A stretch of 64,000 nt of DNA from Pseudomonas sp. MF4836 (GTDB lineage Bacteria; Pseudomonadota; Gammaproteobacteria; Pseudomonadales; Pseudomonadaceae): NCBI RefSeq assembly GCF_002018875.1, contig NZ_MVOL01000011.1, forward strand, positions 124,001 through 188,000, written 5' to 3'. The position numbers were made by a program, and so were the translations under genes. Of the stretch, positions 1 to 64,000 are shown in pieces. Position 1 is the first letter of the stretch; each line of letters opens with the position of its first letter. A model generated the notes under the pieces. The model worked only from the letters and a program-made list of their open reading frames with translations. It was not told where the DNA came from and ran no database searches.

Positions 1-366
1 CTCGAACTGGTGGCCCGCCTGCAGGCGCTGACACGTCGCAGCGGCGGCCATGAGCCGGTGCAGGTCAGCATCGCCGACCTGTGGATCGACCTGATCAGCC
101 GCAAGGCCAGCCGCGCCGGAACCCGCCTCGACCTGACCGCCAAGGAGTTCTCGCTGCTCAGCGTACTGGCCCGGCGCCAGGGCGAGATCCTGTCGAAAAC
201 CGCGATTGCGGAAATGGTCTGGGACATCAATTTCGACAGCGATGCCAACGTGGTCGAAGTCGCGATCAAACGCCTGCGGGCCAAGCTCGACGGGCCTTTC
301 GAGGAGAAACTGCTGCACACCATCCGCGGCATGGGTTACGTGCTGGAGAGCCGCGGTGTCCAGTAA
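1..366 (+). CDS. heavy-metal-type response regulator, C-terminal part (5' truncated by window)
   Basis: The frame is open from base 1 and ends with TAA at 364-366, so only about the last 121 residues are present. They form an OmpR/PhoB-type winged-helix DNA-binding domain. The stretch LTAKEFSLL, the recognition-helix region around [14 protein letters not shown] and the wing ending [11 protein letters not shown] match the CopR/CzcR/IrlR heavy-metal subgroup. The receiver domain with the phospho-Asp lies outside the window. The kinase gene overlaps its 3' end by 11 bp, which is the usual translationally coupled pair. Family assignment is from recognised motifs; the metal is not determined. Confidence 0.9.
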
Positions 367-1720
367 CAGCATCGCTCTGCGCCTGAGCGGCATGTTCACC
401 CTGGTGGCGTTGCTGGTGTTCGTGCTGATCGGTGGCGCGCTGTACCAGCAGGTGGACAAGGGCTTGGGCCTGTTGCCCGAGGCCGAACTGGATGCGCGCT
501 ACAGCGTGCTGGAGTCGGCGCTGACGCGCTATGGCACCCCCGAGCACTGGGCCAAGATCAACGCCAAGCTCAAGCTGCTCAGCGAAGAAGACAAGCGCAT
601 TCGATTCTGGGTGGTCAGCGGTGACGCCCACTACGAGTACGGCGACCCGGATGCACAGGTCCGCGAACTGGCCCTGGGGCCCCTGGGCATGCGCGACCTG
701 AATCTGGCCGAGCACCCATACCCGCTGAAAGTGCTGGTCAGCCAGTTACCGGCCAAGGATCAGCGTCCGCCCCTGCGCTTTCTGATCGCCATCGACACCG
801 AGACCTTTTACCAAACCCAGCACCAACTGCTGATGGCCCTGATCAGCCTGGCCATTGTCGGCGTGTTGCTGGCGTCGGCATTGGGTTACTGGGTGGCGCG
901 GATCGGCCTCAAGCCGTTGATCAAACTGTCCCAGGAGGCCCAGCGCCTGGCCCCGCCACGGCTGACCGGACGCTTGCAACTGTCACCACTGCCGCCGGAG
1001 TTGAGCCAGTTCGTCAACTCCTTCAACTCGACCCTGGAACGGGTCGAGCAAGCCTATTCAAGGCTTGAGTCGTTCAATGCCGACGTGGCCCACGAACTGC
1101 GCTCGCCCCTGACCAACCTGATCGGCCAGACCCAGGTGGCCCTGACCCGGGGACGTTCGGCAGAGCATTATTTCGAGGTCCTGCAATCGAACCTGGAAGA
1201 GCTCGAGCGGTTGCGCTCGATCATCAACGACATGCTGTTCCTGGCCAGCGCCGACCAGGGCAGCAAGGCCACCAAACTCACCGCCACCTCCCTGGCCAGC
1301 GAAGTGGCGACCACCCTCGACTACCTGGATTTCATCCTCGAAGACGCCCAGGTCAAGGTCGAAGTCAGCGGCGACGCCCTGGTCTCGATCGAAATCGCCC
1401 ACCTGCGTCGCGCCTTGATCAACCTGCTGAGCAACGCCGTACAGCACACCGCCCCCGGCCAGATGATCCAGGTGCGGATCGAGGTTCAGGAACACCAGGT
1501 GGCGATCGCCGTCAGCAACCCTGGCCAGGGCATTGCCAACGAACACCTGCCGCGCCTGTTCGAGCGGTTCTATCGGGTCGACGCCTCGCGCAGCAACAGC
1601 GGCGCCAACCATGGCCTGGGGCTGGCCATCGTCAAGGCCATCGCCCTGATGCATGGCGGCGATGTGTTCGTGCGCAGTAACGCGGGCATCAATACCTTTG
1701 GCATTTACCTGCCGGTCTAA
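356..1720 (+). CDS. heavy metal sensor histidine kinase (CopS/CzcS/IrlS-like)
   Basis: This is a 454-residue inner-membrane sensor kinase, the cognate partner of the preceding regulator. I chose GTG at 356, which overlaps the regulator stop; an upstream ATG in frame lies deep inside the regulator gene. Visible domains are TM1 at about residues 9-30, a periplasmic sensor of about 125 residues, TM2 at about 160-182, HAMP, then the H-box [12 protein letters not shown] with His246, the N-box [10 protein letters not shown], and an ATP lid ending GLGLAIV. Known relatives sense periplasmic Cu, Zn or Cd and phosphorylate the regulator. The G1-like motif reads NPGQGI instead of the common DNGxGI. Confidence 0.9.
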
Positions 1721-1884
1721 GCCCCCCGCCCCAGGGGCCGACGCCGCTGCCTTTACAGATAAACCACAGCCACTGTTGTTTTTTCGGTAACAGTCCTTAT
1801 CCTGTTCAGCTCTTTTTCCGAGCGCCTCAGCCCTATATTTTTGTCGCACCGAATTTGACTTGCTCTGCAAGAAGGTCTTCAGAA

Positions 1885-2109
1885 ATGTCCAACGTCATGG
1901 GTATTGCCAGCGCATTTGTTTTGTCTTCCCTGTTCGTCGCCCCACTGGCGATGGCCGAAGAGTCCCAGGCATTCGCCGCGCGCAACGCGGCACGTGCAGA
2001 GGCCTTCCAGGAAGCGCAAGTGGCCCTGGCCGCCCAGCAGAAAAACGCCGAACAAGCCCAGAAAGTAACGGCCGAGCACAGCCAGGCCGACTCGCAGAAA
2101 GACAGCTGA
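1885..2109 (+). CDS. small exported hypothetical protein, Ala/Gln-rich
   Basis: The product is 74 residues. The N-terminus is a clear Sec signal peptide (hydrophobic core AFVLSSLFVAP, probable cleavage after AMA), leaving about 50 residues rich in Ala, Gln and Glu that look helical. An in-frame ATG at 1855 exists, but ATG 1885 begins exactly at the signal peptide. A TATATT box at 1834-1839 could be a promoter -10. A strong terminator follows. Its position just after a metal-responsive two-component pair suggests a periplasmic role in the same response, but this is only inference. I do not recognise the family. Confidence 0.6.
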   Translation: MSNVMGIASAFVLSSLFVAPLAMAEESQAFAARNAARAEAFQEAQVALAAQQKNAEQAQKVTAEHSQADSQKDS

Positions 2110-2173
2110 TCCGCATTACCGACTCGTTTCCCTCGACAATTTCTCCGCTTGTAACCCCGGAGTGAGTTGTCTT

Positions 2174-2201
2174 AAAGCCGCTGCCTTCAGCGGCTTTTTT
2201 T
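2174..2201 (+). terminator. rho-independent terminator after the small exported gene
   Basis: Perfect 10-bp stem (AAAGCCGCTG / CAGCGGCTTT) with a 4-nt loop CCTT, running straight into a T tract. Confidence 0.9.
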
Positions 2202-2302
2202 TGCCATCAGAATGCGCCCATGGAGGGCGTATTCCACAGAACAAGCAGCACCGAATCCACAATAAAAAATGACCGTTATCCACCTCAAGGAGCTCCATCC
2301 CG

Positions 2303-3622
2303 ATGCAGACACCCTTCATTTTTACCCCGCTATTCATTGCATTGGCTGCAACGATCTGCAGCCAGGCCCAAGCCGCCGAAGCGCCGCCGGCCGAAGGCTT
2401 TGTCGAGGGCTCAAGCCTCAAGCTCAACGCTCGCAACTACTACATGAACCGCAATCGGCATCAGCAAAACGATGACAACATCGAATGGGGCCAAGGTTTC
2501 CTGGGGATTTTCGAATCCGGCTATACCCAGGGCACCGTCGGTTTCGGCATCGATGCCAATGCCATGCTCGGGTTGAAACTCGACGGCGGTGGCGGCACGG
2601 ACGGCTCGAGCATCCTGCCCATCAGCGATGGCAACGGCAAAGCGCCGGGGTCGTTCTCGACGGCGGGGGCGACCTTGAAAATGCGCGCCTTCGACACCGA
2701 ACTCAAAGCCGGTGACCTGTTCCTGAATAACCCGGTGATCGCCGGCGGCCAGAGCCGGATGCTGCCGCAGACCTTTCGTGGCGTGAGCCTGAGCAATCAC
2801 AGTTTCGACGGTTGGCTGATCGAAGGGGGCCAGGCCAGCTTTACCAAGCCTTACAACCAGAGCGGGCACAAACGCATCGGCACGTCCTATGGTTCGCTGC
2901 GCGATGGTGATGAATCCTTGCACCTGAACTGGATCGGCACCGCCTGGAGCGGCGTTCCAGGCCTGACCAGCAGCCTCTACGCCTCCGAGCTCAAGGACAT
3001 CTGGAACCAGTACTACTACGACCTGGACTACACCTACGCGGTGAATGAGCTGGTCAGCCTCAACCCGGGCCTGCACGTCTACCACACCCAGGACACCGGC
3101 CAGGCGCTGCTGGGCTCCATCGACAACAACACCTACAGCCTGCACTTCACCGTCGGCGTGGGTAACCACAGCGTTACGGCGGCCTACCAGCGGGTCAACG
3201 GCAACACGCCGTTCGACTACATCAGCCAGGGCGACAGCATCTACCTGGATAACTCGCAGCAGTATTCGGACTTCAACGGCCCCAACGAACGTTCGTGGAA
3301 GCTCAAGTACGCCTATGACTTTGTCGGCCTGGGCCTGCCGGGCCTGACGTCGGCGGTGTCCTATTCCCGGGGTGAGCTGGACCTGACCAAGGCTGATCCC
3401 GAGAGCCGCGGCTATGCCAGCTGGTACAGCGCCGATGGCAAGCACGCCAAACACTGGGAACGCGATATCGACCTCAAGTACGTGGTGCAAAGCGGCTCGG
3501 CCAAGGACCTGGCGCTGCGCCTGCAATGGGCGACCAACCGCGGCGGCAACGGGTATGGCGAGCTGGATAACGACACCGATGAGTACCGGGTGATCGTCGA
3601 CTACCCGCTAAATATCTTCTGA
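2303..3622 (+). CDS. OprD family outer membrane porin
   Basis: The product is 439 residues with a signal peptide cleaved near AQAAEA, followed by an OprD-type beta-barrel. Family hallmarks are the early segment [11 protein letters not shown], a [20 protein letters not shown]-like strand, the RTFRGV-like segment QTFRGVSL, and a C-terminal strand ending in Phe ([12 protein letters not shown]). OprD porins carry amino acids, peptides or organic acids across the outer membrane; the substrate of this one cannot be read from sequence. A Shine-Dalgarno AAGGAG lies about 10 bp before ATG 2303. It sits downstream of a CzcRS-like pair; in P. aeruginosa CzcR is known to repress oprD, so a functional link is possible but not shown here. 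Confidence 0.92.
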
Positions 3623-3638
3623 ACACCTAAAAAACCGG

Positions 3639-3668
3639 AGGCCAGCGTCATTGCTGGCCTTTTTTTTG
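3639..3668 (+). terminator. rho-independent terminator after the OprD porin
   Basis: 8-bp stem AGGCCAGC / GCTGGCCT, 6-nt loop, then eight T residues. Confidence 0.9.
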
Positions 3669-3757
3669 CGTGTGGCTGGGCAAACGCCAAGGCAATGACG
3701 GCTCTCTGTCACTCTGCTAGCGGCCTCCTTCCCCGTCCGCCAGCAGAAGCCAGAAAC

Positions 3758-5299
3758 ATGCGTGCACACAGTGCGACTCCTTCACGCCCGCCCCCCAGCC
3801 AATCCGAGTGGATGCTGCTGGCCGGCAGTTCCCTGACGGTCATCGCCATCCTGTGCATCGTGACCTACCTGCTGATCCGCGAACACGGCAGCGCCAAGTT
3901 GGTCGCGGTGCGCTCGGCCACGAACATCGTGCAATTGATCGATGCCGACGTGGAGCACAACGTCGAGCTCTACGACATCTCCCTGCGTGGCCTGATCGAA
4001 GCCACCCGCCTCAAGGATCTGGCCGGGATTCCGGCCGATGTGCGCCACCGGGTATTGTTCGATCGCGCCACCACCATGCCGCACAAGGGCGACATCCTGC
4101 TGCTGGACAACAAAGGCGACGTGGTGGCCGACTCAGCCTCGGTCATACCGCGCACAGACAATTTCGCCGACCGCGAATACTTTCAAGTGCATGTCGACAA
4201 CCCAGACCCGCAGATGATGATCAGCCGCCCGTTCCGCAGCCGCAGCGCAGAACAGGATTGGCGCATCAGTTTCAGCCGTCGCTTGTCGTCCGAGCAGGGG
4301 GAGTTTCTCGGGGTGGCCGAGGCGGCCATGCGCCTGGATTACTTCAATGCGCTGTTCAAGACCCTGAGTGTCGGCCGTAATGGCTCGGTGAACCTGATCA
4401 GCAGCGACGGTTTTCTGTTGGCTCAGCAACCGCCCCTGGGCGACGACCTGATCGGCCGCGACTTCAGCAATCGACCGAACTTCATGCGCATTCTCAAGGA
4501 AGGCAACGGCAGCTTCAGCAGTGTTTCCAGCGTCGACCACAAGGCCCGGCTGTACACCTTCTCCCAGGTCGGCCAGTTGCCGCTGATCGTGATTGTTGCC
4601 CTCTCCACCGACGAAGTGTTCGCCGCCTGGCGCCGTACTGCCCTGGTGGTCAGCCTGGCGACCGGTATTTTGTGCATCGGCTTGCTGTGGCTGACCTGGC
4701 TACTGCGCCGCGAACTGCGCCTGCGCCAGCGCGCCGAGCGAGAGCTGGAGCAACTGGCCGCCACTGACGGGCTGACCGGGCTGGCCAACCGCCGCGCCAT
4801 GGACCAGACCCTGGCTCGCGAGTACTCAAGGGCCCAGCGTTCAGGCAACAACCTGTCGCTGCTGATGATTGATGTCGACCACTTCAAGGCCTTCAATGAC
4901 CGCCACGGCCACCAGTTGGGCGATATCGCCCTGCGTGCGGTGGCCGATGTGATCGGCGGCGGCGTGCGCCGTCCTGCGGATCTGGCAGCACGCTATGGCG
5001 GCGAGGAGTTCGCGGTGATCCTGCCGGAAACTACCATGGCCGGTGCCTGCGCCCTGGCCGAGCAGATCCGCGCCGGCATCGAACAGTTGGCGCCGGTAGG
5101 CCAGAACGCCACGCCGCTGACGGTGAGTATCGGGGTCGGCACCTGGTCGGCGGGCCAGGACATCAGCCCGGAAAACCTGCTGCGCAACGCCGACAAAGCC
5201 CTGTACCAGGCCAAATCCCATGGCCGTAACCGGGTGGTGGCCGACCTGGCCGCGAGCAGCCCGACGTCTGCGGCTGCCAGACTCTCGATGCCTGACTGA
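3758..5299 (+). CDS. diguanylate cyclase with periplasmic Cache sensor (GGDEF)
   Basis: The product is 513 residues from ATG 3758; a longer frame from 3695 would add a tail without signal character. TM1 is at about residues 19-41. An extracytoplasmic dCache/PDC-like domain follows up to about 290, containing FADREYFQVH and a FLLAQQPP segment typical of the fold. TM2 is at about 300-325, a short linker follows, then a GGDEF domain that should convert 2 GTP to c-di-GMP. The active site is GGEEF at residues 414-418. RPAD at 405-408, five residues upstream, is an intact product-inhibition I-site. It is thus probably an active, feedback-inhibited enzyme regulating the motile/sessile switch. The ligand is unknown. 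Confidence 0.93.
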   Translation: MRAHSATPSRPPPSQSEWMLLAGSSLTVIAILCIVTYLLIREHGSAKLVAVRSATNIVQLIDADVEHNVELYDISLRGLIEATRLKDLAGIPADVRHRVLFDRATTMPHKGDILLLDNKGDVVADSASVIPRTDNFADREYFQVHVDNPDPQMMISRPFRSRSAEQDWRISFSRRLSSEQGEFLGVAEAAMRLDYFNALFKTLSVGRNGSVNLISSDGFLLAQQPPLGDDLIGRDFSNRPNFMRILKEGNGSFSSVSSVDHKARLYTFSQVGQLPLIVIVALSTDEVFAAWRRTALVVSLATGILCIGLLWLTWLLRRELRLRQRAERELEQLAATDGLTGLANRRAMDQTLAREYSRAQRSGNNLSLLMIDVDHFKAFNDRHGHQLGDIALRAVADVIGGGVRRPADLAARYGGEEFAVILPETTMAGACALAEQIRAGIEQLAPVGQNATPLTVSIGVGTWSAGQDISPENLLRNADKALYQAKSHGRNRVVADLAASSPTSAAARLSMPD

Positions 5300-5310
5300 C
5301 GGCCATAAAA

Positions 5311-5334
5311 AAAGGCCACCCGAGGGTGGCCTTT
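5311..5334. terminator. bidirectional terminator between the GGDEF gene and lpxC
   Basis: 10-bp stem AAAGGCCACC / GGTGGCCTTT with a CGAG loop, A-rich on the left and followed by an A tract on the right. On the minus strand the hairpin runs into seven T residues, so it fits best as the lpxC terminator while also serving the convergent + gene. Confidence 0.85.
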
Positions 5335-5360
5335 AAAAACAAAAGGAAAGAGAGTGTTAC

Positions 5361-6308
<948 letters not shown>

Positions 6309-6324
6309 TCAACAAAGGCTGGCG

Positions 6325-6352
6325 ATAATAGCAGACCAGACCTTTGCTGAAC
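6325..6352 (-). promoter_or_regulatory. candidate sigma70 promoter of lpxC
   Basis: On the minus strand an extended -10 TGCTATTAT (6325-6333) sits 16 bp after GTTCAG (6347-6352), about 50 bp before the lpxC start. The extended -10 is good, the -35 weak. Read by eye, not tested. Confidence 0.5.
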
Positions 6353-6384
6353 ACCAATCACCCTAATACCCCTGATACATTCCA

Positions 6385-7575
6385 TCAATCGGCCTGGCGA
6401 CGCAGGAATGCCGGGATGTCCAGATAGTCCAGATCATCTTGCGGATTCAGCTTCGCCGCGGTCGCAGCGCTCGACTGAGCTTGATTGCGCATCACGGTTG
6501 GACGATCCAGGTCGCGGTAGTTCACCGACGGCAGCTCCTGACGCGAAGGCGCTGGTTGAGCCTGCGAAGCCATGGAGGTTTGCACGGTGTTGTCGATCAC
6601 CTTCATCGGCTTCTCGATTTTCGCGCCCAGACCTGTTGCAACCACAGTCACGTGCAGCTCGTCGCGCATGTCCGGATCGATAACAGTACCGACCTTGACC
6701 ATGGCGTGCTCGGAAGCGAAGGCTTCGATGATGCTACCCACGTCGGAGTACTCACCCAGGGACAGGTCAGGACCGGCGGTGATGTTCACCAGGATGCCGC
6801 GTGCACCTTGCAGGTTCACGTCTTCGAGCAACGGGTTGCGGATCGCCGCTTCGGTGGCTTCACGTGCACGGTTCGGACCGCTGGCGCAGCCAGTGCCCAT
6901 CATCGCCATGCCCATTTCGCTCATCACGGTACGCACGTCGGCAAAGTCGACGTTGATCATGCCCGGACGTTTGATGATGTCGGAGATACCGCGAACGGCA
7001 CCGGCCAGTACATCGTCAGCCTTGGCGAAAGCCGACAGCAGGCTGGCGTCCTTACCGAGGATGGTCAGCAGCTTCTCGTTGGGGATGGTGATCAGCGAGT
7101 CGACACTTTCCGACAGCAAGCGGATGCCTTCATCGGCGATCTGCATGCGCTTGCGACCTTCGAACGGGAACGGACGAGTCACGACAGCGACCGTCAGGAT
7201 CCCCATTTCCTTGGCCACTTCGGCAATGATCGGCGCAGCACCGGTACCGGTACCGCCGCCCATGCCAGTGGTGATGAACACCATGTTGGTGCCCGCCAGG
7301 ACCTCGGCAATGCGCTCGCGGTCTTCCAGAGCGGCCTGACGACCGACTTCCGGATTTGCGCCAGCACCCAGGCCCTTGGTCACGCCGGTGCCCAATTGCA
7401 GGATGGTCCGCGCGCCGATGCTTTTCAGCGCCTGGGCATCAGTGTTGGCGCAGATGAACTCGACGCCTTCAATGTTGCTCTTGACCATGTGATTGACCGC
7501 GTTGCCGCCGCCACCGCCAACACCAATAACCTTGATTACCGGGCTTTGCGGGATGTTGTCTACGAGTTCGAACAT
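6385..7575 (-). CDS. ftsZ: cell division protein FtsZ (tubulin-like GTPase)
   Basis: The product is 396 residues. It polymerises into the Z-ring at midcell and organises septal peptidoglycan synthesis. The GTP-binding tubulin signature GGGTGTGAAP is present, as are the N-terminal loop VIGVGGGGGNAVNHM and the T7 synergy loop with NVDFADVRTVM. A variable Gln/Ser/Ala-rich linker follows from about residue 320. The C-terminal anchor LDYLDIPAFLRRQAD is the conserved tail that binds FtsA and ZipA. A very strong Shine-Dalgarno (AAAGGAGAGGG) precedes the ATG, consistent with the high FtsZ copy number. The 90-bp spacer to ftsA holds tandem repeats. Confidence 0.99.
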   Translation of the reverse strand: MFELVDNIPQSPVIKVIGVGGGGGNAVNHMVKSNIEGVEFICANTDAQALKSIGARTILQLGTGVTKGLGAGANPEVGRQAALEDRERIAEVLAGTNMVFITTGMGGGTGTGAAPIIAEVAKEMGILTVAVVTRPFPFEGRKRMQIADEGIRLLSESVDSLITIPNEKLLTILGKDASLLSAFAKADDVLAGAVRGISDIIKRPGMINVDFADVRTVMSEMGMAMMGTGCASGPNRAREATEAAIRNPLLEDVNLQGARGILVNITAGPDLSLGEYSDVGSIIEAFASEHAMVKVGTVIDPDMRDELHVTVVATGLGAKIEKPMKVIDNTVQTSMASQAQPAPSRQELPSVNYRDLDRPTVMRNQAQSSAATAAKLNPQDDLDYLDIPAFLRRQAD

Positions 7576-7607
7576 TTTCCCTCTCCTTTCATTTCTCTAG
7601 TTTTTTC

Positions 7608-7659
7608 GCCTACTGCCTACTGCTTTGTTGCGTGCCGCTTGAAACGTGTCGCTTGAAAC
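7608..7659. repeat. two short tandem repeats in the ftsA-ftsZ spacer
   Basis: On the + strand GCCTACT occurs twice in tandem (7608-7621). Just beyond it a 14-bp unit GTG(C/T)CGCTTGAAAC occurs twice in direct succession (7632-7645, 7646-7659) with one mismatch. Both lie upstream of the ftsZ ribosome binding site in the non-coding gap. Confidence 0.8.
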
Positions 7660-7665
7660 CACTGC

Positions 7666-8925
7666 TTAGAAATTGCCTTGTACCCAGCTCTTTATGCGAT
7701 CGAGCAAGGCGGCCTTGGGTTCTTCATTGCTGTAGCTGTCGCGGCTGCCGATGCCGGAGAACGAAATCCCGTCGGACTGTTTCTGCAGCCCGTACAGCAG
7801 CAAGCCGACGCCGGTGGAATAGATCGGGTTGCGCACCACGTCGGACAGGCCCTTGACGGTGTGCGGCACGCCCAGGCGGACCGGCATGTGGAAAATCTCT
7901 TCGGCCAGCTCGACCGCGCCTTCCATCTTCGAGGTACCGCCGGTCAGCACGATGCCGGCCGGGATCAGGTCCTCGTAGCCGCTGCGACGCAGTTCAGCCT
8001 GGATCAGGGTGAACAGCTCGTCGTAGCGCGGTTCGACCACTTCGGCCAGGGCCTGACGCGACAGCTCGCGCGGCGGACGGTCGCCGACACTTGGAACCTT
8101 GATGGTTTCACCGGCACCGGCCAGCTTGGCCAGGGCGCAGGCGTAGCGGATCTTGATTTCTTCGGCGTACTGGGTCGGGGTGCGCAGCGCCATGGCGATG
8201 TCGTTGGTCACCTGATCGCCGGCAATCGGGATCACTGCGGTATGCCGGATCGCGCCTTCAGTGAAGATCGCGATGTCGGTGGTACCGCCACCGATGTCCA
8301 CCAGGCACACGCCCAGCTCTTTCTCGTCGTCGGTCAGCACCGAGTAGGCCGAGGCCAACTGCTCGAGAATGATGTCGTCGATTTCCAGACCGCAGCGACG
8401 CACGCACTTTTCGATGTTCTGTGCCGCATTGACCGCGCAGGTCACCACGTGCACCTTGGCTTCCAGGCGAACGCCGGACATGCCCAGGGGCTCACGTACG
8501 CCTTCCTGGTTATCGATCACGTAATCCTGCGGCAGGGTGTGCAAAACCCGCTGGTCAGCCGGAATCGCCACGGCCTGGGCCGCATCGAGAACCCGCTCGA
8601 GGTCGGCCGAGCTGACTTCACGATCACGAATCGCCACGATGCCGTGGGAGTTCAGGCTGCGAATGTGATTGCCGGCCACACCGACAAACGCCGAGTGAAT
8701 GCGGCATCCAGCCATCAGTTGCGCTTCTTCGACGGCGCGCTGGATGGACTGCACGGTGGACTCGATATTCACCACCACGCCCTTCTTCAGGCCGCGGGAC
8801 GGATGGGTACCGATACCGACGATTTCCAGCGTGCCATCGGCCCCGACCTCACCCACCAGCGCCACCACTTTGGAGGTGCCGATATCGAGACCGACGATCA
8901 TTTTGCCGCTTTGCACATTTGCCAT
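7666..8925 (-). CDS. ftsA: cell division protein FtsA (actin-like membrane tether)
   Basis: The product is 419 residues with the actin/Hsp70-type ATPase fold. The phosphate-1 motif is near the start (VGLDIGTSKVVALVGE), phosphate-2 is in CLVDIGGGTTDIAIF, and the adenosine motif is GIVLTGGTSKMEG. The C-terminal amphipathic helix that tethers FtsZ to the inner membrane is present as LLDRIKSWVQGNF. FtsA recruits late division proteins and activates FtsWI. It follows ftsQ by 14 bp on the same strand, the usual order ftsQ-ftsA-ftsZ. Confidence 0.98.
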   Translation of the reverse strand: MANVQSGKMIVGLDIGTSKVVALVGEVGADGTLEIVGIGTHPSRGLKKGVVVNIESTVQSIQRAVEEAQLMAGCRIHSAFVGVAGNHIRSLNSHGIVAIRDREVSSADLERVLDAAQAVAIPADQRVLHTLPQDYVIDNQEGVREPLGMSGVRLEAKVHVVTCAVNAAQNIEKCVRRCGLEIDDIILEQLASAYSVLTDDEKELGVCLVDIGGGTTDIAIFTEGAIRHTAVIPIAGDQVTNDIAMALRTPTQYAEEIKIRYACALAKLAGAGETIKVPSVGDRPPRELSRQALAEVVEPRYDELFTLIQAELRRSGYEDLIPAGIVLTGGTSKMEGAVELAEEIFHMPVRLGVPHTVKGLSDVVRNPIYSTGVGLLLYGLQKQSDGISFSGIGSRDSYSNEEPKAALLDRIKSWVQGNF

Positions 8926-8939
8926 GGTCCTGCCTCTTC

Positions 8940-9806
8940 TTAATTCTTCGCGACGGCGGGTTGGGCCGTCGTGGGCGCTACAGGTTCCCGCCAGCCAACG
9001 GCCAGGCCGTTGGCGTAGCGCAGATCGATGCGCGCAATGTTCGTAATCTGTTCTTTCAGCGTTTTTTCATAAATGGCAATAAAGCGGCGCATCTTCTCCA
9101 CCAGATGATCGCGGCCCAGCAACAACTCGATACCCGAGCCCGCACTGCCGGCCCCGGTCGTCAGGAACCAGCTGCCGCGCTCACGCAGCTCCAGACGAGC
9201 GATCGAGAAGCCCATCGGTCGCAGCATCTGACTCAACACCTGATACTGCTGCATCACTTGCTGCTGGGCCCGCTGCGGGCCGAACAACTGCGGCAAGTGT
9301 TCGTAGTTGGCCAATTCACGCGGCGTAAACGCCTGGCCCTGGTTGTTCAACAACGCCTCGTCGCCCCAACGGGCCACGGGCAGTTGCTCCTCCAGGCGGA
9401 TAACCACCTGGTCCGGCCAGACGCGACGTACCTCGGCATGTGCGATCCATGGCATCTGCTCCAGCTCGGTACGCATGCTGGCCAGGTCAATGGTGAAGAA
9501 GCTCGCCGCCACGTAAGGCGCGATCCGCTGCTGCACCGCTTGCTGGCTGATGTAACTCAGGTCGCCCTGGACCGCGACCTTGGTGATCGGCCGGTCCGCA
9601 TAAGGCAACAGGCGCTGCGCGCCTTCGTAAGTGCCAAAACCCAACGCCACCAGCAGCACCGGCCAGAACAGGGCCTTGAGGAAGCCGAAGTTGGCTTTGG
9701 GCAGGCGCACCGACATCGGCTCTTTAGCCACCATTCGGCTGGCACCCCGCGGCACCGGCTTGCGGCCGGGTGCGGGTGGCTGATGACGTAGCGATGCGCC
9801 TTGCAT
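8940..9806 (-). CDS. ftsQ: cell division protein FtsQ
   Basis: The product is 288 residues. A basic cytoplasmic N-terminus is followed by one transmembrane segment at about residues 45-62 ([19 protein letters not shown]), a POTRA domain (beginning [14 protein letters not shown]), and the FtsQ beta domain, with a short Ala/Pro-rich tail. FtsQ scaffolds FtsB and FtsL in the divisome. I chose ATG 9806 ([11 protein letters not shown]), which leaves 4 bp after ddlB; a frame from 9839 would overlap ddlB and lacks family support at its N-terminus. Confidence 0.95.
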
Positions 9807-9810
9807 GGAC

Positions 9811-12225
<2,415 letters not shown>

Positions 12226-12233
<8 letters not shown>

Positions 12234-13296
12234 GGGCCACCTCCAGGCAGATATCGACCACATTGCGGGTAGCATCGGGTTTGGCCAGGCGACGCGCGGC
12301 GTCGGCCATGTTGTTAAGTCGTTCCGGTTGCATCAAGACCTCTGTCAGGCGTGCGGCTAGATCCGCAGCACCAGTCGTTCTTTGCGGCATCAGGAAAGCA
12401 GCGCCTTCACGAGCCAAATAATCGGCATTGCGAGTCTGGTGATCGTCGATCGCGTGGGGCAAAGGCACCAGCATCGAGGGCAGACCGGCGGCAGCCAGTT
12501 CACTGACAGTCAGCGCACCTGCGCGACAGACCACCAGGTCGGCCCAGCCATAGGCTTGGGCCATGTCTTTGATAAAGGGCTGCACTTGCGCCTCGACGCC
12601 AGCGGCGCGATAACGCTCGGCAGTCACTTCATCATGGTTTTTGCCGGCCTGATGAAACACCTCCGGACGCAGCTCGGCCGCGACCAGCGCCAGGGCTTCT
12701 GGCAGCAATTTATTCAACGGTTCCGCCCCCAGGCTTCCGCCCAGAATCAGCAACCGCGCCTTGCGTCCGGCCAGGTCCTGGCGCGGGGTATCGAGGAACA
12801 GCTCGCGGCGTACCGGATTGCCGGTGGTGCGCCGGCTGTCGGAGGCAGCAAAGGTGTCCGGGAAAGCTTCGCAGACTCGGGCAGCCAACGGCACCAGCAG
12901 CCGATTGGCGGTACCGGCGACGGCGTTCTGTTCGTGAACAATTACCGGCACGCCGGACAGTTTCGCCGCGACGCCGCCAGGGCCAGTCACATAACCACCA
13001 AAACCCAATACACAGACCGGTTTCAGTTGAGCAATGATTTTGCGGGCCTGGAGCACGGCCTTGATCAGCACGAACGGGGCCTTGAGCAGGGACAACTTGC
13101 CCTTGCCTCGCAGACCGGTGACGTTGATCAAGTGCAACGGCAAGCCAGCGCCGGGCACCAGTTCGTTTTCGATGCCACGCGGGGTCCCGAGCCAATGCAC
13201 GGTGTAGCCACGGGCTTCGAACTCGCGGGCACAGGCCAGGGCCGGGAACACGTGGCCGCCGGTGCCGCCGGCCATGATCAGCACATTAGCGCCCAT
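12226..13296 (-). CDS. murG: UDP-GlcNAc transferase forming lipid II
   Basis: The product is 356 residues. This peripheral membrane glycosyltransferase adds GlcNAc to lipid I to make lipid II. The N-terminal G-loop [15 protein letters not shown] and the UDP-binding [17 protein letters not shown] region are both present. It overlaps ftsW upstream (11 bp) and murC downstream (8 bp), so the three are translationally coupled. Confidence 0.98.
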
Positions 13297-14503
13297 GGCT
13301 TGGCTCCTCGGCGAAGTCGCTCTCGCTGAACTCCATCTCCTCGCTGCCCAGGTGGGTTCGACTCTCCCACTCGATGCGCAGCAGCAAGCCCAGACAGGCG
13401 CAGCAGATCACCAACGAACTGCCGCCATAACTGAGGAACGGCAGCGTCAGGCCCTTGGTCGGCAGCAGGCCGACGTTTACCCCGATATTGATCAGGAACT
13501 GACCAATCCACAGGAACGCCAGGCCATACGCCACATAAGCGGCGAAAAATTGCTTGGCCTTCTCGGCCCACAAACCGATGTACATGGCGCGCACGCAAAC
13601 GAATACAAACAGCCCGACGGTAGCCAGCGAACCGACCACGCCCAGCTCTTCGGCGAGTACCGAGAACACGAAGTCGGTGTGGGCTTCAGGCAGGTAGAAC
13701 TGCTTCTGCACACTGTTGCCCAGCCCGACACCCAGCCACTCACCACGACCGAAGGCGATCAGCGCCTGGGTCAACTGGTAACCGGAACCAAACTGGTCGG
13801 CCCAGGGGTCGGTGAAGGTAATCAGACGGGCCATCCGGTAGGGTTGGGCCTGGACCAGAATGGTCACCGCCGCCACTGCCAGCACTACCATCAAGGTGAA
13901 ACGGAACAGGCCTACGCCGCCGAGGAAGAGCATGGCCGCGGCCGCCCCCATCATGACCACGGTGGCGCCGAAGTCGGGCTCCATCAGCAACAGGCCGGCC
14001 ATGGGCAGGAGGACGATGAACGGCTTGAAGAAGCCCATCCAGCTTTCGCGCACTTCCTTCTGCCGCCGCACCAGATAACCGGCGAGGTAGATCACCACAA
14101 ATACCTTGGCGATTTCCGAAGGCTGCACGTTGAAGAAGCTGAAGCCGATCCAGCGCATCGAGCCGTTGACCTCACGGCCGATACCCGGCAACAGCACCAT
14201 CACCAGCAAACCAAAGGCACCAATCAGCATCAGCCAGCCCAGGCGCTGCCAGGTGGCGATCGGAATCATCATGGTCACGATGCACGCGCCCAGGCCGATC
14301 ACCAGGTAAATCAGGTGGCGAATCATGTGATACAGCGGATTGCCCGATTGCACCGCGGCTACTTCAGACGAGGCCGAGGTGATCATCACCAGGCCCAGGC
14401 CGAGCAAGGCCAGGCAGCCGGCGAGCATCGGGAAGTCGAGGTCGATACCGCGCCCGGTAATGATCGGCGACGGATAAGGCTTGATGATGTTCCCGAGGTT
14501 CAT
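13286..14503 (-). CDS. ftsW: peptidoglycan glycosyltransferase FtsW (SEDS)
   Basis: The product is 405 residues with about ten membrane segments. It polymerises lipid II at the septum in complex with FtsI. SEDS hallmarks are visible, including the stretch with GSMRWI, the catalytic-Asp region following QPSE, and the C-terminal GLTLPFLSYGGSS. The start at 14503 (MNLGNIIKPYPSP) overlaps the murD stop by 4 bp; an upstream frame from 14578 is inside murD. The C-terminal cytoplasmic tail is acidic (EEMEFSESDFAEE). Confidence 0.97.
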   Translation of the reverse strand: MNLGNIIKPYPSPIITGRGIDLDFPMLAGCLALLGLGLVMITSASSEVAAVQSGNPLYHMIRHLIYLVIGLGACIVTMMIPIATWQRLGWLMLIGAFGLLVMVLLPGIGREVNGSMRWIGFSFFNVQPSEIAKVFVVIYLAGYLVRRQKEVRESWMGFFKPFIVLLPMAGLLLMEPDFGATVVMMGAAAAMLFLGGVGLFRFTLMVVLAVAAVTILVQAQPYRMARLITFTDPWADQFGSGYQLTQALIAFGRGEWLGVGLGNSVQKQFYLPEAHTDFVFSVLAEELGVVGSLATVGLFVFVCVRAMYIGLWAEKAKQFFAAYVAYGLAFLWIGQFLINIGVNVGLLPTKGLTLPFLSYGGSSLVICCACLGLLLRIEWESRTHLGSEEMEFSESDFAEEPSHGR

Positions 14504-15846
14504 GCCAAGCCCTCCACAGCCTGGGCAAACAGCTGCCCACGCTCTTCGTAGTTCTTGAACATGTCGAAACTGGCGCACGCCGGCGACAGCAGCACCGCAT
14601 CTCCAGGCTCGGCCAATGCGCGGCTGCGCTCGACCGCCTCGAGCAACGACTGCACCCGAACCAACGGCACCGCGTCGCCTATCGCTGCGGCAATCAATTC
14701 ACTGTCACGGCCCATCAACACCACGGCCCGGCAGTTGGCGGCGACCGGATTGCGCAGGTCCTTGAAGTCGGCACCCTTGCCATCGCCACCGGCAATCAGC
14801 ACCAGCTTGCCGCTGATGTCCGAGCCCAGGCCTTCGATGGCCGCCAGGGCGGCACCAACGTTGGTGGCTTTGGAATCGTTGTAGTAGGCCACACCGTCCA
14901 GGTCTCGTACCCACTGGCAGCGGTGCTCAAGACCGGCAAAGGTCCGCAGGCTGGCGAGCATGGCATCGAAGGGCAGGCCAACCGCGTGCCCGAGGGCCAG
15001 GGCTGCCAGGGCATTGGACTGGTTGTGCGCGCCACGGATTTTCAGCTCGCTCACTGGCATCAGGTTCTGTAGGCCGAAGGCCAGGTACTTCTCGCCCTGC
15101 TCTTCACGCAGGCCGAACGCCTTGAAATCGGGCACGCCGAGACCGAAGGTCCAGCACGGCAAACCTTCACCGATCAATGGCCGGGTCAGCGCATCCTGGC
15201 GGTTGAACACCACTTGCCGCGCGCCACGGAAGATCCGGTGCTTGGCCAGGTGATAGGCCGGCAGGCCGCTGTAGCGGTCCATGTGGTCTTCGCTGATGTT
15301 GAGCACGGTGGCCACTTCGGCGTTGAGCTGGTCGGTGGTTTCCAGCTGGAAGCTGGAGAGTTCCATGACGTACAGCTCGACGTCGTCGCTGAGCAGGTCC
15401 AGCGCTGGAGTGCCGAGGTTGCCGCCCACGGCTACGCGTTTGCCCGCAGCAGCAGCCATTTCGCCGACCAGGGTGGTCACGGTGCTCTTGGCGTTGGAAC
15501 CGCTGATGGCGACGATCGGCGCCTTCGCGTTACGCGCGAACAGCTCGATATCACCGGACAGCTTCACACCGCGGGCAGCCGCCGCTTGCAGGGCTGGGGT
15601 CGCCAAGGCCAGGCCGGGGCTCACGTAGAGCTCATCGGCGCGGCACAGGAACTCCACATCCAGCTCGCCACAACGCACTTCCACCTGCGGGTAGTCACGG
15701 CGCAGCGTGACCAGCTCCGGTGGATTTTCCCGCGTATCGGCCACGGCAAACGCCACGCCCCGGCTCGCCAGGAAGCGAACCAGGGACATGCCGCTCTTGC
15801 CGAGGCCGACAACGATGCGGAAGTGGTCAGAAGCGATCAGAGACAC
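14500..15846 (-). CDS. murD: UDP-N-acetylmuramoyl-L-alanine--D-glutamate ligase
   Basis: The product is 448 residues. It adds D-Glu to UDP-MurNAc-L-Ala. The P-loop reads ISGSNAKSTVTTL, the form I recall for Pseudomonas in place of GTNGKST. YYNDSKATN and LIAGGDGKGADF are further MurD signatures. It lies 5 bp after mraY and overlaps ftsW. Confidence 0.98.
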   Translation of the reverse strand: MSLIASDHFRIVVGLGKSGMSLVRFLASRGVAFAVADTRENPPELVTLRRDYPQVEVRCGELDVEFLCRADELYVSPGLALATPALQAAAARGVKLSGDIELFARNAKAPIVAISGSNAKSTVTTLVGEMAAAAGKRVAVGGNLGTPALDLLSDDVELYVMELSSFQLETTDQLNAEVATVLNISEDHMDRYSGLPAYHLAKHRIFRGARQVVFNRQDALTRPLIGEGLPCWTFGLGVPDFKAFGLREEQGEKYLAFGLQNLMPVSELKIRGAHNQSNALAALALGHAVGLPFDAMLASLRTFAGLEHRCQWVRDLDGVAYYNDSKATNVGAALAAIEGLGSDISGKLVLIAGGDGKGADFKDLRNPVAANCRAVVLMGRDSELIAAAIGDAVPLVRVQSLLEAVERSRALAEPGDAVLLSPACASFDMFKNYEERGQLFAQAVEGLA

Positions 15847-15851
15847 TCGTT

Positions 15852-16934
15852 CTACCTCAGCTTCAGGGTGGCAAGGCCGATCAACACGAGAATCACGGTG
15901 ATGATCCAGAAACGGACGATCACGCGCGGCTCGGGCCAGCCCTTGAGTTCAAAGTGGTGGTGAATCGGCGCCATGCGGAATACGCGGCGACCGGTCAGTT
16001 TGAAAGAAGCAACCTGGATCACCACCGACAGGGTTTCCATCACGAACACGCCGCCCATGATGAACAGGACGATTTCCTGGCGGACGATCACGGCGATGGT
16101 GCCCAGGGCCGCGCCCAGCGCCAGTGCGCCGACGTCGCCCATGAAGACTTGTGCGGGGTAGGTGTTGAACCAGAGGAAGCCCAGGCCCGCACCGATCAAC
16201 GCACCGCAGAACACAATCAACTCACCGGCGCCCGGCACGTAGGGAATCAGCAGGTATTCGGCGAATTTCACGTTACCCGACAGGTAGCAGAAAATGCCCA
16301 ACGCGCCGCCGACCATGACGGTCGGCATGATTGCCAGGCCATCGAGGCCATCGGTCAGGTTGACCGCGTTGCTCGAACCGACGATCACGAAATAGGTCAG
16401 GACCACAAAACCGGCGCCCAGCGGGATGCTGATGTCTTTGAGCATCGGCAGGATCAGCGTGGTTTCCACCGCACTCGGTGCCGTGACATACAGGAAAATC
16501 GCCGCGCCCAGGCCGAACACCGATTGCCAGAAATACTTCCAGCGGCTTGGCAGCCCCTTAGAATTCTTCTCGATCACCTTGCGGTAGTCGTCGACCCAGC
16601 CCACCGCGCCGAACAGCAGGGTCACGATCAGCACCACCCATACATAGCGGTTATGCAGGTCGGCCCACAGCAGGGTGCTGATACCGATGGCCGACAGGAT
16701 CAGCGCGCCACCCATGGTCGGGGTGCCGGACTTGGACAAATGCGACTGCGGGCCGTCATTGCGCACCGACTGGCCGATCTGCAGGCTTTGCAGGGTCCGG
16801 ATCATCCATGGCCCCAGGAACAGCGACAACGACAGCGCGGTCAGCACACCCAGGATCCCGCGCAGGGTCAGGTACTGAAAGACCGCGAAGCCTTTGTGGA
16901 ACTGTTGCAGATACTCAGCCAGCAGCAGCAGCAT
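15852..16934 (-). CDS. mraY: phospho-MurNAc-pentapeptide transferase
   Basis: The product is 360 residues with ten predicted membrane helices. It transfers phospho-MurNAc-pentapeptide to undecaprenyl phosphate, giving lipid I. Motifs seen are the GTPTMGG loop, VDDYRKV with the Asp pair, [10 protein letters not shown], and the histidine loop APIHHHFE. The start at 16934 ([12 protein letters not shown]) gives a TAATG junction with murF. The longer frame from 16961 lies inside murF. Confidence 0.98.
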
Positions 16935-18301
16935 TAATGTTTCTCCGTACTTGAACCGCACAAAGCCGCGACGATGTTTTCCATCACCGCGCTGCGCGAT
17001 CCCTTGATCAAAATGGTGGTATTTGGGTCTTGCTCGACGTTCAGTGCCGCAATCAGATCGGCCTGGCTGGCGAAGTGGCGAGCGTGCTCACCGAAGGCGG
17101 AGACGGCATGCGCCATCAGCGGCCCGACCGCGTAGAGGGCCGACACTTTGCCGGCAGCGTATGCCCCTACATCACGGTGCCCCTGCTCCGCCCACTCGCC
17201 CAACTCGCCGATGTCTCCGAGCACCAGGACGGTGCGGCCGGAAAAGCCGGCGAGTATATCAACGGCGGCGCACATCGAGGTGGGGTTTGCGTTGTAAGTG
17301 TCATCAATGACCCGCATACCGATTTTCGCCAATTGCGCGACGGTACGGCCCTTGACCGGCTGCACCGCATTCAAGCCGGTGGCGATGCCAAACAGGGAAA
17401 TATCCAGGGCATGCGCGGCGGCGGCGGCGGCCAGGGCATTGGCCACGTTGTGCGTGCCCAACAGATTCAATTGCACCCGCTCCTGCCCCTTGGGACTGTG
17501 CAGGGTGAAGGCCGGGCAACCGCGGGCATCCAGGGCTACATCACTGGCGTGCAGGTCGGCGGCGCTATTGTTCAGGGCGAAGCTCAGCACCTGGTGATTA
17601 CCGGCGCGGGCCTTCCAGATCGGGAATGCCTTGTCGTCGAGGTTGAGCACGGCGATGCCGGAAGCATCGAGCCCTTGCAGAATCTCGCCCTTGGCTTCAA
17701 CGATTTTTTCCGGGCCGCCGAATTCACCAACGTGGGCCGTCCCGGCGTTATTGATCACGGCCACCTGAGGCTGGGTCATGGCCACGGTGTAGGCAATCTC
17801 GCCAATCCGCGAAGCCCCCAGTTCGATCACCGCCGCCGTGTGTTCCGGGGCCAGTTCCAGCAGGGTCAGCGGAGCGCCGAGGTCGTTATTCAAGTTGCCA
17901 CGGGTCGCCAGCACGGGCCCGCGGGTGCGCAGGATACTGGCCAGCATTTCCTTGACCGTGGTCTTGCCGCTGGAGCCGGTAATGGCCACCACCGGTTTAT
18001 CGAAGGCCGCACGGTTGAGTGCCCCCAACTGCCCCAGTGCGAGGCGCGTATCGCTGACCAGCAACTGCGGCAAGGTGCTGTCAGGCACCTCGCGTTCGAC
18101 CAGTGCGCCGACTGCACCTTTGCTCGCAACATCGTTCAGGTAGTCATGGCCGTCGAACCGCGGACCGGTCAAGGCAATAAAGAGCTGCCCCGGCTTGATC
18201 GCCCGGCTGTCGATACTGACGCCATCAAAACTGCAATCCGCAGCAACCAGGCGCGCATTGAGTGCGGAGCTCAACTCACTGAGTTTCAGAGCCTTAAGCA
18301 T
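16934..18301 (-). CDS. murF: UDP-MurNAc-tripeptide--D-Ala-D-Ala ligase
   Basis: The product is 455 residues. It adds the D-Ala-D-Ala made by DdlB. The P-loop [14 protein letters not shown] and the ligase motif [13 protein letters not shown] are present. The 5' end overlaps murE by 8 bp and the 3' end shares one base with mraY. Confidence 0.98.
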
Positions 18302-19756
18302 GGGCCACCTCCCATGCAGTCAACGCCCTGTCAGCCTCGACCAGATCGGAGAAGTCATGGCGCTCGCCCTTGATTTCCTGATAGTCCTCATGGCCCTTGC
18401 CGGCCAGGACCACCACGTCGTCCGCCGAAGCACTGGCGATCAACTTGGCAATGGCCTGTCCACGTCCCGCGACGAAATCGACCTTATCCACCGCACTGAA
18501 GCCGGCCCGGATATCGTCGAAGATCAGCGCCGGGTCTTCGGTACGCGGATTGTCGTCGGTCACCAGTACACCATCGGCCAGGCGCTCGACCACTTGCGCC
18601 ATCAGCGGACGCTTGCCGCGATCGCGATCGCCGCCGCAACCGAACAGGCACAGCAGTCGTCCCTTGGCGTGCGGGCGCAGGGCCAGCAGGACTTTTTCCA
18701 GGGCATCCGGGGTATGGGCGTAATCGACCACGACCAGCGGCTGGGTGCCGCCACCCAGGCGCTGCAAACGTCCGATCGGGCCCTCAAGCTTGGGCAGCAC
18801 GCGCAGGATTTCGTCCAACGCATAATCCAGGCCGAGCAAGGCACCGACCGCAGCCAGTACGTTGCTCAAGTTGAAGCGCCCAAGCAGGGTGCTGCGCAAA
18901 TGGTGCTCGCCTTGCGGGGTGACCAGGGTTGCGCGTACGCCGTCGTCGTCGAACTGCGCGTCTCGGCAGTACAGGTACGCCGAGCTGTCTTCAAGGCTGT
19001 AGGTGATCAATCGCGAGTCGTGTTTTTCAATCGCCAGTTGCCGACCGAACTCATCGTCGAGGTTGATCACCCGGCAACGCAGGTCGGACCAGCCGAAGAG
19101 CTTGGCCTTGGCCTCGCCATACGCCTGCATGGTGCCGTGATAATCCAGATGATCGCGGGACAGGTTGGTCAACACCGCCACGTCAAACGCCAGCGCGGTA
19201 ACCCGCCCCTGGTCCAGGCCATGGGAAGAAACCTCCATGGCTACCGCCTTGGCACCGGCCTTTTTCAGGTCGGCCAACGTCGCCTGCACGGCAATAGGGT
19301 TGGGCGTGGTGTGCATGCCGCTTTGCAGCGCACCATAAAAGCCGCTGCCCAGGGTACCGACAATCCCGCAGTGCTGACCCAGCAGGTCCAGAGCCTGAGC
19401 CACCAACTGGGTAACGCTGGTCTTGCCGTTGGTCCCGGTGACCCCAATCAGGTTCAGGTGGCGGCTCGGATCGCCGTAAAAGCGCCCGGCAATATCCGAC
19501 AACTGCGCCGCCAGGCCCTTGACCGGAATCAGCGGCACATCGGTGATCGGCAACACGGTGGCGCCTTCCACTTCATAGGCCACGGCAGCTGCACCACGCT
19601 TTAACGCGTCGGCAATGTGCTCGCGCCCGTCGAATTTCCCGCCCGGCACGGCGAGGAACAGATCCCCGGCACGTACGTTGCGGCTGTCCAGCGACAACTC
19701 ACGGATCAACAGGTCGCGACCGGCATGGGCAAAAATCTTGTTCAGGCTAAGAGACA

Positions 19757-19757
<1 letters not shown>
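18294..19757 (-). CDS. murE: UDP-MurNAc-L-Ala-D-Glu--meso-DAP ligase
   Basis: The product is 487 residues. The P-loop is GVTGTNGKTSVTQL. The DDNPRTEDP motif indicates meso-diaminopimelate specificity (DNPR class), as expected for a Gram-negative. A typical GKGHEDYQ motif is near the C-terminus. It shares one base with the ftsI stop and overlaps murF. Confidence 0.98.
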
Positions 19758-21770
<2,013 letters not shown>

Positions 21771-21774
<4 letters not shown>

Positions 21775-22718
21775 CGGAGCTTCTCCGCCACGCGCATGAC
21801 CGCACTGCGGGCACGCGGATTGGCTTTGAGTTCAGCCTCGGAAGCGAATTGCGCCTTGCCATGGACCTTGATCTTGGGCACGAAGGCTTCGAAACGCACC
21901 GGCAGGTTACGTGGCAGGTTATCGGTTTCACCCTTCACCAGGCGGCGCATGAACAATTTGACGATACGGTCTTCCAGCGAGTGGAAACTGATCACTACCA
22001 GGCGACCGCCCACTTCAAGAGACTCCAGCGCCGCCTCGAGGCCGGCTTCCAGGTCGCCCAGTTCGTTATTGACGTGAATGCGCAAACCCTGGAAAGCGCG
22101 GGTGGCCGGGTTCTTGCCCTTTTCCCACGCCGGGTTGGCGACTTTCAAGACTTCGGCCAGGTCGGCAGTGCGCTCGAATGGCTGGATTTCACGACGTTCG
22201 ACCACGGCGCGCGCCATGCGACCGGAAAAGCGTTCTTCGCCGTATTCCTTGAATACACGGGCGATTTCTTCAACCGGCGCCGTGGCGATGAACTGCGCAG
22301 CGCTGACGCCACGAGTCGGGTCCATGCGCATGTCCAACGGGCCATCATTGAGGAAACTGAAGCCGCGCTCAGGGTCGTCCAACTGCGGCGAAGACACGCC
22401 AAGATCCAGCAGCACGCCGCTGACCTTGCCTGCCAGGCCGCGCTCGGCGACTTCCGAACCCAGCTCGGCAAAGCTGCGCTGCACAACGACAAAGCGGCCG
22501 TCTTCGGCCGCTAGCGCTTGCCCGGTGGCAATCGCTTGGGGATCCTTATCGAACCCGAGGAGCCGACCATCCGGCCCGAGCTTGCTGAGAATCAGCCGGC
22601 TATGTCCGCCACGTCCGAACGTGCCGTCCAGATAGCAGCCATCAGGACGTACGGCGAGGGCCTCGACGGCTTCGTCCAGCAGTACGGTGATGTGGTTAAA
22701 GCCGCTATCAATAGTCAC
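21771..22718 (-). CDS. rsmH: 16S rRNA (cytosine1402-N4)-methyltransferase
   Basis: The product is 315 residues, formerly called MraW. It methylates N4 of C1402 in the ribosomal P site using SAM. N-terminal [13 protein letters not shown], the SAM-binding [12 protein letters not shown], the [14 protein letters not shown] motif and C-terminal [13 protein letters not shown] are all present. It overlaps mraZ by 4 bp. RsmI, which methylates the same nucleotide on O2', is encoded 1.2 kb upstream. Confidence 0.98.
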
Positions 22719-23170
22719 AGGATCAAATCACGCAGTTCATCAGGCATAGAGCCCGGTTGTTGAATAGCAGCCAGGTCCGCTGCAGAAACAGCATTCCAGG
22801 CATCCTCGTCCCACAATTGGAACTTGTTCAGCTGGCCAACCAACATCGCGCGCTTATCCAACTTGGCATACTCACGCAGACGAGGCGGCACCAGGAAACG
22901 ACCGCTGCCATCGAGCTCAAGGTCGACGGCATTACCAATCAGCAAACGTTGCAAACGACGGTTTTCTTCGCGAAGCGAAGGCAGTGCGCGCAGTTTGGTT
23001 TCAATCAGCTCCCACTCGTCGAGTGGGTAAACACATAAACAGGGATCAACGGCGTCGATCGTGACGATTAACTGCCCGGAACTTCGCGATTCAAGCTCGT
23101 CACGATACCGGCTCGGCATGGCGAGACGGCCTTTTGCATCGAGACTGATAGCGTTAGCTCCGCGAAACAC
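22715..23170 (-). CDS. mraZ: transcriptional regulator MraZ
   Basis: The product is 151 residues with two AbrB-like SpoVT domains, each with a conserved DxxGR motif ([14 protein letters not shown] and [14 protein letters not shown]). MraZ forms a ring and represses its own dcw promoter in E. coli by binding phased TGGG-type repeats. The start codon is GTG 23170, with GGAG about 10 nt upstream. A matching array of boxes sits in its own leader (23203-23236), so autoregulation is likely. Confidence 0.97.
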
Positions 23171-23202
23171 GTCAGCGTTTCTCCAAATTTTAGCGTTTTA
23201 CG

Positions 23203-23236
23203 CCCAAAAAACCCACTTCATGCCACTTTCCGCCAC
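23203..23236 (-). promoter_or_regulatory. MraZ box array, four 10-bp-phased repeats
   Basis: On the minus strand GTGG occurs at 23236-23233, 23226-23223 and 23216-23213, and TGGG at 23206-23203, spaced exactly 10 bp apart; the first three are AAGTGGC, AAGTGGC and AAGTGGG. One box per helical turn is what the ring-shaped MraZ is known to bind. The array begins a few bases downstream of the predicted transcription start. Confidence 0.85.
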
Positions 23237-23244
23237 TTGCGCAC

Positions 23245-23274
23245 ACTATAGGAATGCGCCCACCACACCGTCAA
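23245..23274 (-). promoter_or_regulatory. main mra/dcw promoter (sigma70)
   Basis: On the minus strand TTGACG (23274-23269), 18 bp, TATAGT (23250-23245). Both hexamers differ from consensus at one position. Predicted start is around 23238, leaving a leader of about 70 nt with the MraZ boxes inside it. Confidence 0.8.
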
Positions 23275-23480
23275 GGCGCGGAGCGACGGAAAAGCCTTAT
23301 AGAACGGAGATTTAGGAGACTAAAAGAAGGGGCAACGAGAATTTGGATGAGGTTTTGACCCATTAACTTGAAGCAGCTCAATGCGCTGCACTCAGAAGTT
23401 AAAGTGATTTGTTAAGAGTAAGATTTTTTCGGTATTACAAAAGCGCTTCTGCCAGTGATTCCAGCAGGGAGGGAAAAGGT
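23275..23480. other. intergenic stretch between rnpB 3' end and mraZ promoter
   Basis: AT-richer than its surroundings. No open frame of note. It must hold the 3' processing or termination signal of rnpB, but I see no clear hairpin with a T tract. Confidence 0.5.
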
Positions 23481-23832
23481 GGAGAGTCGATCTGTAAGCC
23501 GGGTTCTGTCGAGGACAGTCATTCCTCTACGATGGCCATCACTGGACATCTTTAGCAACCTACCCGGTTCCAGCGCGGGCCACGCCTTGGAACCCTATTT
23601 GGTCTTGCTCCGAGTGGGGTTTACCTAGCCACGAACTGTTGCCAGACGTGCGGTGCGCTCTTACCGCACCTTTTCACCCTTACCGGCACCGAAGTGCTTA
23701 GGCGGTTATTTTCTGTGGCACTTTCCGTAGGCTCACGCCCCCCAGGCATTACCTGGCACTCCGCCCTATGGAGCCCGGACTTTCCTCCCCCCCCTAATTT
23801 TCATAGAGGGCAGCGACTGTCCAATCGACTCT
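23481..23832 (-). ncRNA. rnpB: RNase P RNA (class A)
   Basis: On the minus strand the RNA begins AGAGTCGATTGGACAGTCGC. The universally conserved GAGGAAAGTCCGGGC is near the 5' end and the typical ACAGAACCCGGCTTACAG is near the 3' end, closing the P1 helix with GATCGACTCTCC. The length of about 352 nt is normal for gammaproteobacteria. It is the catalytic subunit that removes tRNA 5' leaders. Recognition is by conserved sequence; the ends are accurate to a few bases. Confidence 0.97.
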
Positions 23833-23841
23833 CCGCCGCGC

Positions 23842-23870
23842 AGGTTAACGGCAGAGAAGCCGAAGAACAA
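23842..23870 (-). promoter_or_regulatory. candidate rnpB promoter
   Basis: Minus strand TTGTTC (23870-23865), 17 bp, TAACCT (23847-23842), which ends about 9 nt before the predicted RNA 5' end. The position relative to a defined RNA start makes it credible although the -10 is imperfect. Confidence 0.55.
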
Positions 23871-23904
23871 GCGCTAAAAGCCTTTTGCCACTCTGCACCG
23901 GTGT

Positions 23905-24777
23905 TTATTCGCCCTTCTGTTTATCCAGGGCAATTTGGTACAGCACATTCTTGCGCTCGCCGGTGATTTCCGCGGCCAGCGCGGCGGCTCGCTTGAGTGG
24001 CATCTCCTTGAGCAGCAGGTCGAGAACTCGCATGGCCTCTGCACTGATAGCCTCGGCACTTTCAGGTACCGTCCAACCCGCCACCAGCACAACGCACTCC
24101 CCGCGCTGCTGATTACTGTCAGCCTCGACAAAACCACGCAGCTCGGCCAGCGGCAACCCCTTGAGGGTTTCGAAGGTTTTGGTCAGTTCCCGCGCCAGCA
24201 ATGCAGGCCGCTCGGCACCGAAGACCAGCTCCATATCCTGCAGGCATTCAAGAATCCGATGGGGCGCTTCATAAAAGATCAGAGTTCTTGGCTCCTCCTT
24301 TAACAGCTCCAACCGGGCGCGACGCCCCACGGCCTTGGCCGGCAGAAAACCCTCGAAGATAAACCTGTCGGAGGGCAGCCCGGCCGCGGAGAGCGCAGCA
24401 ATCAGAGCACAGGCTCCCGGAACTGGCACCACGTTGATCCCCGCTGCTCGCGCCTGGCGTACCAGGTGATACCCCGGGTCGGAGATGAGCGGCGTGCCAG
24501 CATCGGAAATGAGCGCCACGTTATCGCCCGCCAGCAAACGGGTGATAAAGCGACTGCCCTCGTCACGCTCATTGTGTTCATGACACGCCGCCAACGGCGT
24601 GGAAATACCGAAGTGCTGCAGCAGTCGCAGCGAGTGCCGGGTGTCTTCGGCCGCAATCAGGGCAACCTCGCGCAGCAGCTTCAGCGCCCGGGCACTGATG
24701 TCGTCCAGGTTGCCGATGGGCGTCGCCACCACATAAAGCGAGCCAGCAGCGGAATTCAAAGGACCTGGAGCAGTCAA
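23905..24777 (-). CDS. rsmI: 16S rRNA (cytidine1402-2'-O)-methyltransferase
   Basis: About 290 residues, a tetrapyrrole-methylase-fold SAM enzyme. Signatures are GSLYVVATPIGNLDDISARAL, AAEDTRHSLRLLQHF and LISDAGTPLISDPGYHLV. With RsmH it produces m4Cm1402 in 16S rRNA. The start is uncertain: the frame is open to 24900, but TTG at 24777 (reading MTAPGPLNS) has AGAGG at an ideal 8-nt spacing; GTG 24786 is the alternative. It is divergent from lpoA. Confidence 0.93.
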   Translation of the reverse strand: MTAPGPLNSAAGSLYVVATPIGNLDDISARALKLLREVALIAAEDTRHSLRLLQHFGISTPLAACHEHNERDEGSRFITRLLAGDNVALISDAGTPLISDPGYHLVRQARAAGINVVPVPGACALIAALSAAGLPSDRFIFEGFLPAKAVGRRARLELLKEEPRTLIFYEAPHRILECLQDMELVFGAERPALLARELTKTFETLKGLPLAELRGFVEADSNQQRGECVVLVAGWTVPESAEAISAEAMRVLDLLLKEMPLKRAAALAAEITGERKNVLYQIALDKQKGE

Positions 24778-24996
24778 AGCGCACACCTCTTGTTCGGCAA
24801 AAGCGCCATTGTAGCGCGTAGATGCCTGTGTAATGCGCCTGACAATCCCGGCATTACCCAGTCCTTTTGCGTCGTTTCTGGAGCACTGCAACATTTGCAC
24901 GACCTAAATAGCCGGTTTATCGCCAGTAACATCGCGCCCCGGCCAGCGCTTGGGTACAATTCCAGGCTAATTTGATCGAGTATCGGGAACACTTAC

Positions 24997-26807
24997 ATGA
25001 TCGCTTGCTTGCGGCTGTTTACTGCCCTCTGCCTGGCTACCCTTCTGGTGGCTTGCGCCAGCTCGCCCTCGTCCAGCCTTGGCGAACTTCCACGGACTCC
25101 GGACGCCAGCATCGAGCAACTGCTCGAACAGGCCGCCAACAGCAAATCACCCGACAAGGCCGCCCTTCTGCGCCTGAGTGCTGCCGACCTGGCCTATCGC
25201 CAGGGCAACGCCGGCCGTTCGGCACAGATTCTTCAGCAAGTGCCTATCGAACAACTCAAACCGGGACAGCAGGTCTTTGCCAGCACCTTGGCAGCAGAAC
25301 TCGCGATGACCCGCAACCAGCCCAAGGCCGCCCTGGCAGCCCTGAGCCATCCAAGCCTGCAACGCCTCGGCGAATTGCCAGCCGATCAGCAGGTTCGCAC
25401 CGGCACCGTACATGCTCGCGCATTCGAAGCTGACGGCCAGACACTTGCCGCCGCCCGCGAGCGTGTCGTGATTGCTCCCCTGCTCACCGGAGAGGCGGCC
25501 AGTAAAAACCATGAAGCCATCTGGGCACTGATCGCCGCCCTGCCAACCGACCAGTTGCAATCCGCCGGCAATGACGACCTCGCCGGGTGGATGAGCCTGG
25601 CCCTGGCCGTCAAATCCGCCGGCACCCTGGAGCAACAGCAAGCCGCCATCGATACCTGGCGCGCGCAGAACCCGAAACACCCCGCCGCAATTCAATTGCC
25701 GCAACCCCTGATCAAGCTCAAGGAACTGGCCAGCCAACCGCTGTCGAAGATTGCCCTGCTGCTGCCGCTGGATGGCCCCTGGGCCGCCTCTGCCAAGGCG
25801 CTGCGCGAAGGCTTCATGGCTGCCCACTACCAGGCTCAACAAGCTGGGCAAAATCCGCCAAGCATCGAGTTCTATGACAGCTCGCGCCAGACCTCGCTGG
25901 ATGACTTCTACCGCAAAGCCCAGGCGGCAGGCGTGCAACTGGTGATCGGCCCGCTGGACAAACAGCAAGTCAAGCAACTGGCTGCCCGCCCGCAATTGCC
26001 CATCACCACCCTGGCCCTGAACTACAACGATGGCGAGCAGGCCCCGGCTCAGATGTTCCAGTTTGGCCTGGCCCCCGAAGATGAAGCACGCGAAGCTTCG
26101 CGCCGCGCCCGTGCTGACGGCCTGCATCGTGCCGCCATCATGATTTCGAAAGGCGATCGCGGCGAGCGTATGCTCAAAGCCTTCCGCCAGGACTGGGAAG
26201 CCAACGGCGGCACAGTGGTCGGCGTCGAACGCGTCGACAAACCTGTCGCCCTGGCCCAGCAGATCGCTGACCTGTTTCACCTGCGCCAAAGTGAAGGCCG
26301 CGCCAAGAGCCTGCAAAATACCGTAGGCACTCAGGTGGCAGCACAGCCGTCGCGGCGCCAGGACATCGAGTTTATCTTCCTCGATGCCACCCCACTGCAG
26401 GCCCAACAGATCAAACCTACGCTGAACTTCCAATACGCAGGCGATGTGCCGGTGTATGCCACCTCGCAGGTTTTCAGCGCCAGCGGCGATCAGGATCAGT
26501 ACAACGACATGAACGGCGTATTGTTCTGTGAAACTCCGTGGCTGCTGGACGCCAACGATCCGCTGCGCAAACAAGTGACCGCACAATGGCCACAAGCAGG
26601 CGGCAGCCTGGGACGCCTGTTCGCCCTGGGCGTAGACGCCTATCGCCTGGCACCTCGCCTGGGTCAACTCAAGGCACTGCCAGACAGCAGAATCGAAGGT
26701 TACAGCGGCAGCCTGAGCATGAGCCCCAACCAGCGAGTCGAACGCCAGCTTCCCTGGGCACAATTTGTAAAAGGCCAGGTTACCCGCCTGCCCGATACTC
26801 CACGCTA

Positions 26808-26808
<1 letters not shown>
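24997..26808 (+). CDS. lpoA: outer membrane lipoprotein LpoA, activator of PBP1A
   Basis: The product is 603 residues. A lipoprotein signal peptide ends in the lipobox LVAC (Cys about 20). The N-terminal half is helical and TPR-like (SADLAYRQGNAGRSAQIL), and the C-terminal half from about residue 245 is a periplasmic-binding-protein-like domain (KIALLLPLDGPWAASAKALREG). LpoA reaches across the periplasm to stimulate the transpeptidase PBP1A. The stop shares one base with yraN (TAATG). A TACAAT box at 24955-24960 is a possible -10. Confidence 0.93.
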
Positions 26809-28455
<1,647 letters not shown>

Positions 28456-28473
28456 CGCATAAGCGACAGGCAC

Positions 28474-28505
28474 AAAAAAGGCGATCCATCTGGATCGCCT
28501 TTTTT
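28474..28505. terminator. bidirectional terminator between dolP and sspB
   Basis: AAAAAAGGCGATCCA / TGGATCGCCTTTTTT is a near-perfect palindrome with A and T tracts on both sides, serving the two convergent genes. Confidence 0.9.
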
Positions 28506-28517
28506 ATTACCGCTGTA

Positions 28518-28937
28518 TTACTTCACCACTTTCAAGCTGGGCCGACCGCTGGGGCGCGGCGGCTCGCTGTCTGGTGGCGGCATATCATCGTCCGCTTCGA
28601 TCTCGTCGTCGCCATCCTCATCCAGAGGCGACTCCAGGTCGAACACCATACCCTGGCCATTCTCCCGAGCGTAAATGCCCAGGATGGCTGTTATGGGCAC
28701 GTACAGGGTGTGCGGCACGCCACCGAAGCGCCCTTCAAAACTCACCGCGTCGTTATCCATGTGCAGATGACGTACGGCACTCGGCGAAATGTTCAGGACA
28801 ATCTGTCCATCACTGGCAAAACCTTGTGGCACCTGCACCGCTGGGTAATCGGAATTGACCAGCATGTGCGGGGTGCAATCGTTATCTACAATCCACTCAT
28901 AGAGCGCGCGGACCAGATAAGGTCGACTGGAGTTCAT
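28518..28937 (-). CDS. sspB: ClpXP adaptor SspB
   Basis: The product is 139 residues. The folded SspB domain (SSRPYLVRALYEWIVDN, PHMLVNSDYPAVQVP) binds ssrA tags. A flexible acidic linker (residues about 105-125) leads to the C-terminal ClpX-binding module RPSLKVVK. It lies 16 bp behind sspA, the usual operon. Confidence 0.97.
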   Translation of the reverse strand: MNSSRPYLVRALYEWIVDNDCTPHMLVNSDYPAVQVPQGFASDGQIVLNISPSAVRHLHMDNDAVSFEGRFGGVPHTLYVPITAILGIYARENGQGMVFDLESPLDEDGDDEIEADDDMPPPDSEPPRPSGRPSLKVVK

Positions 28938-28953
28938 AGCGGCTCCTTAAGCC

Positions 28954-29571
28954 TTAGCGCATATCGCGTTCGACACCAGACAGACTCGCCTGGAAAGCCT
29001 CACGCGCAAACTGGCGCTCCATATAATCAAGCAGCGGCTTGGCTGGCCGCGGCAATTCAATACCCAGGATCGGCAGCCTCCAGAGTATTGGTAATAGGCA
29101 GCAATCCACCAGGCTTTGTTCCTCACTGAGGAAAAACGGCTTGTCCGCGAACAGCGGAGAAACCCCGGTCAGGCTCTCGCGCAGCTCTTTACGAGCCTGC
29201 ACGCGAGCCGCTTCCTTGCTGCGTGAATCCAGAATCAGATCCACCAAACCACACCAATCGCGCTGAATGCGATGAATCAGCAGACGACTGTTGGCACGAG
29301 CCACCGGATAAACCGGCAGCAAAGGCGGATGCGGGTAACGCTCATCCAAATATTCCATCACGACGGTCGACTCCCACAACGCCAGGTCACGATCGACCAG
29401 GGTGGGCAAGCTCCCGTAAGGGTTCACTTCGATCAGCTTCGGCGGCTGACGGCCCGCCTCCACACTGATGATCTCGGCGCTGACACCCTTCTCTGCGAGC
29501 ACAATGCGTACTCGGTGGGAATAGTGGTCGGCGGGGTCGGAGTAACAGGCCAACCGATTGGTCACGCCCAT
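28954..29571 (-). CDS. sspA: stringent starvation protein A (RNA polymerase-associated)
   Basis: The product is 205 residues with a glutathione-S-transferase fold: N-terminal thioredoxin-like domain ([25 protein letters not shown], then [19 protein letters not shown]) and an all-helical C-terminal domain. SspA binds RNA polymerase sigma70 holoenzyme and helps stationary-phase and acid responses. A long terminator-like hairpin separates it from petC. Confidence 0.97.
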
Positions 29572-29608
29572 GGCGATCCTCCTCGCTTGTTGAAATTATC
29601 GGGAGCAG

Positions 29609-29692
29609 AAAAACGAGCGCGCCCAGAGGGCGTCTCCCGTAACCCCTGGATGACCCAGACCGTTACACCTTCAGAGACGCCCTTGGGCGCGC
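29609..29692 (-). terminator. long three-tier hairpin terminator between petC and sspA
   Basis: The outer arms 29617-29636 and 29674-29692 pair over 19 bp with one bulged base (GCGCGCCCA-AGGGCGTCTC). Inside, GTAAC/GTTAC and then CTGG/CCAG pair. On the minus strand the structure is followed by TTTTT (29613-29609). It most likely terminates petABC, or attenuates read-through into sspA. Confidence 0.75.
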
Positions 29693-29721
29693 ACGATTAA
29701 CAGCAGTTGCTTACAGCTTTA

Positions 29722-30501
29722 TCAATGAACGTCCTTCCAGTATTCGCGCTTGAGCAAGTAGGCGAATACGAAGAAGAAGGCCAGGTACAACAACACATAA
29801 GTGCCGATACGCTGATGCTGCAGTTTTACCGGGTTGGCCGAGTAAGCCAGGAAGGTTACTAGGTTTTTGACCTTCTCGTCGAACTGCTCTTCTGTCAGCG
29901 CACCTGTTTTCGGCACGATGGTCAGTTGATCACAGGCTTCGTGAGTCAGCGGGGTCCCGGTCAGCGGGTCATATTGCTTCTTGCCGTCTTCGACAATCTG
30001 CACCTGTTTGCAGCCGACGACCTGGCGACCTTGCAGGCCAACCAGCACGTTAGGCATGCCGACGTTCGGGAACACCTTGTTGTTCACACCCCAAGGACGC
30101 GCCGGATCTTCGTAGAACGATTTCAGGTAGCCATAGAGCCAGTCGGTACCGCGAACACGAGCCACTAGGGTCAGATCCGGCGGCGCCGCACCAAACCATG
30201 CCTTGGCATCGGAAGGCTGCATGCCGATGCTCATGTGGTCACCGATTTTGGCACCGGTGAACACCAGGTTGCTCAGCATCAGATCATGGGGGATACCCAG
30301 GTCATCCGCGACGCGCTCATAGCGTTGGAACTTGGCGCTGTGGCAGCCCATGCAGTAGTTGGCGAACGTACGTGCGCCGTCTTGCATGGCCGCTTTGTCC
30401 GAGACGTCGATATCGACTTTTTCCAGCTCAGGACCATGCTCGGCCGCGAAGGACAACATAGGCAAAGCAGCAAGAATCAGTACAGCAAATAGCTTTTTCA
30501 T
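29722..30501 (-). CDS. petC: cytochrome c1 of the bc1 complex
   Basis: The product is 259 residues with a signal peptide MKKLFAVLILAALPMLSFA. The heme c motif is CMGCH in the segment TFANYCMGCHSAKF. A C-terminal membrane anchor is YVLLYLAFFFVFAYLLKREYW. It passes electrons from the Rieske protein to soluble cytochromes. The start at 30501 gives the TGATG junction with petB; the longer frame is inside petB. Confidence 0.97.
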   Translation of the reverse strand: MKKLFAVLILAALPMLSFAAEHGPELEKVDIDVSDKAAMQDGARTFANYCMGCHSAKFQRYERVADDLGIPHDLMLSNLVFTGAKIGDHMSIGMQPSDAKAWFGAAPPDLTLVARVRGTDWLYGYLKSFYEDPARPWGVNNKVFPNVGMPNVLVGLQGRQVVGCKQVQIVEDGKKQYDPLTGTPLTHEACDQLTIVPKTGALTEEQFDEKVKNLVTFLAYSANPVKLQHQRIGTYVLLYLAFFFVFAYLLKREYWKDVH

Positions 30502-31712
30502 CAGCCAGTCACCCTTTCCGGAACCGGTTTGGTCTTCTCGAGCCTGGTGTAGAACGGCATCAGAATGAAGTAGGCGAAGTACAGGAACGTACATACCTGC
30601 GACAGCAGCGTACGACCCGGAGTCGGCGCCAGAACACCCAGGACACCCAGGATCACGAACGAGATGCAGAACACCCACAGCCAGATCTTGCTCAGCATGC
30701 CCTTGTAGCGCATGGATTTGACCGGACTGCGGTCAAGCCAAGGCAGGACGAAGAGAACAGCGATCGCAGCGCCCATGGCGATGACACCCAGGAGCTTGTC
30801 CGGCACCGCACGCAGAATCGCGTAGAACGGCGTGAAGTACCAAACCGGGGCAATGTGCTCAGGGGTCTTAAAGGCGTTAGCCACTTCGAAGTTCGGCTTC
30901 TCGAGGAAATAGCCGCCCATTTCCGGGAAGAAGAACACGATGGTGCAGAAGATGAACAGGAACACCACCACGCCGACGATATCTTTCACGGTGTAGTACG
31001 GGTGGAAGGCAATGCCGTCCAACGGTACGCCGTTTTCGTCCTTGTGCTTCTTGATATCCACACCGTCCGGGTTGTTCGAGCCGACTTCATGCAACGCCAG
31101 CACGTGCAGCACCACCAGGCCGAGAATCACGATCGGCAAGGCCACCACGTGCAACGCGAAGAAGCGGTTCAGGGTAATACCGGAAATCAGGTAGTCACCA
31201 CGGATCCACTGGGTCAGGTCGTTACCGATGACCGGGATCGCGCCGAACAGCGAGATGATCACCTGGGCGCCCCAATAAGACATCTGACCCCAAGGCAGCA
31301 GGTAGCCCATGAAGGCCTCTGCCATCAGCGCCAGGTAGATCAGCATGCCGAACAGCCATACCAGCTCCCGTGGCTTCTGGTACGAGCCGTAGAGCAGCCC
31401 ACGGAACATGTGCAGGTAGACCACGATGAAAAACGCCGAGGCGCCGGTGGAGTGCAGCAGGCGCAGGATCGAGCCGTACTCCACGTCACGCATGATGTAT
31501 TCAACGGAAGCGAACGCCTCCTCCGCCGAAGGGGTGTAGCTCATGGTCAGCCACACACCGGTGACGATCTGGTTGACCAGAACCAACAGTGCAAGGGAGC
31601 CAAAGAAGTAGAAGAAGTTGAAGTTCTTCGGAGCGTAATACTTGCTGAGATGGTCTTCCCACATTTTGGTCGCGGGAAAGCGTGCATCAACCCAATCCAT
31701 GAACTTGCTCAT
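30501..31712 (-). CDS. petB: cytochrome b of the bc1 complex
   Basis: The product is 403 residues with eight membrane helices. The four heme-ligand histidines lie in the second and fourth helices (STGASAFFIVVYLHMFRGL and the ALHVVALPIVILGLVVLHVLAL region). The Qo motif PEW is in variant form in the PVWYFTPFYAILR stretch (PVWY). It oxidises ubiquinol at Qo and reduces quinone at Qi. I used ATG 31712; the preceding GTG at 31715 is less likely. It overlaps petA by one base. Confidence 0.97.
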   Translation of the reverse strand: MSKFMDWVDARFPATKMWEDHLSKYYAPKNFNFFYFFGSLALLVLVNQIVTGVWLTMSYTPSAEEAFASVEYIMRDVEYGSILRLLHSTGASAFFIVVYLHMFRGLLYGSYQKPRELVWLFGMLIYLALMAEAFMGYLLPWGQMSYWGAQVIISLFGAIPVIGNDLTQWIRGDYLISGITLNRFFALHVVALPIVILGLVVLHVLALHEVGSNNPDGVDIKKHKDENGVPLDGIAFHPYYTVKDIVGVVVFLFIFCTIVFFFPEMGGYFLEKPNFEVANAFKTPEHIAPVWYFTPFYAILRAVPDKLLGVIAMGAAIAVLFVLPWLDRSPVKSMRYKGMLSKIWLWVFCISFVILGVLGVLAPTPGRTLLSQVCTFLYFAYFILMPFYTRLEKTKPVPERVTG

Positions 31713-32305
31713 CACGCTTTCTCCGTGTCGACGCCGATGACAATGATGTCGTCCGACTCATAGGAATGCGGGGGAACTGGCAGGTTCAAAGGCGCAGGTT
31801 GCGACTTGTAGACGCGGCCAGCCAGATCGTAGTGGGAACCGTGGCATGGGCAGAAATAGCCACCCACCCAGTCCTTGCCCAGATCCGCAGGTGCCACCTC
31901 TGGACGGAAGGTTGGCGAACAGCCCAGGTGAGTGCAGATACCGATCAGCAGCAGAATCTCTGGCTTGATCGAGCGCACCTCCGGGTCGACGTAGGTTGGC
32001 TGTTCCGAATTCTTGGAGTCCGGGTCAGACAGCTGACCCTCGATCTTTTTCAGATTTCCCAGGATTTCCTGCGTACGGCGGACAATGAACACCGGCTGAC
32101 CGCGCCACTCAGCAATCATCTGCTGACCTGGATCGATTTTGCTGACATTCACTTTCACCGGTGCACCTGCGGCTTTCGCCTTGGCACTGGGAAACCATGA
32201 CCCCACGAACGGGACCGCAGCCCCCACCGCTCCTGCAGCACCCACCACGGATGTGGCTGCTACAAGGAAGCGACGCCGGCCTGTATTCACGCCGTCATTG
32301 CTCAT
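31712..32305 (-). CDS. petA: Rieske iron-sulfur subunit of the bc1 complex
   Basis: The product is 197 residues. Twin-arginine-type N-terminus (GRRRFLVAAT) with a membrane anchor, followed by the Rieske domain with both cluster motifs CTHLGCSP and CPCHGSHYD, two Cys and two His ligands for the 2Fe-2S centre. First gene of petABC. Folded export by Tat is known for such proteins. Confidence 0.97.
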   Translation of the reverse strand: MSNDGVNTGRRRFLVAATSVVGAAGAVGAAVPFVGSWFPSAKAKAAGAPVKVNVSKIDPGQQMIAEWRGQPVFIVRRTQEILGNLKKIEGQLSDPDSKNSEQPTYVDPEVRSIKPEILLLIGICTHLGCSPTFRPEVAPADLGKDWVGGYFCPCHGSHYDLAGRVYKSQPAPLNLPVPPHSYESDDIIVIGVDTEKA

Positions 32306-32451
32306 TCAGTCCTCTCCCATCAGCTTTGTGGCCTGTTAAATCAGGCATCTACTAAGTAAAAATCTGAACTTATAAAAATTTTGCCGAATGGTAATGAAAA
32401 GCCCCTACTCTGACAAGGTAATTACTAGGCGGACCTAGCGCCAAGCCTTGT

Positions 32452-32478
32452 AGTATAGGGCCTCTACGGATGTGGCAA
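32452..32478 (-). promoter_or_regulatory. weak candidate promoter for petABC
   Basis: Minus strand TTGCCA (32478-32473), only 15 bp, TATACT (32457-32452). The -10 is good and the spacing short. The 250-bp gap must contain the petA promoter; this is the best match I find. Confidence 0.35.
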
Positions 32479-32505
32479 GTTGTCACACCAAAAATCTGCG
32501 CCCAT

Positions 32506-32543
32506 AAAAAACGCCCAGCTCCGCGAGGAGACTGGGCGTTTTT
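32506..32543 (-). terminator. rho-independent terminator after rpsI
   Basis: Stem AAAAACGCCCAG / CTGGGCGTTTTT with an inner CTCC/GGAG pairing around GCGA. The minus-strand copy follows the rpsI stop and ends in T residues. Confidence 0.88.
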
Positions 32544-32558
32544 GAACGCGAGAGCGAA

Positions 32559-32951
32559 TTAACGCTTCGAGTACTGCGGACGCTTACGCGCTTTACGCAG
32601 ACCAACTTTCTTACGTTCAACTTCACGGGCGTCGCGAGTTACGAAGCCAGCTTTGCGCAGTGCACCGCGCAGAGTTTCGTCGTAGTCCATCAGAGCGCGA
32701 GTGATGCCGTGGCGGATTGCGCCAGCTTGACCACTTACACCGCCACCGATAACGGTGACGTAGATGTCGAACTTTTCAACGGTCTCGGTCAATTCCAGCG
32801 GCTGACGAACTACCATGCGGGCAGTTTCGCGACCGAAGAAGTTGTCCAGGGAGCGGTTGTTGATCGAGATGTTACCAGTGCCCGGACGCAGGAAAACGCG
32901 TGCGGTTGCGGTTTTGCGACGGCCAGTGCCGTAATTTTGAGTCGCCGACAT
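32559..32951 (-). CDS. rpsI: 30S ribosomal protein S9
   Basis: The product is 130 residues. [18 protein letters not shown] at the start, [14 protein letters not shown] in the middle and the basic tail [12 protein letters not shown] that reaches the P-site tRNA are all diagnostic. It follows rplM by 14 bp. Confidence 0.99.
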
Positions 32952-32965
32952 AATGAACTATTCCG

Positions 32966-33394
32966 TTAAAACTTCAGTTCTTGGGGCTGCTGAGCAGTAT
33001 GAGGGTGAGCAGCGCCCGCATAGACTTTCAGCTTACGGTACATGTCGCGACCCAGCGGGTTCTTAGGCAGCATGCCTTTGACCGCAGTCTCGATCACGCG
33101 CTCAGGGGCTTTAGCGATCAGCTTATCGAAGCTGATGGACTTGATGCCGCCCGGGAAACCGGAGTGGGAGTAGTACATTTTATCGGTGGTTTTAGCACCT
33201 GTTACACGGATCTGCTCAGCATTGATAACGACGATGTAGTCGCCGGTGTCAACGTGAGGAGTGTACTCAGGCTTGTGCTTGCCACGCAGACGGCTCGCGA
33301 TCTCGGTGGCCAGACGACCCAGGGTCTGACCAGCAGCGTCGACGACAAACCAGTCGCGCTTTACTGTTTCCGGTTTAGCAGTAAAAGTTTTCAT
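32966..33394 (-). CDS. rplM: 50S ribosomal protein L13
   Basis: The product is 142 residues. [36 protein letters not shown] and [18 protein letters not shown] are L13 signatures. It is the first gene of rplM-rpsI and has a good promoter at 33436-33464. Confidence 0.99.
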
Positions 33395-33435
33395 TCTTTA
33401 TAGCCTCAGGGGCCGCCCTGTAAATTAGACGGCGG

Positions 33436-33464
33436 ATCTTACTGAATAGTGCGTACTTTGACAA
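33436..33464 (-). promoter_or_regulatory. sigma70 promoter of rplM-rpsI
   Basis: Minus strand TTGTCA (33464-33459), exactly 17 bp, TAAGAT (33441-33436), about 40 bp upstream of the rplM ATG. Confidence 0.7.
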
Positions 33465-33641
33465 GTCAAAGGCAGCCGGATACAGACGCTATCGGGGGCT
33501 CGGGTCAGCGCGTCCGTTCAACGGCAAGATTCTTCGGCAGGCGGCGCATCACTTCCACTGCAGAAAGAGGTGCGCAATTATGCAGATTGCGAAAAAAAAT
33601 TCAACCTGCTTTTATGATTGTTTTCCCCAAAGGAGTACCCG

Positions 33642-34682
33642 ATGGATTATCGACAGCTGGGCCGAACCGATCTGAATGTGAGCGCGATCTGTCTGGGAAC
33701 CATGACCTGGGGCGAGCAGAACAGCGAAGCCGAGGCCTTTGCCCAGATCGAACGCGCAAAGAGCGCCGGCATCAATTTCATCGACACCGCCGAGATGTAC
33801 CCGGTACCGCCCAAGGCCGAAACCTACGCCACCACCGAGCGTTACATCGGCAACTGGTTCAAGACCCGCGGCGATCGCGCCGACTGGATCCTGGCCAGCA
33901 AGATCGCCGGGCCGGGCAACACCATCGACTACATTCGCGACAAGCAACTCAAGCACAACCGCAAACACATCGTCGAAGCGGTGGACGCCAGCCTCAAGCG
34001 CCTGCAGACCGACTGGATCGACCTGTATCAATTGCACTGGCCGGAGCGCAGCACCAACTTTTTCGGCCAGCTCGGCTACAAGCACCAGGCCGATGAAGAC
34101 TTCACCCCGCTGGAGGAAACCCTCGAAGCCCTGGATGAACAGGTCAAGGCTGGCAAGATCCGCCATATCGGCCTGTCCAACGAAACCCCATGGGGCACCA
34201 TGAAATTTCTGGCCCTGGCCGAAAGCCGCGGCTGGCCGCGCGCAGTGTCGATCCAGAACCCGTACAACCTGCTCAACCGCAGCTTTGAAGTAGGCCTGGC
34301 GGAAATTGCCATTCGCGAACAGTGCGGCCTGTTGGCCTATTCGCCGCTGGCGTTCGGTTTCCTGTCGGGCAAGTACGAGAATGGCGCACGCCCTGCCAAA
34401 GGCCGCCTGAGCCTCTACAGCCGCTTCAGTCGCTACTTCAACGCCCAATCGGAAGCTGCCTGCAGCCGCTATGTGGCCCTGGCCCGCGAACACGGCCTGG
34501 ATCCGGCGCAAATGGCCCTGGCCTTTGTCACGCAGCAGCCATTCGTGACCAGCAACATCATTGGCGCGACCACCCTTGAGCAACTCGACAGCAACATCGC
34601 CAGCTTTCAGCTGAAGCTGTCGGACGAGGTCCTGGCCGGGATCGAGGCGATCCACAAGGATCACCCAAACCCCGCCCCTTGA
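33642..34682 (+). CDS. NADP(H)-dependent aldo/keto reductase (Tas-like)
   Basis: The product is 346 residues with an (alpha/beta)8 barrel. The catalytic tetrad region is visible: FIDTAEMYP with Asp and Tyr, the Lys in ILASKIAG, and the His in DLYQLHWPERS. The C-terminal NADP-binding loop contains SNIIGATTLEQL. Length and the NFFG segment match E. coli Tas. The substrate is unknown. ATG 33642 has AAAGGAG at 8 nt; an upstream ATG at 33618 lacks one. Confidence 0.9.
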   Translation: MDYRQLGRTDLNVSAICLGTMTWGEQNSEAEAFAQIERAKSAGINFIDTAEMYPVPPKAETYATTERYIGNWFKTRGDRADWILASKIAGPGNTIDYIRDKQLKHNRKHIVEAVDASLKRLQTDWIDLYQLHWPERSTNFFGQLGYKHQADEDFTPLEETLEALDEQVKAGKIRHIGLSNETPWGTMKFLALAESRGWPRAVSIQNPYNLLNRSFEVGLAEIAIREQCGLLAYSPLAFGFLSGKYENGARPAKGRLSLYSRFSRYFNAQSEAACSRYVALAREHGLDPAQMALAFVTQQPFVTSNIIGATTLEQLDSNIASFQLKLSDEVLAGIEAIHKDHPNPAP

Positions 34683-34757
34683 GCCTCACCTGCCTGCGAC
34701 GGGGAGCGTCCGGCAGCCTGCCGGACCGCGCCAGCCCAATCGCGGGCAGGCCGCCCC

Positions 34758-35894
34758 TTAAAGGGAACGGGCGATGATCTCTTTCATGATCTCGTTGGTC
34801 CCGGCATAAATCCTCTGCACCCGGGCATCGGCCCAAGCCCGGGCCACCGGGTACTCCCACATGAACCCGTAGCCGCCGTGCAACTGCACGCACTCGTCGA
34901 GCACCTTGCACTGCAGGTCGGTCCCCCAGTACTTGGCCATGGCCGCCGTGGGCACATCCAGCTTGCCTTGCAGGTGCAGCTCCAGGCAGCGATCGACAAA
35001 CACCCGGCCAATCTGAATTTCGGTCGCCATCTCCGCCAGCTTGAAGCGAGTGTTCTGGAAGTCGGCGATCGCTTTGCCGAAAGCCTTGCGTTCGCGGGTG
35101 TAGTCCAGGGTCCACTGCAGCGCCGCCTCGGCCGAGGCCAGGCCGCCGATGGCCACCGTCAGGCGCTCCTGGGGCAATTCCTGCATCAGGTAGGCAAACC
35201 CCATCCCGGCCTGGCCCAGCAGGTTTTCCTTGGGTACCCGAACATCCTGGAAGAACAGCTCCGAGGTGTCCTGGGCTTTCATCCCGACCTTCTCCAGACG
35301 CTTGCCCTTGGAGAAACCCGGCGTGCTGGCCTCCACCAGGAACAGGCTGGTGCCCTTGGCGCCAGCCTTGGGATCGGTCTTGGCCACCACAATCACCAGA
35401 TCGGCGAGAAAGCCGTTGGTGATAAAGGTCTTCGAGCCATTGATGACATATTCATCGCCCTCCAGCACAGCCGTGGTCTTCACCCCCTGCAAGTCGGAAC
35501 CCGCACCTGGCTCAGTCATGGCAATCGCCGTGACCATCTCGCCCGAGACCAGCTTCGGCAGGTATTTGTGCTTCAGTGCCTCACTGCCGTAATGCAGGAT
35601 GTAGGGCGCGACAATATCCGAGTGCAGGGAAAAACCGATGCCCGTCAGCCCCAGGCGCCCTACCTCTTCGATAACCACGGCACTGTACAGAAAGTCGGCA
35701 TCCAGGCCGCCGTACACTTCGGGAATATGCGAGCACAACATCCCCGCCTCGCCCGCCTTGTTCCACAGCTGGCGATCGATATAGCCCTGCTTTTCCCACT
35801 CGCCGTGAAACGGCACGGCTTCCTTTTCCAGGAAGGTGCGCACGCTGTCGCGAAAGAGTTCGTGGTCGGAATTGAACAAGGTTCTGGGGATCAT
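34758..35894 (-). CDS. acyl-CoA dehydrogenase
   Basis: The product is 378 residues. It is an FAD flavoprotein oxidising acyl-CoA to 2-enoyl-CoA. AIAMTEPGAGSDLQGVKTTA is the FAD and substrate-binding motif. The C-terminal domain carries QLHGGYGFMWEYPVARAWADARVQRIYAGTNEI, with the catalytic base expected to be the Glu of GTNE. The start is ATG 35894 (MIPRTLF) with AGGTGG upstream. It is divergent from a GlxA-type regulator, which may control it. Chain-length or branched-chain specificity cannot be told. Confidence 0.93.
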   Translation of the reverse strand: MIPRTLFNSDHELFRDSVRTFLEKEAVPFHGEWEKQGYIDRQLWNKAGEAGMLCSHIPEVYGGLDADFLYSAVVIEEVGRLGLTGIGFSLHSDIVAPYILHYGSEALKHKYLPKLVSGEMVTAIAMTEPGAGSDLQGVKTTAVLEGDEYVINGSKTFITNGFLADLVIVVAKTDPKAGAKGTSLFLVEASTPGFSKGKRLEKVGMKAQDTSELFFQDVRVPKENLLGQAGMGFAYLMQELPQERLTVAIGGLASAEAALQWTLDYTRERKAFGKAIADFQNTRFKLAEMATEIQIGRVFVDRCLELHLQGKLDVPTAAMAKYWGTDLQCKVLDECVQLHGGYGFMWEYPVARAWADARVQRIYAGTNEIMKEIIARSL

Positions 35895-36039
35895 GCAGCC
35901 ACCTGTGATTATTGTTGATTGGATAAGGCTCAAAGAGCCTAAGCCGCGACCTCACCACAGGACACTGGACACATCCGACAAAAAATAAGACGATCCAGCC
36001 GTCTGGTGACCACTTTCCCCTATAAGAACAATTGAATTT

Positions 36040-37038
36040 ATGTCTAACCAAACCTCTACGCCCTTGCGGCGCGTCAGCATCCTGGCTATCGACCGGGTTT
36101 TCGCCTCTACCCTCATGCAAGCCAAAGACTTCTTCCACTTGGCCAGCCTGCGCTATGGCAAACAGCTTGGCCAAGGCCTGACCCCGGCGTTCGAAACCCG
36201 CCTGGTCAGCCCCGATGGCAAGCCGGTATGCAGTTTCAGCGATGTGATCATGCCGGTGGACGGCGGCCTGGAAGATACCGATGTGATCATCCTCCCGGCC
36301 TTCTGGGATGATTTCGAATCCCTGTGCCAACGCTACCCACAAATCCTGCCCTGGCTGCGCCAGCAGCACGCCCGCGGCGCCGTACTCTGCGGCGAAGCCA
36401 CCGGAGTGTTCTGGCTGGCCGAGGCCGGCCTGCTCGATGGCAAGGAGGCCACCACCTACTGGCGCTTCTTCAATGCCTTCAGCGAACGCTTCCCCAAGGT
36501 CCAGCTCAATCAGGACAAGCACCTGACCGACGCCGACAACTTGTACTGCGCCGGCGGCACCACCTCAGCCTGCGACTTGTACATCTACCTGATCGAGCGC
36601 TTCTGCGGCGCCAACGTGGCCCAGGCCGTGGCGCGCGACATTCTGTATGAGGTGCAGCGCAACTATGCCCCGGGGCGCATCGGCTTCGGCGGCCAGAAAC
36701 TGCATCAGGACGTGATCATCCTGCAGATTCAGCACTGGCTCGAGGAACACTTCGCCGACAAATTCCGATTCGAAGACGTGGCACGGGAACACGGCATGAG
36801 CATCCGCAACTTCATGCGCCGCTTCCAGACCGCCACCGGCGACAAGCCCCTGCATTACCTGCAACGGCTGCGCATCGAAACCGCCAAGGGCTTGCTCTCT
36901 GGCACCCGCAAAAGCATCAAGACCATCAGTTACGAGGTGGGCTACGACGATGCGAGCTTCTTTGCCCGCCTGTTCCGCCAGCACACCGAACTGTCGCCCA
37001 ACCAGTACCGACAGCAGTTCCAGCAACAAGCCGCATAA
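36040..37038 (+). CDS. GlxA-family AraC transcriptional regulator
   Basis: The product is 332 residues. The N-terminal DJ-1/PfpI-like (class I glutamine amidotransferase fold) sensor spans about 10-190, with the elbow region GAVLCGEATGVFWLAEAGLL. The C-terminal AraC-type double helix-turn-helix spans about 225-325 (FEDVAREHGMSIRNFMRRF, then ISYEVGYDDASFFARLFRQ). Relatives regulate amino acid, betaine or carnitine catabolism. The divergent acyl-CoA dehydrogenase is a reasonable target. The 145-bp gap contains the direct repeat GGACACTGGACAC at about 35959. Confidence 0.88.
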   Translation: MSNQTSTPLRRVSILAIDRVFASTLMQAKDFFHLASLRYGKQLGQGLTPAFETRLVSPDGKPVCSFSDVIMPVDGGLEDTDVIILPAFWDDFESLCQRYPQILPWLRQQHARGAVLCGEATGVFWLAEAGLLDGKEATTYWRFFNAFSERFPKVQLNQDKHLTDADNLYCAGGTTSACDLYIYLIERFCGANVAQAVARDILYEVQRNYAPGRIGFGGQKLHQDVIILQIQHWLEEHFADKFRFEDVAREHGMSIRNFMRRFQTATGDKPLHYLQRLRIETAKGLLSGTRKSIKTISYEVGYDDASFFARLFRQHTELSPNQYRQQFQQQAA

Positions 37039-37043
37039 ATGAA

Positions 37044-37072
37044 AAAGGGCCTGCAATGTGCAGGCCCTTCTT
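37044..37072. terminator. bidirectional terminator between the GlxA-type regulator and zapE
   Basis: AAAGGGCCTGCA / TGCAGGCCCTT with a 3-nt loop. The two flanking genes converge here. Confidence 0.85.
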
Positions 37073-37087
37073 GTATGCGGCAGCAAC

Positions 37088-38182
37088 CTAGGGTTTGTGC
37101 GCCCGCGAGAGGAACTCGTGGGACTGCATCTCCAGCAGCCGGCTCAGGGTGCGCTGGAACTCGAAGTTCAGGCGCCCGCCGGTGTACAGGTCCTTGAGCT
37201 CGACCTCGGCCGAGATGATCAGCTTGACGTTGCGGTCGTAGAATTCGTCGACCATGTTGATAAAGCGCCGGGCAATATCGTCAGTGGTCACACTCATCTG
37301 CTCGACGCCGCTGAGCAGCACCGCGTGGAAAATCTTGCCCAGCTCAATGTAATCGTTCTGGCTACGCGGGCCGTCGCACAACTCGCGGAAATCAAACCAG
37401 GCCACGTCATCACAGGTGCGCAAGGCACGGATTTCGCGGTTCTCGATTATCAGCACGTCGTTTTCCACCGCCTGGGTGCATTCCGGCGTGAGGGCGCGGA
37501 AGCTCTTGCGCAGGCTTTCCTGAGCCACTTCGTCCAGCGGGAAGTGGAACAGCTCGGCTTGTTCGAGGTGCCGCAGGCGATAGTCGACGCCACTGTCGAC
37601 GTTGACGATCTCGGTGTTCTGCTTGATCAAGGCGATGGCTGGCAGGAAGCGCGCACGCTGCAGGCCGTCCTTGTACAAACCGTCGGGCACGATGTTCGAG
37701 GTTGCAACCAGGGTCACGCCGTTGCGGAACAGCTCTTCCATCAGGGTGCCGAGGATCATGGCATCGGTGATGTCGGAGACGAAGAATTCATCGAAGCAGA
37801 TCACCCGCGACTCATCGGAAAAACGCTTGGCGATGATGGTCAGCGGGTTCTTTTCGCCGCCCAGGGTCTTCATCTCTTCGTGCACACGCTTCATGAAACG
37901 GTGAAAGTGCGTGCGGGTTTTTTCCTTGAACGGCAAGGCTTCGAAAAAGGTGTCGACCAGATAGGTCTTGCCGCGGCCGACGCCGCCCCAGAAATACAGA
38001 CCCTTGACCGGCGTCTGATCCTTCTTGCCAAACAGTTTGCCCAACAGCCCCGGCTTGTTTTGCGAAGCCGCGACCAGATCGTCGTACAGGCGCTGCAAAT
38101 GGCGTACGGCAGTTTCCTGCGCCGCGTCGTGGAAGAAGTCAGGGCGTTTCAGATCAGCTTGATATCGTTCTAGGGGCGTCAT
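37088..38182 (-). CDS. zapE: cell division AFG1-type ATPase ZapE
   Basis: The product is 364 residues. Walker A GGVGRGKTYLVDTFF, Walker B VICFDEFFVSD, and the AFG1 C-terminal segment FINMVDEFYDRNVKLIISAEV. ZapE is an ATPase that acts on Z-rings under low oxygen or heat in E. coli. It is separated from trpS by a terminator, so it probably has its own promoter. Confidence 0.95.
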   Translation of the reverse strand: MTPLERYQADLKRPDFFHDAAQETAVRHLQRLYDDLVAASQNKPGLLGKLFGKKDQTPVKGLYFWGGVGRGKTYLVDTFFEALPFKEKTRTHFHRFMKRVHEEMKTLGGEKNPLTIIAKRFSDESRVICFDEFFVSDITDAMILGTLMEELFRNGVTLVATSNIVPDGLYKDGLQRARFLPAIALIKQNTEIVNVDSGVDYRLRHLEQAELFHFPLDEVAQESLRKSFRALTPECTQAVENDVLIIENREIRALRTCDDVAWFDFRELCDGPRSQNDYIELGKIFHAVLLSGVEQMSVTTDDIARRFINMVDEFYDRNVKLIISAEVELKDLYTGGRLNFEFQRTLSRLLEMQSHEFLSRAHKP

Positions 38183-38202
38183 AATTCGTTAGCAAGGCAA
38201 CA

Positions 38203-38232
38203 AAAACGGGCCGTCACTGTAGCGACGGCCCT
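38203..38232 (-). terminator. rho-independent terminator after trpS
   Basis: On the minus strand GGGCCGTC / GACGGCCC with an 8-nt loop, followed by GTTTTTGTT. Confidence 0.88.
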
Positions 38233-38270
38233 GGGGAATGGCAATCAGCCCTTGGTCGGGAAGATTCCGA

Positions 38271-39626
38271 TTAGTCCTGCACGGGGGTCAGAGCAATCCG
38301 CAGTTCCGCGATGGCCGCATCACGCGCGCCCACATCGGCAAAAGCCGGGCTGTCGGCGACATGTTCGTCGCCCAGCCACAGGCTGAAGCTCAGCGCGTCG
38401 CTGCGCACATCCAATGCCTGGCCCGACTGCAGCTGCTTGGTCGCAGCGCCTGCGGCCTTGCCATCGGCAAAGTTGCGCGACAGCAGCAACTGCTCACCGT
38501 CCGCCGCCAGCAGGCGGAAGCGGAAGCTACCGTCGTCTTCACGGAAGCTGACGAATCTCGCGGCCTTGGCGGCTTTTTTCTTACCGGTTGCAGCGACTTG
38601 TACCTGGTTTACAAAGGAACGCAGGCCGACGGCTTCACGCAACTCGTTCAGGAACGGCGTGGCCACGGCGCGGGCTTTCCTGGCGCCGATTTGCAGGATG
38701 TCTTCCAGGTCCGACGGGCGCTCGATCAACTGGTGATAGCGCTCGCGAGCCTCACCCAGCTCGCCGTCCAGCAATTGGAACAGACGGTTCTTGGCTTCAC
38801 CCCAACCCAGGCCCTGCAGCAGTTCGCCACGGAATTCGTCCGCCTGTGCGGGCGTGGCGAAGGCCTGGAACAACGTGAACAGGTGCGAGTTGTCCGGATC
38901 CTTGGCTTCGCCCGGGGCGCGGGAGTCGGTGACGATGCGCGAGATGGCGTCCTTCATGTCCTTGGCGCTGGTGAACAACGGGATGGTGTTGTCATAGCTC
39001 TTGGACATCTTGCGACCGTCGAGGCCGGGCAAGGTGGCGACACTTTCTTCAATCAGCGCCTCGGGCATGGTGAAGAATTCTTTGCCCTGTCCGAACAGAT
39101 GGTTGAAGCGCTGGCCGATGTCGCGGGCCATTTCCACGTGCTGAATCTGATCGCGACCCACCGGCACTTTGTGCGCATTGAACATCAGGATGTCCGCCGC
39201 CATCAGCACTGGGTAGCTGTAGAGGCCCATGGTGATACCGGCATCCGGGTCTTCACCGGACTCGACATTCTTGTCCACCGACGCCTTGTAGGCATGCGCA
39301 CGGTTGAGCAGGCCCTTGGCCGCAACGCAGGTCAGCAGCCAGGTCAGCTCGGGGATTTCCGGGATGTCCGACTGGCGATAAAAAGTCACGCGCTCCACAT
39401 CCAGGCCACCGGCCAGCCAGGTCGCGGCGATTTCCAGGCGCGAGCGCTGGATGCGCAGCGGGTCATCGCACTTGATCAGGGCGTGGTAGTCGGCCAGGAA
39501 GTAGAACGAATCGGCATTGCTGTCGCGGCTGGCAAGGATCGCCGGACGGATGGCACCTGCGTAGTTGCCCAGGTGCGGCGTGCCGGTGGTGGTGATGCCG
39601 GTAAGGATGCGCGTACGAGTAGTCAT
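38271..39626 (-). CDS. trpS: tryptophanyl-tRNA synthetase, long form with C-terminal extension
   Basis: The product is 451 residues. It is a class I synthetase with a HIGH-like motif in [11 protein letters not shown] and KMSKS in [10 protein letters not shown]. The catalytic part ends at about residue 335. A further segment of over 110 residues follows, with a [13 protein letters not shown] start and a compact beta-rich C-terminus, which the 330-residue E. coli enzyme lacks. Pseudomonads are known to carry this longer form. A downstream terminator isolates it from zapE; upstream it follows the hydrolase? No: it precedes it, with the hydrolase 24 bp downstream coordinate-wise but transcribed first. 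Confidence 0.93.
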
Positions 39627-39650
39627 GGGTAATCGCTTATCAGACAGCTA

Positions 39651-40280
39651 TCAATTCGAGAGACGCGGCAGCACCAGATCTTTCAGATCGGTGAGCTTGC
39701 CATGAAAAAAGTGTCCGCATTCTGCCACTTTCAGCAGCTCATGGGGGCGCTTGAGCGCGGCGGACCAGTCATAGACGGTTTGCGGGTCGATGACTTCGTC
39801 GGTTTCCGGCTGGATAAGGGTCAGTGGGCAGCCTTGGGGCAACTGGTCGGCATCGCTCAGGCGCATAACCGCAGCGGCCACCATGAACAGGTGCTTGAGC
39901 TGCTCACCACCGGCTTCCAGGCGGCCGCCGAGGCTGGCCGCGACAAAACCGCCGAAGGAGAAGCCGAGCAGCGTCATCGGCAGCTCGGGGTGCTTGGCCC
40001 GCAACCACCGGGCTGCGGCCTGGGCGTCGTCAACTTCACCAGTGCCCATGTCATGGGTGCCTGCGCTTGCACCCACTCCCCGATAGTTGAAACGCAAGGT
40101 AATCAACCCGGCATCGCGTGCGGTGCGCTGTAACGTCGACACCACCTTATTGAGCATGGTGCCGCCCTGTACCGGGTTGGGGTGACAGATCAGCGCCACG
40201 CCACGGGCATCGGGCACATCCAGATACAGGGCTTCCAGTTGGCCGACAGGGCCATCAATCACTACAGGGGTTTCACGCAT
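39651..40280 (-). CDS. alpha/beta hydrolase
   Basis: The product is 209 residues. Nucleophile elbow GFSFGGFVAAS (Ser) and early HPNPVQGGTMLNKVV motif place it in the small dienelactone-hydrolase-like or YfhR-type group of serine hydrolases. The terminal CGHFFHGKL gives the catalytic His. Its substrate is unknown. It is transcribed just before trpS with 24 bp between them, so they probably form an operon. ATG 40280 was chosen; TTG 40286, eight bases after GGAG, is an alternative. Confidence 0.85.
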   Translation of the reverse strand: MRETPVVIDGPVGQLEALYLDVPDARGVALICHPNPVQGGTMLNKVVSTLQRTARDAGLITLRFNYRGVGASAGTHDMGTGEVDDAQAAARWLRAKHPELPMTLLGFSFGGFVAASLGGRLEAGGEQLKHLFMVAAAVMRLSDADQLPQGCPLTLIQPETDEVIDPQTVYDWSAALKRPHELLKVAECGHFFHGKLTDLKDLVLPRLSN

Positions 40281-40424
40281 TAGCAAGGAAGGAACTCCGT
40301 GACCTCGAAGGGGGTCGACTCGTCTAGCAAATTGTCTGTGCCAATCTATTGCGAGTGAATCGCGGTATACAGCGCAGGTTCGAGCCGTTAACGTAAAGCA
40401 AAGCCGTTTATAGAGGAAGGACTC

Positions 40425-40859
40425 GTGGAACACTCGCTCTTAGTTTGGTTGTTGCCGACTCTTGCCCTGGTTGCCGGTGTCGCCATTGGATTTCTGGTCG
40501 CTCGCCTGCTGCCGAATGCCGCGCCTAACCGCACGCAACGTCAGCTGGATGATATTCAGGAACGTTTTGACAATTATCAGAACGAAGTGGTCACCCACTT
40601 CAACAGCACCGCAACACTGGTGAAAAAGCTCACTCAGAGCTATCAGGAAGTGCAAGACCATCTCGCCGAGGGTGCCAACCGCCTGGCCCTGGACGAACTG
40701 ACTCGCCAACGCCTGCTGGCCGCCCTGCACTCCGACTCGGTACAGGCTCCACGGGAGCGCCTGACACCTCCGCGCGACCAGGAACCACCGCGCGACTACG
40801 CCCCAAAAACACCCAATGCCCCCGGCATGCTCGATGAGCATTACGGTCTGAGAAAGTAA
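40425..40859 (+). CDS. zapG: cell envelope/division protein ZapG (YhcB, DUF1043)
   Basis: The product is 144 residues. GTG start at 40425 with GGAAGG upstream. There is one N-terminal membrane helix (LVWLLPTLALVAGVAIGFLVARLL), then a coiled coil beginning QRQLDDIQERFDNYQNEVVTHF, then a Pro-rich tail. YhcB/ZapG links envelope synthesis and division in E. coli. Nearby zapE is a second division-associated gene. Confidence 0.9.
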   Translation: MEHSLLVWLLPTLALVAGVAIGFLVARLLPNAAPNRTQRQLDDIQERFDNYQNEVVTHFNSTATLVKKLTQSYQEVQDHLAEGANRLALDELTRQRLLAALHSDSVQAPRERLTPPRDQEPPRDYAPKTPNAPGMLDEHYGLRK

Positions 40860-40871
40860 GACTCGGACACT

Positions 40872-40914
40872 AAAAAGCCCGCCCGCTCCTCAATGGAACG
40901 GGCGGGCTTTTTTT
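40872..40914. terminator. bidirectional terminator between zapG and the OmpA lipoprotein
   Basis: AAAAAGCCCGCCCG / CGGGCGGGCTTTTTTT, with A and T tracts on both sides of a GC-rich stem. Confidence 0.9.
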
Positions 40915-40941
40915 ATGCCTCGCCGGTACTCAAACGCGCAC

Positions 40942-41670
40942 TCAGTACTGCTGGTATTGCTGCCCTTGCTGGCCCGGCTGCTGATACTGCTGGCCAGGAA
41001 TCGCCTTGAGGTTGACCTCGACTCGACGGTTCTGCGCGCGACCGTTGACATCGGCGTTGCTGGCAATCGGGTTGTCGGGGCCGGCACCGCGCGCCGACAG
41101 GTTGGCACCGCTGACACCTTGCGAGGTCAGGTAGGTCGCTACGCTCTGTGCACGACGCTGAGACAGATCCATGTTGTGCTGACGGCTGCCGGTGCTGTCG
41201 GTGTAGCCGACAATCTCGATCTGATTCTGGTTGAACTCACGCAGCGAGTTGGCCAGGTTGTTCAGCGGCTGATAGAAGCTGGGGGCGATGTTCGCCGAAT
41301 CGGTGGCGAAGGTAATGTTGCCCGGCATGATCAGCTTGATCTGATCACCCTGGCGCTGCACTTCAACCCCCGTATTGGCCATGCTGGCGCGCAGTTTCTT
41401 TTCCTGCTGGTCGGCGTAGTAGCCATAACCGGCGGCGGAAGCCCCCACTACAGCGGCACCAATCAGCGCGCCCTTGCCACGGTTATTGTGATCGATGGCG
41501 GCACCGGCCAAGGCGCCGGCCAAGGCACCGAGACCGCCGTATTTCGCAGTCTTGCTCATGCCCGTGGAACCGTCGGCCTGCCCCTGGTTGTCATACGGAT
41601 TAGGCGAAGCACAGCCAGACAACAAGGCCACAGCGGTAGCGGCAATAATTAAACGACGCGAGGTGAACAT
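40942..41670 (-). CDS. OmpA-family lipoprotein with glycine zipper and Gln/Tyr-rich tail
   Basis: The product is 242 residues. Lipobox LLSGC (Cys about 20), a glycine-zipper membrane-associated segment at about 45-85 (GGLGALAGALAGAAID, ALIGAAVVGASAAGYGYYA), then an OmpA/MotB peptidoglycan-binding domain with YTDSTGSRQHNMDLSQRRAQSV and NRRVEVNL. This is the YiaD-like architecture, anchoring the outer membrane to the wall. The last 16 residues are an unusual repeat of Gln, Tyr, Pro and Gly. Confidence 0.92.
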   Translation of the reverse strand: MFTSRRLIIAATAVALLSGCASPNPYDNQGQADGSTGMSKTAKYGGLGALAGALAGAAIDHNNRGKGALIGAAVVGASAAGYGYYADQQEKKLRASMANTGVEVQRQGDQIKLIMPGNITFATDSANIAPSFYQPLNNLANSLREFNQNQIEIVGYTDSTGSRQHNMDLSQRRAQSVATYLTSQGVSGANLSARGAGPDNPIASNADVNGRAQNRRVEVNLKAIPGQQYQQPGQQGQQYQQY

Positions 41671-41781
41671 GGAAAGCTCCTACTTTTTGCATTCTGTGGT
41701 GCAGCGGACGTTGGCAATGGACCTTTGCTGGCGTTGGAACGCGACAAATGGCAAAAATTCCATCAACACCCCTGCAAAACA

Positions 41782-42426
41782 TCAGGCCCGAACAAAGGGA
41801 TTTTCACGCATCTCATCGCCCAGGCGGGTGTCTGGACCATGCCCGGTCACCACCGTCGCCTCTTCATCGAGGGTGTACAGGCGCTGCTTGATCGAACGCA
41901 CGATGGTGGCCTGATCGCCGCCCCATAAGTCCGTACGCCCGACCCCACGCTTGAACAGGGTGTCACCGGCAATCAACAGCTTAGCCTCAGAAAACCAAAA
42001 GCTCATGGAACCTGGCGTATGCCCCGGCGTGTGCAGCGCAACGCCACAGCCACAGGCCAGCTCCTCATCATCGGCCAGCCAGCGATCCGGCGCCGGCACG
42101 GGCGTGTAAGGCACGCCAAACATGCTGCATTGCATCTCCAGGTTGTCCCAGAGGAACTGGTCCTCCTTGTGGAGATGCAGGGTCGCGCCGGTCTTTTCCT
42201 TCAACTGCCCCGAGGCCAGGAAATGATCCAGGTGAGCATGGGTATGGATGATGCTCACCACCTTGAGACCCAAGGCATCGAGCCGCGCCAGGATCAGCTC
42301 ATGATTGCCGCCCGGATCGACGACGATCGCTTTTTTCGTGATCGGATCGCCGATGATCGTGCAGTTGCACTGCAACGGGCCGACAGGGAAGGTTTCGCGG
42401 ATTAGGGTGGTTTGAGCGGGAGTCAT
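41782..42426 (-). CDS. metallo-beta-lactamase-fold hydrolase (YcbL/glyoxalase II-like)
   Basis: The product is 214 residues. The metal-binding HTHAHLDH motif is complete, followed by HTPGHTPGS, the Asp in IAGDTLFKRGVGRTDL and the final His in VTGHGPDT. This is the compact YcbL-type glyoxalase II group, which hydrolyses S-D-lactoylglutathione or related thioesters. ATG 42426 (MTPAQTTLIR) was chosen over an upstream frame start at 42465. Confidence 0.9.
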   Translation of the reverse strand: MTPAQTTLIRETFPVGPLQCNCTIIGDPITKKAIVVDPGGNHELILARLDALGLKVVSIIHTHAHLDHFLASGQLKEKTGATLHLHKEDQFLWDNLEMQCSMFGVPYTPVPAPDRWLADDEELACGCGVALHTPGHTPGSMSFWFSEAKLLIAGDTLFKRGVGRTDLWGGDQATIVRSIKQRLYTLDEEATVVTGHGPDTRLGDEMRENPFVRA

Positions 42427-42542
42427 GAGCAGTTCCAGGCAAACAGTGATGGCATATTTTGGCACAGCTCGCGCCCATCACTCTAAAGCGCGAGCCTGGG
42501 CACCTCGGTGGCGTACTCGACGTGACGGCGGTTCCCTCGCAG

Positions 42543-43043
42543 TCAAAAATCCAACTGCAACGTCCCCCTCCCCTCAAGCGTCAACAGGAGCTGCTTGGCC
42601 TCGAGCCCTCCAGCAAAGCCGGTCAGGCTGCCGGAGGCGCCTATCACTCGGTGGCAAGGGGCGACGATCGAGATCGGGTTCCTGCCATTGGCGGCGCCTA
42701 CAGCGCGAACCGCCTTGGGGCTGCCGACTTGGGTGGCGATTTGGCTGTAACTGCGGGTTTCACCGAAAGGGATGGTCAGCAGGGCTTGCCAGACCTTGCA
42801 TTGGAAGGGGGTGCCGGCAAAGTCCAGGTCCAGTTCGAACTGCTCACGGTTGCCCGCGAAGTATTCGTTGAGTTGACGCTCCGTTTCCAATAACACCGGC
42901 TCGTCGCGGATTTCCTGCAACGGACCCAGGCGCACGCGGTTGAGTTTTTCGTTCTCCCACAGGATGGCGCAGAGCTTTGAGGCCCGGGCGATGAGGGTCA
43001 ACTGGCCGACGGGCGAGCTCATTCTGGTGTAGACATACGACAT
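42543..43043 (-). CDS. ogt: methylated-DNA--protein-cysteine methyltransferase
   Basis: The product is 166 residues. The alkyl-acceptor Cys lies in the motif IVAPCHRVIGASG. The wing FQCKVWQALLTIPFGETRSYSQIA and the Asn hinge VGAANGRNPI are typical. It repairs O6-alkylguanine directly and is used once. There is no Ada N-terminal domain, so it is the constitutive Ogt type. Confidence 0.95.
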   Translation of the reverse strand: MSYVYTRMSSPVGQLTLIARASKLCAILWENEKLNRVRLGPLQEIRDEPVLLETERQLNEYFAGNREQFELDLDFAGTPFQCKVWQALLTIPFGETRSYSQIATQVGSPKAVRAVGAANGRNPISIVAPCHRVIGASGSLTGFAGGLEAKQLLLTLEGRGTLQLDF

Positions 43044-43126
43044 GGGTGCCTCCTTGATCCATTCGGGCAGATCGGTGGGGGCCGATCTTCGCCTTTGTAA
43101 CGGTACGCAGCCACTTTAATTGCCGG

Positions 43127-43160
43127 TTCAATCGCAAGAACTACGTTTCTTGCGATTGAA
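43127..43160. repeat. perfect 14-bp inverted repeat upstream of ogt
   Basis: TTCAATCGCAAGAA (43127-43140), loop CTACGT, TTCTTGCGATTGAA (43147-43160). There is no T tract on either side, so it is a poor terminator; it could be an operator or an RNA hairpin. Confidence 0.8.
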
Positions 43161-43286
43161 TTTCTGACTGACACCGCGCACTTTCAGGGCGCCGGCAATC
43201 AGGCTCCCCCAGCGCTGGCGAGAGGTCGATTGCCGTTTCGGTTGCCGCTTCAGGTAACGAGAGGGCGTAGCAGGGGCAGCAATCAA
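43128..43286 (-). CDS. possible small basic ORF, unrecognised
   Basis: A 52-codon frame from TTG 43286 to TGA at 43128 encodes a very basic peptide (about one third Arg, Lys or Gln) containing RYLKRQPKRQS and FNRKKRSSCD. It fills the gap between the LuxR regulator stop and the inverted repeat, and the repeat forms its last codons. There is no good ribosome binding site. It could be a real short protein, a decayed gene end, or chance. Confidence 0.25.
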   Translation of the reverse strand: MIAAPATPSRYLKRQPKRQSTSRQRWGSLIAGALKVRGVSQKFNRKKRSSCD

Positions 43287-43290
43287 GGCT

Positions 43291-46032
43291 TTATCCGAGC
43301 AGGCCGATTTCCTGGGCCCTGGCCACTGCCTGGGTTCGGCGCTCTACCCCGAGTTTGCTGTTGATATGACTGGCGTGGGTTTTTACCGTGTGCAGGGAGA
43401 TAAACAGCCGATCGCTGATTTCCTGGTTCGAGCAGCCCTGGGCAATCAATTGCAGGACCGCCAGTTCTCGAGAGCTCAAGGTCTCGGTGTGATGGGTCAC
43501 AGGCTCGACCGGCTCGCGACTGACTGGCGCCGGTAACCGTTCAAGCAGGGCTTGCTGCAACGGCGACTGCCCCCCATGCAGCAGCTGTTCGCGCATCCAT
43601 TGCGGATGCTCGCGAACCAGCCATTCAAAGGGTTGCAACGCTCCGCCCACGGCCGACTCCAGGGCCTGGGCAAAAGCCTGACGGGCTTCAGGCTCACGAC
43701 CCAGACTAAGTAACAGGCCGATCTTCTGGTTCAACGCCATCACGTTCAATAATTGCCGGCCGGTGTGCCGCCCATGTTCGATCAGGGCATCCAGACGCTT
43801 TTCGGCCTGCGCCGGCTGGCCCTGGATGGTGTCCAGCAACGCCTGCTGCAACTCGATATGCAGCGGCAGCTGGGGATGAAACTCCGGCGGTGCAGCGGCC
43901 TGCTCGCCGGTATAGGTCTGCCCCAGGCGTGCCAGCCAGGCCTGGGCCAGGTCGGTACGGCCCTGGGCCAACCAGAGTTCGCACTTCACCAGCGTGATCA
44001 TCGCCAGGTAATAGATGGGCGGCACATCCCAGATGTGCATCAAGCGTTCGGCCTCGGCCAGTTCCGCAAAAGCCTCTGCGAACCGGCCGTTATGCCCTTC
44101 CTGATTAGCGATCACGCAGTGGCCAATCAGTACGCTGATATCACGACAGGCCCGCGCTTCAATCAGACCGCCACGCAAACGCGCCATGCCCGTCTGGTGC
44201 TCCCCGCGCAGAGTCAGCAAATACCCTTCATACAACGTCAGGCGGGCACGCACCGCGTACAGCCGTCGTGCCGACAGCCCGAGCAGCCGCTGCTGCCCCT
44301 GGCGCACCTCATCCAGCGCGCGCAGCACCTCTCCCCGCGCCTGCAGTACCCGCGCCCGGTCGTAATGGGCCAAGGCCTCGAACAGCGGGTTACCGACCCG
44401 CTGTGCCAGCTCCAGGGACTCGCGGTTGAGCCCCCGGGCCCGCCACAAGTCCGCATCGGCAATCGCCAGGTTGGACAGGGTCGACAGGCACATCAAGCGT
44501 TGCCCGTAACGTTTATGCGGCAAGCTTTCCAGAGCTTCGGTGCAATAGGCCAGGGTCAATTCGCGATCACCACGGCCACGGGCGATGATTCCGCTCAGCG
44601 CCAACCACTGTGCCAGCATCGACTTCTGGGCAGTGGCAGACGGCGCCGGCAGGAAGCGGCTCAAGTTCTCCGCCAGCTCCTGCGCGGCATCCAACTGGCA
44701 CGCCAGGCCCAGCGCCCAGCTGTAGAGCACGATCAGGCGCGGCGTACTGACCAGCAGGCTGTCCGGCAAGTCCATCTTCCACCGCAGCAACATGCCGACG
44801 TTCTGCTCGGCCAGCAGTTGTTCTTCAGAAAGGTTCTGCACCAGGTTCGCCGCCACATCCAGGTGTCCGGCGCGCAAGGCCTGCTCCACCGCCTCATCCA
44901 GCAGGCCCTGGGCGTTGAACCAGCGGCAGGCGCGCAAGTGCAGGCTGGCGGCCGGCAGCACCGCGTTGGTCCTGGGGCGGCTGCGCAGTAAGTCGGAAAA
45001 CAAATGGTGGTAGCGATACCAGTGGCCGTGCTCATCCAGCGGCACCAGGAATACCTGATGCGCCTGCAGGTAACGCAGGATCTCCGCGCTGTCATGGGAC
45101 TCACGCAGCGCATCACACAACTCGCTGCAGAAACGCTCCTGGGGCGCGGTGTCATACAGAAACGCCTGGACCTCGGCGGGTAGGCAGTCGATGACTTCTT
45201 CCAGCAAATAGTCGCGAATCAGCCCTTCCCCACCGTGCAGCCCCTTGGGCAGGGTGCTGTCGCTGCCCGCTTCGGACGCTGCCAACAGCCAGAAACGCAA
45301 CCCGGCGACCCAGCCCTCACTGCGCTGGATCAGGCGCTCCAGCGCCTCACCGCGCAGCGAGCTGCTGTGGCGATCCAACAGCGCCAGGGATTCATCATGG
45401 GTCAGGCGCAGGTCTTGCTCATGCAACTCGAGCAGTTGTCGTGACAGGCGCAAGCGCGCCAGGTGCCAGTCCGGGCGCTGGCGGCTGGTGACCAGCACCA
45501 ACAGACCATCGGGCAGGTGATTGAGGAAAAACTGCAGGCAACGATCCAGCACTGGGCCCTGGGCCAAGTGGTAATCGTCGAGGACCAACAACAGCGGCGC
45601 GCTGAGGGAAAGGTGAGCGGCCAATTCATCGAGCAAGCCGTCGAGCCATTCTTCAAAGGCGAAGGGTTGATGACGCTGACGCATTTTCAGCTGGCCCAGG
45701 GACTGGCTGCCCAACTGCGGAAAGTACAGCTGCAAGCCTTCGAGCAGACGCTCGAGGAATCGGCCCGGGTCGTTGTCGCGCCGGCTCAGCCCCAGCCACA
45801 AGCTTTGCCAATGCGGTGGCAGGCTCTGACAGAACTCCACCGCCAGCGAGCTTTTACCGAAACCCGCCGGTGCGCTGACCAACAGCAATCGCCCATTCAG
45901 GCCCGCACTCAGTCGCTCGCACAAACGCGGCCGCAGAATATGGCCGTCGGGCAAGGGTGGTCGATAAAAGCGCCCCTCCAGCGCGGGAATCATCGCGTCG
46001 GCAGGCCCTTGAATGCGGGACAGGTCAGTCAT
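43291..46032 (-). CDS. MalT-like LuxR family transcriptional activator (large ATP-binding)
   Basis: The product is 913 residues. The N-terminal STAND-type NTPase domain has Walker A SAPAGFGKSSLAVEF and a Walker B-like LLVLDDYHLAQG, with the characteristic RFYRPPLPDGHILRPRL opening. A long helical TPR-like effector region (about 400-830) follows. The C-terminal LuxR helix-turn-helix spans about 850-910 (LSSRELAVLQLIAQGCSNQEISDRLFISLHTVKTH, with a continuation). Such proteins are ligand-and-ATP-activated activators. It lies next to the DUF1329/DUF1302 genes and the acyl-CoA ligase, likely its targets. ATG 46032 has AAGAG 6 nt upstream. Confidence 0.92.
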   Translation of the reverse strand: MTDLSRIQGPADAMIPALEGRFYRPPLPDGHILRPRLCERLSAGLNGRLLLVSAPAGFGKSSLAVEFCQSLPPHWQSLWLGLSRRDNDPGRFLERLLEGLQLYFPQLGSQSLGQLKMRQRHQPFAFEEWLDGLLDELAAHLSLSAPLLLVLDDYHLAQGPVLDRCLQFFLNHLPDGLLVLVTSRQRPDWHLARLRLSRQLLELHEQDLRLTHDESLALLDRHSSSLRGEALERLIQRSEGWVAGLRFWLLAASEAGSDSTLPKGLHGGEGLIRDYLLEEVIDCLPAEVQAFLYDTAPQERFCSELCDALRESHDSAEILRYLQAHQVFLVPLDEHGHWYRYHHLFSDLLRSRPRTNAVLPAASLHLRACRWFNAQGLLDEAVEQALRAGHLDVAANLVQNLSEEQLLAEQNVGMLLRWKMDLPDSLLVSTPRLIVLYSWALGLACQLDAAQELAENLSRFLPAPSATAQKSMLAQWLALSGIIARGRGDRELTLAYCTEALESLPHKRYGQRLMCLSTLSNLAIADADLWRARGLNRESLELAQRVGNPLFEALAHYDRARVLQARGEVLRALDEVRQGQQRLLGLSARRLYAVRARLTLYEGYLLTLRGEHQTGMARLRGGLIEARACRDISVLIGHCVIANQEGHNGRFAEAFAELAEAERLMHIWDVPPIYYLAMITLVKCELWLAQGRTDLAQAWLARLGQTYTGEQAAAPPEFHPQLPLHIELQQALLDTIQGQPAQAEKRLDALIEHGRHTGRQLLNVMALNQKIGLLLSLGREPEARQAFAQALESAVGGALQPFEWLVREHPQWMREQLLHGGQSPLQQALLERLPAPVSREPVEPVTHHTETLSSRELAVLQLIAQGCSNQEISDRLFISLHTVKTHASHINSKLGVERRTQAVARAQEIGLLG

Positions 46033-46282
46033 AGCCAACTCTTATTGAAGTGCTGTTGTCGGCATTGCAGATGTCCGCAGACTAGCGGTAAAAGGCCGCC
46101 TGTTGAAGATTATTGCTACAAATACATACAAAAAGACTACGAACTGAATGTCGGGATGTATCTGAAATTCATAACGACAACCACTGATTGTTCGAGAGAA
46201 ATATCTTAAAAAACTGAGAATAACCCTTATTTACTTAGGGATTCGCCTTCAAGCAGAGCGCCGCCCCACGTCTTTTTTGAGC
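46033..46282. other. AT-rich control region upstream of the LuxR regulator
   Basis: About 250 bp without a gene, clearly richer in A+T than the flanks (46090-46250). It contains the imperfect dyad CCCTTATTTACTTAGGG and several AT-rich runs, but no promoter that I can place with confidence. Confidence 0.5.
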
Positions 46283-46316
46283 AAAAAAAACGCCCCGAAC
46301 CAGTCGGGGCGTTTAA
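46283..46316 (-). terminator. rho-independent terminator after the DUF1329 gene
   Basis: Minus strand AACGCCCCGA / TCGGGGCGTT with a short loop, followed by eight T residues. Confidence 0.92.
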
Positions 46317-46344
46317 CGAGGATGCGGCCTCTATTTACAGCAGA

Positions 46345-47709
46345 TTAGCGAACACCGTCCTGACGCAATGCAGCTGGAGTGAAGTCGCTGGTGGTGGCAG
46401 TGAAACCGAAGTCATAAGCCTGTTTCTCTTCGTTCTTCATGCCCAGTGCCAGGTAGCGGCCGGACTGCAGGTCGTAGAGGGTTTCCACGGCGTACCACGG
46501 CACTTGCTTGTCGTAGTAGTTCTCGGCATGCGCCTCGGCCACACGCCACAGCTGGCCACGACCGTCGTAGTGGTCGATGACTGCGGCCTGCCAGGTGTCT
46601 TCGTCGATGTAGAAGTCACGCTTGGCGTAGATGTGACGCTGACCTTCCTTCAGGGTTGCGACCACATGCCAGACCCGGCGCAGCTCGTAGCGAGTCAGGT
46701 CCTGGTTGATGTGGCCCGCCTTGATGATGTCGGTGTACTTGAGGGTCGGCGAGTCGAGCTTGTAGCTGTCGGAGGCAATGTAGAGCTCTTTCTTGCCTTC
46801 GAGTTTCCAGTCGTAGCGATCCGGTGCACCGTTGTACATGTCCAGGTTGTCGGAGGTACGCAGGCCGTCCGCCGCAGTACCCGGGCCGTCATAGGATACT
46901 TGCGGTGCGCGACGTACCCGACGCTGACCAGCGTTGTAGACCCAGGCCGAACGCGGTTCCTTCACTTGGTCGAGGGTTTCGTGCACCAGCAGCACACCAC
47001 CGGCCAGACGTGCCGGAGCGGTCACTTTCTGCTTGAAGTAGAACAGGATGTTGCCCGGGTTGGCTGGATCGAAGTCCTTCATCTTGTCGCGGAATACGAA
47101 CTGGTCCTGGAAATACACCAGGCTGAACGAGCCGTTGGCCTGGGGCGTGGCCTGGGTGACCAGACGAGTTACGCTGCCACCACGATAGCGGGTGATGTGG
47201 TTCCAGATGACTTCCACGCCACTTTTCGGAATGGGGAACGGTATGGCGGTCTTGAAGTTTTCCAGGCCGTTGCCACCGCTGACCAGGTTGGTCTTGGTGG
47301 CGTTTTCCTTGATGGCGGCGAACACATCAGCCGGCACGGTTGCGCCGCGATGGGATGGGTACACCGGCATCTTGAAGGTTTCCGGGTAACGCTTGAACAT
47401 CGCGTACTGCCCGGGCGCCAGCTTGTCCTTGTACTGCTCGACGTTCTGCGCGGTGATGGTGAATTGCGGCTGTTCGCTGGCATAGGGGTTGGACAGGAAA
47501 CCTTTGCTGTCCACGGTACCGGCGTTGGTCGGCATCGGCTTCCAGGCCGGAATGGTACCGGCAGCGTTGCCGGCCATCTCCGCGCCCATCGGCGTCAGGG
47601 TAGTGCCCAGCTTGGCAGCTTCATCAGCCGAGACCGCGGCCATGACGCTGGTTGCCAGCAAAGACAGTCCAAGCACACCGACGTGCAACAGACTTTTGGT
47701 TATTTTCAT
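46345..47709 (-). CDS. DUF1329 family outer-membrane-associated protein
   Basis: The product is 454 residues. Signal peptide to about ...SVMA-A. The mature protein is a DUF1329 (LolB/LolA-like fold) protein: the typical AWVYNAGQRRVRRAPQVSYD segment, then GPGTAADGLRTSDN and YIDEDTWQAAVIDHYDGRGQLWR. Its partner DUF1302 lies directly upstream in the operon (29-bp gap). Such pairs recur near genes for hydrophobic substrate catabolism; the biochemical role is not established. Confidence 0.9.
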   Translation of the reverse strand: MKITKSLLHVGVLGLSLLATSVMAAVSADEAAKLGTTLTPMGAEMAGNAAGTIPAWKPMPTNAGTVDSKGFLSNPYASEQPQFTITAQNVEQYKDKLAPGQYAMFKRYPETFKMPVYPSHRGATVPADVFAAIKENATKTNLVSGGNGLENFKTAIPFPIPKSGVEVIWNHITRYRGGSVTRLVTQATPQANGSFSLVYFQDQFVFRDKMKDFDPANPGNILFYFKQKVTAPARLAGGVLLVHETLDQVKEPRSAWVYNAGQRRVRRAPQVSYDGPGTAADGLRTSDNLDMYNGAPDRYDWKLEGKKELYIASDSYKLDSPTLKYTDIIKAGHINQDLTRYELRRVWHVVATLKEGQRHIYAKRDFYIDEDTWQAAVIDHYDGRGQLWRVAEAHAENYYDKQVPWYAVETLYDLQSGRYLALGMKNEEKQAYDFGFTATTSDFTPAALRQDGVR

Positions 47710-47738
47710 AATTCGTTCTTCCTGAAAATACAGTGTGC

Positions 47739-49628
47739 TTAGAAGTTCACGCCAACGCTCAAGGCGAGGAAGTCCCGGTCATCCACGGTGCTGTAGTCGC
47801 CACCGAAGAAGTTGGTGTAGGCCAGGCTCGCGGTGTAGGTGTTCTGGTACTCGGCGTCGAGGCCCAGGCTGATGGCCTTGCGACCTTCTTCGAAGTTGCC
47901 GCCAGGACCTGGCGAGTAACCCTTGACGTCATGGGACCAGGCCACGTTTGGCTTGAGGTTCACACCGGCGAACACATCCGGGTATTCCCAGATGGCGCGG
48001 CCGCGGTAGCCCCAAGAGGTGGCGGTGGTGAAGCCGTCGTTGTTGCAGTTGGTGGTGAGATTGCTGGCATCTGCACCGGGACCTGCGCCGGCAATGGTGG
48101 TGGAGTTAAGCGCACGACAGGTGTTTTGCCCGCCGGTGGTTGGCAAGGAGCCAGGACCAAACACTGGATCACGTCCATAACGGACATCCGACTTGCTCTC
48201 AAGGCCACCGACGTGGGTAACCCCCAGTTCACCCACCAGAGTCAGACGGCTGGCGCCCATAACCTGGTCGAAGAAGTGGGTGAAGGTGGTCTGGAACTGA
48301 GTGATTTCCTTGCGGCGGTAGCCATTGAGGTCCTGCCCGGCGACGCCACTGAGCAGGGAAGCATTGGAGAACGCCCCTCCCAAAGGACGAACGGCGGAAT
48401 AGAGGATATCGGTGGAGTTGAGTTGCACAGGCGCATTCGGCCGGTAGCTGATTTCACCACTCCAGGCAGTCCCTGTAGGCAGAGTGGTGGAGAAACTCAA
48501 GCCATACAGGCGAATGTCTTCCGGATACTCAACGAAGTACTTCGAGTTACCGGCGATCCATACCGGCGCCAAGGTACCGAAACCTCCGGCGATGTCGTAT
48601 GCCGACTGAGGCGCTGCCGTGGCACTGAAAATCGGCGCACGGCTGTGGTAATTCATGAAGTAGGCGCCGAACTCGGTGTCCAGCGGCTCGAAGTTGTAGT
48701 GGAATGCCGCACCGAACTGGCCGCTGTCACGGGCATCGCGGTCGCCACTGCGGCGAACCAACGTGCCTTCTTCGTTGACGTCGACACCACGTGCCTGCAT
48801 CGCAGCCAGGGCTGCGCGACCCGGCGCGGTGGCGGAGATGGTCGAGCGCTTGGCCAGCAGTCGCAGGTTGTCGTCACAGCCATCGGAAATGTTGTCCGGC
48901 TGCGAGAAGAAAGTCCCGCAGTTGTCGGTAACAGTCTGGTCCCACTCCAGCTGGTAGAAGGCTTCGGCCGACAGGTTCTCGGTCAGGTTCTGAGAGATGT
49001 AGAACATGTTGACCGGAATCAGGCCTTCCTTGACCTCGGCACCGGGCCGGCGGAACGCCGACACATCGATCGGGTTGATCGAGTTGATGCCGCCACCGAT
49101 GAAGGTACTTTCACCCCAGCTCACCACCTGCTTGCCGAAACGCACGGAGCCTGGCTCATCGGCAATGGAGTAGTTGTGATAGATGAAGGCGTCGAGAATT
49201 TGCCCACCGGAAGACTTGGCGCCCTCTTTACGGTTGTCATTGCTGACGTTCTTGAAGTCTAGGTCTTCGTCCTGGAGCTTGAAGTCATACCAGTACTTGC
49301 CACGGACAAACACACCGGTATCGCCGTACTTCAACTCCAGGTCATGGATACCCTTGAAAATCTTCGAGAAGGTCTGGCCCTTGTTGAAGTTCAAGTGGCC
49401 ATCATCGGTGGTCTGGGACAGGCCCTTGCCGCCGTTGTTGACCCCGATCAGGTCCTGATTACGCCCGGCGGTCGACCAACTGGCCCCCACCGAAAGGGAC
49501 GAATCGAAGCTGCCTTCGATTTCACCGATATTGAAGCTGACGCCGAATGCCGGCCCGGCGAGCGTAGAGGCGAGACCGACGGCCAGGGGCAGTTTCGCCC
49601 GGCGCCAGAACTGGTTTGCTGATGTCAT
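47739..49628 (-). CDS. DUF1302 family outer membrane protein
   Basis: The product is 629 residues. Signal peptide to about ...AFG. Then a long beta-barrel-like protein of the DUF1302 family: GEIEGSFDSSLSVGASWSTAGRN at the start, KYWYDFKLQDED, VSWGESTFIGGGINSINPIDVSAFRRPGAEVKEG in the middle, and a C-terminal strand DRDFLALSVGVNF ending in Phe as outer-membrane barrels do. It probably lets a hydrophobic substrate through the outer membrane, an inference from its partner genes. It is first in the operon with the DUF1329 gene. Confidence 0.9.
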   Translation of the reverse strand: MTSANQFWRRAKLPLAVGLASTLAGPAFGVSFNIGEIEGSFDSSLSVGASWSTAGRNQDLIGVNNGGKGLSQTTDDGHLNFNKGQTFSKIFKGIHDLELKYGDTGVFVRGKYWYDFKLQDEDLDFKNVSNDNRKEGAKSSGGQILDAFIYHNYSIADEPGSVRFGKQVVSWGESTFIGGGINSINPIDVSAFRRPGAEVKEGLIPVNMFYISQNLTENLSAEAFYQLEWDQTVTDNCGTFFSQPDNISDGCDDNLRLLAKRSTISATAPGRAALAAMQARGVDVNEEGTLVRRSGDRDARDSGQFGAAFHYNFEPLDTEFGAYFMNYHSRAPIFSATAAPQSAYDIAGGFGTLAPVWIAGNSKYFVEYPEDIRLYGLSFSTTLPTGTAWSGEISYRPNAPVQLNSTDILYSAVRPLGGAFSNASLLSGVAGQDLNGYRRKEITQFQTTFTHFFDQVMGASRLTLVGELGVTHVGGLESKSDVRYGRDPVFGPGSLPTTGGQNTCRALNSTTIAGAGPGADASNLTTNCNNDGFTTATSWGYRGRAIWEYPDVFAGVNLKPNVAWSHDVKGYSPGPGGNFEEGRKAISLGLDAEYQNTYTASLAYTNFFGGDYSTVDDRDFLALSVGVNF

Positions 49629-49773
49629 CGACGCTACTCCATGTACATTATTGTTATGGCAGTGAGCACTTCTAAAAACGCCCCGAACAAACAGAAGCTT
49701 GGCTCCCTAAGTCGTTCAAGGTGGCAGCGCGGTATCTCGCGTGCTTGCTCCGTTCTTAAAAATCCGTGGACGG

Positions 49774-49798
49774 ACTATATCCAGCAGGTAGTACTGCT
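49774..49798 (-). promoter_or_regulatory. candidate activator-dependent promoter of the DUF1302-DUF1329 operon
   Basis: Minus strand TATAGT (49779-49774) as -10, with the dyad AGCAGTACTACCTGCT (49798-49783) over the -35 region and no -35 consensus. A dyad replacing the -35 is the layout of LuxR-type activated promoters. The inferred activator is the MalT-like regulator. Confidence 0.45.
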
Positions 49799-49962
49799 AG
49801 ATCCCTCTAAAGTGTGATTTGCACCCTCCAACCGCACTAGAACAGTCCTTTGCCATGCCAGTGGACACTGGCGGGGGCAAGGATGGCTGAAAATTCGGAT
49901 TTCACAAGGCAAGCGCTTGCTTGGGGGCGTCTGGCGCGCCCTTTCGGGCGCCCAGAGGGGGA
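49799..49962. promoter_or_regulatory. dyads between the acyl-CoA ligase and the DUF1302 promoter
   Basis: Three symmetric elements sit in this gap: GCCAGTG-GA-CACTGGC (49857-49872), the 12-bp palindrome GCAAGCGCTTGC (49909-49920), and the GC hairpin CTGGCGCGCCC / GGGCGCCCAG with one bulge (49931-49955) just behind the ligase stop. The last is probably the ligase terminator although it lacks a T tract; the first two are unexplained. Confidence 0.6.
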
Positions 49963-51645
49963 TTAAAGGGTCGAGAGAAAGGTGCTGTTGCTGGCCTGCC
50001 ATTCGCTGATGTCGATGCGAATACGCTTCTTGTCGAGCTTGCCTACGCTGGTCTTGGGAATTTCAGTAACAAGGGCAATCTGGCTCGGGATCGCCCACTT
50101 GCTCAGGTGCCCCAATTCCACGAATGGCTTGAGATGCTCCTTGAGCTCCTTGGCCCCGATCACGTGGCCCTCACGGATCACCAGCAAGGCAAACGGGCGT
50201 TCACCCCATTGCGGATCGGCGATACCCACCACTGCTACTTCACGTACCGCCACGTGCCGGCTGATCAAGTCTTCAAGGTCGAGGGAGGAGATCCACTCGC
50301 CCCCGGTCTTGATCACGTCCTTGATCCGGTCGCGAATGTCGATCACGCCCATGCTGTCTAGGGTCGCGACATCGCCGGTATGCAACCAGCCGCCCTCCCA
50401 GAGCTCGGCGCCCTTCTGCGGCTCGTTGAAATAGCCTTCGGTCAGCCATGGCGCGCGCAGTACCAGTTCGCCCTGGGACTCGCCATCGGCCGGCAGAAAG
50501 TTGCCATCGCCGTCGACAATCGCCGCTTCCACCAAGGGCCCCGGCACCCCGGCCTTGATGCGGTAGGTGGTGCGTTCGTCCTCGCTGCCCGCCATCAACT
50601 CATCATTGAGGTGAGCGCAGGCCACCAACGGACCGGTTTCGGACATGCCGTAGGCGGCCGTCAACTGGATGCCCTTGGCCTTGGCGGCTTCGTACAGGGC
50701 ACGATTCAGCGAGCTGCCGCCGATCACGATTTTCCAGCCGTCGAAATCCGTGCCCTGGGCCGCCTTGGCATTGAGCAGCATCTGCAGGATGGTCGGCACG
50801 CAATGGGAGAACGTGACCTTTTCCTTGCGCCACAGCTCCACCAGGTACTCGGGGTCATAACGCCCGGGGTAGACCTGTTTCAGCCCGAGCATGGTGGCCA
50901 CATACGGCAGGCCCCAGGCGTGCACGTGGAACATCGGGGTGATGGGCATGTACACGTCGTTGGTGCCCAGCAGCCGCACGCTGTCGATGCAGCCCATGGT
51001 GGTCGCGACCCCCATGGTGTGCAGCACCAGCTGGCGGTGGGTGAAGTACACACCCTTGGGGTTACCGGTGGTACCCGTGGTGTAGAAGGTGGTGGCGACC
51101 GAGTTTTCGTCGAAGTCTTCGAACTGATACTGCGGGCTGGCCGCGGCCAGCAACTGTTCGTACTCGCCCACCAGGTTCGGCAGCTCGGCGGTTTTCTCCG
51201 GGCCATCGGTCAGCAGCAGGGTTTTCTCCACCGTGGTCAGTTGCCCGGCAATGCCCTGGTACAGGCCGACGAACTCGCTATTGACCAGCACCACGCGGTC
51301 CACGGCATGGTTCATGGTGTAGAGAATCTGTTCTGGCGAGAGGCGCACGTTGATGGTGTGGATCACGGCGCCGATCATTGGAATGGCGAACATGCATTCC
51401 AGGTAGCGATGGCTGTCCCAATCCATCACCGCCACTGTGTCGCCGGCCTTGACCCCGGCCTCCGTCAGCACATTGGCCAGGCGCGCGACCCTCTCGGTAA
51501 GGGTCGGGTAGGTGTAGCGCAGTTGGTCGCGGTAGACGATCTCCCGGGTTTTCTCGTAGCGACTGCCGGACATCAGCAGCCGCTTGATCAGCAACGGGTA
51601 TTGGTAAGCGCCTTCGGCTGGTGGAATCACGCGAGTCTGCAACAT
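49963..51645 (-). CDS. medium/long-chain fatty acid--CoA ligase
   Basis: The product is 560 residues of the ANL superfamily. The AMP-binding P-loop TFYTTGTTGNPKGVYFTHR, the A5 motif AAYGMSETGP, the A7 motif GGWLHTGDVATLD and the A10 Lys in SVGKLDKKRIR are all complete, so it should adenylate a carboxylic acid and load it on CoA. It resembles AlkK-type medium-chain ligases. As I recall, P. putida has a comparable neighbourhood of ligase, DUF1302, DUF1329 and LuxR regulator. The natural substrate is unknown. A 29-bp dyad lies about 100 bp upstream. Confidence 0.92.
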   Translation of the reverse strand: MLQTRVIPPAEGAYQYPLLIKRLLMSGSRYEKTREIVYRDQLRYTYPTLTERVARLANVLTEAGVKAGDTVAVMDWDSHRYLECMFAIPMIGAVIHTINVRLSPEQILYTMNHAVDRVVLVNSEFVGLYQGIAGQLTTVEKTLLLTDGPEKTAELPNLVGEYEQLLAAASPQYQFEDFDENSVATTFYTTGTTGNPKGVYFTHRQLVLHTMGVATTMGCIDSVRLLGTNDVYMPITPMFHVHAWGLPYVATMLGLKQVYPGRYDPEYLVELWRKEKVTFSHCVPTILQMLLNAKAAQGTDFDGWKIVIGGSSLNRALYEAAKAKGIQLTAAYGMSETGPLVACAHLNDELMAGSEDERTTYRIKAGVPGPLVEAAIVDGDGNFLPADGESQGELVLRAPWLTEGYFNEPQKGAELWEGGWLHTGDVATLDSMGVIDIRDRIKDVIKTGGEWISSLDLEDLISRHVAVREVAVVGIADPQWGERPFALLVIREGHVIGAKELKEHLKPFVELGHLSKWAIPSQIALVTEIPKTSVGKLDKKRIRIDISEWQASNSTFLSTL

Positions 51646-51746
51646 AAGAATCCCTTTTCTGACTGCCCGGTCGTAACTGAAGAATGCCCACTCTAGAGCG
51701 AGAGTGCAGCAACCAAATCAGCCAAAGGAATGATTTGCAGAGCCAA

Positions 51747-51775
51747 GCAAATACTAGCGTTACGCCAGTATTTGC
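51747..51775. promoter_or_regulatory. 29-bp inverted repeat upstream of the acyl-CoA ligase
   Basis: GCAAATACTAGCG (51747-51759), TTA, CGCCAGTATTTGC (51763-51775): 12 of 13 bases pair. There is no T tract after it. It lies between the LysE stop and the ligase start, so an operator is more likely than a terminator. Confidence 0.65.
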
Positions 51776-51813
51776 GCGGTCAGAAGGGATATTTCTCGAT
51801 CTGATTCTTTGAA

Positions 51814-52443
51814 TCAGTGCATTTCGGTGAGGGCCAGCTTCACGCCGATGGCGATCAGCACCGCGCCCATGGTCCGGTCAAACCAGTGGCCCATGCGCGC
51901 AAAACCGGCGCGCACTCGTTGCTGGCTGAACAGCATGGCCACCAGGCAGAACCAGAACGCCGTCGCCGCCGCCAGGTACACGCCGTAACCGGCCTGGATC
52001 GCCAGGGGCGTGTGCGGGTTGATCACCACGGTGAACAAGGACAGGAAGAACAGCGTCGCCTTGGGGTTCAGGCCGTTGGTCACAAAGCCGGAAGTGAAGG
52101 CCCCACGAGCCGTGCGCTCGCCGGCTTCATGGTGCAGGTTTTCCGTGGCCGGGGCAGCCGGCTTGGCGCGCAGCGCCTTGAAGCCGATGTACAGCAGGTA
52201 GGCCGCCGCCAGCCATTTCAGTGCGTTGAACAGCACGATCGACTGCGACACGATCAGGCCGATCCCCAGCAGCGAATAACCCACATGCAGGAAAATCGCG
52301 GTGCCCACCCCCAGTGCCGTCCAGGTCCCGGCGCGACGGCCGTGGGTCACGCTCTCGCGGACTACCACGGCAAAGTCCGGGCCTGGGCTGGCTACGGCAA
52401 GCAGGTGGATGAGGGCAACGGTCAAGAACTCTGTCAGGTACAT
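51814..52443 (-). CDS. LysE/RhtB family amino acid exporter
   Basis: The product is 209 residues with five to six membrane helices. The LysE/RhtB hallmarks are the opening with LLAVASPGPDFAVVVRESV, then YLLYIGFKALRAKP, and GLNPKATLFFLSLFT. Substrates of the family are homoserine, threonine, lysine and others; specificity cannot be assigned. Its stop codon overlaps the perfect repeat CTGATTC TTT GAATCAG (51801-51817). Confidence 0.92.
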   Translation of the reverse strand: MYLTEFLTVALIHLLAVASPGPDFAVVVRESVTHGRRAGTWTALGVGTAIFLHVGYSLLGIGLIVSQSIVLFNALKWLAAAYLLYIGFKALRAKPAAPATENLHHEAGERTARGAFTSGFVTNGLNPKATLFFLSLFTVVINPHTPLAIQAGYGVYLAAATAFWFCLVAMLFSQQRVRAGFARMGHWFDRTMGAVLIAIGVKLALTEMH

Positions 52444-52525
52444 GGGGCTCCCGTGTTTCTAATTATTTCATCTGGTAGGCTCGGCAGATTACGCCTTCAG
52501 ACCTCTAGTGCAAAAGGTACAGTTG

Positions 52526-53491
52526 ATGACTAACCAGCGCCGCGCCGTATTTCTTGACTCCACCTCCCTCGACCTCGGCGACCTTGATCTTGGCGAACTG
52601 CGCGACAGCTTCAGCGACCTGCAGCTGTGCTCCAGCAGCGCCCCCGACCTGGTCATCGAACACCTGCAGGGCGCCCAGGTGGCCATCAGCAACAAGGTCC
52701 TGCTGGACGCCAAGACACTCGCCGCCTGCCCTGACCTGAAACTGATCCTGATTGCCGCCACGGGCACCAATAACGTCGACCTCGCCGCGGCCCGGGCCCA
52801 GGGCATTACCGTCAGCAACTGCCAGGGCTACGGCACGCCGTCGGTGGCCCAGCACACACTGATGCTGCTGCTCAACCTGGCCACTCGCCTGGGCGATTAT
52901 CAGAAAGCCGTGGGCGAAGGACGCTGGCAACAGGCCAAGCAGTTCTGCCTGCTCGATTACCCGATTGTCGAACTCGAAGGCAAAACCCTGGGCCTGCTCG
53001 GGCATGGCGAACTCGGCAGCGCCGTGGCGCGCCTGGCCGAGGCCTTTGGCATGCGCGTGCTGCTGGGCCAGTTGCCCGGCCGCCCGCCCCGCGCCGACCG
53101 CCTGCCGCTGGATGAGCTGCTGCCGCAAATCGACGCCCTGACCCTGCACTGCCCGCTCAATGAGCACACCCGCCACTTCATCGGCGCCCGCGAGCTGGCC
53201 CTGCTCAAGCCCAACGCCTTTGTGGTCAACACCGCACGCGGTGGCCTGATCGACGAGCAGGCCCTGGCCGATGCCCTGCGCAGCGGCCACCTGGGCGGTG
53301 CCGCCACCGACGTGCTGAGTGTCGAGCCGCCAGTGGCTGGCAACCCGCTGCTGGCCGCCGACATTCCACGGCTGATCGTCACCCCACATATCGCCTGGGG
53401 CAGCCGCGAGGCGCGCCAGCGCATCGTCGGCCAATTGACGGAAAATGCCCGGGGCTTTTTCAGCGGTACAGCGCTGCGGGTCGTCAGTTGA
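52526..53491 (+). CDS. hprA: D-2-hydroxyacid dehydrogenase, glycerate dehydrogenase/hydroxypyruvate reductase
   Basis: The product is 321 residues. NAD-binding GLLGHGELGSAVARLA, the catalytic Arg region VNTARGGLIDEQAL, the Glu in DVLSVEPP, and the His in TPHIAWGSREARQ are all present. The role is interconversion of glycerate and hydroxypyruvate in C2 and serine metabolism; other D-hydroxyacids are possible. ATG 52526 was chosen with AAAAGG 8 nt upstream; GTG 52508 would add six residues. Confidence 0.9.
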   Translation: MTNQRRAVFLDSTSLDLGDLDLGELRDSFSDLQLCSSSAPDLVIEHLQGAQVAISNKVLLDAKTLAACPDLKLILIAATGTNNVDLAAARAQGITVSNCQGYGTPSVAQHTLMLLLNLATRLGDYQKAVGEGRWQQAKQFCLLDYPIVELEGKTLGLLGHGELGSAVARLAEAFGMRVLLGQLPGRPPRADRLPLDELLPQIDALTLHCPLNEHTRHFIGARELALLKPNAFVVNTARGGLIDEQALADALRSGHLGGAATDVLSVEPPVAGNPLLAADIPRLIVTPHIAWGSREARQRIVGQLTENARGFFSGTALRVVS

Positions 53492-53524
53492 TAAACTGCG
53501 CCACTTTTTTTCAAGGAGCAGGTT

Positions 53525-54523
53525 ATGGATCCGCGCAGTGAAGTACTGCTTCGCCAGGCTGAATTGTTTCAAGGTTCGCTGCTGCTGGCGGGCCTGCCCG
53601 CCGACGACTTGCTGGGTCGGCTGCCCGATGCCCATGGCTGGTGCTGGCACGCCGGTGACCAGGCGGCGCTCGACGCTCGTTTTGCCGAACGCAGCCATTT
53701 CGGAGTGGATGCTCCGCAGCGAGGGTTCGAAAGCGCCGTGCTCTTCCTGCCCAAATCCAAGGACCTGACCGACTACCTGCTCAATGCCCTGGCCTCGCGC
53801 CTGGCTGGGCGCGAGCTGTACCTGGTGGGTGAAAAGCGTAGCGGTATCGAAGGCGCGGCCAAGCAACTCAACCCCTTCGGCAAACCACGCAAACTCGACA
53901 GCGCGCGGCATTGCCAGCTGTGGCAAGTCACCGTCGCCAATGCCCCCGAAGCGGTAACCCTGGAAAGCCTGGCCCAGGAATACGAATTGCCCCTGGCCGA
54001 AGGCCCGCTCAAGGTCATCAGCCTGCCCGGCGTATTCAGCCACGGCCGGCTGGATCGCGGCAGCGCACTGTTGCTGGAACATCTGGACAAACTGCCCAGC
54101 GGCCACCTGCTGGACTTCGGCTGTGGCGCCGGCGTCCTGGGGGCGGCGGTCAAGCGCCGCTACCCGCATAACAGCGTGACGCTGCTCGACGTCGATGCCT
54201 TCGCTGCCGCCAGCAGTCGCTTGACCCTGGCTGCCAATGGCCTGGAAGCCGAGGTCCTGACCGGCGACGGAATCGACGCCGTGCCCATGGGTTTGAACGC
54301 CATCCTGAGCAACCCGCCGTTCCATGTCGGGGTTCACACCGATTATCACGCCACCGAAAACTTGCTGAAAAAAGCAGCCAAACATCTGAAAAACGGCGGC
54401 GAACTTCGGCTGGTTGCCAATAGCTTCCTGCGTTACCAACCGCTGATCGAAGAGCATCTGGGGCCATGTTCGATCAAAGCCGAAGGCCAGGGTTTTCGCA
54501 TTTACCGGGCCAAGCGCGGGTAA
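53525..54523 (+). CDS. rsmC: 16S rRNA (guanine1207-N2)-methyltransferase
   Basis: The product is 332 residues. Duplicated methyltransferase architecture: degenerate N-terminal half, active C-terminal half with SAM motif [15 protein letters not shown] and the catalytic NPPF in [10 protein letters not shown]. It methylates N2 of G1207 on the assembled 30S subunit. Same strand as hprA, 33 bp downstream, with AAGGAGC ahead of the ATG. Confidence 0.95.
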
Positions 54524-54581
54524 GCGGCTTTTGCAAAAGAAGGCTTGCCGAATGGATTTTGCCTAGGCAGAATCCGCTCCG

Positions 54582-54777
54582 TCCTAGGGGAGTAGTCTCC
54601 CACGAGCGCCACGCTCGTCCGGCATGCGTCAACATACTTGGTCAACAGACCATGGCGCATGCGACCCAAGAGTCCGCACAGACGGACCGCAGGGTTTGAC
54701 AAGACCTATGACACGAACACCTTACCCGGGGCGGGGAGGCTGTACGTGTCATAGCCGTGTCGACCCGCCCCTTAGGA
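54582..54777 (+). ncRNA. yybP-ykoY manganese riboswitch
   Basis: Both signature loops are present: GGGGAGTAG at 54587-54595 and GGGGAGGCT at 54733-54741. P1 is TCCTAGGGG (54582-54590) with CCCC-T-TAGGA (54768-54777, one bulged T). A perfect 9-bp stem TATGACACG / CGTGTCATA (54707-54715, 54745-54753) carries the second loop. The intervening insert of about 110 nt contains the ACGAGCG/CGCTCGT hairpin (54602-54618). The aptamer is known to bind Mn2+. It precedes the UPF0016 Mn exporter, whose Shine-Dalgarno AGGA (54774-54777) lies inside the 3' strand of P1. Confidence 0.85.
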
Positions 54778-54785
54778 AAAACCTG

Positions 54786-55370
54786 ATGCTGGATTCTCTA
54801 CTCGTTCCTACCGCAGTCGTTGCCTTGGCCGAAATCGGCGACAAGACGCAGCTGCTCGCCCTGATTCTCGCCGCGCGCTTTCGCAAACCCTGGCCGATCA
54901 TCGCCGGTATCGTCGCCGCAACCCTGGCCAACCATGCGGCCGCCGGTGCGGTGGGTGCCTGGTTTGGCAGCTTCTTCTCCGACGTCACCCTGCACTGGAT
55001 CCTTGCCGCCAGCTTTGCCGCCACGGCCTTGTGGACCCTGGTTCCCGACAAAATGGACGAAGACGAAGCCAGCACCGCACGCAAGTTCGGGCCGTTCCTG
55101 ACCACCCTGATTGCGTTCTTCCTCGCGGAAATCGGTGACAAGACCCAGATCGCCACAGTCATGCTCGCGGCGCAGTACCCTGAACTGTGGTTGGTCATCA
55201 TCGGCACCACCCTGGGCATGCTGATCGCCAACGTACCTGTGGTACTGGCCGGCAACTTCGCGGCAGACAAACTGCCCCTGACCCTGATCCGTCGCCTGGC
55301 GGCATCGGCGTTCTTCGTCCTGGCCCTGGTTGCGGTGTACAAGGCCATGCAAAGCAGCGGGTGGGTGTAA
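54786..55370 (+). CDS. mneA: UPF0016/GDT1 family manganese exporter
   Basis: The product is 194 residues with six membrane helices. The two family motifs E-x-G-D-K-(T/S) are present: ALAEIGDKTQLLAL near the N-terminus and FFLAEIGDKTQIATV in the middle. Relatives (MneA, TMEM165, GDT1) move Mn2+ and Ca2+, and bacterial members export Mn2+. ATG 54786 follows the riboswitch by 8 nt; the longer frame from 54624 would translate the riboswitch itself and is rejected. Confidence 0.93.
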   Translation: MLDSLLVPTAVVALAEIGDKTQLLALILAARFRKPWPIIAGIVAATLANHAAAGAVGAWFGSFFSDVTLHWILAASFAATALWTLVPDKMDEDEASTARKFGPFLTTLIAFFLAEIGDKTQIATVMLAAQYPELWLVIIGTTLGMLIANVPVVLAGNFAADKLPLTLIRRLAASAFFVLALVAVYKAMQSSGWV

Positions 55371-55383
55371 GCAAAACGGAGGG

Positions 55384-55400
55384 AGGCGCCTGGGGCGCCT
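55384..55400 (+). terminator. hairpin after mneA
   Basis: AGGCGCC / GGCGCCT hairpin just behind the stop. Only weak T content follows, so termination efficiency is uncertain. Confidence 0.5.
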
Positions 55401-55456
55401 TCATCGTCGGCGAGCCGGCCGCTGCACAATCATGCAGAGGCCGGTGTTGCCGGGGA

Positions 55457-55479
55457 TGGCGTCACAGGACGTGACGCCA
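55457..55479 (-). terminator. hairpin after the M48 lipoprotein
   Basis: Perfect 9-bp stem TGGCGTCAC / GTGACGCCA with a 5-nt loop AGGAC, six bases beyond the stop of the convergent M48 gene. There is no T tract. Confidence 0.5.
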
Positions 55480-55484
55480 GGCCA

Positions 55485-56309
55485 TCAGGACTTCTTGGCT
55501 TGCTGATACAACGGCATGACCTTGGGGATTGCCGCCTGCAACGAGCTGATCCGGCTAGTGGACGCCGGGTGAGTGCTGAGGAATTCCGGCGGCGCGCCTT
55601 CCGACGCCTTGCTCATCTTGTTCCACAAGCTGATCGCCGCGTTCGGGTTGTAGCCGGCACGGGCCGCCAACTCCAGGCCGATCAGGTCCGCTTCGTTTTC
55701 GTTGTCGCGGCTGTTGGGCAAGGTCATCAGCAGGTTCACGCCGTTATCACTCAGGTCCACAGCGCCTTTGGGGGCACCGGCGAGCAAGGCGATCTGCTTC
55801 AACGCCCCCACACCGTAGGCCTTGGACATGGCTTCACGGCCATGCTCGCGCAGGGCGTGGGCGATTTCATGGCCCATCACCGCGGCGATTTCATCGTCGG
55901 TCAGTTGCAGCTTGTCGATCAGGCCGGTGTAGAAAATGATCTTGCCGCCAGGACCACAATTGGCGTTGAGCTCATCGCTCTTGATCAAGTTGACTTCCCA
56001 CTTCCACGCCGCGCAATCCGGGCGGAAGGTAGGGGCCTGGGCGACCAGGCGGTCGGCAATTCTCTGCACGCGCTTGGCGGTGGCGCTGGTCTTGTCCAGC
56101 ATGCCCTTGTTGCTCGCATCACCCAGCGTCTGCTGGTAGTCCTGGGCATAGGACTGGTTGACCTCATCGCTCGACAGCATGCTGAACATGTACTGCTTGC
56201 GATCGACACCCACGGCGCCGCCACTGGTGGTGTTCACGGCCTGACAACCACCGAGCAGCAGGCTGGTACCCAGTGCACATGCAAGCAATGACTTCTTCGA
56301 CTTCATCAT
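55485..56309 (-). CDS. M48 family metalloprotease lipoprotein (LoiP/BepA-like)
   Basis: The product is 274 residues. Lipobox LLGGC (Cys about 22), then an M48 protease domain with the zinc motif HEIAHALREHG and the third ligand Glu in NENEADLIGLELAARAGYNP. It probably acts in the periplasm on misfolded or damaged envelope proteins. Two ATGs are in tandem; the one at 56309 is about 7 nt after GGAG. Confidence 0.9.
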   Translation of the reverse strand: MMKSKKSLLACALGTSLLLGGCQAVNTTSGGAVGVDRKQYMFSMLSSDEVNQSYAQDYQQTLGDASNKGMLDKTSATAKRVQRIADRLVAQAPTFRPDCAAWKWEVNLIKSDELNANCGPGGKIIFYTGLIDKLQLTDDEIAAVMGHEIAHALREHGREAMSKAYGVGALKQIALLAGAPKGAVDLSDNGVNLLMTLPNSRDNENEADLIGLELAARAGYNPNAAISLWNKMSKASEGAPPEFLSTHPASTSRISSLQAAIPKVMPLYQQAKKS

Positions 56310-56517
56310 GAAAACGCTCCCTGAAAACATGGCGCGTATCGTAGGGGGTGACGGGTATCGACGCTAGATGCAAATGGCATCTAAATGCGCTGTTCAAGAT
56401 ACATCCCGACGACCGTAGGAAATAATTCATCAAGCCGCCGCCCCAGGCCCTGCACTGACTTGCCGTATTCATTTGCGACTCGCGCCGATCGGAAACGGTC
56501 ATTTGCGCAATCAACGC

Positions 56518-56545
56518 TAATGGCCATTGCAGAGCCTGCCGATAC
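56518..56545 (+). promoter_or_regulatory. candidate FliA (sigma28) promoter of the chemoreceptor
   Basis: TAAT (56518-56521), 16 bp, GCCGATAC (56538-56545), 36 bp before the ATG. The known sigma28 consensus is TAAA-N15-GCCGATAA. Chemoreceptor genes are often FliA-dependent. Confidence 0.5.
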
Positions 56546-56581
56546 AGCACGGCAGACGCCATTCCTGCGACCGGAGCCCCT

Positions 56582-58723
56582 ATGAAATTCAAGTCGATCC
56601 AGTTTTCCGTGGCCGCCCTGGCCGGCGCCATCGTCCTCAGCGTGGTTGCGGCCCTGGTGCTCTACGCACTGTTCGCCGGCGCCCGGACCCAGGACATGGT
56701 GCAAGCCCGCACCCAGGCCCAGTTCGAGCAGGTTATCGAGCAGCGCCTGAGCACACTGGCCCAGAACCAGGCCAGCCAGATCCAGCGTGAACTGGAAGCG
56801 CCATTGCTGATTGCCAGCGGCCTGGTGCGGGTCAACGCCCTGATGGGAAACCCGGGCAGCCAAGGCACCCCCCAGTTGAGCCTGAGTCGCGAACAGTTGA
56901 TCGGCCTGATCAAGGAAAACGTCGCACAGAACCCGAAAATTCTCGGCGCCTACGTCGGTTGGGAAAAAAACGCCATCGACCAGAACGACGCCGCCTACGT
57001 CGGCTCCCAGGTGGTGGGGATCGACGCCGCCAACGGCCGCTTCCTGCCCTGGTGGTTCCGCAATGAAGACGGCAGCCTGGGCCTGGACAAACTGGCAGAC
57101 GTCGACGACCAGAAGCTGCTCTCCACCGGCGTGCGCGCCAGCGAGTACTACCTGTGCTCCAAGGAAAGCAAAAAGCCCTGCGTGATCGATCCGGCGCCCT
57201 ATAAGGTCGGGGACAAGGTCGTGATGCTCGCCTCCTTCATTCAACCGATCATGCTCAATGGCACGTTCCAGGGCATCGTCGGCGCCGACCTCTCGGTGAA
57301 CTTCATCCAGGACATGCTCCTGGCAGCGAACCACACACTCTATGACGGCGCCGGGGAAATGGCCCTGATCGGCGGCAACGGGCGGCTGGTGGCCTATACC
57401 CGGGACTCGGGCAAATTCGGCGAGCCGGTCAGCAGCATCCTGCAAGGCGACAAGCTGGCCAGGCTGAATCACCTCAAGCGCGGTGAAGTGGCCTACAGCG
57501 TCGACCAGGCCGGCAACGAAATCGAAGTCTACCTGCCCTTTGGCATTGGCCAGACCGATGCCCAATGGACCCTGATGCTGCACCTGCCCTTGAACGCGGT
57601 AATGGCCGACCTGCAAAAACTGCAGAACGATCTGGCTGCGCAACGCCAGGCCGACACGTTCGGCATGGCGATGGTTGGCCTGCTGGTGGCCGGCGTCGGC
57701 CTGCTGGTGATCTGGCTGGTCGGTCGCGGAATCGCTCGCCCGCTGAAGCAGATGGTGGCCATGCTCGACGATATCGCCCAGGGCGAAGGCGACCTGACTC
57801 GCCGCCTGAGCAGCGATCGGGTCGACGAACTGGGTTCGATCGCCAAGGGCTTCAACACCTTCCTGGCCAAGTTGCAGGCGATGATCACCCAGGTGGTGAG
57901 CTCGGTGCAGAGTGTCAGTGACTCCTCGGAGCACACCGCCGATATCGCCATCCGCACCAATCAGGGCGTGCATAAACAGATGGTCGAAATCGACCAGGTG
58001 GCCACCGCGGTGCACGAAATGACCGCCACCGCCCAGGACGTGGCGCGCAATGCGACCCAGGCCGCACAAGCCGCGACCCACGCCGACCAGGCCGCCAACC
58101 AGGGCATGCAGATCGTGCGCGAGACCTCGACTTCGATCGGCGCCCTGGCCGTGGAAATCGGCAAGGCGGTCGGCGTGGTAAAGACCCTGGCCAAGGACAG
58201 CGAAAACATCAATGCGATCCTGATCGCCATTCGCGGCATCGCCGAGCAGACCAACCTGCTGGCCCTCAACGCCGCCATCGAAGCGGCGCGCGCCGGCGAA
58301 CAAGGGCGGGGGTTTGCGGTGGTGGCTGACGAAGTGCGCAACCTGGCCCAGAAGACCCAGCAGGCCACGGAAGAAATCCAGTCGATGATCCAGCAGTTGC
58401 AGCAAGGCACGCGCGACGTGGTGCGGGTCATGGAAGACAGCCAGACCAAGACCGACCAGAGCGTGCAACACGCGGCCAAGGCCGCCGAAGCGCTGGAGAC
58501 CATCACTCAAGCGGTGTCGGTGATTAACGACATGAACACCCAGATCGCCAGCGCCGCCGAGGAACAGAGCGCCGTGGCCGAGGACATCAACCGCAACGTG
58601 ATCAATATCGGCCAGGTGGCCAATGAAGTGGCCGGCGGTGCCGACGAATCAAGCGCAGCCAGTGCGGGCCTGACCAAACTGGCCGAACAGCAGCGGCGCC
58701 TGATCAACCAGTTCAAGGTTTGA
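56582..58723 (+). CDS. dCache chemoreceptor (methyl-accepting chemotaxis protein)
   Basis: The product is 713 residues. TM1 at about 9-31. A large periplasmic dCache_1 domain spans about 40-345, with [15 protein letters not shown] and [18 protein letters not shown]2 is at about 361-383, followed by HAMP and the signalling domain, whose conserved tip is [21 protein letters not shown] around residue 560. The length and domain layout resemble TlpQ-type receptors, but the amine-binding pocket cannot be confirmed by eye. There is no C-terminal CheR-tethering pentapeptide. Confidence 0.93.
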
Positions 58724-58771
58724 CAAGACCCTGCGCCAGCCTCCGCTACTGCGGCTTGCTCGCGCAGGATA

Positions 58772-58796
58772 GGCCGGCGCTCCGGGGCGCCAGCCG
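58772..58796 (-). terminator. hairpin after the SRAP gene
   Basis: Minus strand GGCTGGCGC / GCGCCGGCC pairing with one G-U wobble, just behind the SRAP stop. There is no T tract. Confidence 0.4.
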
Positions 58797-58798
58797 GT

Positions 58799-59419
58799 TC
58801 AACCCGGCGTCAGGCACTCGGGGGCATTGAGTTTCGGGTCATTCACCAGATTGGCCAGTACCCGTTCGCGCAACGCCGCCGGAGGACTGGCGAGCAAGGC
58901 ATGCAGGACCGGCAACGGTGTGTGCGGATCCAGCCAGGCAGCCTGGCCCTCGGCATCGAGAATCAGCGGTCGGCGCTGGTTCGACGCGGCCTGGGTCACC
59001 ACCGCGGTACTCAGCCAAACCTGCTCCTGCACCGGGTAGGCTTCCCAGATCGCGGCAAAAAACAGCGCTGAGCCCTCCCCCGGGGTCAGCCAATACGGGC
59101 GCTTGCGCGTACCACCCCGCCATTCATAGAACCCATTGGCCGGCAGCAGGCAGCGCCGCTGACGAAATGCCTCGCGAAACATCGGTTGCTCGGCCAGGGT
59201 TTCAGCCCGGGCGTGGGCCGGGGTGCGTGACAGGTCGGTCAACCAGGGCGGGGTCAGGCCCCAGCGAGCCCGCGCCAGGGTGCGCTGCTCAGCTTCGGCG
59301 CGCATGATCAGCACCGAGTCGTTGGGCGAAATATTCCACTGCGCCTGCTGATCCGCCGGAAACCCGGGCAAGGCCGCAAACGCGGGGTTCCAGCGAAACA
59401 GGGCATAACGTCCACACAT
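58799..59419 (-). CDS. SRAP (HMCES/YedK)-family protein with altered active-site pattern
   Basis: The product is 206 residues. Cys2 (MCGRYALF), the second-shell Asn29 of QWNISPND, and Glu99 in NGFYEW are present, as expected for proteins that crosslink abasic sites in single-stranded DNA. Two other positions are changed: the conserved Asn of the NARAET motif is His69 (HARAET) and the conserved catalytic His of the HDRRP motif is Asn147 (NQRRP). The comparison is with E. coli YedK from memory. It may still act on abasic DNA with swapped residues, or it may have drifted to a new role. Confidence 0.85.
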   Translation of the reverse strand: MCGRYALFRWNPAFAALPGFPADQQAQWNISPNDSVLIMRAEAEQRTLARARWGLTPPWLTDLSRTPAHARAETLAEQPMFREAFRQRRCLLPANGFYEWRGGTRKRPYWLTPGEGSALFFAAIWEAYPVQEQVWLSTAVVTQAASNQRRPLILDAEGQAAWLDPHTPLPVLHALLASPPAALRERVLANLVNDPKLNAPECLTPG

Positions 59420-59455
59420 GGGGGCAATACAACTCTCGACAAATAGGCGGCCAGC

Positions 59456-59716
59456 CTAACAGACCAGCACGCCGGCAAAGTTTTCCGGCTCTTCAAAGGG
59501 CATCGGCAGGGCCGCATTGTACGCAGCGATCAGCTCCCGTGCGTATTGCGCCTGATCGTTTGGCACCGTCAGCCCAAGCAATCCGAACACCGGTAACTCG
59601 CCGGCGCCACCCAGCAGGTCGCGCCCCGCCAGATGCGCCTCGACCCCTTCGCTGGCCAGCATGCTCTGCAGCAACTCGCCCTCCATCAGGTTTTCCGGTT
59701 CGTAGATGCGCTGCAT
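59456..59716 (-). CDS. DUF2007-like small protein
   Basis: The product is 86 residues. Its start MQRIYEPENLMEGELLQSMLASEGVEAH and the GLLGLTVPNDQAQYARELI segment fit the DUF2007 family, which is annotated as putative signal-transducing but is not characterised. It lies 12 bp after the CPXCG gene on the same strand. Confidence 0.8.
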   Translation of the reverse strand: MQRIYEPENLMEGELLQSMLASEGVEAHLAGRDLLGGAGELPVFGLLGLTVPNDQAQYARELIAAYNAALPMPFEEPENFAGVLVC

Positions 59717-59728
59717 ACGGCCACCCCA

Positions 59729-59911
59729 TCATTCGTTTTCACTGTGAACATCGAGCATCCATTCCTGACCGTCGGTTTGTAGCCTGAATACAATGGGCCG
59801 GCAGCACACCGGGCAGTCTTCGATATAGGTTTGATCGCCGCCGGACAAATCCAGCACGGCCTCGGCTTCTTCGCCGCAATAGGGACAGGAGTAGTGCTCG
59901 GTTTCCAGCAT
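59729..59911 (-). CDS. CPXCG-motif cysteine-rich protein
   Basis: The product is 60 residues. CPYCG near the start and CPVCC in the middle are two paired-Cys knuckles consistent with a small zinc-ribbon (CPXCG family). Nothing is known of its function. It probably forms a pair with the DUF2007 gene. Confidence 0.85.
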
Positions 59912-60054
59912 CGCGGTCTCCAGAGTGACTTGTGCGTATAATCGCCGGTCTATTCGCAGGGCTATTTTTGTTTGAGCTTACTTTTCAGACCGTGCCCGGC
60001 CGTTTTTCGATCCAAACCTTTTCTTACCCTAGCCGTTTCCAACAAGAGAGCATG

Positions 60055-61218
60055 ATGGGCGAATTCGATGCCATCCGACCTTACGACGACAGCGAAGTCC
60101 CAGCGGTGCTGGCTCGACTGCTCGGCGACAAGGCGTTTCTAGATATCCTCACCCACTTCCGCTTCCCGCGCTTTGCCGGCGCCTTCGGCTGGCTGCTCAA
60201 ACCTCTTATAGCTCATCGACTGCGGCGCGAGTTCGCCGGCGTGACTTCGGTAGCCACCCTGCAGGACAAGGTCGAGTACTACGTCGACCACACCATCGAG
60301 CGCGCGACCGACGGCGTGACCTATACCGGCGTCGAACAATTCAAGTCCGGCAGCGCCTATCTGTTTATCGCCAACCACCGCGACATCGTGATGGACCCGG
60401 CCTTCGTCAACTACGCCGTGTATCACGCCGGCCTGCCGACCCCGCGCATCGCGATTGGCGACAACCTGCTGCAAAAGCCGTTTGTCAGCGACCTGATGCG
60501 CCTGAACAAGAGCTTTATCGTGCACCGCTCGATTACCGGGCGTCGGGAAAAAATGGCCGCCTACCAATTGCTGTCGGCCTACATCAACCACTCGATCCGC
60601 AATGATTGCGCTTCGATCTGGATCGCCCAGGCCGAAGGCCGCGCCAAGGACGGTGATGATCGCACCGAGTCGGCGATCCTCAAGATGTTCCACATGAGCC
60701 GCAAGGATGAGCCGTTCGGCGAAGTCATCCAGTCGCTGAACCTGACCCCGGTCTCGATCAGCTACGAATACGACCCCTGCGACCAGGCCAAGGCCCGTGA
60801 ACTGTTTATCCGCGCCACCACGGGCACCTACACCAAGGTGCCGGGCGAGGACGATGTGAGCATCGCCAAGGGCATCACCGGCTACAAGGGCCGGGTCCAC
60901 GTCAACTTCGCCGCCCCTATCAGCGAACTGTTCGAAGACACCAAGCAATTGGCGGTGGAGATGGACCGGCAGATTCTCGGCGGATATCGCCTGTTCCCGG
61001 TGCATTACCTGGCGTATGCCCAGTGGAGTGATGCCGACCCGCAGTTGCAGGTGCCCGCGGCCAAGGACGTGTTCCCTGCCCAGGAGCTGGCCAAGGCCGA
61101 GGAAGAATGGCAACGGCGTCTGGAAGCCTGCCCCGTGGACCATCGGCCGTACCTGGTGCTGCAATACGCGACCCCGGTACGCAACCAGTACCGGGTCAAG
61201 GCCGGGCTGGCGCTGTAA
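60055..61218 (+). CDS. PlsC-type 1-acyl-sn-glycerol-3-phosphate acyltransferase family protein
   Basis: The product is 387 residues. The acyltransferase motif NHRDIVMDP (NHX4D-type) and a later substrate-binding EGRAKDGDDR stretch are clear. It is longer than canonical PlsC (about 245 residues), with extra N- and C-terminal parts, and lacks obvious transmembrane helices. It probably acylates lysophospholipids or a related substrate at the membrane. Start: ATG 60055 (MGEFDAIRPYDD), with a second ATG immediately before at 60052. Confidence 0.85.
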   Translation: MGEFDAIRPYDDSEVPAVLARLLGDKAFLDILTHFRFPRFAGAFGWLLKPLIAHRLRREFAGVTSVATLQDKVEYYVDHTIERATDGVTYTGVEQFKSGSAYLFIANHRDIVMDPAFVNYAVYHAGLPTPRIAIGDNLLQKPFVSDLMRLNKSFIVHRSITGRREKMAAYQLLSAYINHSIRNDCASIWIAQAEGRAKDGDDRTESAILKMFHMSRKDEPFGEVIQSLNLTPVSISYEYDPCDQAKARELFIRATTGTYTKVPGEDDVSIAKGITGYKGRVHVNFAAPISELFEDTKQLAVEMDRQILGGYRLFPVHYLAYAQWSDADPQLQVPAAKDVFPAQELAKAEEEWQRRLEACPVDHRPYLVLQYATPVRNQYRVKAGLAL

Positions 61219-61235
61219 CCCAAGCTCGCAAAACC

Positions 61236-61261
61236 ACAACGGCGCCCCAAGGCGCCGTTGT
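61236..61261. terminator. hairpin between the acyltransferase and the small membrane protein
   Basis: ACAACGGCGCC / GGCGCCGTTGT with a 4-nt loop, between two convergent genes. Confidence 0.75.
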
Positions 61262-61289
61262 TGTGTCTGTCACCCTCAGTGTTCGCGGG

Positions 61290-61577
61290 TCAAAACCGTG
61301 TGCTGATCCAGGACACCAGCAGTGCCAGGGCCAGGCAGGCAAAACCGAAACGGTAGAAGAAGCGGTTCATGCGCAAGGTGGCCACATCCAGCAACAGCAA
61401 GGGCTGATCGATGCTGCGGCTGGCGCTTTGTGCTTCCAGGCTGGCCAATGCGCGCTGTTCACGACGGCGCGTGGCGTGCAGGACCCAGCTGCCCGGGCAG
61501 GCAAACAGCAGCGCGAGCAGGTTGAGCAGTTTGGCGGGGTGAGCGTTGAACAACGACCAGATCACATGCAGCGACAT
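61290..61577 (-). CDS. small membrane protein, unrecognised
   Basis: The product is 95 residues with two hydrophobic segments: about 15-33 (KLLNLLALLFACPGSWVLHA) and about 74-92 (YRFGFACLALALLVSWIS). The middle is polar and basic. I do not recognise a family. Codon use looks like its neighbours. Confidence 0.6.
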   Translation of the reverse strand: MSLHVIWSLFNAHPAKLLNLLALLFACPGSWVLHATRRREQRALASLEAQSASRSIDQPLLLLDVATLRMNRFFYRFGFACLALALLVSWISTRF

Positions 61578-61766
61578 CGGGAACCTCGAGTGAACCCGGC
61601 CTCAGCGCCGGGCGATGGTCTAGCGGCGCGAATTCTACCCAAAGCGCCGGTAATCGCCTGCTATTTCCGACAAAAAACGAAATTTGCGCCGATTAATTTA
61701 CCCGGTCATCTGTTCGTCATCTAAACAGGCCAGTCTGTTGCACCTCGATACACCACGGAGAACATC

Positions 61767-61973
61767 ATGCTGCACGCAGAAAACCAGGATCGTCTTTATC
61801 TGATCGCCCAGAGTGATGAGCAGCAGACGCTGGTCGGCAGCCTGGCGTTCAACGTGCAGGACCGGCACTGGCTGGTGTATTGCGCCCTGGGTGGGCATCA
61901 GCACGCCGACCTTCCGGAAACCGACTTGCTGACCGGGGTCAGCGTGCTGGATTTCTACGTCGAGGCGGCGTGA
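61767..61973 (+). CDS. small conserved-looking protein, unrecognised
   Basis: The product is 68 residues, soluble and acidic, with no signal peptide. CACCACGGAGAACATC places GGAG 8-9 nt before the ATG, a good ribosome site. A strong terminator follows, supporting a real single-gene unit. Function unknown. Confidence 0.65.
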   Translation: MLHAENQDRLYLIAQSDEQQTLVGSLAFNVQDRHWLVYCALGGHQHADLPETDLLTGVSVLDFYVEAA

Positions 61974-61999
61974 TCTCGGGCCTGGATAAACCTCAGGCA

Positions 62000-62041
62000 T
62001 AAAAAAGCCCGGCTTCATCACTGAAGACCGGGCTTTTTTTG
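62000..62041. terminator. bidirectional terminator between the 68-residue gene and yajG-like gene
   Basis: AAAAAAGCCCGG / CCGGGCTTTTTTT with an inner CTTCA/TGAAG pairing. The flanking genes converge. Confidence 0.92.
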
Positions 62042-62076
62042 TGCCGCGCGGGCCTGAGCCAGCGCTGGGGCGCAGG

Positions 62077-62661
62077 TTACTCGCCGAGGATCTGACCCAC
62101 GGTCGGGTCCTTGAACAGGCGGGTCAGGGCATCGCTCAACACGTCGCTGACCAGCTTGGTGTTGGTTTCCTGGTTCGGCGCCATGCCGAAACGCTGGTCC
62201 AGGGAAGCGCCGTAGCGGCCGCTGTAGCGACGGTTGGCATTTTGCACATCAGAGCGGAAGGTCGCGCCGATGGTGGCTTCGGTGACATACAGGCCTTCCT
62301 TGGGCGACTGATACTTCAGTTCGGCCAGGGTTACGGTCAACTGCGGCGCGTTGTAGGCATTGCTGGTCGGGGTGAACCCCAGGAGACGCACGGCCGCTTC
62401 GGCCTGGGCCTGCAGCTTGGGCAGGATCTGCGCGCCCTGCACAGTGATCGCGCTGGTTTCCGGATACAGACCACCACGGGTGCCCAGGGTTGGCGAAGGC
62501 CGACCGTCGACCACCCGCACCACCACCGGCTGGCCATGCCCTACGGGCGCCAGTTGAGTCGTGAGTTTCGGTTCCGGGCTGAGTTGTTGCGGGCTGTGGG
62601 CGCAGCCAGCCAGGGTCAAGCTGGTCACAGTGATCAAACCGAACAACAAACGTTGCAACAT
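62077..62661 (-). CDS. YajG-family lipoprotein
   Basis: The product is 194 residues. Lipobox LAGC (Cys about 20). The mature part contains VVVRVVDGRPSPTLGTRGG and a C-terminal DVLSDALTRLFKDPTVGQIL, fitting YajG-type outer membrane lipoproteins of unknown role. ATG 62661 is 8 nt after GGAGAG; ATG 62667 is too close. Confidence 0.82.
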   Translation of the reverse strand: MLQRLLFGLITVTSLTLAGCAHSPQQLSPEPKLTTQLAPVGHGQPVVVRVVDGRPSPTLGTRGGLYPETSAITVQGAQILPKLQAQAEAAVRLLGFTPTSNAYNAPQLTVTLAELKYQSPKEGLYVTEATIGATFRSDVQNANRRYSGRYGASLDQRFGMAPNQETNTKLVSDVLSDALTRLFKDPTVGQILGE

Positions 62662-62866
62662 GCTCATCTCTCCAGAAATCAGGCACAAACAGGGGCGCAG
62701 TATAGCGGTGCTCGGCAACGGCTAACCAGCTTCAGAACAGGTTTAGTCAAGGCTCAGACAGGTCCGGTACATGTCGGTTCACGTAATATTTCCGACATAA
62801 GCGTCACATCGAGCTGTAACGCTTAACCGGCATCCTTACTCGCAATTGCCCAACAGGTATTTCGCC

Positions 62867-63100
62867 ATGCATTTTCTCTGGTCCTTGTTCGCACCGCGCC
62901 AGAAACACCGCAGCTTTGCCCTGCTCGATCAACAGGGTCGCTGCCAGGCCTTCAAGCATTGCAGCCTGCCGCCGACCGGCGATGGCTGGGTGGAAATCGA
63001 CGAAATCCGCCTCAACTGGCTGCATCAGCCCCTGCCTGCCAGCGCCCGTGTCAGCCCGCGCATTGCCCGGCCACGGGGGCAACAGGTACTGGCCACCTGA
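62867..63100 (+). CDS. small hypothetical protein
   Basis: The product is 77 residues from ATG 62867 (MHFLWSLFAPRQKHRSFALL), with AGGT about 9 nt upstream; an ATG at 62846 would add seven residues. Basic, with conserved-looking aromatic positions (GWVEIDEIRLNWL). The family is not recognised. Confidence 0.6.
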   Translation: MHFLWSLFAPRQKHRSFALLDQQGRCQAFKHCSLPPTGDGWVEIDEIRLNWLHQPLPASARVSPRIARPRGQQVLAT

Positions 63101-63832
63101 CCAAAAGGCTAATAAAAGTCATTTAACAGGATCATTTCTGCGCGTTTCTTCGTTACAATCTCCCCCCGATTATAAGGACGTCTCCTGATCGGGCCTCGCA
63201 GCACCGCTGATGCGCTTGTATTGGCACCCCGCACCGCCCACAGAGAGCCGCCCACACAGATCGAGTGAAGCTGGCGCTTGCTGTTCCTCCTGCAAACCCC
63301 ACTTTTCGCGAATCTGCCAGAGCTATCCTTGCTCGGACACTGAGTTGTATGCCCGTTGTGCCTGTCATGCATCCATGCTGGCACCAGCGTTCGGGCCCGG
63401 TGCCAGGCTGAGGTAGCCCTTTTTTGAGGTTCACGTCTTCAAAAGAGCGTGAAAAAAACGGGTTTTCACAACTTCACAAGAGTGTGGCGAGCAAATGAAT
63501 AGTTTTGCGTCAGTACAAGCACCATTAGCGTCTACAACACCCCGACTACACAGGACCGAGCCTTCCTCATATAGCTGCGCTTGAAGCCTGTCCGCTACGG
63601 ATTTGGTTGCACGAACGGACGTCTTGACCATAAGTCGAATTGCCTGGGATACCCGAAGATGCGTTCATACGCAGCTTGAGGCCCGAATGGCAGCGTCCGC
63701 AGAAGTTGCAAAAAATTGCGAAGATTCGGACATGGCGATCCTGGCCATGGGTACCTGGGGCAGAACTGAACGCCCCGTCACTCCTGGCAGCTATGCCGTC
63801 AATTTGGTGCTGCAGATTTTGGAGACGCGTTA
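63101..63832. other. 730-bp region without a convincing gene, upstream of mqo
   Basis: Codon-like bias is absent from all frames, and the composition is less GC-rich than the flanks. It holds a TACAAT -10-like box at 63154-63159, a stem-loop ending in six T residues at about 63378-63425, the repeat TTCACG / CGTGAA (63430-63453), and a short frame that runs into mqo. A long regulated leader, a small RNA gene, or both are possible. Confidence 0.6.
63166..63425 (+). ncRNA. possible small RNA of about 260 nt
   Basis: The boundaries are set by the TACAAT box (63154-63159) and a terminator-like end: CTGGCACC / GGTGCCAG (63378-63385, 63399-63406), then GGCT/AGCC, then TTTTTT (63420-63425). I recognise no known Rfam family. 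No -35 match is convincing, so this stays tentative. Confidence 0.3.
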
Positions 63833-63833
63833 A
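63687..63833 (+). CDS. possible 48-residue leader ORF coupled to mqo
   Basis: ATG 63687 has GAGG 6 nt upstream. The frame stops with TAA at 63831-63833, sharing its last base with the mqo ATG (TAATG), the same coupling seen between mraY and murF. There is no recognisable domain. It could be a chance frame. Confidence 0.3.
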
Positions 63834-64000
63834 TGGCGCATAACGAAGCAGTAGACGTCGTATTGGTTGGGGCCGGCATCATGAGTGCCACCCTCGCAGT
63901 ACTGCTCAAAGAACTCGACCCCGCGATCAAGCTGGAAGTCGTCGAGTTGATGGATTCGGGGGCCGCGGAGAGTTCCAACCCGTGGAACAACGCCGGTACC
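63833..64000 (+). CDS. mqo: malate:quinone oxidoreductase, N-terminal part (3' truncated by window)
   Basis: The first 56 residues are present: [21 protein letters not shown] contains the FAD-binding GxGxxS-type dinucleotide motif, followed by [19 protein letters not shown], the Mqo signature. Mqo is a membrane-associated FAD enzyme feeding electrons from malate to the quinone pool, and Pseudomonas relies on it in the TCA cycle. GGAG lies 8 nt before the ATG. The rest lies beyond the window. Confidence 0.95.

Follow-up and report, generated by a model that had tools for sequence, protein, structure and literature searches.

Manganese riboswitches of the yybP-ykoY class (RF00080) are known as transcriptional switches in Lactococcus lactis, Xanthomonas oryzae and Bacillus subtilis, where the invading strand is said to be part of a terminator. 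In X. oryzae, Mn2+ stabilises the switch helix P1.1 against invasion by a downstream strand, and the 3′ half of loop L1 together with the switch helix reads GAGACCAGGGAU (PMC6754395, in the portion consulted). A translational member is known as well, the related Escherichia coli mntP leader, which is Mn-ON for translation (PMC11647493, excerpt). Vibrio cholerae mneA is induced by Mn (PMC7380456, excerpt). In the excerpts of this literature, the step at the ribosome site of translational Mn2+ riboswitches is described merely as the site becoming accessible.

We analysed a leader of this kind in a 64-kb stretch of DNA (the whole of which we call the window). It shares with the RF00080 class the aptamer score, the loop signatures, the P1 switch helix and a downstream exporter gene. 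The RF00080 match ends at 54697, whereas the anti-P1, inner and D:E helices of the window and the pairing of strand A with the Shine-Dalgarno (A:SD) lie outside it. Stabilisation of P1.1 by Mn2+, as demonstrated for X. oryzae in the consulted part of PMC6754395, would be common to this leader and the transcriptional switches, but no terminator-like site follows here. The mntP leader of E. coli K-12 likewise has an anti-P1 strand downstream, and before that strand stands GCUGGGG, which can form a helix with CCCCGGU immediately in front of the Shine-Dalgarno; however, its sequences and its exporter are different, and by eye it has no clear A:Shine-Dalgarno duplex.

Materials and Methods

The leader pattern was found at 151 of 171 loci, the other 20 being without it. 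We retained 146 unique genomes and then 145 leaders (L135 was skipped), 132 from the family and 13 from outside. Folding with P1 forced used 131 of the 132 family leaders (without L106). For the P1 alignment 47 leaders were chosen and 45 used, the long inserts of L051 and L170 having led to their omission; the platform alignment, made from sequence alone, holds 59 leaders, namely those 47 and 12 of the 13 from outside the family (without L091). The crossing-helix survey started from 31 leaders, 10 of which, E. coli alx included, lacked the pattern, and dropped L024, L071, L074 and L085 as badly placed or showing no clear helix; the remaining 17, joined by 9 leaders from outside the family and another 9 that represent it, make up the 35-leader set. 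The strand positions of L065 were set by hand, and L216 and L065 were kept despite a weak shuffle result. When other leaders were folded, the E. coli mntP row was unused, L218 and L063 gave no start, and the start of L222 is doubtful. The shuffle control leaves kinship in, and a swap test between 17 genera was used beside it.

Results

A genuine RF00080 aptamer upstream of a GDT1 exporter

A cmscan search matched RF00080 at 54574-54697 of the forward strand with 55.8 bits (E 4.8e-12; gathering score 45). The original prediction had called a yybP-ykoY element here and proposed a covariance search as a check; the score above the cut-off bears the call out. The features of the aptamer and its target are as follows.

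54581-54588, forward strand: strand A, the 5′ side of P1, the switch helix that the literature calls P1.1, GTCCTAGG; covariation
54587-54595, forward strand: 5′ half of loop L1, GGGGAGTAG
54698-54706, forward strand: 3′ half of loop L1, the true second signature, GACAAGACC; equivalent to GAGACC in the consulted part of PMC6754395
54705-54712, forward strand: strand B, 3′ strand of P1, CCTATGAC; covariation and swap test
54774-54777, forward strand: Shine-Dalgarno AGGA, 8 nt before the ATG
54786-55370, forward strand: Mn2+ exporter of the GDT1/UPF0016 (MneA, TMEM165) family, 194 aa; Pfam PF01169, E 9.2e-43

The class signature is present. The L1 halves GGGGAGUAG and RAGACC (54587-54595 and 54698-54706) close onto P1, cmscan aligned the conserved CAACAUACUUG ... 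CAUGG core, and many columns of that core vary little or not at all among 45 leaders. The sequence words of the original prediction, GGGGAGTAG at 54587-54595, GGGGAGGCT at 54733-54741 and AGGA at 54774-54777, are all where it had placed them, but its reading of GGGGAGGCT as the second aptamer loop did not hold: the true 3′ half was identified as GACAAGACC through the accessible text of PMC6754395. We rejected GGGGAGGCT as an aptamer loop; it is strand D plus inner helix and belongs to the platform described below. What had looked like a 110-nt insert between the loops is really aptamer interior, the true halves being separated by 102 nt (54596-54697) inside the RF00080 match. In L051 and L058 the aptamer arm between the L1 halves carries a long insert with the ends CCGTAGGAAAA and TTTTACACGGAA. 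The manganese-sensing aptamer is a genuine member of the RF00080 class, and we infer that it binds Mn2+. RF00080 was found at E<=0.001 in 295 of the 298 sampled genomes of the genus (292 over the cut-off), so that the element itself is ordinary.

The exporter gene lies directly downstream of the aptamer, and PF01169 matches two stretches of it. GDT1/UPF0016 is the family of the V. cholerae exporter MneA. The target gene is thus a Mn exporter, as originally proposed, and its control by the switch is predicted. On the other side, the gene at 53525-54523 encodes an RsmC-like methyltransferase that scores below the NCBIfam cut-off for RsmC itself. The window also holds a class A bacterial RNase P RNA at 23479-23832 of the reverse strand (338 bits).

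P1 closes 61 bases before the Shine-Dalgarno

The counterpart of the Xanthomonas GAGACCAGGGAU in the window is AAGACCTATGAC (54700-54711), which covaries with the 5′ strand. This correspondence places P1 at 54581-54588 with 54705-54712, where GTCCTAGG pairs with CCTATGAC with one mismatch. P1 cells were paired at 97.5% in the 45 aligned family leaders, with both-sided changes at 3 of 7 pairs: at one pair 23 of the 45 have A-U and 21 have G-C, and at another 37 have G-C and 6 have A-U. When P1 was compared to 500 shuffles, three of five measures were unmatched and the other two were reached by 40 and 53 shuffles. In the swap test between 17 genera, the native excess of A:B was reached in 0/5000 permutations. 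The Shine-Dalgarno, whose strand the original prediction had taken as the 3′ strand of P1, is separated from the aptamer closure by 61 bases, and P1 covaries with 54705-54712 instead.

Three conserved helices form a platform behind the aptamer

Downstream of P1 we found an anti-P1 hairpin, an inner helix and a helix D:E, which we refer to as the platform.

54706-54715, forward strand: 5′ arm of the anti-P1 hairpin, overlapping strand B, CTATGACACG
54717-54723, forward strand: 5′ arm of the inner helix, partner of 54736-54743
54728-54735, forward strand: strand D, partner of E, crossing the anti-P1 hairpin, GGGGCGGG
54736-54743, forward strand: 3′ arm of the inner helix; covariation
54745-54754, forward strand: strand C, 3′ arm of anti-P1, CGTGTCATAG
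54764-54771, forward strand: strand E, partner of D or of A, CCCGCCCC

Across the 59 aligned platforms, 96.7% of cells were paired in anti-P1 (54706-54715/54745-54754; both-sided changes at 8 of 10 pairs), 79.5% in the inner helix (7 of 7 pairs) and 96.3% in D:E (54728-54735/54764-54771; 6 of 8 pairs), which is one of the two best-paired platform helices. Jointly the three helices had 91.8% of cells paired versus 80.6% in shuffles, none of which (0/500) reached the native value on any of the five measures, and the paired cells dropped from 91.8% to 56.7% or less when the partners were slid along. In the swap test between 17 genera, the native values of B:C and D:E were reached in 0/5000 permutations, versus 349 to 1777/5000 for four control combinations. 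Only 4 of 20,000 random windows paired with B as well as strand C does. Strand D lies inside the anti-P1 loop and strand E beyond the hairpin, so D:E crosses anti-P1. RNAalifold, run on the platform alignment, returned D:E alone, presumably because it cannot hold crossing helices.

The survey of 35 leaders, which included other gammaproteobacterial leaders and E. coli mntP, turned up similar helices, and native partners were not equalled by swapped ones (0/5000). The search gives the best complementary run wherever present, so a helix in every row arises partly by construction, and it is the swap test that serves as the control. The leader's own D was the best or second best partner for its E strand in 14 of the 35, and shuffled E strands did as well in 128/200 trials for L071, 152/200 for L216 and 124/200 for L065. 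The genome of the window has a second RF00080 match (L002, G000:C12:65832-66003; 32.3 bits, below the cut-off), which by eye precedes an MntP-like reading frame. It shares the anti-P1 strand and a crossing helix, AGUCGGGC/GCCCGACU, adjoining the start region, but the sequence differs, and when its start and ribosome site were assigned manually, the model had P1 act on the start region in the opposite direction.

Strand A can pair with the Shine-Dalgarno

The 5′ strand of P1 can pair with the ribosome site, a point that the original prediction had recognised.

54768-54777, forward strand: segment complementary to 54582-54590, including the Shine-Dalgarno, CCCCTTAGGA

The duplex between TCCTAGGGG (54582-54590) and CCCCTTAGGA has one bulge and an energy of -14.9 kcal/mol. 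Such complementarity is not rare: among 20,000 random 24-base stretches of the window 192 matched it, and it was equalled by 6/206 stretches with AGGA at the same offset. When pairs were swapped between the 17 genera, the native value was reached in 27 or 30 of 5000 permutations, depending on which of two region definitions was used. The trend had the same direction in the 13 leaders outside the family, where it missed the 5% level (312/5000).

We also scored co-adaptation for A strands unlike that of the window, taking the window type as a reference and not as a proven ancestor; negative values mean that the derived A gains more from the Shine-Dalgarno region of its own leader than from regions of the window type. 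Of 14 genus-and-type combinations, 12 gave a negative value; no gain was seen in g16 and g19. In absolute terms the derived A paired better on its own Shine-Dalgarno region than the window-type A in 9 of the 14 and not in the other 5. Derived forms such as TCCTGAG in g7, g10 and one g11 lineage and TCCTGGG in g16, g17 and g11/g15 seem, among the matches listed, to have several independent origins on the MneA protein tree. At the level of single bases, leaders with A at 54586 have T before AGG plus A or T in 74 of 75 readable cases, versus 2 of 26 for leaders with G at 54586; those 26 have the pairing C before AGG in 5 cases and A, which needs a shift or bulge, in 19. TAGGA is absent in 14 of the 88 leaders with TCCTA. 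Among close relatives, L015 and L034-L037 have CCCCTGGAA in place of TAGGA and keep strand E, a natural test of A:SD pairing. Taken together, the comparative evidence argues moderately for A:SD, and less strongly than for A:B, B:C, the inner helix and D:E.

A conserved promoter-like geometry and no terminator-like site

Upstream of strand A, the best-scoring -35/-10 pair consists of two boxes.

54545-54550, forward strand: -35-like box TTGCCG
54568-54573, forward strand: -10-like box CAGAAT

The geometry of the best pair, with a 17-nt spacer and 7 nt to strand A, was found in 112 of 145 leaders, and the mean best score was 7.8 of 12 versus 6.2 in shuffles. A strict consensus scan scored TTGCCG/CAGAAT below threshold and called no promoter there. 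Conservation of this geometry 7 bases before strand A suggests that transcription probably starts near 54580 (about 54579-54581), with strand A at the 5′ end of the transcript. The placement turns the upstream palindrome into promoter spacer DNA. The original prediction had offered a helix at 54551-54568 as the possible real switch; the segment belongs to the conserved spacer, and across the groups it shows no general conservation of folding. Upstream foldability was clearly above shuffles only in g9 (mean z -3.8) and g12 (-2.9); it was weak in the genus of the window (-1.3), the single g76 sequence gave -2.1, and the other 25 groups lay between -1.0 and +1.0. In some genera the spacer (54545-54573; the same place in L040-L062) contains an inverted repeat, GCCCAAGTCC..GGACTTGGGC in g9 and GCCGGG..CCCGGC in g12, whose arms vary between genera yet remain complementary; the repeat may serve as an operator or mark where the upstream transcript has its 3′ end.

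No terminator-like site was detected in 54400-55500 (mean 0.7 in shuffles), and an intrinsic terminator overlapping the 3′ strand of P1 was rejected on this basis. Translational control, to which Rho may contribute as it does at E. coli mntP, is therefore the likely output.

Folding gives mixed answers on the state of the ribosome site

We folded the leader with growing 3′ ends. P1 pairing was 0.77-0.78 from 54715 to 54745, except for 0.19 at 54735; anti-P1 was at 1.00 from 54755; and A:SD reached 0.81-0.97 at 54775-54790 and fell to 0.14-0.84 once the transcript passed 54795. In the nested model of the window leader, the Shine-Dalgarno was unpaired at 0.25 with P1 versus 0.24 with anti-P1, and opening it cost 4.2 kcal/mol versus 5.0 kcal/mol. 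With P1 forced in 131 family leaders, the site opened in 69 and closed in 6, the rest changing by less than 0.1. Among the other gammaproteobacterial leaders, forcing P1 closed the Shine-Dalgarno in L220, L224, L065 and L002 and opened it in L215, L217 and L064. We rejected a thermodynamic proof of ON and OFF states, as the differences were small and of mixed sign with P1 or anti-P1 forced. The folding being weak and mixed, homology and regulatory sense, rather than the model, are the grounds for the ON polarity.

On average, the unconstrained ligand-free ensemble lay about 11.7 kcal/mol below the ensemble with P1 forced. A difference of this size against P1 means that the model needs a kinetic decision: Mn2+ must act in the brief interval before strand C is made, or must slow the invasion, an effect demonstrated for P1.1 in Xanthomonas.

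Discussion

The best explanation overall, which we hold at about even confidence, is a manganese-ON translational yybP-ykoY switch whose strands exchange partners. When Mn2+ is high, the aptamer would close P1 (A:B), keeping strand A occupied and off the ribosome site; E would pair with D or stay free, and with AGGA open the exporter would be translated. Without Mn2+, the later-made strand C would take B into the long anti-P1 hairpin, which would also tie up D, and the freed strand A would pair through TCCTAGGGG with E and the Shine-Dalgarno, blocking the ribosome. For this scheme we infer not only Mn2+ binding, as above, but also the ON polarity, the translational level, the ligand state of D:E and the co-transcriptional choice.

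The original prediction, which put the Shine-Dalgarno inside P1 so that Mn2+ would switch the exporter off, or else gave an upstream helix the switching role, now appears highly improbable. The complementarity of 54582-54590 with 54768-54777 that it relied on is present; yet P1 covaries with 54705-54712, and the upstream segment is promoter spacer. An exporter shut off by high Mn is not implied, because A:SD pairing excludes P1 rather than forming part of it. The apparent paradox of a reversed switch rests on a misplaced P1, and with P1 in its true position it disappears.

A serious rival, which we think somewhat improbable, assigns D:E to the OFF state: without Mn2+ anti-P1 would form, the G-rich strand D in its loop would pair with CCCGCCCC next to the Shine-Dalgarno, and the resulting H-type pseudoknot would block the ribosome until Mn2+ breaks it by drawing strand B into P1. 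The crossing helices D:E and B:C do covary in the same sequences, and E ends close to the Shine-Dalgarno, 2 nt before it in the window, 2-3 nt in 106 and 0-4 nt in 137 of the 145 leaders. In some distant leaders, such as L220, the helix even extends into the Shine-Dalgarno, which fits an OFF-state role better. A rough energy estimate with a pseudoknot penalty of 9.6 kcal/mol places the pseudoknot (D:E plus anti-P1) below the nested anti-P1 state in 70/145 leaders, the window (-3.6) among them, but this is only about half of them. Moreover, the linker from C to E (9 nt in the window and down to 5 elsewhere) must span a long stem, and D:E alone is compatible with P1, so that release by Mn2+ is not obvious. 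P1 together with D:E lay below P1 with E unpaired in 124/145 leaders, a comparison biased toward D:E because the second state forbids every pairing of E. For this family we favour D:E as the pairing that E adopts in the bound state. A broader form of the pseudoknot reading can be put forward tentatively: gammaproteobacterial translational Mn2+ riboswitches may have in common a crossing helix that lies beyond the Rfam match, in which a strand from the anti-P1 loop pairs with one immediately before the Shine-Dalgarno. The helix, which would create a ligand-free pseudoknot that blocks the ribosome, recurs with changing sequence in presumed mneA and mntP leaders.

It is also conceivable, though unlikely, that the main control lies in Rho-dependent termination or in translation-coupled mRNA stability, access to the Shine-Dalgarno being a partial one. 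At the E. coli mntP riboswitch there is termination by Rho, and its relief by Mn2+ is partial in vivo (PMC11647493, in the part consulted), and the window leader is free of terminator-like sites. The conserved pairing beside the Shine-Dalgarno, however, points to translation as the level at which control first acts.

Our literature search, which covered titles and abstract openings, returned no description of the platform, and absence from print is not claimed; nor were its helices found described in the consulted portions of PMC13274385, PMC9603457, PMC11647493, PMC6754395, PMC7380456 and PMC9495176. The riboswitch class is known, and the anatomy of the platform is a testable variant of it for which the literature searched, in the portions covered, gave no description. 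It provides a concrete map of the route by which the state of a translational Mn2+ riboswitch may be relayed to the ribosome site, and D:E, kept by compensatory changes across Pseudomonadales leaders, gives pairs that are directly testable.
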